Shown here: piece after piece, positions 1 to 39,255 of the stretch
Layout: each line of letters opens with the position of its first letter
Position numbering within the stretch: position 1 is the stretch's first letter
Notes under the pieces: generated by a model
Seen by the model: the letters and a program-made list of their open reading frames with translations, nothing else
Told to the model about the DNA's origin: nothing
The model's database searches: none
Source: Ignavibacteria bacterium
GTDB lineage: Bacteria > Bacteroidota > Ignavibacteria > Tepidaquicellales > Tepidaquicellaceae
Direction: 5' to 3'
Assembly (NCBI GenBank): GCA_016929695.1
Contig: JAFGII010000071.1
Span: forward strand, 1-39,255
DNA: 39,255 nt
Made by a program: the position numbers and the translations under genes

Positions 1-107
1 AAGTATAAAAAACAAAATAAATATATTCAGAAGAAAATAATTTTTATGTTAAACCGCAACGACGCCACGAACGCAAAGAAAATATTAAATAATTGTTGTT
101 TAAAAAA

Positions 108-515
108 TCAGTTTTCCGCAGGACCGGTTTTTAATCTGACCAGATAAACCGTAACCCCGAATAAAATGACAATAAGAATGAATTTCAGAACATAATTTTC
201 AACCGCAAAAAGAACAGATATCAGAATTGAAATCCATAATAATACTATAAGAACGACTTTGGTTTTAATTGACATACCCCTACCCTCACGATAGTTTTTT
301 AACTGCCGACCGAAAAGTTTGTTTTCGTGCAGCCATATATAAAACTTTTCAGAACTTCTTGCAAACAAGTAAGCCGCCATCAGAAAGAAAACCGTGGAGG
401 GGAGGACAGGCAAAAATATTCCGAGCGTCCCGATTCCGACCATAATAAAACCTATAGTAATAAATAATCCTCTTTTTAACTTATTCTTCGATATGTTTAA
501 TTCCTGTTCATTCAT
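108..515 (-). CDS. YbaN/DUF454-family small membrane protein
   Basis: This 135-residue protein has the DUF454 (YbaN) layout: an N-terminal hydrophobic hairpin with the family pattern GIGTLGIFLPVLPSTVFFL (about residues 22-41), followed by LFARSSEKFYIWLHEN and FGRQLKNYREGRG, then two more membrane segments near the C-terminus. That gives about four membrane segments in the inner membrane. The ATG at 513-515 is the only good start and gives the usual family length. The biochemical role of the family is not known. It lies downstream of hydA on the same strand, but a strong terminator at 581-612 separates them, so it is probably transcribed separately. The family call is confident; no function is claimed. 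Confidence 0.85.
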   Translation of the reverse strand: MNEQELNISKNKLKRGLFITIGFIMVGIGTLGIFLPVLPSTVFFLMAAYLFARSSEKFYIWLHENKLFGRQLKNYREGRGMSIKTKVVLIVLLWISILISVLFAVENYVLKFILIVILFGVTVYLVRLKTGPAEN

Positions 516-580
516 TTATTAACAAAACAACAATTTTTTAATGAAAATTTCAATATAAAATATCCGGTTAATCGGTAAAA

Positions 581-612
581 AAATAAAAAAAGCCCCGACG
601 AACCGGGGCTTT
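581..612 (-). terminator. Rho-independent terminator after hydA
   Basis: The arms AGCCCCG (591-597) and CGGGGCT (604-610) form a perfect 7-bp GC-rich stem around a 6-base loop. Flanking A/T pairs extend the stem. Read on the minus strand, the stem is followed at once by a T-rich tract (complement of 581-590). It sits about 30 bases past the hydA stop codon, so it most likely ends the hydrogenase transcript. Confidence 0.9.
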
Positions 613-626
613 AATATATAACCGAC

Positions 627-651
627 ATATTACCTGAATATCAGGTAATAT
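627..651. repeat. Perfect inverted repeat covering the hydA stop codon
   Basis: ATATTACCTGA (627-637) and TCAGGTAATAT (641-651) are perfect 11-base inverted arms around a 3-base loop. The hydA stop codon (641-643 on the minus strand) lies inside the right arm. A second hairpin, the GC-rich terminator, follows about 15 bases later, so the transcript would end in two stacked hairpins. It may protect the 3' end or assist termination; this is inferred only from the structure. Confidence 0.6.
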
Positions 652-2557
652 ATTTTCCTCGTTTTGTATAATGTGTATGTAGCAATTTATGCGATAAGTG
701 ACTGCACGGGTGTCCGAGGTATTTTTCGTATATCATTTTTATGTGCGGGTTGTCGTGTGATTTTCTTATTTCCAGTGACTCATCTTCCGCATAAATCGCC
801 TGTGCTCTTTTCATTCTAATTTCTTCGTTTGTCGGAATCGGCTGACCTCCGCCTCCGAGGCATCCGCCCGGACAGGCCATGAATTCTATGAAGTGGCATT
901 CGCTGAACTTTCCGCCTGCCTTTATATCGTCCATTACTTTCTTTGCATTAGCTGTTCCGTGCGCTACCGCTACTTTCAATACGGCACCTTTCAGAAAGTT
1001 CCAGTCCGGAACAATGCTCTTTATTAAATCAGGTACAGGTCCTACTTTATCTCCGACAGGAATTTCAAGGTATCTTATTCCTTCAAATCCTCTGACCGGA
1101 ATGATATTGGCTTTTTCAAAAATATCTTCAGTCTTGTTTCCCGTAACAAATTCAATAACGGTCCTTAGTGCTGCTTCCATAACACCGCCAGTTGCACCGA
1201 ATATCAATCCTGCTCCCGAGGCATCTCCGAACGGACTGTCGAAGTGTGTCTTCGGCATTTCAGGCAGATATATTCCCGCTTCTTTAATCATCTTTGCCAG
1301 TTCTCTTGTTGTCAATCCATAGTCAACATCCCTGAATCCGGATGAATCCATTTCCGGTCTGTTGCATTCGAATTTCTTAGCCGAGCAGGGCATTACCGCT
1401 ACAGATACGATATCTGCAGGGTCAACACCGATTTGCTGTGCGTAAAAAGTCTTAATCAATGCACCAAACATTTGCTGCGGAGATTTTGCCGATGACAGGT
1501 TATCAAGATATTCAGGATAAAAATGTTCAATGTATTTTACCCATCCCGGTGAACAGGAAGTAAATTGCGGCAATTTTACCGAAGTATCTTTTTTTACTAA
1601 TGCATTATATAATCTTATTAATAATTCTGTTCCTTCTTCAAGGATTGTAAGGTCTGCCGAGAAATTCGTGTCAAATACAGCGTCAAATCCGATTCTCTTC
1701 AATGCAGTATTCATTTGTAAGGTCATAGAGTGTCCCGGTTCCAGTCCGAATTCTTCTCCGATTGCCGCTCTCGGGGACGGAGCCGTTTGAATTACTACGT
1801 GTTTGTTCGGGTCGTCTATCGCTGCCCAGATTTCATCCGACGGGTCGTTTGCGTGCAATGCGGCTGTCGGACATCGGTTTATGCATTGTCCGCAGTTTAT
1901 ACATACTACATCAGCAAGCGGTTTCTCGAGAAATGTTCCTATGTGCGTTTTATCGCCTCTGTCTATCGCTTCCAATACACCCACTTCCTGAAGGTCTATG
2001 CAAGTTCTCACACATCTTTTGCATAATATACATTTACTCATATCCCTTACTACTGCATATGAGGAATTGTCCACTTCGTATTTGGGTTTTGAAACGTGTC
2101 CAAATGTATAACTGTCAACACCATATTCCTGAGCCAATGCCTGCAGTTCGCAGTTGCCGTTTCTTATACAGGAATAACATTCTCCGGAATGCTCGCTTAA
2201 TAATAAATCTAAAATATGTCTTCTCGCTTTTCTTACATTCGGTGTGGAGGTCTTTACTTTTACCGGTGACGTTATCGGGAATGCACATGATGCCTGAAGT
2301 GTCCGCATTCCTTCCACTTCAACAACGCATATCCTGCAAACTCCCGCAATACATAAGTCTTCGTGATGACACAAAGTAGGAATATGTATCTGATTCTGCC
2401 TGCAGGCTTCAAGTATTGTAGTCCCCAGCGGAACGGATATTTTCTTTTCGTTAATTTCCACGGAAACCATCCCGCCGATAGTACCTGATGTGGAAGGTGT
2501 TTCAACTTTATGTATTTGCTGGCTTACCGGTGCTCTTGATGTTTCTTTTATATTCAT
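641..2557 (-). CDS. hydA: [FeFe] hydrogenase catalytic subunit, NADH-linked type
   Basis: This 638-residue protein is a group A [FeFe] hydrogenase that would interconvert protons and H2 in the cytoplasm. In order it has a plant-type [2Fe-2S] domain (C63, C74, C77, C91), a His/Cys [4Fe-4S] site (H123, C127, C130, C136), two [4Fe-4S] sites (C176-C186 and C219-C229), and the H-cluster domain. The three H-cluster signatures are TSCSPGW (333-339), MPCSAKKFE (389-397) and CPGGCLGGGGQP (562-573). In the first, Ser336 replaces the usual proton-transfer cysteine (C299 of Clostridium CpI); the four ligand cysteines remain. It follows the nuoF-like gene with an ATGA overlap and has a GGAG site before its ATG, so translation is probably coupled. 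No maturase genes (hydE, hydF, hydG) are in this window. Confidence 0.95.
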   Translation of the reverse strand: MNIKETSRAPVSQQIHKVETPSTSGTIGGMVSVEINEKKISVPLGTTILEACRQNQIHIPTLCHHEDLCIAGVCRICVVEVEGMRTLQASCAFPITSPVKVKTSTPNVRKARRHILDLLLSEHSGECYSCIRNGNCELQALAQEYGVDSYTFGHVSKPKYEVDNSSYAVVRDMSKCILCKRCVRTCIDLQEVGVLEAIDRGDKTHIGTFLEKPLADVVCINCGQCINRCPTAALHANDPSDEIWAAIDDPNKHVVIQTAPSPRAAIGEEFGLEPGHSMTLQMNTALKRIGFDAVFDTNFSADLTILEEGTELLIRLYNALVKKDTSVKLPQFTSCSPGWVKYIEHFYPEYLDNLSSAKSPQQMFGALIKTFYAQQIGVDPADIVSVAVMPCSAKKFECNRPEMDSSGFRDVDYGLTTRELAKMIKEAGIYLPEMPKTHFDSPFGDASGAGLIFGATGGVMEAALRTVIEFVTGNKTEDIFEKANIIPVRGFEGIRYLEIPVGDKVGPVPDLIKSIVPDWNFLKGAVLKVAVAHGTANAKKVMDDIKAGGKFSECHFIEFMACPGGCLGGGGQPIPTNEEIRMKRAQAIYAEDESLEIRKSHDNPHIKMIYEKYLGHPCSHLSHKLLHTHYTKRGKYIT

Positions 2558-3756
2558 TTTTTCACTCCGTTTCCGTTTTTGTTAAATATTTCATCGTTGA
2601 AATTTTCTAATATGGATATGAATGAATTAGGACTTGATTGCCCCAGTCCGCATTTTGATGCAATCTGCATTGTTACTCCAAGTTCTTTTAACTTTTTAAT
2701 ATAATCAAATGTATATTCATTTCTCTCAATCATTTCAACTCCTTCAAGAAGTTTCACATTTCCTATTCTGCAGGGTGTACACTGTCCGCAGGATTCTTCA
2801 ACAAAAAATTCCATGAAATTTTTCAGTACATGAAGCATATCTCTGCTCTTGTTGAATATCATTATCGAACCGCCTGTTGCTGCATCTTCATAAGCAAGTT
2901 TTCTGTCAAACTGTGAAGCATTCAAACAAATACCCGATGCTCCGCCGACCTGAACTGCTTTTGTATCTTCCGCTTCTACTATTTTCAGCATTTCATTAAT
3001 GGTTGTGCCCCAAAGTAATTCATATACTCCGGGCTTTTTGCAGTCACCTGAAATTGAAAATAATTTTGAACCGCACGATTTATCCGTACCGTGTGTTGCA
3101 TACCATTCACCGCCTTTTAATATTATATGAGGAACTGATGCAAGAGTTTCAACATTGTTAACTGAAGTTGGTCTGTTATTGTAACCCGTGTTTACGGGAT
3201 ACGGCGGTCTGTTTCTTGATTCACCTCTGTGTCCTTCCAGCGATTCTATAAGTGCCGTTTCCTCTCCGCATACATAAGCACCTGCCCCGAGCCTTATTTC
3301 TATATCATAATTAAAATCCTTACCGAGTATTTTTTCACCAAGGAGATTGTCTTTTCTCATCTGTTCCAGATAATCCTCGAGAAATTTCAGCATATATTCA
3401 TATTCACCCCGCAGATACACTAAACCTTTCTTCGCTCCGATAACGTAACCTCCGATTACCATACCGTCAAATACAAGTTCGGGATATTCTGTTAATAATA
3501 CCCTGTCTTTAAATGTTCCCGGTTCACCTTCATCTGCATTGCATACAAGAAATTTTTCTTCTCCCGTTGCTGCTGCCGTAAGCATCCATTTTGTCGCAGT
3601 CGGAAATCCCGCTCCGCCTCTGCCTTTCAGTTTTGAACTTCTTACTTCGAAAAGTATGTCGTCCCTTCCAAGACCGAGAGCCTTTTTAATCCCGGCTCCG
3701 CGCGTGTACTTGGAAAATAATACCGGTCCTTTTCTTTTGGTCTTTGTTATTTCCAT
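2554..3756 (-). CDS. hydB: NuoF/HydB-like flavoprotein subunit of the hydrogenase
   Basis: This 400-residue protein matches the NADH- and FMN-binding core of NuoF, HydB and HndC. It has GRGGAGFPT (45-53), NADEGEPGTFKDR (73-85), GAGAYVCGEETAL (157-169), and a C-terminal [4Fe-4S] site from C323, C326, C329 and C369. It would pass electrons between NAD(P)H and HydA. Many hydrogenase HydB subunits are near 600 residues, with an N-terminal thioredoxin-like [2Fe-2S] domain and a C-terminal two-cluster ferredoxin domain. This one has neither and resembles complex I NuoF in size. The start is supported by AGGAG five bases before the ATG. It overlaps hydA by four bases. No NuoE-like partner lies next to it, so the complex is either two-subunit or draws a NuoE from elsewhere. 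Confidence 0.93.
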   Translation of the reverse strand: MEITKTKRKGPVLFSKYTRGAGIKKALGLGRDDILFEVRSSKLKGRGGAGFPTATKWMLTAAATGEEKFLVCNADEGEPGTFKDRVLLTEYPELVFDGMVIGGYVIGAKKGLVYLRGEYEYMLKFLEDYLEQMRKDNLLGEKILGKDFNYDIEIRLGAGAYVCGEETALIESLEGHRGESRNRPPYPVNTGYNNRPTSVNNVETLASVPHIILKGGEWYATHGTDKSCGSKLFSISGDCKKPGVYELLWGTTINEMLKIVEAEDTKAVQVGGASGICLNASQFDRKLAYEDAATGGSIMIFNKSRDMLHVLKNFMEFFVEESCGQCTPCRIGNVKLLEGVEMIERNEYTFDYIKKLKELGVTMQIASKCGLGQSSPNSFISILENFNDEIFNKNGNGVKK

Positions 3757-4015
3757 TTTTTCTCCTGTTTAAAAAATCTGTGTGTCTTTCTAATATAGTA
3801 TTTAGAATGCATAGAATATTTTAACTGATATTTTGAATTGTTTGTTCGTTTAGGAATCAATTAATACAAAATTATCATGTAAATTAGCCAAATTTAAAAC
3901 TTTCTTCAATGGAAATTTCTGTCCGGGATAAGACCGAAAAAGTATAACTTAATAATAAGAAAACGGAATTTCTATTCTCTTAACTTAACTCCTGATTAAA
4001 GATATATTGGACATA

Positions 4016-4834
4016 TCAGTCAACTAAATGACTGATATTTATCAACTTAACAAGTAATTTCTGTAACTTATCCAGAGGGAGCATATTACTGCCGTCACTA
4101 AGTGCTCTTGAAGGCTCAGGATGGGTTTCGATGAAGAAACCGTCCACTCCTACCGCCGCTGCCGCTTTAGCCAGCGGCTCGATATATTCGGGATTTCCCC
4201 CGCTGATTCCCTTTTCCTTTGAAGGCATTTGTACAGAATGTGTTGCATCAAATATCACGGGAAAACCGAACTTTTTCATAATAACAAGATTCCGAAAATC
4301 CACAACGAGATTATTATATCCGAAAAATGTTCCCCTTTCGGTTAAAATTATTTTTTTACTGCCGACTGCTTCCGCTTTCTCCGCCTGATACTTCATATCG
4401 TAAGCGGATATAAACTGACCTTTCTTTATGTTAATTATCCGTCCTGTTTCAGCAGCGGTTTCTATTAACTCAGTTTGCCTGCAGAGAAATGCAGGTATCT
4501 GAAGTATATCCGCTACTTCCGCCGCTATCCCAGCCTCGAGTTCGGAATGAATGTCGGTGATAACGGGAACACTGAATTCTTTCTTTGCATCCGCAAGAAT
4601 TTGCAGTGCCTTATCCATTCCGATTCCCCTGAACGATTTTCCCGATGTCCTGTTCGCCTTGTTATACGATGATTTAAAAACAAAGGGTAATTTCAGTTTT
4701 GCGGTAATTTCCTTCAACCTTTCACAGGTTCTGAATATAACGGATTTATTTTCTACAACGCACGGACCGGCAATAATTAAAATCTTTTTTAAATCTTTGA
4801 ATCCAAACTCTTTCTGAAAATATTTAGGTAACAT
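4016..4834 (-). CDS. kdsA: 3-deoxy-8-phosphooctulonate (KDO-8-P) synthase
   Basis: The 272-residue protein condenses phosphoenolpyruvate with arabinose-5-phosphate to make KDO-8-phosphate, a precursor of lipopolysaccharide. Visible signatures are IAGPCVVE near the N-terminus, FKSSYNKANRTSGKSFRG, VITDIHSE, ILQIPAFLCRQTEL and FIETHPEPSRALSDGSNMLPL. Length is normal for the family. The cysteine in IAGPC is the metal-ligand position of the metal-dependent class (Cys11 in Aquifex; Asn in the E. coli class), so a metal-dependent enzyme is predicted. The gene follows trmH after 11 bases on the same strand, so the two are probably cotranscribed. Its presence implies an outer membrane with KDO-containing lipid A or core. 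Confidence 0.95.
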   Translation of the reverse strand: MLPKYFQKEFGFKDLKKILIIAGPCVVENKSVIFRTCERLKEITAKLKLPFVFKSSYNKANRTSGKSFRGIGMDKALQILADAKKEFSVPVITDIHSELEAGIAAEVADILQIPAFLCRQTELIETAAETGRIINIKKGQFISAYDMKYQAEKAEAVGSKKIILTERGTFFGYNNLVVDFRNLVIMKKFGFPVIFDATHSVQMPSKEKGISGGNPEYIEPLAKAAAAVGVDGFFIETHPEPSRALSDGSNMLPLDKLQKLLVKLINISHLVD

Positions 4835-4845
4835 TATTTTAAAAT

Positions 4846-5430
4846 TTATTTTGAGAGATAGTGGTTTAATTTTTCTTTCAGTTCTTTTTTTGTGTATTTG
4901 CTTTTTTCGTACATACCTTTCTCTTCACGCTGCCTGAATGCTTCATACAGACACACGGCGGCTGATACAGAGACATTTAATGACTGAACCATACCCTTCA
5001 TAGGAATTAAAAAATTTTTGTCGGATAATTTCACTGCTTCATCCGATAAGCCCCTGTGCTCATTACCGAATACAAGTGCAATTCTCTTTGTTAAGTCAAG
5101 TTCATACAACGAATAACTTCTTCTAAATTCACTTATGTGAGTTGTGTAAATTCTGTATTTTTCTTTTTTTAATTCTCCGTAGCATTCCGAGATTGATTTG
5201 AATTTTATCAGTTCAACCCATTTCTTCGCACTTGCGGAAGATACCCGGCTGACTCCGGGAAAGGACTCCTGATTGTACACTAAATATATTTTATCTATTC
5301 CGACAGAATCGGCTGTCCTTAATATTGCACTTACATTATGACCATCATATATATTTTCAAGTACAACAGTCAGATATTTCTGCCTTTGTCCAATAATTTT
5401 TGTGAATTTGTTTAACCTTTTTTCTGTCAA
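4846..5430 (-). CDS. trmH: SpoU-family tRNA 2'-O-methyltransferase, TrmH-like
   Basis: The 194-residue protein has all three SPOUT motifs: HNVSAILRTADSVGI (31-45, with the catalytic-type Arg38), FGNEHRGLSDEA (121-132) and GMVQSLNVSVSAAVCLYEA (146-164). The stretch after motif 3 (RQREEKGMY) also matches TrmH, which methylates the ribose of G18 in tRNA. Other SpoU enzymes are less likely, since there is no extra N-terminal RNA-binding domain. The start is a TTG at 5428-5430; an in-frame TAA lies a few codons upstream and no ATG lies near the expected N-terminus. It is the first gene of the trmH-kdsA pair and is divergent from the gene at 5483, with only 52 bases between. Confidence 0.9.
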   Translation of the reverse strand: MTEKRLNKFTKIIGQRQKYLTVVLENIYDGHNVSAILRTADSVGIDKIYLVYNQESFPGVSRVSSASAKKWVELIKFKSISECYGELKKEKYRIYTTHISEFRRSYSLYELDLTKRIALVFGNEHRGLSDEAVKLSDKNFLIPMKGMVQSLNVSVSAAVCLYEAFRQREEKGMYEKSKYTKKELKEKLNHYLSK

Positions 5431-5482
5431 CTTTGTTTATAATATTGTATAACAAACTTAAACATTAATATAATTTAAATAT

Positions 5483-6118
5483 ATGAAAAAGATAATTTTA
5501 ATAATAGTTTTTATTTTAATTCAGAATTTTTTATATCCGATGGATTCCGTTAAAGTTAAAACCGAACCGAAAGAACCGAGGAATAACTGGAATATTGGGG
5601 TAACGGTAACAGAAAACGGATTCGGTATCAGCGCCGGATTATTTAAGACACTTGATGTAAATTACGATTTTTATGCAATGTTATCGATAGGAGGAATAAC
5701 GGATAAAAGAGAATTTGAAGAATATGACTGGTACGGAAATCTGATTACCCGAGATAAGGAAAAAAGAGTTTTTCTGATACCTTTAAATATAGGTATCCAA
5801 AGATATATGTTTAAAGAGGATATTGAAGGGGGTTTTCTGCCTTTAATTACGGCAGGTATTACTCCTGCTCTTGTACTGACAAATCCCTATGACAAATCAT
5901 ATTTTACCGCTTTTAAATATTTTCAGGCTGCATTTGCATTCGGCGGATTTATCGGGATTGGAATGGAATTTGTTCAGGCAAAAAACCTTGCTCTCGGAAT
6001 CAACGCAAAATATATGTATCTTGCACCAATAGGAAAAGAAATCAACAGCCTTAAAGACAGACCTATTTCAAATCTCGGAGGATTTCAAATAAACTTTTAT
6101 GTGAATTTTCTGAAGTAA
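5483..6118 (+). CDS. Exported protein, probable outer-membrane beta-barrel
   Basis: I do not recognise a named family. The 211-residue protein begins with a clear signal peptide (KKIILIIVFILIQNFLYP, about residues 2-19). The rest alternates short amphipathic strands rich in Gly and aromatics, for example NIGVTVTENGFGISAGL, AFAFGGFIGIGMEFV and the C-terminal GGFQINFYVNFLK. The protein ends close to a Phe-rich strand, as small outer-membrane barrels often do. It has no cysteine lipobox and no catalytic motif I can see. It is divergent from trmH and convergent with ligA (57 bases apart), so it is probably a single-gene unit. The outer-membrane location is inferred from composition. Confidence 0.6.
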   Translation: MKKIILIIVFILIQNFLYPMDSVKVKTEPKEPRNNWNIGVTVTENGFGISAGLFKTLDVNYDFYAMLSIGGITDKREFEEYDWYGNLITRDKEKRVFLIPLNIGIQRYMFKEDIEGGFLPLITAGITPALVLTNPYDKSYFTAFKYFQAAFAFGGFIGIGMEFVQAKNLALGINAKYMYLAPIGKEINSLKDRPISNLGGFQINFYVNFLK

Positions 6119-6174
6119 GTCTTCCGTTACAAAACTGAACTTCTTAATAAGTATTAAAACAGAACTCTTCATTC

Positions 6175-8283
6175 CTATAAAAGCATTTTCTCGAATTCAT
6201 TTTCCGATATAATCTTAATCCCGAGAGATTTTGCTTTATCAAGTTTGCTTCCGGCTTCTTCCCCCGCTATGACAAAATCGGTTTTTTTACTTACCGATGA
6301 AGATACTCTGCCGCCGTATTTTTCTATAAGTTCCGAGGCTTGAGTTCTTGTATATTTTTCGAGTGTTCCTGTTAAAACGAATGTTTTATTTCTGAATCCC
6401 TCTTTTTCTTCCTTTGCTGTATCAGTATCAACTTGAAATTTCAGTCCCGACTTTTGAAGTTTTTCAATTAACTCACTGCTTTTCCTATCCTTGAAAAATT
6501 TAACAACGCTTTCAGCAATTTTAGGTCCTATTTCGTGAACATTACTTACTTCTTCCGCAGATGCAGACGATAATCTGTAAATATCCGCAAAACTTTTTGC
6601 AAGTATTTTAGCCGTTCTATCTCCTATATGACGAATACCGAGTGCATACAGTACTTTTTCAAAGGGTTTTTGTTTTGACTGTTCTATCGAATTTAGAAGA
6701 TTGTCAATGCTTTTTTTACCAAAACGTTCGAGTTTAATTAATTCTTCTCTCCGGTTTTTTAATCTATAAATATCAGTTATATCTTTTAAAAAATCCTTTT
6801 CGATAAAAATTTCCGTTATATTTTCACCAAGTCCCCGGATATCCATCGCATCCCTCTGAACAAAATGTAAAATTCTTCCCTGCACCTGTGCGGGGCAGAA
6901 ATAATTTATACAATATATATTTGCTTCGCCCTCAGGTCTCTCTAATTTTGAATTACATACGGGACATAATTCCGGTATGGGAAATTCGCGTGAACCTGCT
7001 TCCCTCTTTTCTTTTATGATTTCAACAACTTTCGGAATAACATCTCCGCCTTTCTCTATAACTGCAATATCACCTTCTCTTATGTCTTTACGGCGGATTT
7101 CGTCAAAATTATGCAGTGTAGCCCTCGATATCGTCGAGCCCGCAAGAAATACCGGCTCAAGTTCCGCAACAGGAGTAATCGTTCCCGTCCTGCCGACCTG
7201 TAATGTAATCCTGTTTATCCTTGTTGTTTTTTGTTTCGCTTTGAATTTGTATGCAATTGCCCATTTCGGTGATTTGGAAGTGTATCCTGCTGTTTCCTGC
7301 TGACGCAGTGAATCAATTTTCACTACAACTCCGTCAATTTCATAGGGAAGGGTATCCCTGATTTCTTCAATTCTGTCACAGTATTCTTTTACTTCATTAA
7401 TGCCGTTTAATTTTTTATAATATTTATTTACCGGGAATTTAAGTTCTTCAAGAATTTTTAGATTTTCAAAATGACATTTTAACCTTATATCATCAGACCT
7501 CAGAGAATATACGAAAATGTTTAACGGTCTTAATACAACTTCTCTTGAATCTTTTAGTTTTAATGTGCCTGCTGCAGTATTTCTGGGATTTGCAAATGTT
7601 TTTTCTCCGCGGAGTTCCTGCTCTTCGTTAATTCGTTCGAAATCTTCTTTCTTAATAAATACTTCGCCCCTTACTTCAAAATTCTTGTGAACTGCAGATT
7701 TAACTGATAGAGGTATTGATTTAATTATTTTTAAGTTTTTCGTAATGTCGTCTCCTGTTATGCCGTCTCCACGGGTTGCACCGGTTTTTAATTTCCCGTT
7801 TTCATATATTAATGATACTGCAATCCCGTCAAATTTTAACTCACATACATATTCATATTCCTCACCGCCAAGAGCTGATTCCACCCGCCTGTCAAATTCC
7901 AGTAAATCCTCAAAATTATATGAATTTGATAATGACAACATCGGATATTTATGCGTAATTGTTCTGAATATATTTATCGGTTCACCTGATACCCTTTGTG
8001 TCGGTGAATCTTCGGTTTGCAGTGCAGGATATTTTTTTTCGAGTGATTCAAGTTCTTTCATCATCATATCATATTCGTAATCATCTATGTCCGGCTGTGC
8101 CAACACATAATATTTGTAGTCGGCATCTTTGATTTTTTCTTTTAATTTTTCAATTTCTTCCTTTGCAGCATATTCGGATTTGTTTTCCTCCGGATTGCCG
8201 TTCTCCGATAAAAAAAGTCCGGTAGAATCATCTGTGTTAATTCTGCCGGACTTTTTATCCCCTGATTTTTTCTTTTTTGTCAA
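6175..8283 (-). CDS. ligA: NAD+-dependent DNA ligase
   Basis: LigA seals nicks in double-stranded DNA during replication and repair, using NAD+. The 702-residue protein has domain Ia (DADYKYYVLAQPDIDDYEYD, about 53-72), the adenylation motif ELKFDG with the nucleotide-accepting Lys150, an OB-fold, and a four-cysteine zinc site (C440, C443, C458, C463). Helix-hairpin-helix repeats (about 475-615) and a C-terminal BRCT domain (about 626-702) follow. The N-terminus carries about 40 extra charged residues before domain Ia. No other good start exists, so they may be a real disordered tail. The gene starts 13 bases after the rodZ-like gene on the same strand. Confidence 0.97.
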   Translation of the reverse strand: MTKKKKSGDKKSGRINTDDSTGLFLSENGNPEENKSEYAAKEEIEKLKEKIKDADYKYYVLAQPDIDDYEYDMMMKELESLEKKYPALQTEDSPTQRVSGEPINIFRTITHKYPMLSLSNSYNFEDLLEFDRRVESALGGEEYEYVCELKFDGIAVSLIYENGKLKTGATRGDGITGDDITKNLKIIKSIPLSVKSAVHKNFEVRGEVFIKKEDFERINEEQELRGEKTFANPRNTAAGTLKLKDSREVVLRPLNIFVYSLRSDDIRLKCHFENLKILEELKFPVNKYYKKLNGINEVKEYCDRIEEIRDTLPYEIDGVVVKIDSLRQQETAGYTSKSPKWAIAYKFKAKQKTTRINRITLQVGRTGTITPVAELEPVFLAGSTISRATLHNFDEIRRKDIREGDIAVIEKGGDVIPKVVEIIKEKREAGSREFPIPELCPVCNSKLERPEGEANIYCINYFCPAQVQGRILHFVQRDAMDIRGLGENITEIFIEKDFLKDITDIYRLKNRREELIKLERFGKKSIDNLLNSIEQSKQKPFEKVLYALGIRHIGDRTAKILAKSFADIYRLSSASAEEVSNVHEIGPKIAESVVKFFKDRKSSELIEKLQKSGLKFQVDTDTAKEEKEGFRNKTFVLTGTLEKYTRTQASELIEKYGGRVSSSVSKKTDFVIAGEEAGSKLDKAKSLGIKIISENEFEKMLL

Positions 8284-8296
8284 TTAAAAAATTAAA

Positions 8297-9310
8297 TTAA
8301 TCTTTTATATCAACTTTATTTTCTACCCAGCTGATACGAGCGTTTCTTGTATCTTTCAGCCTGAACCTTACATTTTTGTCATTTAATGTTACTTTAAAAG
8401 CATTTGAGTTTAATGTTCTCAAGTAAAAATATTCCTTCGCTCTCCATTCTCTTTCCTGTCCTTTCTTCAGTTCCACAAGTTCTGTTTCTCTTGTGATTTT
8501 TTCATCAGTAGCCACAATAATCCTGCCATCTTCTCTTGCAACAACTTTCAGCGTAATTTTATTTTTCAAGTCTGCTTCTTCTTTTTCTTTTGCCAGTTTT
8601 AAGGAATCTATTGTCGTTTTTGAAATATTCTCATCTTCAACATCCTGCGGAGATTGTCTGACAATTTCCACATTATCCTCTGAATTAAAGAAGATTGTCT
8701 TGGCAAAATAAAATATCCCGAATCCGATTAATAATATCACAACAAATATACCGGCATATTTCAGATATTTAATATTATCACTGAATGATTTTGAAAAGTG
8801 AGGTTTTTTATCGGTATCCTGCTCCGAAAAACTTTCTTTTTCAAACTGAATTTTCCGGGGCCTTGAATACAACTGTTTGTCTTCGGGAAGTTCATATACA
8901 TCCTCTGCCTCTTCAACTTTTTCTTTATCCTCTGTTATTATCTCCGGAATTATAACGGCTTCAGGCTCTTCCTTTTCTTTTATTATATCTTCTCTTACTT
9001 CTTCAGTTACTATTTCAGGTTCTTTTTCTTCCTTATCTGCTTTGGGTTTTGATATACTCTTTTTGACTGTGTATCGTCCCGTTCTCGCTGAGTCAAAATC
9101 CTTTATTACCTGTTCGGGATTCAGATTTACACATCTGGCATATTGCTTGATAAATGCCTTTATGTAAGGTAACGGCTGAAAATTAAAATCACCGCTTTCA
9201 ATTTTTTCAAATATCGTGTAGTGTAAACGGGTTTCACTTGCCATATCCATTAAAGTCAAGCCCGCTTTTTCCCTTGCTGATTTTAAATCATTTGCGAATT
9301 TATTTAACAT
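8297..9310 (-). CDS. rodZ: RodZ-like cytoskeletal/HTH membrane protein
   Basis: The 337-residue protein has the RodZ architecture. An N-terminal Cro/C1-type helix-turn-helix domain (about 1-75, LKSAREKAGLTLMDMASETR) is followed by a long acidic, probably disordered linker (about 80-180), one membrane segment (about 184-206) and an extracytoplasmic DUF4115-like beta domain (about 250-330). RodZ links MreB to the cell-wall elongation machinery and helps set rod shape. No mreB or other shape gene is nearby, so the role rests on the domain layout. It is upstream of ligA in the same direction and divergent from the RNB nuclease gene. Some FCB proteins of this layout are annotated only as helix-turn-helix proteins. 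Confidence 0.8.
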   Translation of the reverse strand: MLNKFANDLKSAREKAGLTLMDMASETRLHYTIFEKIESGDFNFQPLPYIKAFIKQYARCVNLNPEQVIKDFDSARTGRYTVKKSISKPKADKEEKEPEIVTEEVREDIIKEKEEPEAVIIPEIITEDKEKVEEAEDVYELPEDKQLYSRPRKIQFEKESFSEQDTDKKPHFSKSFSDNIKYLKYAGIFVVILLIGFGIFYFAKTIFFNSEDNVEIVRQSPQDVEDENISKTTIDSLKLAKEKEEADLKNKITLKVVAREDGRIIVATDEKITRETELVELKKGQEREWRAKEYFYLRTLNSNAFKVTLNDKNVRFRLKDTRNARISWVENKVDIKD

Positions 9311-9539
9311 TGCTTTTGAATTATTTATTAAATTTATGATAAATTATCCATTTTTTAAAGGTTATTATTTATTTCCTTGTATTATCCGATATCATGCTTT
9401 CCTTGCATATTTTGCATTTGTATTCCGGTATTTTCAGGAAAGAACCGATTACTGCAGTAATTTATTTCCGTTAAAGTGAATTAATTAGATTAGTGATATT
9501 TAAAAATTAATATTCTATTTTTGATTATTAAGTAAAACT
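9311..9539. promoter_or_regulatory. Divergent intergenic region with a perfect 14-bp palindrome
   Basis: This gap separates the rodZ-like gene (minus) from the RNB nuclease gene (plus) and must hold promoters for both. It contains ATTACTGCAGTAAT (9448-9461), a perfect palindrome flanked by a GGAAA/TTTCC pair, which could be an operator. It also contains TATTTTTG (9516-9523), which fits the Bacteroidota -7 consensus TAnnTTTG and lies 16 bases before the nuclease start codon. No convincing -33 element was seen. Both assignments are from pattern only. Confidence 0.35.
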
Positions 9540-12356
9540 ATGATGAAAACCGATTTCCCCGACGGAGTTTTAAAAGAAGCAAATGATATATCCGTGGATA
9601 AGACTTATCTCGGAACACTGGAACAGACCGAGGGCATAACTATTGACGATGTTAACTCCAGAGATATTGATGACGGTTTTTTGTTGGAAACAGATTCTGA
9701 CGGATGGGTACTTTCGGTTTCTGTTGCCGATGCTGCATCAGTTATAAAAAAAGATTCTCCTGTTTATAATTTTGCAAAACTTGCCGTTCATACACAATAT
9801 TTACCCGATCGCAAAAAGCCGATGCTTCCCCCTGCTCTGTCTGAAAATAAGTTAAGTCTTCTTGAGAATAAATTACGACCTGCAGTTACTTTCATAATTA
9901 CAATATCTTCAAATCTTGAAATAACAGATTTAAAAATAAAAAAAACCGCTTTTAAAAACAGAAGGAAATTATCTTACCAACTGACGGACGAGATACTTGC
10001 AAGAGAAAAACCGGATAAAGAATTCGGACATCTCGCTGAATGCTATCACCTTGCTAATTTACTGCTGGAAAAAAGAAGGGAAAACGGAGCACTCGTGATA
10101 TATGATTTTATCAGGGGCATGTTCACAAATGAAGAAGGGCAAATAATAATTAATCGCAATAACAGGCTTCACATGGCGAATATTATTGTTCAGGAATTTA
10201 TGATACTTACCAATTCAACTGCCGCAGAATATTTAATAAAAAGGAACAGACAACTTGTATTAAGAAACCACACTGCAAAAAGTACTACTCCACCGCGAGA
10301 TGAAATTTACAGTCAGTATTTACTCGCGAAAACCAATCCTAATACAATTGATACTTTAAAAAAGCGAATTGAACTGTGGTTCGAAAAAGCAGAATACAGT
10401 ACAAAATTAAGAGGGCATTACGGTTTGAATTTACCCGCATATACACATTTAACATCCCCGCTGAGAAGATTCCCTGACCTTGTGAATCAGTATATTATTA
10501 ATTCTTTTATTTCGGGCAAAAGAACACCGTATTCAAAAGATAATTTAAATAAAATTGCTTTAAGGATTAACAGAAATATTCAGAAAATCAGACGCTCAAA
10601 AAGCAATCATCTGAAGGAAAAAGCCGTAAGGGAAATGCTTGATATTGCGGAAAGTCCCGAGCCGGAAACTTTTGAGTTACTTGATTCAAAAAAGTTTAGA
10701 ACAATTTTGCATCATTCCTGTATTGCCGGTAACATCGGGAGCGGATTGCTGAAAGAAACAGAAAAAAGAATATTATCAGGCAATGCAGGTCCTGAACATC
10801 TTGTTTGCCTTCTGTTTGAATTGAAAAAGGAAAATATTCATTTTAACAAATTATTTAATCTGGCATTTGAATTCTTAAAAAGCAAACCCGAATTTGCGAG
10901 AAGTATTATAAATATTGCTGAACAGAAAAAATATCTTAACGGTATTAAATCAGAAACAAAAAGATTAAACGGAGGTTTTGCGTATATTATATCAGTTATT
11001 AAAAATAATGTACAGTATTCCAGTCCGTCAGTACAAATTAAAAATTCCCGCAGAAATTCAGTTTATTCGGAAACATTCAATTTTCTCAAAAATTATTTAG
11101 AAAACAGGCTTGTCCCTCTGACAGAGATGAAACTGCACGAAAGCACAATAAAAAAATCAGATAACAAAATAAAAGACAAACAGGGAAGTGAAACCGTAAT
11201 ATCCAAAAAAGAAAAATATGCTGCAAAGGTAAATTACACGGGAAAGTTAATTGAAGTCTGTATGAAAAATAAAATGCTTTCTCTTCCGGAATTTGTTTAT
11301 AATCAGTCCGGACAACCTAACAGCCCTGTTTTTGACTGTAAATGTACAGTTAAGTCCGGTGCCGTAATATTTGAAACTGAATCAAGCGCAGGAAGAAAAT
11401 TAGCGGCAAAACATCTTGCTTCAAAAGAGATGAAAGAGAAACTCAGGAAGTATCTTGATGAATATAAAGAGAGGCAGGTAAAACAGGAAAACACGGTTTA
11501 CATAAAAGAAAAACAGTCAGATAAAGAAGTGATTAATAATTACGTCGGTATTCTGGAAAACATTTCCGTCAGATACAACAATTTTTCTTCTCCCGAATAC
11601 AACTTCACAGAAGAAATAACAGATGAGGGATACCTTCATACCTGTGATTGTAAAATCAGTTTCAATAATCATTTATACTCCGCCGGTGATACACGGAAAA
11701 GCAAAAAGAACGCAAAGCAAGCAGCCGCATATAAACTAATTAAATCTTTATCCGAAAAAAACATAATCGGAAAAAATTTAAAAGGTGAATATGAAGTATT
11801 AAAATCCGCAGGATGGAAACAGGATTTAATTCTGAACTATTCAGGTACGCTGAATAAAATCACACTAATGCACAATAATTTTTCAGAACCCGAATACGAA
11901 TTTCTAATTTCTGAAACTCAAAACAGACCGGAAATTACTTACAGATGCAGATTATTAGCGGATAACAGGGAAATAATAACCGAATATACCTCTAATAAAA
12001 AGTCCATCTCTAAACAAAAAACCGCTTTTCTTATGATAAAAAAATTACTCGAAGGATTTGCCGAAGAAATTCATAAAACTCAAAATGTTAATGAAAATAT
12101 AAATTTATATTTCAGTAAACTTAAAGAAAAGTTAAAACCCGAAAATCACAATAATTTCAGATACCTATTATTCAGATGGCTTTATCCGAAAAATCCGTTT
12201 TTCTCGTGTTTATCGCAACTTTGTTTTGATAACTCAGATATTGAAATTATTACCACGGAAAAATCAGTTGTGGAAGCGGTAAGTAAATCCGAGAAAATAC
12301 TCATCGGTTATTTAAAGGACGATGCACACAGTCAGACCGTCATTGACACGGGTTAA
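9540..12356 (+). CDS. RNase II-type (RNB) ribonuclease with three C-terminal dsRBD-like domains
   Basis: The 938-residue protein begins directly with an RNB exoribonuclease core (about 30-320). The four metal-binding aspartates of RNase II (D201, D207, D209, D210) are present as D36, D42, D44 and D45 in TIDDVNSRDIDDGF. Also present are QYLPDRKKPMLPPALSE (86-102) and the conserved LTSPLRRFPDL (304-314, Arg309). There is no cold-shock domain before it and no S1 domain after it. Instead, residues about 564-638, 665-738 and 764-838 look like three double-stranded RNA-binding domains. The first has YTGKLIEV, LPEF and AGRKLAAKHLASKEM; the second has YVGILENI, SPEYNF and KSKKNAKQAAAYKLIKSL; the third has YSGTLNKI and EPEYEF. 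The region 375-530 is helical and of unknown fold. It is probably an active 3'-5' exonuclease directed to structured RNA. The dsRBD assignments are by eye. Confidence 0.85.
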   Translation: MMKTDFPDGVLKEANDISVDKTYLGTLEQTEGITIDDVNSRDIDDGFLLETDSDGWVLSVSVADAASVIKKDSPVYNFAKLAVHTQYLPDRKKPMLPPALSENKLSLLENKLRPAVTFIITISSNLEITDLKIKKTAFKNRRKLSYQLTDEILAREKPDKEFGHLAECYHLANLLLEKRRENGALVIYDFIRGMFTNEEGQIIINRNNRLHMANIIVQEFMILTNSTAAEYLIKRNRQLVLRNHTAKSTTPPRDEIYSQYLLAKTNPNTIDTLKKRIELWFEKAEYSTKLRGHYGLNLPAYTHLTSPLRRFPDLVNQYIINSFISGKRTPYSKDNLNKIALRINRNIQKIRRSKSNHLKEKAVREMLDIAESPEPETFELLDSKKFRTILHHSCIAGNIGSGLLKETEKRILSGNAGPEHLVCLLFELKKENIHFNKLFNLAFEFLKSKPEFARSIINIAEQKKYLNGIKSETKRLNGGFAYIISVIKNNVQYSSPSVQIKNSRRNSVYSETFNFLKNYLENRLVPLTEMKLHESTIKKSDNKIKDKQGSETVISKKEKYAAKVNYTGKLIEVCMKNKMLSLPEFVYNQSGQPNSPVFDCKCTVKSGAVIFETESSAGRKLAAKHLASKEMKEKLRKYLDEYKERQVKQENTVYIKEKQSDKEVINNYVGILENISVRYNNFSSPEYNFTEEITDEGYLHTCDCKISFNNHLYSAGDTRKSKKNAKQAAAYKLIKSLSEKNIIGKNLKGEYEVLKSAGWKQDLILNYSGTLNKITLMHNNFSEPEYEFLISETQNRPEITYRCRLLADNREIITEYTSNKKSISKQKTAFLMIKKLLEGFAEEIHKTQNVNENINLYFSKLKEKLKPENHNNFRYLLFRWLYPKNPFFSCLSQLCFDNSDIEIITTEKSVVEAVSKSEKILIGYLKDDAHSQTVIDTG

Positions 12357-12456
12357 GTAATTTTATGAACAATCAGCAGTATATGCTATATATACTTCAT
12401 TTAATTCAATGCTTTTATTATTGAATATTCAATAAATTAAGCATATTTTTTATATT

Positions 12457-13155
12457 ATGAATCTGGATTTTATAAGAAAAAATTATGTTGATTTAAAATC
12501 TAATATAAAATTGTTGTGTCAAAAATACGGACGCGATGAGAATGAAATAAGAATTGTTGCGGTCAGCAAAACTTTTTCTCCTGAATATATAATTGAACTT
12601 CTATCTGCAGGACATACGGATTTCGGCGAAAACAGGGTCCAGGAACTGATTTCTAAAAAAGATGAAATTAAAAATAAAAAAAATATAAACTGGCATTTAG
12701 TGGGACATTTGCAAACCAATAAAGTTAAGTATATTATTGATTTCATAAAATTAATTCATTCTGTTGACAGTTATAAACTCGCTCTTGAAATTAATAATCA
12801 TGCAAACAAAATTCAAAAAGTGATTGAAGTGCTGGTTCAGGTAAATACAAGCGGAGAAAGCCAAAAATCCGGTATTGAACCCGAAGAAGCTGCAAGATTG
12901 TGTAAATCAATATCTGTTCTGGATAATATCAAACTGAGAGGGTTAATGACCATCGGAATGCTGACAGAAGACGAAAAAATTATAAGAAACAATTTCAGAT
13001 GTTTGAAAAATATATACGACGAACTTAAAACAATTTATAATAATTTTAATACACTATCAATGGGCATGACCTCAGACTATCAAATTGCAATAGAAGAAGG
13101 CTCAAATATGATTCGGGTAGGAAGTGCTCTGTTTGGGAAGAGGATTTATAATTAA
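12457..13155 (+). CDS. yggS: YggS/PLPBP-family pyridoxal phosphate homeostasis protein
   Basis: The 232-residue protein matches the YggS/YlmE fold-type III PLP-binding family. It shows the PLP lysine motif AVSKTF (Lys38), FGENRVQE, INWHLVGHLQTNKVKYI, VLVQVNTSGESQKSG, LRGLMTIG and the C-terminal LSMGMTSDYQIAIEEGSNMIRVGSALFG (quoted as the family tail around 209-228). Members have no known catalytic reaction and buffer the pool of pyridoxal 5'-phosphate in the cytoplasm. It is followed after 28 bases by divIVA, the same pairing seen in the Firmicute ylm/divIVA cell-division cluster. The family call is certain. Confidence 0.95.
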   Translation: MNLDFIRKNYVDLKSNIKLLCQKYGRDENEIRIVAVSKTFSPEYIIELLSAGHTDFGENRVQELISKKDEIKNKKNINWHLVGHLQTNKVKYIIDFIKLIHSVDSYKLALEINNHANKIQKVIEVLVQVNTSGESQKSGIEPEEAARLCKSISVLDNIKLRGLMTIGMLTEDEKIIRNNFRCLKNIYDELKTIYNNFNTLSMGMTSDYQIAIEEGSNMIRVGSALFGKRIYN

Positions 13156-13183
13156 CTGAATTAAAAAAATTAATACAATAAAA

Positions 13184-13819
13184 ATGAACTTAATACCAAA
13201 AGACATTAAAAAACGCGATTTTAAGAAATCGCTCAGAGGTTACGACGTTGATGAAGTTGATGCATTTCTCGAAACAGTCAGTTCACAATATGAAAAATTA
13301 CTTGTCGACAGCAAAAATCTCACCGAGAAAGTGAAATCTTTACTTGCAGATGTGGAAATTTACAAGGAAAATGAATCAAATTTGCAGAAAGCCATAATAC
13401 AAGCCCAAGGTATAGCGGAAGAAGTAATTCAAAACGCAAAAAAACGGTCTGAAATAATTATTAAGGAAGCAGAACTTGATGCACGAAAAGTCAGACAGGA
13501 TATTGAGGATGAAATTCTCAGTAAAAAACAGGAACTCGAGGAAATCAAACTCAGAAATGACAAAATTATCGAAGACCTGAGGGTTTATTTAAATGACAAG
13601 ATAAACGAACTTGATGAATTTGTTAAGAGCAAAAAAATATTTAAAATGGAATTATCGAAAATTGAACATCCTGAAGCTGAACTGGACCAGGAGCACGAGC
13701 AAGAATCAAAACCCGGAGTGAAAGAAGACTCTAAAAACATTAAAAAAGTCTATATTAACAATAATGACAGTTATGAAGATCAAAAGAAGTCTTTTGACGA
13801 CACATTTGAAGTAAAATAA
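13184..13819 (+). CDS. divIVA: DivIVA-domain coiled-coil protein
   Basis: The 211-residue protein opens with the DivIVA N-terminal lipid-binding domain: PKDIKKRDFKKSLRGYDVDE and then VDAFLETV (residues 5-32). A long coiled coil (about 33-150) and a charged, probably flexible tail follow. DivIVA proteins sense negative membrane curvature and recruit division, polarity or wall-synthesis proteins at poles and septa. The gene lies between yggS (28 bases upstream) and the phosphorylase (5 bases downstream), so it is probably part of one operon. The family is best studied in Gram-positives; this genome also has KDO synthesis, so its role in this diderm may differ. Confidence 0.88.
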   Translation: MNLIPKDIKKRDFKKSLRGYDVDEVDAFLETVSSQYEKLLVDSKNLTEKVKSLLADVEIYKENESNLQKAIIQAQGIAEEVIQNAKKRSEIIIKEAELDARKVRQDIEDEILSKKQELEEIKLRNDKIIEDLRVYLNDKINELDEFVKSKKIFKMELSKIEHPEAELDQEHEQESKPGVKEDSKNIKKVYINNNDSYEDQKKSFDDTFEVK

Positions 13820-13824
13820 TATTT

Positions 13825-14625
13825 ATGCCGAAACGGATTAGGGAAGCCACTGATTATATAAAGAGAAAAACAGAATGCGAATATGAGACAGGAATAATAC
13901 TCGGAACAGGACTCGGGGGAATAGTAAAGAATATCAATCTTGACCTTGCCCTGTCTTATTCCGAAATACCTGATTTTCCGCTTTCTACAGTAGAATCTCA
14001 CAACGGGAAATTATTATTCGGAAATTTGGAAGGCGTTAAACTCGTAGCTATGCAGGGCAGATTTCACTTTTACGAAGGGTATTCACATTCAGAAGTAACA
14101 TTCCCCCTGCATATTTTCAAAAATTTAGGCGTAAAATATCTGATTGTTTCAAATGCTTGCGGATGTGTAAATCCCCAGTTTAAAAAAAATGATTTAATGA
14201 TTATTACTTCACATATCAATTTACATTTTACTTCACCTTTAATAGGGTTTAGAACAAATAACTACGTCTCAACCGACAAATTCTATTCAAAGAAATTAAT
14301 CCGTATTGCCGAAAATGCAGCCTATGAACTTGGTATTGATATAAAAAAAGGCGTTTACTCCTCGGTTCAGGGTCCGAATCTTGAAACTAAAGCAGAATAT
14401 CGGTTTATAAAGAAAACAAGTGCCGATGTAGTGGGTATGTCAACAATCCCGGAAATTATTGTGGCACATAAACTCGGAATAAACTGTCTCGGTATTTCAA
14501 TTGTGACAGATGAGGGGTTCCCTGATACAGTTAAAGTAGCTAAACTCAAAGATATACTTGAGTCTGCATCAATCGCCGAACCGAAACTTACTAAACTGAT
14601 AACAGCAGTAGTCAAAAAAATATAA
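13825..14625 (+). CDS. punA: Purine nucleoside phosphorylase (PNP/MTAP family)
   Basis: The 266-residue trimeric-type phosphorylase cleaves purine nucleosides with phosphate to base and ribose-1-phosphate, for salvage. Visible motifs are the phosphate loop ILGTGLGG (25-32), GRFHFYEG (78-85), VSNACGCVNP (108-117), GPNLETKAEYR (183-193, with the base-binding Glu191) and VGMSTIPEIIVAHKLG (203-218). At the position of human PNP Asn243 it has Asp229 (SIVTDEG). Asp here is typical of MTA phosphorylases and can favour 6-amino purines, but I recall many Bacteroidota PNPs also have Asp, so the substrate is open. It is 5 bases after divIVA and 25 bases before a degenerate paralogue. Confidence 0.9.
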   Translation: MPKRIREATDYIKRKTECEYETGIILGTGLGGIVKNINLDLALSYSEIPDFPLSTVESHNGKLLFGNLEGVKLVAMQGRFHFYEGYSHSEVTFPLHIFKNLGVKYLIVSNACGCVNPQFKKNDLMIITSHINLHFTSPLIGFRTNNYVSTDKFYSKKLIRIAENAAYELGIDIKKGVYSSVQGPNLETKAEYRFIKKTSADVVGMSTIPEIIVAHKLGINCLGISIVTDEGFPDTVKVAKLKDILESASIAEPKLTKLITAVVKKI

Positions 14626-14650
14626 TAATAATTAACAATAATTTAATAAA

Positions 14651-15493
14651 ATGACTGAACAAAAGAAAAAGGTTATAATATCAAAAAAATATCTGGATAA
14701 ATTTATTCCATATAATTTTAAACCTGAAACCGCAATAATAACGAACAGCAACTATAAATTACCCTCATATCTGAAAATTCTTAAAAAAATTAATCTGAAC
14801 TCCATCCCACCCGCTATAGATATCAAGGATGATATTAAAAGGTATTTTATTTTTGCAAAGTTTCGCACAAAAAGTATTATCATTATTAACGGCAGATATC
14901 ATTTTTATGAAGGCGCAACAATGAGAGAACTCGGACATTATATTTACCTTTTAAAAGTTATTGGTATCAGGAAAATTATTTCTATTGATGAAGTTGCAAA
15001 TCTTAATCCAAGATTCAAACCGGGTGAAATTGCACTTGTATATGACCAGATTAACCTTATGGGCGATAATCCCCTGATAGGCGAAAACGATGAAACACTG
15101 GGAATCCGCTTTCCTGATATGAGTAATGCATATTCTTCTGATTTGTTCAATAAAGCATATAAAATATTCCAGAATCTTAAAATTAAAATAAATGAATCCG
15201 TATATCTCGGTTTAATTGGTCCGGAATCCGAAACTGAAGCCGAGGCAAGATTTTACAGGGAAATCGGTTCGGATATAGCAGGATATTCATTAATTCCTGA
15301 AAATATTTCAGCCGTACATTCAGGAATTAAATTCTCAGGCATATGTATGATTACAAGGGATATAATTGCGGATAAAATTGCCGAGGATAATTCTTCGGAA
15401 AAAGAAAAACAGTTTATGAAATCAAAATCTTTCAAAAAAGCAAAAGAAAAGTCGGATTTAATATTAAAAAACATTTTATCTGCAGATTTTTAA
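14651..15493 (+). CDS. Degenerate purine nucleoside phosphorylase paralogue
   Basis: The 280-residue protein is homologous along its length to the phosphorylase just upstream: NGRYHFYEGATM (80-91), ANLNPRFKPGEIALVYDQIN (116-135), NPLIG, GPESETEAEAR (190-200) and SLIPENISAVHSG. The active site has changed. The N-terminal GTGLG phosphate loop is replaced by TNSNY. The Met of VGMS is Tyr212, and the Asn/Asp that contacts the base is Arg236. Arg82, His84 and Glu198 remain. The reading frame is intact and the fold motifs are kept, so it is under selection, but it is probably not an ordinary phosphorylase. It could be a regulatory partner or use another substrate. It probably arose by tandem duplication and is likely cotranscribed with its neighbour. 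Confidence 0.8.
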   Translation: MTEQKKKVIISKKYLDKFIPYNFKPETAIITNSNYKLPSYLKILKKINLNSIPPAIDIKDDIKRYFIFAKFRTKSIIIINGRYHFYEGATMRELGHYIYLLKVIGIRKIISIDEVANLNPRFKPGEIALVYDQINLMGDNPLIGENDETLGIRFPDMSNAYSSDLFNKAYKIFQNLKIKINESVYLGLIGPESETEAEARFYREIGSDIAGYSLIPENISAVHSGIKFSGICMITRDIIADKIAEDNSSEKEKQFMKSKSFKKAKEKSDLILKNILSADF

Positions 15494-15569
15494 AATTCCG
15501 CTTATAAATGGAACTAATAATTTTTATAATAAGTTATTAATTATTAAACTATTGAAATATTAAAGCATT

Positions 15570-16691
15570 ATGAAATTAATATCAGTATTAGTTGTCGTTT
15601 TTTTACTTTTTTCACCCTGTTTTTTATTTTCACAGGATATAAAAGACCCAATTACTTTAAGAAAACTTGAATGTGATTCCATTATAATCGAAACAAGTTC
15701 CGTAATTGATGCAGATGATGCTATATCGGACCATTTAAGAGATAGATTTCCTATTCTATCGGATGAATGGCTCGGAAATATCACTTCTACCGGAAAAGTC
15801 AATATGCTGCCTCCTCCCGACAGTTTTTCTCTGTCAATCGATATAGGAAGTGTCACCTATAAAGTCCCAAAAAGTTTCCTCGTAGATACGGCAAAGATAT
15901 TGTGGGAATTAAACATACCTGAATTCCGGTCTTACCTATATCAGTTATATAATCAGGATACGATTTTTATTGATATATGGAATAATGTTGTCGGCACTGC
16001 AAAAGACAAAACTTATGAAGGATATTTTGAAGCATACAGAATAAGAAACTGGCCATCATGGAAAGACCCCGAAAAACCGGAAAGCACTCCGACTCCGCCC
16101 GGACCCAAAAATCCGCTTGGATTGTTCGTTGTTCATTATGACCGTACTTCACTGAGATATTTTCACGGAACAAATAAAAATCATCTCATTTATTCAAAGA
16201 TGAGAAATTTATCACACGGCTGTGTCAGAAATGACAATGACAATATAAAGAAGATGAAAGAATTTATAATTAAAAGAATAATAAAAAACGACAATCTTCA
16301 ATACTGGCTCAGCAGCAAGAAGACTCTTTCTTATGATTTAAAAGCAAATGACATATTTCCGGTCAGGGTAATATATAAAACATTTTCAGCATTCCGGGAT
16401 AATAATGGTCCGTATATTGAATTATATAAAGACATATACAGTTACGGAAGAACTTCAAAATACAGCAAACAAAATCAGAAAGATTTAATTGTATTAACAA
16501 ATACAGAAAATATTTTTACCGAATATAAAAAGAACATAAGAGACAACAAAATCTCTGATGAAAAACTCAAAAAAATAATTGAATATGTAATAAGCAAAGG
16601 CAAGTTATATGAGAGGTATTATGTTAAAGATATTGAATCATATATTGAACCTCAGGAGGAATTTCAGGAGGAACTCCCAAAAGAAGAATAA
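15570..16691 (+). CDS. YkuD-type L,D-transpeptidase, exported
   Basis: The 373-residue protein has a signal peptide (about residues 1-21) and a YkuD catalytic domain (about 130-235). The catalytic motif is present in full: His199 in YFHGTN, then NLSHGCVRN (213-221) with the nucleophile Cys218 and Arg220. WNNVVGTAKDKTYEGYF (137-153) is the usual first strand. Enzymes of this type cross-link peptidoglycan or attach proteins to it in the periplasm. Residues about 235-360 form an extra Lys/Tyr-rich domain I cannot name, ending in a Glu-rich tail. The gene stands alone after the phosphorylase pair (76-base gap) and converges on the lipoprotein gene, whose stop lies two bases away. Confidence 0.88.
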   Translation: MKLISVLVVVFLLFSPCFLFSQDIKDPITLRKLECDSIIIETSSVIDADDAISDHLRDRFPILSDEWLGNITSTGKVNMLPPPDSFSLSIDIGSVTYKVPKSFLVDTAKILWELNIPEFRSYLYQLYNQDTIFIDIWNNVVGTAKDKTYEGYFEAYRIRNWPSWKDPEKPESTPTPPGPKNPLGLFVVHYDRTSLRYFHGTNKNHLIYSKMRNLSHGCVRNDNDNIKKMKEFIIKRIIKNDNLQYWLSSKKTLSYDLKANDIFPVRVIYKTFSAFRDNNGPYIELYKDIYSYGRTSKYSKQNQKDLIVLTNTENIFTEYKKNIRDNKISDEKLKKIIEYVISKGKLYERYYVKDIESYIEPQEEFQEELPKEE

Positions 16692-16692
16692 A

Positions 16693-17208
16693 TCAGAAAC
16701 TTTCATCTCTCCATTTCCTGATTTTCCATTTGTCGTCGGGAGTGTTTCTGGTAAAGGTCATATCGGCAAATCCGTTTAGTCTTATTATATCGCTCGGATT
16801 AAACGTAATCGCAAGATTGAAACTTCTTCTTAAACTCACGTCAACGGAATCCCCGAACTGAGTAATTATGTTGTTCCAGACAACTTCGAGTTTTTGTGCG
16901 TTCTGAAACAATCCGTTTGTCGTGCGCAGTTCCGTCTGCTTATCCCACGATACATCATACCCCAGAACATAATCCCTGTACGTAAATACAAAATCATCCG
17001 TGAGAAGAGCGCTGTATACAGACGTATCCTTAAATGTATATGAATATTTAAAATTCTGAAATAATCCGTCTATCGTTTTCTGGTCCGTAATTATTTCGGA
17101 TGATGTGGATGTATCTAATTTTGGTGAGAATAAATTATCACAGGAATGAACTGATATTACAATCAGACATATTAAAAATAATATATATTTCTCTCTTCTG
17201 AACATCAC
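16693..17208 (-). CDS. Lipoprotein, NTF2-like fold suspected
   Basis: The 171-residue protein starts with a signal sequence and a Bacteroidota-style lipobox ending in VHSC (Cys23), so it is probably anchored to a membrane. The mature part begins with a helix (TIDGLFQNFKYSYTFKDTSV), then strands with aromatic residues, and ends DDKWKIRKWRDESF. This helix-then-sheet order and the closing Trp-rich strand resemble NTF2/SnoaL-like domains. The lipoprotein at 18150 has the same overall plan (NFQSAI near the start, WSVHSWTDF near the end), so the two may be distant paralogues. No function is known to me. The gene is monocistronic and converges on the L,D-transpeptidase gene. Confidence 0.65.
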   Translation of the reverse strand: MMFRREKYILFLICLIVISVHSCDNLFSPKLDTSTSSEIITDQKTIDGLFQNFKYSYTFKDTSVYSALLTDDFVFTYRDYVLGYDVSWDKQTELRTTNGLFQNAQKLEVVWNNIITQFGDSVDVSLRRSFNLAITFNPSDIIRLNGFADMTFTRNTPDDKWKIRKWRDESF

Positions 17209-17524
17209 TTATAAAATACAAATGAATTAACTTAAATTAAATAAAGAAATCCGTTTATATTATTTAACAAAGTTTCAGACTATTATTACTTTATAAAAAA
17301 TTATTTTTTTTAACTTCTTATACCACAAACATTTCTGTTGTGAATTTGTATAAAAATATTTATAAAAGACTGTATTTTGTTTATTCAAGAGAATGGACAA
17401 AGACTTCTTAGTTCTGATGTAAATAAATTTCTTTATCAGAACGCAAAAAAACAATATTGTATCCAAATTTATAAGATGCCCGAAGTTTATTTTTTTATTT
17501 TGTCAAATCGGAAAAACTACTATA
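17209..17524. other. Non-coding AT-rich gap
   Basis: About 316 bases without a supportable gene. It contains the promoter side of the minus-strand lipoprotein and the upstream flank of the ATPase remnant. One 8-base inverted repeat is visible, GTTCTGAT (17411-17418) with ATCAGAAC (17435-17442). It has no adjoining T tract, so I do not call it a terminator. A short antisense reading frame inside is Lys/Ile/Phe-rich and looks random. Confidence 0.6.
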
Positions 17525-18160
17525 ATGAAACAATTATACGATGACCTTATTAAGAAATACCAGAATGCTTTTTTTATAAGTCCGGAAAATCCTACAATAT
17601 ATAATATTCTTAATAAACATCCGGGAATTTATTTAAATATGTTACAAGACCACCGAAAATTGTAAAAGATATTCCGGAAAAATATTATGTTTTTATTGAC
17701 GAAATTCAGTATCTTGAAAACACGTCAAATTTTTTAAAATATTATTATGATATGTATTCCGATACTTTTGAACCGGTTTTATCAGGCAGCAGTACATTTT
17801 ATATTGATAAATAATTTGATGATTCCCTGACGGTAGAAAATGGCTTCATATTATGATGACTCCGAGTTTTGAGGAATTTCTTTTTTTCAGAGGTCATGAA
17901 AATGTAATTCCCGAATTGATTTCATAGTTAAAAATAATTTACAGCGAGGAAATGCTTTTGAGGTCAAATTCGACGGGATTGAATACAATAAAAATAAATA
18001 TAATCTCTTTCTGAAAAATCATTCCAGTAACACACTGAACGGCATATCATATAACGGAGTAAATAACAAATTAAGCGGATTGATGATATAGGGCACACCG
18101 GATAATATCCTTATAAATTCGGGAGAGGTTGAACGAATAAATTTTTTTCTCAGTTGCTGA
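17525..18160 (+). pseudogene. Decayed DUF4143-type AAA ATPase gene
   Basis: Fragments in shifting frames spell out a DUF4143-family ATPase. An N-terminal piece starts with ATG at 17525 (KQLYDDLIKKYQNAFF). There is a frame change near 17640, then the Walker B region KYYVFIDEIQYLENTSNFLK, then VLSGSSTF and a TAA. After another frame change come RKWLHIMMTPSFEEFLFFRG and a TAG. Finally GNAFEVKFDGIEYNKNKY leads to a TAG at 18089-18091. The Walker A part (GARQVGKT in intact relatives) is missing, so there is also an internal deletion. At least two frameshifts and three stops make it non-functional. It lies between two lipoprotein genes on the other strand, and its last codons overlap the 3' end of the second. 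Intact relatives are common accessory genes of unknown role. Confidence 0.8.
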
Positions 18161-18725
18161 AATTCGCTTTCAGTATGCTCCAGGTAGTATCCTGGTCGTT
18201 CCTTTTAAAATCCGTCCAGCTGTGAACAGACCAGAGGTTCCTTGAGTCCGAAGCCATAACAAATCTTAATTTCCCCTGAAAAATTCTTGGTACATTTTGT
18301 TTTGTATGTTCAAAGCGGACGATATAATCAGCGTCCATTACGGCTGTATCTGATGAAGGAGAAAAAACAATATTTGAAAGCAGAAGATTTGAAATTGACT
18401 GGAGTGGGGTTAGTGAACTTAAATTTGTAAAATAATATCTTTCATTATTCAGGTTCCAGAACCTGAAAATCTGGTATTGCGATTGTGAAGCAGCATCCGC
18501 GGTATAAAGAAATTTTCTTGTTGAAAAATTCGAATCAACGAAACAAGATATATAATTATTAATATTTCTTTCAATAATTGCCGACTGAAAATTTGTAATA
18601 ACGAGGTCAGGAGAAGTAGGCGGAACGAAATTTGAGCGCGGGTCAACGGGTGATTCAACATCCCTTAATCCGCAGCCTGCAGTAAGAAACAATAAAAAAA
18701 TCAATATTTTACTTTTTTTCGGCAA
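18150..18725 (-). CDS. Lipoprotein, NTF2-like fold suspected
   Basis: The 191-residue protein has a short signal sequence and a textbook lipobox, LTAGC (Cys18). The mature part starts with a Pro-rich linker (NFVPPTSPDL), then a helix (VITNFQSAIIERNINNYISCF) reported here as two adjoining pieces of an NTF2-like first helix. Strands follow, with the ending WSVHSWTDFKRNDQDTTWSI. It resembles the lipoprotein at 16693 in plan. The start is a TTG at 18723-18725, inside the last codons of the methyltransferase gene (17-base overlap). An in-frame TTG further in would leave almost no signal peptide, so the first is preferred. It is probably cotranscribed with the methyltransferase. Function unknown. 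Confidence 0.65.
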   Translation of the reverse strand: MPKKSKILIFLLFLTAGCGLRDVESPVDPRSNFVPPTSPDLVITNFQSAIIERNINNYISCFVDSNFSTRKFLYTADAASQSQYQIFRFWNLNNERYYFTNLSSLTPLQSISNLLLSNIVFSPSSDTAVMDADYIVRFEHTKQNVPRIFQGKLRFVMASDSRNLWSVHSWTDFKRNDQDTTWSILKANFSN

Positions 18726-19455
18726 AAATTATTATCCTTTCAGATTTATTCTTATAAAATTTATTTCCGTAATAATCCCCGAATGTACCGTTTATTTTAA
18801 ATCCGTGTTCCAAAATTATTTCCGTGAGCTTATTATAATCATATAATCTGATTCTTTCAATAAAATCAGGTTCCTTTTTAATTTTATCAATGTAAATATA
18901 TTTAAATACAAAACCGCCGACAATACTCCGTTTTTGTACTATCGTTTTACCTTTAAGTTTACTTTTTGACAGCGGAACAATATTTTTTCTCAGATAAGTT
19001 TCATTAAGAAAATCAAAAACAAATATGCCGTGTTTTTTCAGTGATAAGCGGATGTTATCAAACACGATAAAATTTTCTATGTCATTTTCAAAATATCCGA
19101 AACTTGAAAATATGTTAACGGCTGCATCGAATGAATTATTGTAATTGAAATTCCGCATATCCGCAATTTCAAATTTAATTTTAAGATATTTTTCTTTTTC
19201 CGTTTCCAGAGCCGTTAATGCTTTTTTAATCAGATACGCCGATATATCGATTCCAAGAACGGAATAACCTCTTCGTGCAAATTCAACCGAATGTCTGCCC
19301 GGACCGCAGCACACATCAAGAATTTTCCCGCCTAATTTCAGTTTGGAATTTCTCTGAATCAGATTTATTAAAGTTCTTGCATCATTGTCATCTCTTTCTT
19401 TATAAATTTCGAGATACAGTTTATTAGAAAACCATTTTTCAAACCACTCTTTCAT
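18709..19455 (-). CDS. Class I SAM-dependent methyltransferase
   Basis: The 248-residue protein has a Rossmann methyltransferase domain. Motif I is KILDVCCGPGRHSVEFARRG (about 39-58), the acidic end of strand 2 is VLGIDIS, the motif II region is FEIADMRNFNY, and FDAAVNIFSSFGYF follows. SAM binding is therefore clear. The substrate is not: such proteins act on small molecules, proteins or RNA. It is two genes after recR on the same strand (11 bases), but recR neighbours vary widely between genomes, so context gives no strong hint. Cytoplasmic, with no membrane segment. Confidence 0.85.
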   Translation of the reverse strand: MKEWFEKWFSNKLYLEIYKERDDNDARTLINLIQRNSKLKLGGKILDVCCGPGRHSVEFARRGYSVLGIDISAYLIKKALTALETEKEKYLKIKFEIADMRNFNYNNSFDAAVNIFSSFGYFENDIENFIVFDNIRLSLKKHGIFVFDFLNETYLRKNIVPLSKSKLKGKTIVQKRSIVGGFVFKYIYIDKIKKEPDFIERIRLYDYNKLTEIILEHGFKINGTFGDYYGNKFYKNKSERIIIFAEKK

Positions 19456-19466
19456 AAAAAAATTAT

Positions 19467-20075
19467 TTATAATGATATTCTTCCTTCAATGGCTTTTGCA
19501 AGTGTTACTTCGTCTGCAAATTCAAGATCTGAGCCCACGGGCAGTCCTCTCGCAATTCTTGAGATTTTTATATCAAGAGGTTTCAGCAATTTCTGAAGAT
19601 ATAATATTGTTGTTTCTCCTTCAACTGTCGGATTCAGTGCAAGAATGAGTTCTTCAATACGGTTAAATTTATTTTCATCAAATCTTCCCAGCAGTTCACG
19701 GATTTTTATGTCTTCAGGACCGATTCCGTCAAGCGGAGAAATTCTTCCATGAAGCACGTGATAAAGTCCTTTAAATTCATTTGTTTTTTCTATAGCATAA
19801 ACATCTTGCGGGTCTTCGACAACGCAAATCAGATTCCTGTTTCTTTTCTGTGATGAACATATTTTACAGATATCATCCTCGGTAATATTGCAGCATATAC
19901 GGCAGAACTTAATTTTCTCTTTTACGTCAATAAGGGATTTCGAAAGTTTCTCTACTTTTTCTTTAGGCTGTTTAATAATAAACATAGCAAGCCTTCTTGC
20001 CGTTTTTCTTCCTATCTGGGGAAGAGAAGAAAGTTCTTCTATTAGAGAATCAAGTGATTCGGAAATATTAACCAT
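19467..20075 (-). CDS. recR: Recombination mediator protein RecR
   Basis: The 202-residue protein has the RecR order: helix-hairpin-helix ([17 protein letters not shown], about 17-33), a zinc finger (C58, C61, C70, C73), a Toprim domain with [13 protein letters not shown] (84-96), and a C-terminal ATP-independent clamp region with [11 protein letters not shown] and [18 protein letters not shown]. RecR acts with RecO and RecF to load RecA on gapped DNA. It starts two bases after ybaB, the classic ybaB-recR pair. The usual dnaX upstream of ybaB is not here; a 118-base gap and an exonuclease gene take its place. Confidence 0.97.
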
Positions 20076-20077
20076 AA

Positions 20078-20413
20078 TTAAAAGCCGGGTAAATTTAACC
20101 CGGGAATATTCGGAAGCATTCCGCCTGTTGCTTTTGTCATTTCCTCATTGGCAAGTTTCTGTGATGCATCATAAGCTTTGTTCAGTGCTGCAATCAGCAA
20201 ATCCTCAAGCATTTCAGGGTCATCGGGGTTGATAATTTCTTTTTCGATTTCTATTCTTATTATCTGGCTCTTCCCGTTCATTGTTACTTTTATCATTCCG
20301 CCACCCGATTCTTCAGTAACCGTTATATTTTCAAGTCCCGCCTGAACCTGTTCAATTTTTTCCTGCATCTTCTTTACCTGTTTCAGCATTCCCTGCATTT
20401 GATTGGGTTTCAT
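20078..20413 (-). CDS. ybaB: YbaB/EbfC nucleoid-associated protein
   Basis: The 111-residue protein has the YbaB layout: an N-terminal helix [20 protein letters not shown], the strands [17 protein letters not shown], then [18 protein letters not shown] and a Met/Gly/Pro-rich tail that ends [11 protein letters not shown]. YbaB forms small dimers that bind DNA and is thought to influence nucleoid structure or assist RecR-mediated repair. The start is supported by AAGGAG just before the ATG. It is upstream of and almost touching recR, so cotranscription is very likely. Confidence 0.95.
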
Positions 20414-20531
20414 TTATTTATTTCTCCTTCATATATAAATTTAAAAATATTTTTCGCTCCAAAATTAAAAAAACATCTATTCTTTTTCATTCATTTCCTC
20501 TTCGTTCCTACCTCCTATCTAATGTTTCGTG

Positions 20532-21299
20532 TCATATATTAAATAATTCATTCCATTTTTTAAATAACTCGGTTTCTGCAATTACGTCTCTCATACAATA
20601 ATCTGCAATTTGCTGATATTCTTTCTTGTTAAATAATTCACCTACCATATCACCTGTAACACCTTCTTCTTTGGGGCTTATTATTCCAAGCTGTTTACAG
20701 TAAAAATCGAGCGAATACTTTCTTCTTGCCCCTGTCGGTGAATGCCTGTAAAACGTAAATTCTTTAAGTAAATCTATGTGGTTATCCTTGAATGTAAAAT
20801 CCGAACCTTTCATTAAATTATAAGCAGGTTTTATTCCGAGTATTAATGACCTCAGCATCAGAAAAGGACAGTCGAATTCCCTTCCGTTGAAAGTAACCAG
20901 CAGATTGTATTTAAATTCCTCCATAACTTTCCAAAACTGTTCCAATAAAATTTCTTCTTTCCCGCAGACATATTTAATTTTTTCTGTTTCAAGATTAAGT
21001 TCAAAATCATGCGGAGCGTTTACAAGGATTGTTCCTATATTTTTTTCATACTCCTCTTTCTTCTCCTTTTTACTTTTATAATCAATATAGCGATTATAAT
21101 CAATTACTCCTATAGCAACTACCTGTGAAGTGAAAGGGGAGAATACAAGAGATTCTATTGCCGCTTTCTCCTTTCCCGCATCACCTTCCGCATATTTCAG
21201 AAGATATTTTTTTGTTTCTTCGTCATAATGCGACTCAAAATCATAAGGAGCACATTCAATATCGAACACTATTATCTTTCTGTTTGTTATATCAAGCAT
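20532..21299 (-). CDS. DEDD-family 3'-5' exonuclease (PolB-exonuclease-like)
   Basis: The 255-residue protein has the three DEDD exonuclease motifs: ExoI IVFDIEC (Asp13, Glu15), ExoII TFNGREFDCPFLMLRS, and ExoIII YCMRDVIAET with the Tyr-x3-Asp spacing of the DEDDy subclass. It resembles predicted exonucleases related to the proofreading domain of DNA polymerase B (DNA_pol_B_exo2) and has no polymerase part. It is probably a stand-alone DNA or RNA 3'-5' exonuclease in the cytoplasm. The substrate is unknown. It begins two bases after the bshB1 gene ends, so the two are cotranscribed, although no functional link is known. Confidence 0.85.
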   Translation of the reverse strand: MLDITNRKIIVFDIECAPYDFESHYDEETKKYLLKYAEGDAGKEKAAIESLVFSPFTSQVVAIGVIDYNRYIDYKSKKEKKEEYEKNIGTILVNAPHDFELNLETEKIKYVCGKEEILLEQFWKVMEEFKYNLLVTFNGREFDCPFLMLRSLILGIKPAYNLMKGSDFTFKDNHIDLLKEFTFYRHSPTGARRKYSLDFYCKQLGIISPKEEGVTGDMVGELFNKKEYQQIADYCMRDVIAETELFKKWNELFNI

Positions 21300-21301
21300 A
21301 A

Positions 21302-22021
21302 TTATAATTCATTTAAATTTTCAGAATGTATTTTAATTGGCTCTTCAGAATAAAACGGCTCACCGAATTCAACACCTATTTTAAAACCGTAGAATCTCGC
21401 CCTTGTTTCTATGTCTTTTAAAAATAATTTACTGCTTATGTATGTATCAGGCTGTTTTGTCTTCGGATCGTAAAATTGAGATTTATATGCTTTGATTGAA
21501 CGCATTTTAATCTTAAATACATCCGATATATCAACGATAAAACTTATCGGTAAGTCATAAGCGTGGCGGAAATAAAATATTTTTGACGGACGGTACGGCT
21601 TAAGTTCTTCTGTTTCAATTTTTTTGAGTCCGGAATAATAAACGGATTCCCTGACCAGATTACTTGTATTAATATGGTCGGGATGCCTGTCATCATAAAA
21701 AGGAGCAAATATGATTCCGGGTTTATATTTCCTAATTAATCGTATTAATTTAATTCTGTTCTTCTGATTATTTTGAATGTCACCGTCAGGAAGTCCGAGA
21801 TTTTCCCTCACCTTTATACCGAGTATTCTTGATGCCGTTTCGGTTTCTTTTTTTCGTGTTTTCAGGTTACCTCTCGTACTCAGTTCACCAAGCGTCAAAT
21901 CAATTATTCCTGTTTTTTTTCCCGCTTTCAGCATTTTCAGCAGTGTACCCGAAGATGTAATTTCTATATCATCGGGATGTGCACCTATAAACAATGCGTC
22001 AAGTTTAGTCCTGTCATACAT
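21302..22021 (-). CDS. bshB1: Bacillithiol biosynthesis deacetylase BshB1-like
   Basis: The 239-residue protein belongs to the LmbE/PIG-L zinc deacetylases. It has the metal motif GAHPDDIEI near the N-terminus, DLTLGELSTRG (typical of BshB1), and FYDDRHPDHINTS with the further metal histidines. BshB1 removes the acetyl group from GlcNAc-malate in bacillithiol synthesis. A TTG five codons upstream (22036) would extend it. I chose the ATG at 22019-22021 because relatives begin right before LDALFIGAHPDD. Neither bshA nor bshC is in the window. Other LmbE deacetylases act on other amino sugars, but the TLGELSTRG segment favours BshB1. Confidence 0.87.
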   Translation of the reverse strand: MYDRTKLDALFIGAHPDDIEITSSGTLLKMLKAGKKTGIIDLTLGELSTRGNLKTRKKETETASRILGIKVRENLGLPDGDIQNNQKNRIKLIRLIRKYKPGIIFAPFYDDRHPDHINTSNLVRESVYYSGLKKIETEELKPYRPSKIFYFRHAYDLPISFIVDISDVFKIKMRSIKAYKSQFYDPKTKQPDTYISSKLFLKDIETRARFYGFKIGVEFGEPFYSEEPIKIHSENLNEL

Positions 22022-22100
22022 ATTCTCAATATACAAAAACCCTTTTTTTTAATAAATTGAATAAATTTTTGAATGATTGTTTTTAATTACATTAAATCAG

Positions 22101-22161
22101 CGGCAATTTTCAATGTAATAGGAATGCATTGAAATTAATATTTAAGGTTGCGAAATTGCCG
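22101..22161 (+). promoter_or_regulatory. Nested hairpin in the leader of the DUF218-OPT operon
   Basis: Outer arms CGGCAATTT (22101-22109) and AAATTGCCG (22153-22161) pair perfectly. Inside them TTTCAATG (22108-22115) pairs with CATTGAAA (22127-22134). The outer 3' arm ends one base before the ATG at 22163, so the folded form would cover the ribosome entry region. It could be a translational control element, a degraded palindromic repeat, or a DNA operator. Evidence is only the pairing. Confidence 0.45.
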
Positions 22162-22162
22162 T

Positions 22163-22834
22163 ATGCCCGGACAAAAAAATCTTGTCATAGTTGCGTGTCA
22201 TTCAATTTACAAAGGAAAGGAATATGAAGATATATATTCCGATGACAGCTGGTATCTGAAAGATTTTCAGAAAGACGAGCCAAAGTTTTATATTGAGCAT
22301 ATTCTTACCGGTATTAAACTCGCAAATAATGATTCATCTTCTGTTTTAATTTTTTCAGGCGGATTTACGAATCCGGCAGTTCCATTCAGAAGCGAGGCAA
22401 TGAGTTATTATGAACTTGCTGAAAGCCAGGGCTGGCTCGATAAAATTATTGGCAGACTTTTTCTTGAAGAATATGCAAGGGATTCATTTGAAAATTTATT
22501 ATTTGGTTTGTGCAAATTTTATGAACTTGCAGGGAAATTACCGGAAAAAACTACTATGGTTTCATGGAAATTTAAAAAAGCAAGATTTAATTTTCACTGG
22601 AATACGCTAAGCATCAATAATTATAAATTTGAATTCTATGGAGTAAATAATCCCGAGGATTTATCCGCTGCGATTGAAGGCGAAAAAAAAGCAATTGCGG
22701 AATTTAAAATCAGTCCCTACGGAATTAAAAATAATTTAAAAAGAAAAAAACAAATAAGAAATCCGTTCAACAGGAAATTCAAATATGATTGCCCAATTTT
22801 CACATATACACTTAACTTATTAAAAAGCGTATGA
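22163..22834 (+). CDS. DUF218 (YdcF-like) protein of a eukaryote-like subtype
   Basis: The 223-residue protein resembles the DUF218 family: VIVACHSIYKG near the start, SVLIFSGGFTNPAVPFRSEA, then EEYARDSFENLLFGLCKFYE and TMVSWKFKKARF. The EEYARDSFENLLF and VSWKFK segments are, as I recall, typical of the DUF218 proteins of fungi and other eukaryotes more than of bacterial YdcF or ElyC. DUF218 members are poorly characterised; some bind SAM or act in the envelope. No signal peptide or membrane segment is seen. A TTG five codons upstream falls inside a hairpin, so the ATG at 22163 is preferred. Its stop overlaps the OPT start (ATGA), so translation is probably coupled. Confidence 0.7.
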   Translation: MPGQKNLVIVACHSIYKGKEYEDIYSDDSWYLKDFQKDEPKFYIEHILTGIKLANNDSSSVLIFSGGFTNPAVPFRSEAMSYYELAESQGWLDKIIGRLFLEEYARDSFENLLFGLCKFYELAGKLPEKTTMVSWKFKKARFNFHWNTLSINNYKFEFYGVNNPEDLSAAIEGEKKAIAEFKISPYGIKNNLKRKKQIRNPFNRKFKYDCPIFTYTLNLLKSV

Positions 22835-24900
22835 CAGAATCGAAACCTTTTGTTCCAATTGTTCCTGCCGAAAGTAATATGAAGGAATTTACTTTCAGAG
22901 CCGTATTTCTCGGGGCTCTTATGGCTATGCTTATGGGTGCTGCAAATGCATACTTAGGGCTGAAAGCAGGTATGACTATTGCCGCCACCTATACAACTGC
23001 AATTATTGCAATGGCAGTTTTAAAAAGTTTAAAGGGCACATTGCTGGAGGAAAATACTGCAAGAACCGTCGGTTCAATCGGAGGTAATATTGCGGCGGGA
23101 GCAGTTTTTGTATTGCCTGCTTTTTTCATTACAAAAGTATGGCTTCCGTTTTTCACGCTGGAACATTACATAATTTCTTCAATTATACTCGTTTTCGCAG
23201 GTTATCTTGGTATTATGTTCGCATCAATACTGAGAAGAGTTCTGATAGAAGACAAGGAGCTTCCCTTCCCGGAATCCATTGCTGCTGCAGAGATTCACAA
23301 ATCGGGTCAGCGGGGTGCGAAAGGTTCAGGGATGTTAATTTCAGGAATCGCCGTCGGAATAATTTTCACTATCCTGGAAAAATTTAAATTTCTTGCCGAA
23401 AAATGGGAGAGCATTGTTGAAATCGGAAAAGGTCATTTGCTTCTGAAATCTCCGGGAATGGCACCTGCTTATTTTGGCGTCGGGTATATTATTGGTCCAA
23501 AACTCGGTGCAATAAATTTCAGCGGAGGTATACTCGCATGGGGTCTGCTTGCCCCCGCAATTGCTTACTTCATTAATTTCAATAATCCCGAATATGCAGG
23601 AATTAACTGGTCTGATGCCATTAACTCCGCATGGAGATTGTACGTGAGAAACATTGCTATCGGCGGAATGCTTGTCGGCACATTCTATACGCTTTACAAA
23701 ATGCGAAGCAGTTTATTTGAGGGTATCAGAAGGTCTTTTGATAATCTCAGAAAATCGGCAATAGGAGAACATACAACATTAAGAACCGATAAAGACTTGA
23801 ATATTAAAATCGTATTGATTGTAACCGGAATTATAGCGGTAATTATGGTCGGGATTTTTTATTACTTTTCTTCCGGTATTCTTGTTTCCGTTGTGGCTAT
23901 GATTGTTATGATATTAATAGGATTTATGTTTGCTGCCGTTTCGGGTTATCTTGTAGGTATTATCGGAGTGAGCAACAATCCGACAAGCGGATTGACTATT
24001 TCAGTTCTTATTATTGCCGCATTAATAATGATTTCAATGGGTCTCGGCGGAAACGCTGCTATTCTTGCAGTACTTGGTGTAGCTGCATTTACCTGCACTG
24101 CTGTCTCAGTCGCCGGGGAAATGATGCAGGATTTAAAAGCAGGACATATTCTCGGCGGAACTCCATGGCGTATGCAGTTTGGAGATTTGTTCGGAGTTAC
24201 TACATCCGCAATTGTAATGTTTCTTGTTCTTGCACTGCTTCACATAGGCGATGTTAAAGAACTTACTTCAGATGAAATATTGAAACTCGAAGCAAACGAT
24301 AAAACCTCTATTGAATATAAAGGTGAGGATTCAAGATTCGCCAATAAGACTTTTACACTGGAAGAAATTAAGAAACTGCATCCTGAAGAACAGAATGAAG
24401 TTCTCGGAACAAATGCAGGATTTGGCGGAAAAAATCTTGCAGCACCGCAGGCAAGTTTAATGGCTGCAATGGTAAACGGTATAATCGGAGGCAAGACTGA
24501 ATTTATTATGATTATTATAGGGATATTTATGGGTTTTGCTTTAATACTGATGCAGGTGAAAAGTCCCATGCTGATTGCAGTTGGCATGTATCTGCCTCTT
24601 GAAACTTCATTCGCTATTTTTATCGGCGGATTTTTTAAAGGCATTTATGAACTCGTTGTAAAGAAGAAAAATGCGGATGAATCAATGCAGATGAACCTCA
24701 GCAATAACGGGGTACTTCTTGCATCCGGGCTGATTGCAGGAGAGGCACTGACGGGAGTCCTGTTTGCTGCTTTTGCTTTTTCAGATATAAAAATTGCTCA
24801 TATTTTTGAATCACCGAGTTATCTTATTAGTTTAGTCGCAATTATTATAATAGGTTTAATTTTAATTTACGGTCCATTTAAAAATTCAAATAAAAAATAA
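22831..24900 (+). CDS. OPT-family oligopeptide transporter
   Basis: The 689-residue inner-membrane protein has about 14-16 hydrophobic segments and matches the prokaryotic OPT family. Signatures are MKEFTFRAVFLGALMAMLMG (17-36), NAYLGLKAGMTIAATYTTAI, ENTARTVGSIGGNIAAGAVF, VGIIGVSNNPTSGLT and KSPMLIAVGMYLPLE. OPT proteins are proton-coupled importers of small peptides, and some carry metal chelates. A hydrophilic loop (about residues 470-535) separates the last membrane block. It is translationally coupled to the DUF218 gene upstream and is followed after four bases by an M29-type aminopeptidase. That favours peptide import followed by hydrolysis. Confidence 0.93.
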   Translation: MTESKPFVPIVPAESNMKEFTFRAVFLGALMAMLMGAANAYLGLKAGMTIAATYTTAIIAMAVLKSLKGTLLEENTARTVGSIGGNIAAGAVFVLPAFFITKVWLPFFTLEHYIISSIILVFAGYLGIMFASILRRVLIEDKELPFPESIAAAEIHKSGQRGAKGSGMLISGIAVGIIFTILEKFKFLAEKWESIVEIGKGHLLLKSPGMAPAYFGVGYIIGPKLGAINFSGGILAWGLLAPAIAYFINFNNPEYAGINWSDAINSAWRLYVRNIAIGGMLVGTFYTLYKMRSSLFEGIRRSFDNLRKSAIGEHTTLRTDKDLNIKIVLIVTGIIAVIMVGIFYYFSSGILVSVVAMIVMILIGFMFAAVSGYLVGIIGVSNNPTSGLTISVLIIAALIMISMGLGGNAAILAVLGVAAFTCTAVSVAGEMMQDLKAGHILGGTPWRMQFGDLFGVTTSAIVMFLVLALLHIGDVKELTSDEILKLEANDKTSIEYKGEDSRFANKTFTLEEIKKLHPEEQNEVLGTNAGFGGKNLAAPQASLMAAMVNGIIGGKTEFIMIIIGIFMGFALILMQVKSPMLIAVGMYLPLETSFAIFIGGFFKGIYELVVKKKNADESMQMNLSNNGVLLASGLIAGEALTGVLFAAFAFSDIKIAHIFESPSYLISLVAIIIIGLILIYGPFKNSNKK

Positions 24901-24904
24901 TTAT

Positions 24905-25867
24905 ATGGAAAAGAATATCGAACTCTCAAACGCCTCAAACAAAGCCCTGAAAGATTATATGGGACTAAAATCCGAAGAAACTTTATTAATCATTACCGAT
25001 GAAGTTTTGAGGGATATTGGACTGGCTCTCCTGATTGAAGGTCAGAAACTCTGCAAGGAAGCATTCCTTGTCGAAATGAAATCCCGTGAAATCAACGGAC
25101 AGGAACCACCACAGCAAATCACTGAATTGATGAAAAATGTTGATGTCGTTTTGTGTCCGACTTCAAAATCGTTAACTCATACAAATGCAAGACGTGAAGC
25201 AGCTACCAAAGGCGTGAGAATAGGAACAATGCCGGGTATCGGACTTAATACTATGATAAGATGTCTGAATGCCGATGCAGATAAAATTATCAAACTTACG
25301 AAAGATGTTGCGGAGAAACTCAGGAAAGCATCAGTGGTCAAAGTTATAACTGAAAAAGGAACTAACATTAATATGCCGATGAAAGACAGGAATGTAATAG
25401 AAAGCACCGGTGTACTGCGAGAAAAAGGCAACTGGGGTAATTTACCCTCAGGTGAAGTTTACCTAGCGCCATGGGAAGATAAGTCAAACGGAAAAATTGT
25501 GATTGACGGCTCGATGGCAGGAATCGGAATGCTCAGCGAACCGATAATTATTGAAGTAATAAACGGATATGCCGAAAAAATCGAAGGCGGAAAACAAGCA
25601 AAAAAATTAATCGAGTTACTGGATAAAGCAGGAAGAGAAGCAAGAGCAGTTGCTGAATTCGGATTCGGAACGAATTACAAGGCGGAACTCTGCGGAGAAA
25701 TCCTTGAAGACGAAAAGGTGTTCGGAACAATTCACATAGCATTCGGGAATAACGTTTCGATGGGCGGAAAAATCACGGTTGGCAGCCACCTTGACGGACT
25801 TGTGAAAGAACCTGATGTTTACTTTGATGACGAACTTATTATGAAGAAAGGAAAAATTGCATTTTAA
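24905..25867 (+). CDS. M29-type metalloaminopeptidase (COG2309)
   Basis: The 320-residue protein is a short member of the aminopeptidase T/AmpS family. The metal-ligand positions known from Thermus aminopeptidase T can be matched: Glu184 in LPSGEVYLAPWE, Glu251 in VAEFGFGTN, His277 in GTIHIAFGNN, and His295 and Asp297 in GSHLDGLV. It would remove N-terminal residues from small peptides in the cytoplasm. Classical members are about 400 residues; this one is shorter at the N-terminal domain, like many uncharacterised bacterial members. It follows the OPT transporter by four bases, which suggests it processes the imported peptides. Confidence 0.85.
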   Translation: MEKNIELSNASNKALKDYMGLKSEETLLIITDEVLRDIGLALLIEGQKLCKEAFLVEMKSREINGQEPPQQITELMKNVDVVLCPTSKSLTHTNARREAATKGVRIGTMPGIGLNTMIRCLNADADKIIKLTKDVAEKLRKASVVKVITEKGTNINMPMKDRNVIESTGVLREKGNWGNLPSGEVYLAPWEDKSNGKIVIDGSMAGIGMLSEPIIIEVINGYAEKIEGGKQAKKLIELLDKAGREARAVAEFGFGTNYKAELCGEILEDEKVFGTIHIAFGNNVSMGGKITVGSHLDGLVKEPDVYFDDELIMKKGKIAF

Positions 25868-26115
25868 TAAAAAATAAGTATCTTCAAAAAAAGACTACAA
25901 AAGGCTTTATTAATTTTATAAAAATATTTGATTTTAAGACATAATTGTTGATTTGTAAATATTTTTTAAAGACTTTTGCAGTCATTATTCTTAAAATCTT
26001 TGCATTTCACAAAGTTTTTATATCATATGTACAGTCTGCTTTTAAACAAAATAATCTAAAAGTAATTGATTTTTATTAATAAATAATTCATTTTAATAGG
26101 TTAAAATTTAATTAT

Positions 26116-28416
26116 ATGAAAATAAAAACATTTGTTGTTTTAATTTCAGTATTATTTCAGACTACATTTTTATTATCCGGGATAAACCCCGAAAATGTCC
26201 TCCCGGATAATTCACGAAAATGGGAAATTTATACTGATATGAAGAATGTAATTTCAATAGCAATGAGCAGAACATCAAATACAGCTTTTTGTGCAACTGA
26301 CGGCGGTATTTTCTCGGTTGATTTGAATAACGGAAATATACTACAAAAATATACTAACCTGAACGGATTAATTAATAATAATGTCACAACTGTAGCAACA
26401 GATATATACAACAGATTATGGATTGGTGCAAGTGATGGTTCAATTTCGATATATGATATAGATAAGAAATCCTGGCGATATATTTACGATATAAAAAATT
26501 CCAATGAATCAAATAAATCAATAAACGATTTTATGAATTATAATAATTTTATTTATGTCGCTACAAGTTACGGGATTCATAAAATATCAGTAACGTCATT
26601 TAATTTTATTGATGCCCCGTATTCAAAACTGGGAACATTTTCGATAAATACAAAGGTTACCGGCTTAGCATTTGCACGTGATACGATTTTTGCTTCCACT
26701 GTTGTGGGAATTGCTTATGCCCCGCTCTCTTCAAATTTAAACAGTCCTTTAAGCTGGTCAAATTATAATATTGACCCTCTTGATGAAAATGTTAATGTCA
26801 TTGAACAGTTTGACAATTTAATTTTTGCAGGTTCGCAGGACGGCTTCTGGTATTACAATTTTGCAACCTGGCAGCCATATCCTTATTCCGGGCTAGCAAC
26901 CGCTTATATCAGAAGTGCAGTTGAAATCGGGGACAGATTTTTTATATCGACCATAAATGAAGCCGTATTTGTATTCAGAGGCAATCTGATTAATTTATAT
27001 CAATATTATCAACCCGGAATATATAACGTGATTTATAAAGATAATCAGAATAATCCCATTCTCGGAGAAAATGAAAACGGAATAATATATCAATTGAACG
27101 GACAGTTTCAAAATTATTTTCCAAACGGACCAAACAGAAATCTTTTCAATTATATAACAGAAGATGATAAAGGAAATATATGGGGTGCAGGTGCATCAAG
27201 TGATGCAGGGTTTTATAAATATGACGGAAAAACATGGACTTCATATACGACAGCGACACATCCGGAAATAGGGAACAGTAATAATTTCACTAAAATAATA
27301 TGCGGAAATGGAAATATCTGGGCAATAAATTTTGGAAGCGGTCCAACAATAATCAGACCGGATAATACAATAAAGAATTACAATCCTTCCAACTCAAACT
27401 TACCGGGAATCCAAAATTTTCCAAACTTTTGTGTCCCGAACGGTGGGGCTTATGATAATAAAGGAGTTTTCTGGATAAGTTTTTATCAGCAAAACTCGGA
27501 CAGGTCTTTATATGTTTATACAGGCGATTCAATTTTTACCGGTTTTGCCAATCCTCCCATAATTTCTTATGCAAATTTGGAAGAAGTTGCAATTGATGCT
27601 TATAACACAAAGTGGATTGTATCCGGAGAACTTCCGCCCAGAGGTTTATATTTCTTTAACGAGAATAATACACTAAATGAACCGGGTGATGATGTTTACG
27701 GAATATATCAGGCAAGTGAACTAGGGGTTAATGATATATCTGATGTCATAGTTGATAAAAATAATGAGGTCTGGTTTGCAACAAATAACGGCGTATTTAT
27801 AATAAACAATCCGCTCGCAGCCATACAAAATCCGCAGCAAAAACCCACACCTATAAAACTTGGAATAATTTCAGGAGGTTTAAAAGTACCTTTTACTGAA
27901 AATTGCAGATGTATCAGCATTGATATTTTAAATCAAAAATGGATAGGTACGGAATTAAACGGAGTATTTCATCTTTCTGAGGACGGTTCGACACTAATAG
28001 AACAGTTCAACACGACAAACAGCCCGATTGCTGACAACAGAATTAACGGGATTGTTATAAGTCCTCTCACAGGGAAGGCTTATTTTGCAACTTTAAAAGG
28101 ATTATCCTCAATTACCACAGATGCAATAAAGCCTGTTAACGAATTTGACAAAATTACATGTTCGCCGAATCCGTATTTAGTACCTAACTATACGGCATTG
28201 AAAATTGACGGACTTGTCGAAAATTCGAGCGTGAAAATCATAACGCTGAACGGAGAAATAATAAGAGAATTTGATACCCCCGGAGGCAGAATTGCAACCT
28301 GGGACGGACTGGATTTAAAAGGAAACATTGTCTCTTCAGGAATTTATATAGTTGTAGCATTTAATAAAGACGGGAGCAAAGTAGGGAAAGGTAAAATCGC
28401 TGTTGTCAGAAAATAA
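26116..28416 (+). CDS. PorZ-like beta-propeller protein with C-terminal T9SS-type sorting domain
   Basis: The 766-residue exported protein has a signal peptide (about 1-21) and two stretches of propeller repeats. The N-terminal blades (NTAFCATDGGIFSVDLNNG, TNLNGLINNNVTTVATD, NRLWIGASDGSISIYDI) resemble the N-terminal propeller of PorZ and of two-component-regulator propellers. Later blades read IWGAGASS, VWFATNNGVFIINNP and KWIGTELNGVFHL. The last 85 residues (SPNPYLVPNYTALKIDGL, TWDGLDLKGNIVSSGIYIVV, GKGKIAVVRK) look like a FlgD-like or type A sorting domain used by type IX secretion. PorZ itself is a T9SS component on the cell surface. This could be PorZ or a secreted propeller protein. The gene has its own 248-base upstream region. 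Confidence 0.75.
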   Translation: MKIKTFVVLISVLFQTTFLLSGINPENVLPDNSRKWEIYTDMKNVISIAMSRTSNTAFCATDGGIFSVDLNNGNILQKYTNLNGLINNNVTTVATDIYNRLWIGASDGSISIYDIDKKSWRYIYDIKNSNESNKSINDFMNYNNFIYVATSYGIHKISVTSFNFIDAPYSKLGTFSINTKVTGLAFARDTIFASTVVGIAYAPLSSNLNSPLSWSNYNIDPLDENVNVIEQFDNLIFAGSQDGFWYYNFATWQPYPYSGLATAYIRSAVEIGDRFFISTINEAVFVFRGNLINLYQYYQPGIYNVIYKDNQNNPILGENENGIIYQLNGQFQNYFPNGPNRNLFNYITEDDKGNIWGAGASSDAGFYKYDGKTWTSYTTATHPEIGNSNNFTKIICGNGNIWAINFGSGPTIIRPDNTIKNYNPSNSNLPGIQNFPNFCVPNGGAYDNKGVFWISFYQQNSDRSLYVYTGDSIFTGFANPPIISYANLEEVAIDAYNTKWIVSGELPPRGLYFFNENNTLNEPGDDVYGIYQASELGVNDISDVIVDKNNEVWFATNNGVFIINNPLAAIQNPQQKPTPIKLGIISGGLKVPFTENCRCISIDILNQKWIGTELNGVFHLSEDGSTLIEQFNTTNSPIADNRINGIVISPLTGKAYFATLKGLSSITTDAIKPVNEFDKITCSPNPYLVPNYTALKIDGLVENSSVKIITLNGEIIREFDTPGGRIATWDGLDLKGNIVSSGIYIVVAFNKDGSKVGKGKIAVVRK

Positions 28417-28455
28417 AAGTATAATTTGTTTTTTTAAAAATAATTTATTTATAAT

Positions 28456-29220
28456 TTGTTAGTCATTCCTGTTATTGATATTAAGAACGGAAAATGCGTT
28501 CGCACTCTGCAAGGATTGGATGATAAAACCGAATATTATCAGGAAACACCCGTAAAAGTTGCAAAATTATTCCGTAAAGAAAACTTTAAAGCTATACATA
28601 TTACCGACTGGAACGGAGCCATAGAAGGTGAGATGAAAAATTACGACATCATCAAAGAAATTTCACATTCCGTCGACATCCCAATTCAGCTTGGAGGCGG
28701 AATAAGAGATATTGAGACTGCAAAAAAAATGTTCAGTGAACTCGGAGTTTACAGAGTCGTAATCGGTACAGCGGCAATAACTAAGCCGGGTTTTATTAAT
28801 AAACTGCTTGATAATTTTTCCGCTTCGAAGATTATTATCGGTATTGATGAGAAACTAAATAATGTTGTTACTAACGGATGGGTTAATTATGCCAATATTA
28901 CACCGCTTGAATTTGCAAAATTTGTTGAATCTATCGGAATAAAAAGAATAATATATCAGGATGTTACTAGAGTCGGTAATTGCTGCGGTCCTTTCCTCGG
29001 CAGGATAAAAGAAATTGCGGAAAGCACAAAATTAAAAATTACTTCAGCTGGAGGTGTGGGCTGTTACGCTGATTTAAAAGCCCTGATGGATTTAAACCTG
29101 CCCTCTGTCGACTCTGTTATGATATCCCGTGCTCTGTACGAAAATAATTTCCCCTGCCAGTATCTGTGGCGTAATATCGAAAAACTCGATATATCCCTCG
29201 ACCTGCCAAAAATAAAATAA
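28456..29220 (+). CDS. HisA-like (ProFAR isomerase family) TIM barrel with altered loop
   Basis: The 254-residue protein is clearly in the HisA/HisF family, closer to HisA: VIPVIDIKNGKCVR at the start (Asp8), QLGGGIRD (78-85), GIDEKLNNVVTNGW (129-142, Asp131), SAGGVGCYADL and MISRALYEN for the phosphate sites. HisA isomerises ProFAR to PRFAR in histidine synthesis. The two key aspartates remain, but the usual YTDI-RDGT loop reads YQDVTRVGN (167-175), so the conserved Thr and the Asp of DGT are changed. The start is a TTG (28456-28458); no ATG fits. No other his genes are nearby. It may be the genome's HisA or a repurposed paralogue, so I do not assign hisA outright. Confidence 0.8.
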   Translation: MLVIPVIDIKNGKCVRTLQGLDDKTEYYQETPVKVAKLFRKENFKAIHITDWNGAIEGEMKNYDIIKEISHSVDIPIQLGGGIRDIETAKKMFSELGVYRVVIGTAAITKPGFINKLLDNFSASKIIIGIDEKLNNVVTNGWVNYANITPLEFAKFVESIGIKRIIYQDVTRVGNCCGPFLGRIKEIAESTKLKITSAGGVGCYADLKALMDLNLPSVDSVMISRALYENNFPCQYLWRNIEKLDISLDLPKIK

Positions 29221-29627
29221 AATTTAGCGAACCGTTTTAATTCCTTTAAGGGCAGGGTGCAAATAATAATTCGAAATTACAATCCGTCACTATAAAAAAA
29301 ATCTTAAAATAAACTTCACATCACCGAAAAAATTAATATATGTACCGGTTTGAAATATTCATAAGGAGCTGATTGAAAAAATATTATCCCGAAATTCTAA
29401 TTCATATTTTCTTTTTCTTTTATAATCCACGAGTAATCATCTCCTCACATATCGTTATGAAAAGACAGTAACAGTATCAGAAGACAGTTCGCAGAGAGGG
29501 ATTATATAAACCCGAGATATTTTTCTCTGCAGAATCCCGGATTTCGTTTGTATATAATTAGTATTTTTAAATCTGCAAGAATTTATTTTCCTCTTTTTTC
29601 TTTTATTAAACCTAAAAATATATCCGT
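29221..29627. other. Non-coding gap between converging hisA-like and ccmB genes
   Basis: About 407 bases with no supportable gene, which is long for two converging genes in this dense window. The only reading frames are short and of random composition. It contains crossing complementary segments: GCAGAGA (29491-29497) with TCTCTGC (29524-29530), and GGGATT (29498-29503) with AATCCC (29533-29538). No terminator with a T tract was found. The missing ccmC that often follows ccmB is not recognisable here. Confidence 0.55.
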
Positions 29628-30296
29628 TTAATCTTCCCATATAAACCGAAAAACGAGAATTGATGCCGTTATTACTACAACCGAATAAGAAATCAATATT
29701 TGTATATCGGGCAGCAATTCCGAAAAATCTGTTCCCGTGACGGATAATTTCGTGCCATTAATAACTGACAGAAGCAGAGGCAGTAAAACAGGAAATGAAA
29801 GCACGGGATACAGAGTACCTTTCGAATTTGCCTTTGAAATAATAGCAGCGATAATTGTAGAAGCCGCTACAAGTCCCGTATTCCCAAGGAGTAAAATAAT
29901 TATAAATCCGCCAGTATCTGTAATGTGAAGTCCTGAAATTAGTATGAAAAAAATAACTATTACAATATTCAGAGCAAAAGTCAGTACAAAATTAAATAGC
30001 AGTTTACCCAGAAATATTTCCGTAGTACCCACAGAAAGTTTCAAGGCAAGAGAAGTTTCCTTTTCCTCTTCTTTAATAAAAACTCTTGCAAGTCCGCTTG
30101 AAGCCGAGAAAAAAATTGCTATCCACAACAAACCCGCAAGAACTTCCTCTGATACTATTTCATTCCCTATTGAGAAACGAATAACCGAAATAATTATTAT
30201 AACAAACATCAAAAGAGAATTTACAACATACCTGGTTCGTATTTCCGAAATCATATCTTTCTTAAATATCTGATATGTACAAGCCCATAGTCTCAT
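29628..30296 (-). CDS. ccmB: Heme exporter-type membrane protein CcmB
   Basis: The 222-residue protein has six hydrophobic segments and the CcmB pattern. The N-terminal cytoplasmic part ends IFKKDMISEIRTR, then come GLLWIAIFFSASSGLARVF, a KEEEKETSLALKLS loop, IFLGKLLFNFV, LLLGNTGLVAASTIIAAI and YPVLSFPVLLPLLLSVI. CcmB is the membrane subunit of the CcmAB ABC complex that works with CcmC in cytochrome c maturation (system I). Here neither ccmA nor ccmC is adjacent, and both flanks are intergenic gaps, so it is a single-gene unit in this window. Confidence 0.88.
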   Translation of the reverse strand: MRLWACTYQIFKKDMISEIRTRYVVNSLLMFVIIIISVIRFSIGNEIVSEEVLAGLLWIAIFFSASSGLARVFIKEEEKETSLALKLSVGTTEIFLGKLLFNFVLTFALNIVIVIFFILISGLHITDTGGFIIILLLGNTGLVAASTIIAAIISKANSKGTLYPVLSFPVLLPLLLSVINGTKLSVTGTDFSELLPDIQILISYSVVVITASILVFRFIWED

Positions 30297-30477
30297 AAGT
30301 TTGTTAAATTAAATTAAAACAGTATAATATTAAATGTAATTTACTATACACGGCTGCTCTGAAACCTGTTTCCTGAACCCTGTATCTTCTATAACTAAAT
30401 TCTGTTACTAAACTTTAAAATAAAGTTCCTGTTTTATAAATACATTTTTAAAATTTAAATTATTATCTTGAAAGTTT

Positions 30478-32928
30478 ATGGCAAAAAAACAATTAAAAAC
30501 GGCTAAAAAATCAGAATTTATAACAGTTTTTCATTATATCGGTATATTTCTGACAGCCTTGTCAACTCTGTTACTGGAATTTACATTAACGAGAATTTTG
30601 TCGGTTTCATTATGGTATAATTTTGCTTTTATGATTATAAGTATCGCTCTGCTCGGATTCGGGATCAGCGGTGTTGCTCTTTATTCTTTTAAATTTTTAA
30701 AGAAATTGCCGGTTCATATAATATTATCAGGATTATCTGTTTTTTACGGCATCAGCGTCATACTGTGTTTTATTCTGATGAACCAAATTCCTTTCGACCC
30801 TTTCAGTTTACTGTCGGATTCCAAACAATTGTTTTTTTTACCTCTATATTATATTTTAATTACTATCCCTTTCATTTTTGCGGGTTTGATAATATCTGTT
30901 CTTTTGACGAGATTCAAATCCGAAGTATCAAAATTATATTTCACTGATTTGGTCGGGGCGGGACTTGCATGCTTTGTTTTTGTGTTTTTAATGCCGGTTT
31001 TTGAGGGTAACGGTATGATTGTACTTGTTTCATTTTTTGCTTTCATCGCTGCATTTTTCTTCAGTTTCAAGGAAAATAAAAAAATCGCCGTTTTCTCAGT
31101 AATTCTGCTTGCCCTGTCATCAAATTATTTAATTAAAAAAGACACTCGGCTCGAAATTTCCGTTACACCTAACAAACAATTCATAAATCTTTTATATGAA
31201 AGACCTGATTTAAAATTACTGACCGAGTGGAATGCTTTCTCAAAAGTAGATGTAATGATAGATGAAGATGACCCTGTTGACGGATATAAACTGTATATCG
31301 GTATTATTGATGCCGGAAATTCTACAACGAATATTCCGTATGTAAAAACTTTACCGCCCGAGACAATGCCGGCTGATGCATCCAATCTTGCTTTCGTAAC
31401 GAAAGATTCTGCGGATAATGTATATATAATCGGTTCTGCGGGAGGCGGAGAAATACTCACAAGTGTTTATCACAATGCAAAGAAAGTCACGGGAGTGGAA
31501 ATAAACGTTATTCTGAACGACCTGATAACGAATAAACTTTCTTACTGGACAGGTCCTCTTATCAAAGGAAATAAAAATGTCGAAATAATAACAGACGATG
31601 CAAGGTCGGTATTAAACGGTCGGGATGAAAAATATGATGTTATTATTTCGGCTCATACGATATCGTTATCTGCCGTATCAAGCGGTGCAATGAGTATGGT
31701 GGAAAATTATATATTAACAAAAGAGGCAGTTACCGAATATATAAATAAACTTACCGATAACGGCGTATTATTTATTTCCCGTCCCGAAACACAGGTTCCT
31801 AAATTAATTACTACTTTAAGAGCCGGAGAATCCAAACTCGGAATGCAGAGTGATAATTTCGGCGAAAAAGTTTTCGTCTTCAGAAGAAAACCTCACGAAG
31901 GAACTTTTGAAAGCACGAAGAGTTATCTTGCCGGTGTCGTATATAAGAAGGACGGATTTACACAACCGGAAATAATAGAGATGCGTGACCTTGCAGATAT
32001 CCTTGGAATAGAAATCCTTTACGACAGGATATCCTTTGAAGAATCAATATACAAAAAACTTTCTGAATCAAAGGATATTGAGCCGGTTATAAACAGTATT
32101 TCAGAAGAATTAAATCTTGATTTAAGACCTGCAACTGACAACAGACCATTTTTTGATAATAATATAGGATTCGGAAACCTGACAGTACAGAATATGAAAG
32201 AGGTTTTCGCTCAGGACGAGAAAGCCATACTTGCCCTGAAAGATAAACCTGTTGCCGAGACTACATTAATTGTTTTATTTATACAGGTTGTAATAATAGC
32301 GGGAATATTTCTGCTTTTCCCGTTTCTCTTCAAAAGAAAAGACGAAAAAGGCAATAAAATCATATTTGACAGGAAACTCATATTATATTTTGCGTTTCTC
32401 GGTCTCGGATATATTATGCTTCAGATTTCAATGATGCAGAAATTTACTCTGTTTCTCGGTCAGCCTGTATATACTATGCTGACGGTTATTTCAACGATGT
32501 TAATTGCATCAGGACTCGGCAGTAAATTCTCCGTTAAATTTTCCGGTGATGTTAAGAACAAATTACTTCTTGTATTTTCATTAATTGCAATTTTCGCACT
32601 TTTTATAGGTTTAGCCGGACCTGAAATATTTTACGCACTGTCGGGACTTGGTATTGAATTCAGAATAATTATTTCTGTCCTGATGATTTTCCCGCTCGGT
32701 TTTTTCCTCGGAATGCCTTTTCCTGTCGGCATATCCAAGATTTCAGAAAACAATAATAATATGGTTCCGATATGCTGGTCAGTTAACGGATTCTTTTCAG
32801 TAACGGGTACCGTAATTGCAGTTATACTTGCAATGATTACGGGTTTTAAAATTGTATTTCTTTTAACGGCAATATTTTATATATCTGCCTATCTTTTAAT
32901 TAAATCAAAACGAATATTAAATAATTAA
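30478..32928 (+). CDS. Polytopic membrane protein with internal spermidine-synthase-like domain
   Basis: The 816-residue protein has about six membrane segments at the N-terminus (about 15-215), a soluble Rossmann domain (about 300-460), and a second membrane block of about six to seven segments (about 590-810). The soluble part has a SAM-type loop VYIIGSAGGGEILTSVYHN, VTGVEIN, VEIITDDARSVL and YDVIISAH. Spermidine synthases have GGGDG and an acidic DxxDP catalytic loop; here those are GSAGGGE and a Ser-rich loop, so polyamine synthesis is doubtful. Such membrane spermidine-synthase-like proteins are common but uncharacterised. It is followed after 10 bases by the first phosphofructokinase gene, so a shared transcript is possible. 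Confidence 0.75.
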   Translation: MAKKQLKTAKKSEFITVFHYIGIFLTALSTLLLEFTLTRILSVSLWYNFAFMIISIALLGFGISGVALYSFKFLKKLPVHIILSGLSVFYGISVILCFILMNQIPFDPFSLLSDSKQLFFLPLYYILITIPFIFAGLIISVLLTRFKSEVSKLYFTDLVGAGLACFVFVFLMPVFEGNGMIVLVSFFAFIAAFFFSFKENKKIAVFSVILLALSSNYLIKKDTRLEISVTPNKQFINLLYERPDLKLLTEWNAFSKVDVMIDEDDPVDGYKLYIGIIDAGNSTTNIPYVKTLPPETMPADASNLAFVTKDSADNVYIIGSAGGGEILTSVYHNAKKVTGVEINVILNDLITNKLSYWTGPLIKGNKNVEIITDDARSVLNGRDEKYDVIISAHTISLSAVSSGAMSMVENYILTKEAVTEYINKLTDNGVLFISRPETQVPKLITTLRAGESKLGMQSDNFGEKVFVFRRKPHEGTFESTKSYLAGVVYKKDGFTQPEIIEMRDLADILGIEILYDRISFEESIYKKLSESKDIEPVINSISEELNLDLRPATDNRPFFDNNIGFGNLTVQNMKEVFAQDEKAILALKDKPVAETTLIVLFIQVVIIAGIFLLFPFLFKRKDEKGNKIIFDRKLILYFAFLGLGYIMLQISMMQKFTLFLGQPVYTMLTVISTMLIASGLGSKFSVKFSGDVKNKLLLVFSLIAIFALFIGLAGPEIFYALSGLGIEFRIIISVLMIFPLGFFLGMPFPVGISKISENNNNMVPICWSVNGFFSVTGTVIAVILAMITGFKIVFLLTAIFYISAYLLIKSKRILNN

Positions 32929-32938
32929 ATCAATTATA

Positions 32939-34318
32939 ATGAGCAAAGACCATTTCAGAAAAAAATCACTTGGTATATTAGTCGGCGGCGGACCTGCACC
33001 CGGTATAAACGGTGTCATAAGGTCTGTCACTATTGAGGCAATAAATTCCGGGTTGAATGTAGTCGGCATATATGACGGATTTCAGTTTTTAAGTAAAGGA
33101 GACTCTACACACGTTAAGGAATTAAGGATTGAAGATGTATCAAGAATTCATTTTCTCGGAGGAAGCATTCTCGGAACTTCACGTGAAAATCCAACGACAA
33201 GCAAGGATAAAATGGATTCAACAATTAAAGCGCTTACCGAACTGCAGGTTGATTATCTTGTTACAATAGGCGGAGACGACACAGCAACAAGCGCCTATAA
33301 TATTGAGACTCTTGCAAAAGGACAAATTGAAGTTGCGCACGTCCCAAAAACAATAGATAATGACCTCCCGCTCCCCGGCAATATGCCGACATTCGGATTT
33401 CAGACTGCAAGACATATGGGAGTCAATATCATTCAGTCTCTTATGACCGATGCCTCTACTACAAACAGATGGTATTATGTTGTTACTATGGGCAGAAGTG
33501 CAGGACATCTGGCGCTGGGAATCGGTAAAGCTGCCGGAGCGACACTTACAATCATTGGCGAAGAATTCAGAGACAACAAAATAAAATTCGAAACTATATG
33601 TGATATGCTCGAAGCATCTATAATAAAAAGAATGGCAATGGGACATTCATACGGTCTTGCGGTACTTGCCGAAGGTGTTATTTACAGAATTGATATGGAA
33701 GAACTGAAGGATAATCCGTATGTTAATCTTGAAAAAGATACACACGGAAATATAAGACTGTCGGAAATAGACCTTGGAAGAATAGCAAAAGATGAAGTAC
33801 GAAGGAGATTAAAAGAAAGAGGAATTATAGTTACAATAGTAAACAAAGATATTGGATACGAGTTAAGATGTGCCGACCCGATTCCGTTCGATTGTGAATA
33901 TACGCAGGACCTCGGATATGCGGCAGTCAGATATCTTCTGAGCGGTCACAGCGGTGCTATTGTTACTGTTGATAAAGGTAAACTGATTCCTATTAAATTC
34001 GGCGATATAATAAATAAGGAAGGAAGAATAAAAGTCAGGGAAGTTGATATAGATTCCGACAGTTACAAGGTGGCGCGAAAATATATGATAAGAATTGAGC
34101 AAAGTGACTTCGACGAATTAAAGAATGTTGCAAGGCTTGCATTAATCGGCAATATGACTTCATCTGAATTTGTGGAAAAATATAAATACCTTATTAACGA
34201 CCCACCGATAAAAAACGCAAATAAAACATACAAGCACACGACGAATGCGGATCTACCGGAGAAGCTGAATGAAGATAAAGAAAATAAAACAGAGGTACGT
34301 AATAATAAAAAAAAATAA
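32939..34318 (+). CDS. 6-phosphofructokinase family, predicted PPi-dependent
   Basis: The 459-residue protein is a phosphofructokinase: VGGGPAPGINGVIRS at the nucleotide site, GGDDT (111-115), PKTIDNDLPLPG (136-147), FGFQTARHMG, VVTMGRSAGHLAL and LAEGV. In this family the second Asp of GGDD together with Lys in PKTIDND marks use of pyrophosphate; ATP enzymes have Gly at the first of these sites. It is therefore predicted to use PPi and could run reversibly between fructose-6-phosphate and the 1,6-bisphosphate. It is longer than the next protein because of an insert and a charged Asn/Lys-rich tail (about 425-459). It is 14 bases before a second phosphofructokinase gene. Confidence 0.9.
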   Translation: MSKDHFRKKSLGILVGGGPAPGINGVIRSVTIEAINSGLNVVGIYDGFQFLSKGDSTHVKELRIEDVSRIHFLGGSILGTSRENPTTSKDKMDSTIKALTELQVDYLVTIGGDDTATSAYNIETLAKGQIEVAHVPKTIDNDLPLPGNMPTFGFQTARHMGVNIIQSLMTDASTTNRWYYVVTMGRSAGHLALGIGKAAGATLTIIGEEFRDNKIKFETICDMLEASIIKRMAMGHSYGLAVLAEGVIYRIDMEELKDNPYVNLEKDTHGNIRLSEIDLGRIAKDEVRRRLKERGIIVTIVNKDIGYELRCADPIPFDCEYTQDLGYAAVRYLLSGHSGAIVTVDKGKLIPIKFGDIINKEGRIKVREVDIDSDSYKVARKYMIRIEQSDFDELKNVARLALIGNMTSSEFVEKYKYLINDPPIKNANKTYKHTTNADLPEKLNEDKENKTEVRNNKKK

Positions 34319-34332
34319 CATAATATAGTATA

Positions 34333-35376
34333 ATGAAAATCGGAATATTAACAAGCGGAGGTGATTGCCCGGGACTAAACGCAGTTATAAGGGCAATTGT
34401 AAGAAAATGTGACCAGCTCGGATTTGAGGCAATAGGAATAAAACAGGGCTGGCAGGGAATTATGGAAGAGGCTTATGTTTCTATGAATTTAAATTCTGTT
34501 GCGGGAATCATTAACAGAGGCGGAACTATTCTTGGCACATCGAGATTCAGTCCTTTTCAGATTGAAAAAGGCGAAGAGAAACTGAAACATAAAATTGCCA
34601 AGGAACAATTTGATGCAATAATAATGATAGGCGGGGAAGGTTCTATGCACATAGCACAGCAGGCACATCAAATCGGTATTAATGTTGTAGGTGTTCCAAA
34701 AACGATTGATAATGATATTAACGGAACAGACTATACATTTGGATTTGATACCGCAGTCGGGATTGCAACCGAAGCAATTGACCGTCTCCACACTACTGCT
34801 GAATCTCACCATAGGGTAATGATACTTGAAGTTATGGGCAGGCACGCAGGTTGGATAGCTTTATATTCCGGAATTGCAGGTGGTGCAGACGTGGTCGTCA
34901 TCCCGGAAAAGGAAACTAAAATCAATGAAATCGTAAAAGTTATAAAAAACCGTTACGAAAGGGGAAAACTGTTTTCAATAATCGTTGTTGCAGAAGGTGC
35001 AACTTTCGTTGAAGAAGAACTGTCAGAACTAAAAAAGAAATCGGGAATAAAAGACAAACTCGACGATTTCGGAAGAGTCAGACTCGGCGGTATCAGTCAT
35101 CTCCTTGCTGAAGAACTGGAGGACAGAACGGGATTTGATACAAGAGCGACTATACTCGGTTATATTCAGAGAGGAGGTGTACCTTCGGCTTTCGACAGAG
35201 TGCTTGGTACAAGGTTTGGAGTATATTCCGTTGAAATGGTAAAGGAGAAGAAATTCGGGAGAATGTGTGCCATAAGGTCGAATAAAATTATTGATATACC
35301 GATTACCGAAGCTATTTCAAAACTGAAAACGGTTGACCTTGAAATTTATAAAGTTGCAGAGGTATTTTTTAAATAA
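34333..35376 (+). CDS. pfkA: 6-phosphofructokinase, predicted ATP-dependent
   Basis: The 347-residue protein has LTSGGDCPGLNAVIRAIV (6-23), GGEGS (100-104), PKTIDNDINGTDYTFGFDTA (122-141), MGRHAGWIALYSG (168-180) and YIQRGGVPSAFDR. The Gly at the fourth position of GGEGS allows room for the ATP alpha-phosphate, while Lys in PKTIDND is usual for PPi enzymes. This Gly/Lys combination is that of the actinobacterial-type ATP phosphofructokinases, so ATP is predicted. It catalyses the committed step of glycolysis. It lies immediately downstream of the predicted PPi enzyme, and the two share only moderate similarity, so this is not a recent duplication. Confidence 0.92.
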   Translation: MKIGILTSGGDCPGLNAVIRAIVRKCDQLGFEAIGIKQGWQGIMEEAYVSMNLNSVAGIINRGGTILGTSRFSPFQIEKGEEKLKHKIAKEQFDAIIMIGGEGSMHIAQQAHQIGINVVGVPKTIDNDINGTDYTFGFDTAVGIATEAIDRLHTTAESHHRVMILEVMGRHAGWIALYSGIAGGADVVVIPEKETKINEIVKVIKNRYERGKLFSIIVVAEGATFVEEELSELKKKSGIKDKLDDFGRVRLGGISHLLAEELEDRTGFDTRATILGYIQRGGVPSAFDRVLGTRFGVYSVEMVKEKKFGRMCAIRSNKIIDIPITEAISKLKTVDLEIYKVAEVFFK

Positions 35377-35385
35377 TATTGTATT

Positions 35386-36006
35386 TTGCTGTTAAGAATT
35401 CATCCGGAAAATCCGGAAATGCGGAAAATTAAAATGGTGGCAGACTGTCTGAATGATGGCGGTGTAATAATATATCCGACTGATACAATTTACGGACTCG
35501 GATGTGATATTTATAATCAGAAGGCAATTGACAGGCTTTGCAGAATAAAAGGAATCAATCCGGTCAAAGCAAATCTTTCTTTACTTTGTTATGATTTCAG
35601 CCATCTTTCTGATTTTACCGCCCCGATTGATACGCCTGTTTTCCGTGTTATGAAAAAAGCATTGCCCGGACCGTTTACATTTGTACTGAGAGCAAACAAT
35701 AATGTACCTAAAATTTTCAAAACCAGGAAGAAATCCGTCGGACTTAGAATCCCGGACAATAATATTCCGAGAATGATTGTACAATCATTCGGTCACCCGA
35801 TAGTAACAACCTCAATTCACAGCGAAGACGAAATAACCGAATTCGAAACCGACCCCGAAATTATTTACGAGAAATATCAGAAAATAGTTGACATTGTTAT
35901 AGACGGCGGCTTCGGGGGAAACAAACCTTCCACGATAATAGACTGTTCCGACGGCGGCTTCACGGTTCTACGCGAAGGTCCCGGGAATATCGAAGACTTT
36001 TTTTGA
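35386..36006 (+). CDS. yciO: YciO-type Sua5/YrdC-family protein
   Basis: The 206-residue protein has the YrdC fold: GGVIIYPTDTIYGLGCDI (about 25-42), AIDRLCRIKG, LPGPFTFVLRA, KKSVGLRIPDN, IVTTSIHSED, GGFGGNKPSTIIDCS and VLREGPGNIEDFF. The opening IHPENPEMRKI and the overall length match E. coli YciO more than TsaC. TsaC/Sua5 makes threonylcarbamoyl-AMP for tRNA t6A37; YciO is a paralogue whose activity has been debated. If the genome has no other YrdC protein, this one may supply the t6A step. The start is a TTG (35386-35388), nine bases after the phosphofructokinase gene, so it is likely in the same operon. Confidence 0.85.
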   Translation: MLLRIHPENPEMRKIKMVADCLNDGGVIIYPTDTIYGLGCDIYNQKAIDRLCRIKGINPVKANLSLLCYDFSHLSDFTAPIDTPVFRVMKKALPGPFTFVLRANNNVPKIFKTRKKSVGLRIPDNNIPRMIVQSFGHPIVTTSIHSEDEITEFETDPEIIYEKYQKIVDIVIDGGFGGNKPSTIIDCSDGGFTVLREGPGNIEDFF

Positions 36007-36020
36007 TAAATATTTTTTTA

Positions 36021-36101
36021 AACTCCGGATGCGTGATATATTTATAGGTTAGAGCATTTTCTAATAATAACTCCGGAAGAGTGACATATTTACAGGTTAG
36101 A
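36021..36101. repeat. Two imperfect 33-bp direct repeats
   Basis: Copy 1 is at 36021-36053 and copy 2 at 36069-36101. They begin AACTCCGGA, end AGGTTAGA, and agree at 29 of 33 bases. Each contains the small palindrome TCCGGA and an ATATTTA core. They lie between yciO and ybaK. The look is that of short dispersed repeats found in FCB genomes. Whether they occur elsewhere in this genome cannot be seen here. Confidence 0.7.
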
Positions 36102-36172
36102 ATCTTCAAAAATATTGCAAAAAAGTACACTTGCTGAATTGACCTTTTGCATAAAAACAAATAAATTTACTT

Positions 36173-36640
36173 ATGTCAAAGACCAACGCAATACGCATTC
36201 TCGAACTTGCAAAAATTCCATACTCATTCACCTCATACGAATACAATGAAGATGAAATCGACGCAGTCAGCGTTGCGAAAAAAATCAACGTAAGTCCTGA
36301 TACCGTTTTCAAAACATTAGTTACAACCGGAGATAAAACCGGAATTACTATTTTCATAATCCCGGGGAATTCAGAATTAAATACGAAAAAAGCGGCTCTT
36401 GCAAGCGGCAACAAAAAAATCGAAATGCTTCCGACAAAAGACCTGCTTACATGTACGGGATACATCAGGGGCGGATGTTCCCCTATCGGTATGAAAAAGA
36501 AATATCCTTCCTTTATCGAAGAGACATCACAACTCAATCCCGAAATCTATGTAAGCGCCGGCATAAGGGGAATGCAAATCAAAATTTCACCTGCAGATTT
36601 ATGCAATGTTATAGGAGGCAAATTCGCAGACTTAATATAA
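36173..36640 (+). CDS. ybaK: YbaK/EbsC-family Cys-tRNA(Pro) deacylase
   Basis: The 155-residue protein has the YbaK fold and motifs: AIRILELAKIPYSFTSYEY, SPDTVFKTLV with the catalytic-type Lys47, FIIPGNSELNTKKAALA, TGYIRGGCSPIGMKKKYP and SAGIRGMQIKISPADLC. YbaK hydrolyses Cys mis-charged onto tRNA(Pro), a trans-editing step that protects translation. The GGCSPIG segment favours YbaK over ProX or the prolyl-tRNA synthetase INS domain. It is a single-gene unit between short repeats on both sides. Confidence 0.93.
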   Translation: MSKTNAIRILELAKIPYSFTSYEYNEDEIDAVSVAKKINVSPDTVFKTLVTTGDKTGITIFIIPGNSELNTKKAALASGNKKIEMLPTKDLLTCTGYIRGGCSPIGMKKKYPSFIEETSQLNPEIYVSAGIRGMQIKISPADLCNVIGGKFADLI

Positions 36641-36660
36641 TAAAATTTTACATTCAAACA

Positions 36661-36684
36661 AGAGACAAGGCATGCCTTGTCTCT
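36661..36684. repeat. Perfect 24-bp palindrome abutting the mazG stop codon
   Basis: The two 12-base halves, AGAGACAAGGCA and TGCCTTGTCTCT, are exact reverse complements with no spacer. It lies between the converging ybaK and mazG genes. On the minus strand its first bases complete the mazG stop codon (TAG at 36683-36685), so the repeat appears to define that gene's end. Similar AGAGAC...GTCTCT palindromes occur as small dispersed repeats in several bacterial phyla. It could also act as a two-way transcription stop, although no T tract follows. Confidence 0.75.
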
Positions 36685-37462
36685 ACGAACTCTCCTTCGC
36701 CTTATTCCACACTTCATCCATCTCCTCAAGTGTCATCTCTTTCAGGTTCAAACCTTTCTCTTTCGCATATTCCTCAATCTTATGAAATCGAAAAATAAAT
36801 TTCTCCACCGTTTTTCTTAACGCATCCTCGGGATTGATTTTCAAAAACCTCGAATAATTTACTAAAGCAAACAACATATCGCCGAATTCATTTTCGATTT
36901 CTTCCCGCTTAGCATTCACATCTTTCCCATCTTTCTTTTCTTCTATTGCCTGCTTTAGTTCGTTTATCTCTTCGAGAATTTTATCATAAACCGGTTGTAA
37001 ATCATCCCAGTCAAATCCCACTTTCGACGCTTTCTCCTGAATTCTGTATGCCCTGAAAAGTGAGGGCAGTTCTTTTGGCACTCCGTCAAGCAATGATTTT
37101 CTGCCTTCCTTTATTTTCAATGCTTCCCAGTTTGCTTTCACTTCATTGCTGTTCGCTATCTTCACATCACCGAAAATATGCGGATGACGTGAAATTAACT
37201 TCTTCATCTCATCGTTCATTATATCCTCAAGTGTAAAATTGTTCGTTTCTTCCGCCATTACTGAATGAAATACAACCTGTAAAAGTAAATCACCAAGTTC
37301 TTTCTTCAGTTCCGTCATATTATTATTATCAATCGCTTCAAGAACTTCGTATGATTCTTCAAGCAGACATCTCCGCAGACTTTCGTGCGTTTGCTCCCTG
37401 TCCCACGGACACTCTTTCCTTAACTTTCTTACTATTTCAACAAATTTATCAAATTCTTTCAT
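36683..37462 (-). CDS. mazG: MazG nucleoside triphosphate pyrophosphohydrolase
   Basis: The 259-residue protein has two MazG domains. The first has CPWDREQTHESLRRCLLEES (18-37) with YEVLEAID and ELGDLLLQVVFHSVMAEE (the EExxE and ExxD metal motifs). The second has AYRIQEKASKVGFDWDD and ENEFGDMLFALVNYSRFL. MazG hydrolyses NTPs and dNTPs to the monophosphate plus PPi, removes damaged nucleotides, and in E. coli also lowers ppGpp. Full length for the two-domain type. It lies 65 bases after the aminotransferase gene on the same strand, with a strong hairpin between them. Confidence 0.96.
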   Translation of the reverse strand: MKEFDKFVEIVRKLRKECPWDREQTHESLRRCLLEESYEVLEAIDNNNMTELKKELGDLLLQVVFHSVMAEETNNFTLEDIMNDEMKKLISRHPHIFGDVKIANSNEVKANWEALKIKEGRKSLLDGVPKELPSLFRAYRIQEKASKVGFDWDDLQPVYDKILEEINELKQAIEEKKDGKDVNAKREEIENEFGDMLFALVNYSRFLKINPEDALRKTVEKFIFRFHKIEEYAKEKGLNLKEMTLEEMDEVWNKAKESS

Positions 37463-37484
37463 AAAAAAAATTATTATTTTGAAG

Positions 37485-37522
37485 TTTCCTCATCCGATGA
37501 ACAAGTTCATCGGATGAGGAAA
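37485..37522. repeat. Perfect 18-bp hairpin between aminotransferase and mazG
   Basis: TTTCCTCATCCGATGAAC (37485-37502) and GTTCATCGGATGAGGAAA (37505-37522) pair without mismatch around a 2-base loop. It begins about 6 bases past the aminotransferase stop codon. On the minus strand the bases after it are CTTCAAAATAATAA, not a T run, so simple termination is not obvious. It could be a mobile palindromic repeat, an mRNA stabiliser between two cotranscribed genes, or a partial terminator. Confidence 0.75.
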
Positions 37523-37527
37523 ACCAA

Positions 37528-38955
37528 TCAACCAATCACCCTCTTTACATAACTCAAATGAAACTTCCTCATCTTATCTACGAGCGACTGCATATCCTCC
37601 TTCGGCGGCAGGAAGGTTGTCCTGAAATGCAGTGTTCCCGGCATCTGCCCGAAACCCGAACCCGGAACAACGCATATTCCCGTTTCCTCAAGCAATGCCA
37701 TACAATAATTGAAATCCCGTTTTGCTTCGTATTCACGTCTTTCTTTTTCGGACATACTTTTCACATCAACACCTTTTTCTTCCGGCAGTTCAAATCTTAC
37801 AAATGCATACATCGCACCCTGCGGAACATCGCAGTACATCCCGTCAATGGCATTCAGTCCCTCTCCGAGAATTCTCGCCTTCTCTTTTAAATCATTCAGA
37901 ATTCCGTTTTTTTCTTTTAAATATAAATCATAACTGTCACTTCCTTTTTCCGGCGGTGCCACCATCATATACGTGGCAATCTGCCCGACGACATTCGAGC
38001 ACAGACTGATAGACTGCAGTTTTATAAACTGGTCGAATACATCGTTAGGAATATATCTTAGTTCAAAGTATCCCGCTCTGTGCCCGCACTCTCCGTAATA
38101 TCCTTTCGACATCGAATGAAAACTGAAAAGAGGTACGTCAGTTTCTTTCAAATCGTCAGTTACTTTTGCAAATGAATAAAACTTCGCTCCTTCTTTGTAA
38201 ACATTTTCCTGATAAACCTCATCCGCAAGCAATGAAAGTTTATGCTTCTTCGCAAAATTTATTATCATTTTAATATTTTCGTAATCGAGTACCGCTCCGG
38301 TAGGATTTCCAGGATTAATTATAACAAGTGCAACGGGATTAACACCTTCCGATTTTGCATTCTCTATACTTTCCGTTAAAATCTTTTCGTTCAACTGCCA
38401 CGAATTATTTTCATCGAGATAATATCCGATTTGTTTCCCGCCGTATAGAGTAAGAGTCGCACTGTATAAAGGATACTGCGGTATCGGTATCATTATGCCG
38501 TCGTTTTCATTTTTCAGCAAAGCCATTAAAACGGACTGAACTCCCTTGCTGGCGCCGTCGGTTAATATAATCCTGTTGCTGTCAACTTTAATTCCGTCTC
38601 TCTTTTCTATAAATTCTGCAATGGCTTTACGGATAAAAGGAATTCCCGCACTCTGTGAATATGCACCGACTCCCTCCGGAATCTTTGAGAGTATGAATTT
38701 CGCTCTTTCTACGCTGTCTTTGTGAAATCCTTTAAGGTTTTCCTCTGACTTCAGCAAATCAGGAAATTCCACCAGACTCAAAACTTCCCTCACATAGGTC
38801 AGGGGTTTTTGCTTCAATGCCTGCGGATTTCCGATATTGCAATAAATAATTTTCTTTCCCTGTGCTTCGAGTTCCTGCGCCCTTATTACAATTTTCCCCC
38901 TGACGGCATACTGGGCATCGAGCACTTTCCTGCTTAAATCATTAACTGTTATCAT
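37528..38955 (-). CDS. Alanine aminotransferase, eukaryote-type class I
   Basis: The 475-residue PLP enzyme transfers the amino group between alanine and 2-oxoglutarate (giving pyruvate and glutamate). It matches the eukaryotic GPT/ALT group closely: YAVRGKIVIRAQELE (16-30), YCNIGNPQALKQKPLTYVRE, GAYSQSAGIPFIR, PIPQYPLYSATL, INPGNPTGAVLDYE, ADEVYQENVY, SFHSMSKGYYGECGHRAGY with the PLP lysine Lys284, and LLEETGICVVPGSGFGQ (quoted as the strongest shared block). Bacterial AlaA/AvtA enzymes are nearer 400 residues and lack several of these blocks. The start is the ATG at 38953-38955. It is upstream of mazG and has a likely promoter just ahead. Confidence 0.92.
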   Translation of the reverse strand: MITVNDLSRKVLDAQYAVRGKIVIRAQELEAQGKKIIYCNIGNPQALKQKPLTYVREVLSLVEFPDLLKSEENLKGFHKDSVERAKFILSKIPEGVGAYSQSAGIPFIRKAIAEFIEKRDGIKVDSNRIILTDGASKGVQSVLMALLKNENDGIMIPIPQYPLYSATLTLYGGKQIGYYLDENNSWQLNEKILTESIENAKSEGVNPVALVIINPGNPTGAVLDYENIKMIINFAKKHKLSLLADEVYQENVYKEGAKFYSFAKVTDDLKETDVPLFSFHSMSKGYYGECGHRAGYFELRYIPNDVFDQFIKLQSISLCSNVVGQIATYMMVAPPEKGSDSYDLYLKEKNGILNDLKEKARILGEGLNAIDGMYCDVPQGAMYAFVRFELPEEKGVDVKSMSEKERREYEAKRDFNYCMALLEETGICVVPGSGFGQMPGTLHFRTTFLPPKEDMQSLVDKMRKFHLSYVKRVIG

Positions 38956-39255
38956 AAATTTTTATTTTATTTATATTCAAAAATAGAGGTTTAACTTTAC
39001 AGAAAAAATCTAAAAAAAACTTAAATTTTTCACCTCGATACTACGTTCCGGCGTAATATCGAAAAGAACAAAACATCTGTCCGGTTTTTACAATGATGTT
39101 TAATTTTATCTGTGTATTTTTGTATGATAAAATAAATTTTATATCCGGGTTAATAAAAACAAATTTTTATTATACTAAATTTTTTCTTGTTTTTATTTTT
39201 TTTTTTTTTGTATATTAATCAAGATGAAAATTTGAATACTTCTGAAATGAATGAA
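38956..39255. other. AT-rich upstream region with candidate promoter, hairpin and T14 tract
   Basis: About 300 bases without a supportable gene. On the minus strand TATTTTTG (38978-38985) fits the Bacteroidota -7 consensus and lies 22 bases before the aminotransferase ATG; no clear -33 box was found. CGATACTACG (39036-39045) and CGTAATATCG (39052-39061) form a 10-base stem with one G-T type mismatch. A run of 14 T is at 39196-39209. An ATG at 39247 runs off the window edge with only three codons, too little to call a gene. Confidence 0.5.

Follow-up and report, generated by a model that had tools for sequence, protein, structure and literature searches.

A predicted RNB exoribonuclease with a tail of double-stranded RNA-binding domains, and the plasmid-rich family to which it belongs

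The accepted picture of RNB enzymes is of single-strand feeders with OB folds as guards and, to our knowledge, few bacterial enzymes other than RNase III contain dsRNA-binding domains. A gene on contig JAFGII010000071.1 of an Ignavibacteria bacterium combines the two, which raises the question of what such an enzyme would degrade and how its gene came to lie there. The gene occupies positions 9540..12356 of the window, the 39,255-nucleotide stretch of DNA analysed here (coordinates are on the + strand unless stated otherwise), and its open reading frame encodes a protein of 938 aa with Pfam RNB and dsrm matches. We consider it rather probable that the product is a horizontally acquired, hydrolytic 3'-5' exoribonuclease whose double-stranded RNA-binding domains (dsRBDs) aim the RNB domain at structured or duplex RNA.

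The RNB catalytic domain spans residues 29-325 (9624..10514; Pfam E 4.4e-60) and is modelled by AlphaFold mostly at pLDDT 90+. RNase R is the Foldseek match of this domain (5xgu, 1.7e-23) as well as the profile match of the protein in the PDB (1e-74). In an alignment with RNase II of Klebsiella and the RNase R encoded elsewhere in the host genome, residues D36, D42, D44 and D45 (9645..9674) correspond to the catalytic aspartates D201, D207, D209 and D210 of RNase II, so that all four RNB aspartates are present, as had been read from the sequence alone. R309 (10464..10466) corresponds to the catalytic R500, and Y87 and Y146 align with Y253 and Y313. The four aspartates are invariant in the relatives described below (48/48 family rows), as are the equivalents of Y253 and R500, while the Y313 position varies between Y and H. 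The published active site of RNase II includes these aspartates and the arginine (PMC3293843); with both intact, the window protein should be active. The RNB domain with its four aspartates and R500 equivalent places the protein in the RNB superfamily.

Canonical RNase R and RNase II carry cold-shock domains at the N-terminus and an S1 domain at the C-terminus (PMC4042491), an arrangement that is missing from the window protein in both the Pfam search and the AlphaFold model. OB_RNB, CSD2 and S1 all lack a Pfam match at E<=1, which bears out the earlier remark that the OB-fold feeders are absent. Against the NCBIfam equivalogs, the protein scores 164.3 bits for RNase R (cut-off 597.9) and 113.9 bits for RNase_B (cut-off 641.9).

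The RNB domain is followed by an all-helical linker domain, residues 333-450 (10536..10889), with AlphaFold helices at pLDDT about 90, which has no Pfam match and is conserved and alignable through the family. Farther along lie three dsRBDs: u1, residues 564-640 (11229..11459), u2, residues 666-740 (11535..11759), and u3, residues 764-840 (11829..12059). A profile built from other organisms' dsRBDs alone detects them over residues 564-637, 666-739 and 766-837, with E values of 2e-18, 8e-13 and 7e-8, respectively. Pfam dsrm (PF00035) matches three stretches of the protein with E 4.3e-16 and 59.7 bits, against a gathering score of 23, and both score and fold assign them to this family. The units are mutually homologous when compared with shuffles (u2-u3 z=18.4, u1-u3 z=9.8, u1-u2 z=7.8), and u3 is a duplicate of u2.

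In the AlphaFold model, u1 and u2 adopt the alpha-beta-beta-beta-alpha fold at pLDDT about 93. The first model used 24 relatives, in whose alignment u3 was thinly covered; refolded with dsRBD rows, u3 takes the same fold at pLDDT 93-97, a result better read as compatibility than as independent proof, since the added rows were paralogous dsRBDs. The assignment of u3 as a dsRBD would stand on sequence evidence even without the refolded model. Foldseek matches u3 to Loquacious, TARBP2 and the dsRBD-dsRNA complex 1di2 (TM 0.74 by target length); the protein also matches the tandem dsRBDs of Loquacious (2e-21) and TARBP2 in the PDB by profile, and TARBP2, Loquacious and DRB4 by Foldseek (8e-10 to 4e-7). 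Structure prediction thus gives a dsRBD fold to each of the three units that the sequence-only reading had described as dsRBD-like, in line with the profile and the z scores, yet the count was too low and a fourth unit was missed.

This unit, u0, is a degenerate dsRBD fold at residues 451-523 (10890..11108), modelled as alpha-beta-beta-beta-alpha at pLDDT about 88 and undetected in the window protein by unit-versus-unit comparison and by the dsRBD profile. Its equivalent is found by the dsRBD profile in several relatives at 1e-11 to 1e-7 (L057 1e-11, L058 4e-11), and a Caenarcanales relative (L074:5743-8367) has four sequence-detectable dsRBD units (469-860); in some family members, u0 is thus a true dsRBD. 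The linkers between units are of low pLDDT. The C-terminal region, residues 850-938 (12087..12353), is modelled as low-confidence helices, and these last 90 residues are absent from relatives.

Basic residues (Lys/Arg) are present in alpha-2 of each clear unit (RKLAAK in u1, KKNAK in u2, KKSISK in u3). The GPxH minor-groove loop, which is typical of strong dsRNA binders, is altered to GQPN in u1 (N for H) and absent in u2 and u3, so the affinity of u1-u3 for duplexes may be modest.

The first relatives were reached by a plasmid search with the C-terminal part of the protein. The Acaryochloris pMB04 protein is homologous to the window protein from end to end (27% over 644 aa), and that of Vibrio coralliilyticus p380 combines RNB with three dsrm stretches (Pfam). 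When a family alignment was used for a pattern scan of 84,980 species genomes, 38 loci were recovered, in Omnitrophota, Ktedonosporobacter (Chloroflexota), Thiotrichaceae, Saprospiraceae, cyanobacteria, Caenarcanales, WWE3, Glycomyces, Pseudomonas, Vibrio, Rhodanobacteraceae and two Micrarchaeota. The phyla with RNB-dsrm proteins include Omnitrophota, Chloroflexota, Bacteroidota, Cyanobacteria, Pseudomonadota, Actinomycetota and WWE3. With a Saprospiraceae query, 71 plasmid records gave matches; in 35 (Rhodococcus, Acaryochloris, Pseudomonas and Streptomyces among others) the match covered at least 80% of the query and took in the dsRBD region. Five further plasmid members (Rhodococcus, Streptomyces) were confirmed to have RNB and dsrm. 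Members are often encoded on large plasmids and have 1-4 detectable dsRBD units each. Among 24 aligned members, RNB is matched in all, dsrm in 22, and OB_RNB, CSD2 or S1 in none. The alpha-2 lysines are retained in most relatives, and the relatives' u1 has GPxH and KKxAK intact.

The window gene is one of a widespread and apparently uncharacterised family, and not unique. The earlier supposition that no enzyme of this architecture had been characterised agrees with the literature found, including two reviews that cover RNB enzymes (PMC12320835, PMC10989914), in which the architecture is not described; the architecture search nonetheless showed it to be fairly common, with dozens of plasmid records besides the genome loci. 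The two Micrarchaeota members (L059:5635-7278, L060:5644-7278) end after u0 without a Pfam dsrm match and are an archaeal short form of the lineage. In Glycomyces (L077-L092 except L085), the gene lies on the chromosome, with partial synteny, in 15 species, in contrast to the plasmid pattern elsewhere. A plasmid RNB protein of Synechococcus elongatus (L051) was excluded as a member, having no dsrm and a long branch. Viral contigs gave zero relatives in the single-protein and alignment scans, and phage records matched only the RNB part of apparently ordinary RNases, with no match to the dsRBD part.

The family also has a signature of its own within the RNB domain. Q218 (10191..10193) is a family-specific Gln at the position of RNase II Glu390, a residue that, with Tyr313, has a proposed role in the choice of RNA versus DNA. 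Gln is found there in 12/12 plasmid members chosen independently of it and Glu in 38/40 canonical enzymes; the genome scan required Gln at this position, so its 36 rows are non-independent on this point. In a neighbouring position, an RNH motif, the Asn of which is residue 243 (10266-10268), stands where canonical enzymes have R[VI]H. In a tree of RNB domains, a branch separates all 32 family rows from 12 canonical enzymes; its SH-aLRT of 88 is moderate and comes from a quick search that included few canonical rows, and the family appears to group apart from canonical RNase II/R. The window protein has all the features that define the family, namely RNB, the helical linker, u0, dsRBDs, Gln at the Glu390 position and RNH.

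In the window genome, the gene occupies the divergent junction between rodZ and yggS. A rodZ-like gene (8297..9310, - strand; HTH_25 and RodZ_C) forms the left edge of the insertion, and a yggS-like gene for a PLP-binding protein (12457..13155; Ala_racemase_N, synteny) the right edge; the insertion lies to the left of an element of about 60 bp upstream of yggS (12395..12456) that is common to two congeners (L106, L107). Both congeners have ligA-rodZ and yggS-divIVA-pnp in collinear order, and zero genes lie between their rodZ and yggS. An orthologue is absent from all 43 other genomes of the order and, with a profile of linker and tail, from 394 other genomes sampled from the phylum; this profile has a full-length match in the window genome only, the others covering the dsrm part alone, mostly in frames of RNase III length. 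An 828-aa dsrm frame in one genome of the phylum (G218) was rejected as a relative, being an RNase III gene whose frame stays open farther upstream. With an empty site in the congeners and no orthologue elsewhere in the order, the gene was either gained here or lost from the two congeners and from all other members of the order; gain is the simpler account, and the best reading is that the gene was horizontally acquired as a one-gene insertion. Its base composition resembles that of its neighbours, no terminal repeats of at least 10 bases were found at the insertion, and no tRNA lies near the gene. The genome has one other RNB gene, for an apparently complete RNase R, and a dsrm match in a 279-aa frame that is presumably RNase III. 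Farther downstream, two adjacent ORFs of similar length (13825-14625 and 14651-15493), a pair kept in the congeners, resemble, judged by their translations, tandem paralogues of purine nucleoside phosphorylase, of which the second has diverged.

The domains, their folds, the catalytic residues, family membership and the insertion site were established by computation; that the dsRBDs bind RNA, that the enzyme acts on duplexes and that it has an accessory role, carried by mobile DNA, and not one in core RNA turnover, we infer. The OB-fold feeders CSD1, CSD2 and S1 have given way to the helical linker and the string of dsRBD-fold units. In the proposed mechanism, units u1-u3 would grip the A-form duplex within a structured or double-stranded RNA and hold it at the entrance of the RNB channel, into which a short 3' single-stranded end would thread; degradation would then run up to the duplex, or through it by wedging and trapping. 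With alpha-2 lysines kept in u1-u3, it is plausible that the tail would target the enzyme to duplex RNA. In RNase R, the RNB domain alone can unwind, S1 and a K/R-rich accessory region bind duplex RNA, and structured RNA is degraded starting from a short 3' overhang (PMC12320835), so the earlier view that RNB enzymes stall at duplexes was overstated. More tentatively, the proteins could form a family of RNB exonucleases specialised for dsRNA or hybridised RNA, spread across bacterial phyla on plasmids, that act as stand-alone enzymes against antisense, phage or invading dsRNA, with built-in dsRBDs in place of a helicase or OB feeders.

Other explanations would assign the tail or the nuclease a different task. 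In the manner of type-B dsRBDs, those of the tail may mainly contact proteins or dock on a structured RNP such as the ribosome or tRNA, with the nuclease acting on single-stranded 3' ends. Consistent with this, u0 is degenerate, the GPxH loop is missing from u2 and u3, and u2 has a further Pfam match to Dicer_dimer (6.7e-8), a dsRBD-type family that makes protein contacts. Canonical RNase R is reported to dock on the ribosome (PMC10901742). The alpha-2 lysines of u1-u3 and most relatives, together with GPxH and KKxAK in the relatives' u1, speak against this account, which is rather unlikely. It is quite unlikely that the protein is a redundant RNase R paralogue serving ordinary bulk RNA turnover, with the tail as an alternative RNA grip: it shares its fold and catalytic residues with RNase R, which already degrades structured RNA, but the family has signatures of its own and is placed separately from canonical RNase R/II, and the host retains its own RNase R. 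The Glu390-to-Gln change in the pocket could also point to an RNA-binding regulator without catalytic activity, as yeast Ssd1 is, a reading that is highly improbable with the four aspartates and the Y253 and R500 equivalents intact and invariant.

The neighbourhoods in other genomes bear on whether the enzyme could be an accessory defence or counter-silencing nuclease of plasmids and islands that destroys dsRNA or structured RNA of phages or competing elements. In an Acaryochloridaceae locus (L062:3154-9970), a type II DNA methyltransferase lies upstream, and a CBASS SAVED-endonuclease effector and an oligonucleotide cyclase lie immediately downstream, so that the gene is apparently inside a defence island; on a Streptomyces plasmid (L054), dndC is near the gene. 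These two contexts are suggestive only, most loci having no such neighbours. The patchy, plasmid-rich distribution and the one-gene insertion in the window genome also speak for a defence role. Against it, no PADLOC model matches the window protein, PHROGs gives the protein no defence assignment, and no partner gene is conserved across loci, except for synteny within Glycomyces and near-identical plasmid regions. Neighbours are mostly unrelated or housekeeping genes, the latter surrounding the window gene, and in Glycomyces the gene is a conserved chromosomal one. We judge a defence role unlikely and prefer an acquired exoribonuclease aimed at structured or duplex RNA.

A widespread family that has exchanged the OB feeders for up to four dsRBD units allows a direct test of how a helicase-free exonuclease can be targeted to duplex RNA. 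It may point to plasmid-carried dsRNA turnover in bacteria, and its enzymes could serve as reagents for the removal of structured RNA. In addition, a functional hypothesis is now available for many plasmid genes labelled merely "RNB domain-containing ribonuclease".

Among known systems, RNase R and RNase II (TIGR02063, TIGR00358; PDB 5xgu, 2ix1) are the best PDB sequence and fold match of the window protein and resemble it in RNB fold and catalytic residues, whereas the window protein lacks CSD1, CSD2 and S1 and has the dsRBD tail, Gln at the Glu390 position and the RNH motif. The nearest precedent for a feeder swap is DrII, an RNase II family enzyme of Deinococcus radiodurans (2r7d), in which an HTH domain replaces both CSDs (PMC5758563); that module is N-terminal, while the dsRBD string of the window protein is C-terminal. 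The dsRBD units match those of TARBP2, Loquacious, DRB4 and bacterial RNase III by profile and fold, but are joined here to an RNB exonuclease, whereas the known proteins are carriers or RNase III endonucleases. The same architecture is found in the "RNB domain-containing ribonuclease" proteins of Acaryochloris, Vibrio coralliilyticus, Pseudomonas pSTY, Rhodococcus and Streptomyces plasmids, most of which have 1-3 Pfam dsrm stretches; the window protein differs from them in having three clear units with a degenerate fourth, and an extra 90 residues at the C-terminus. The RNB-dsrm proteins are a broad family named by domain alone, of which the window protein is a member and not a one-off.
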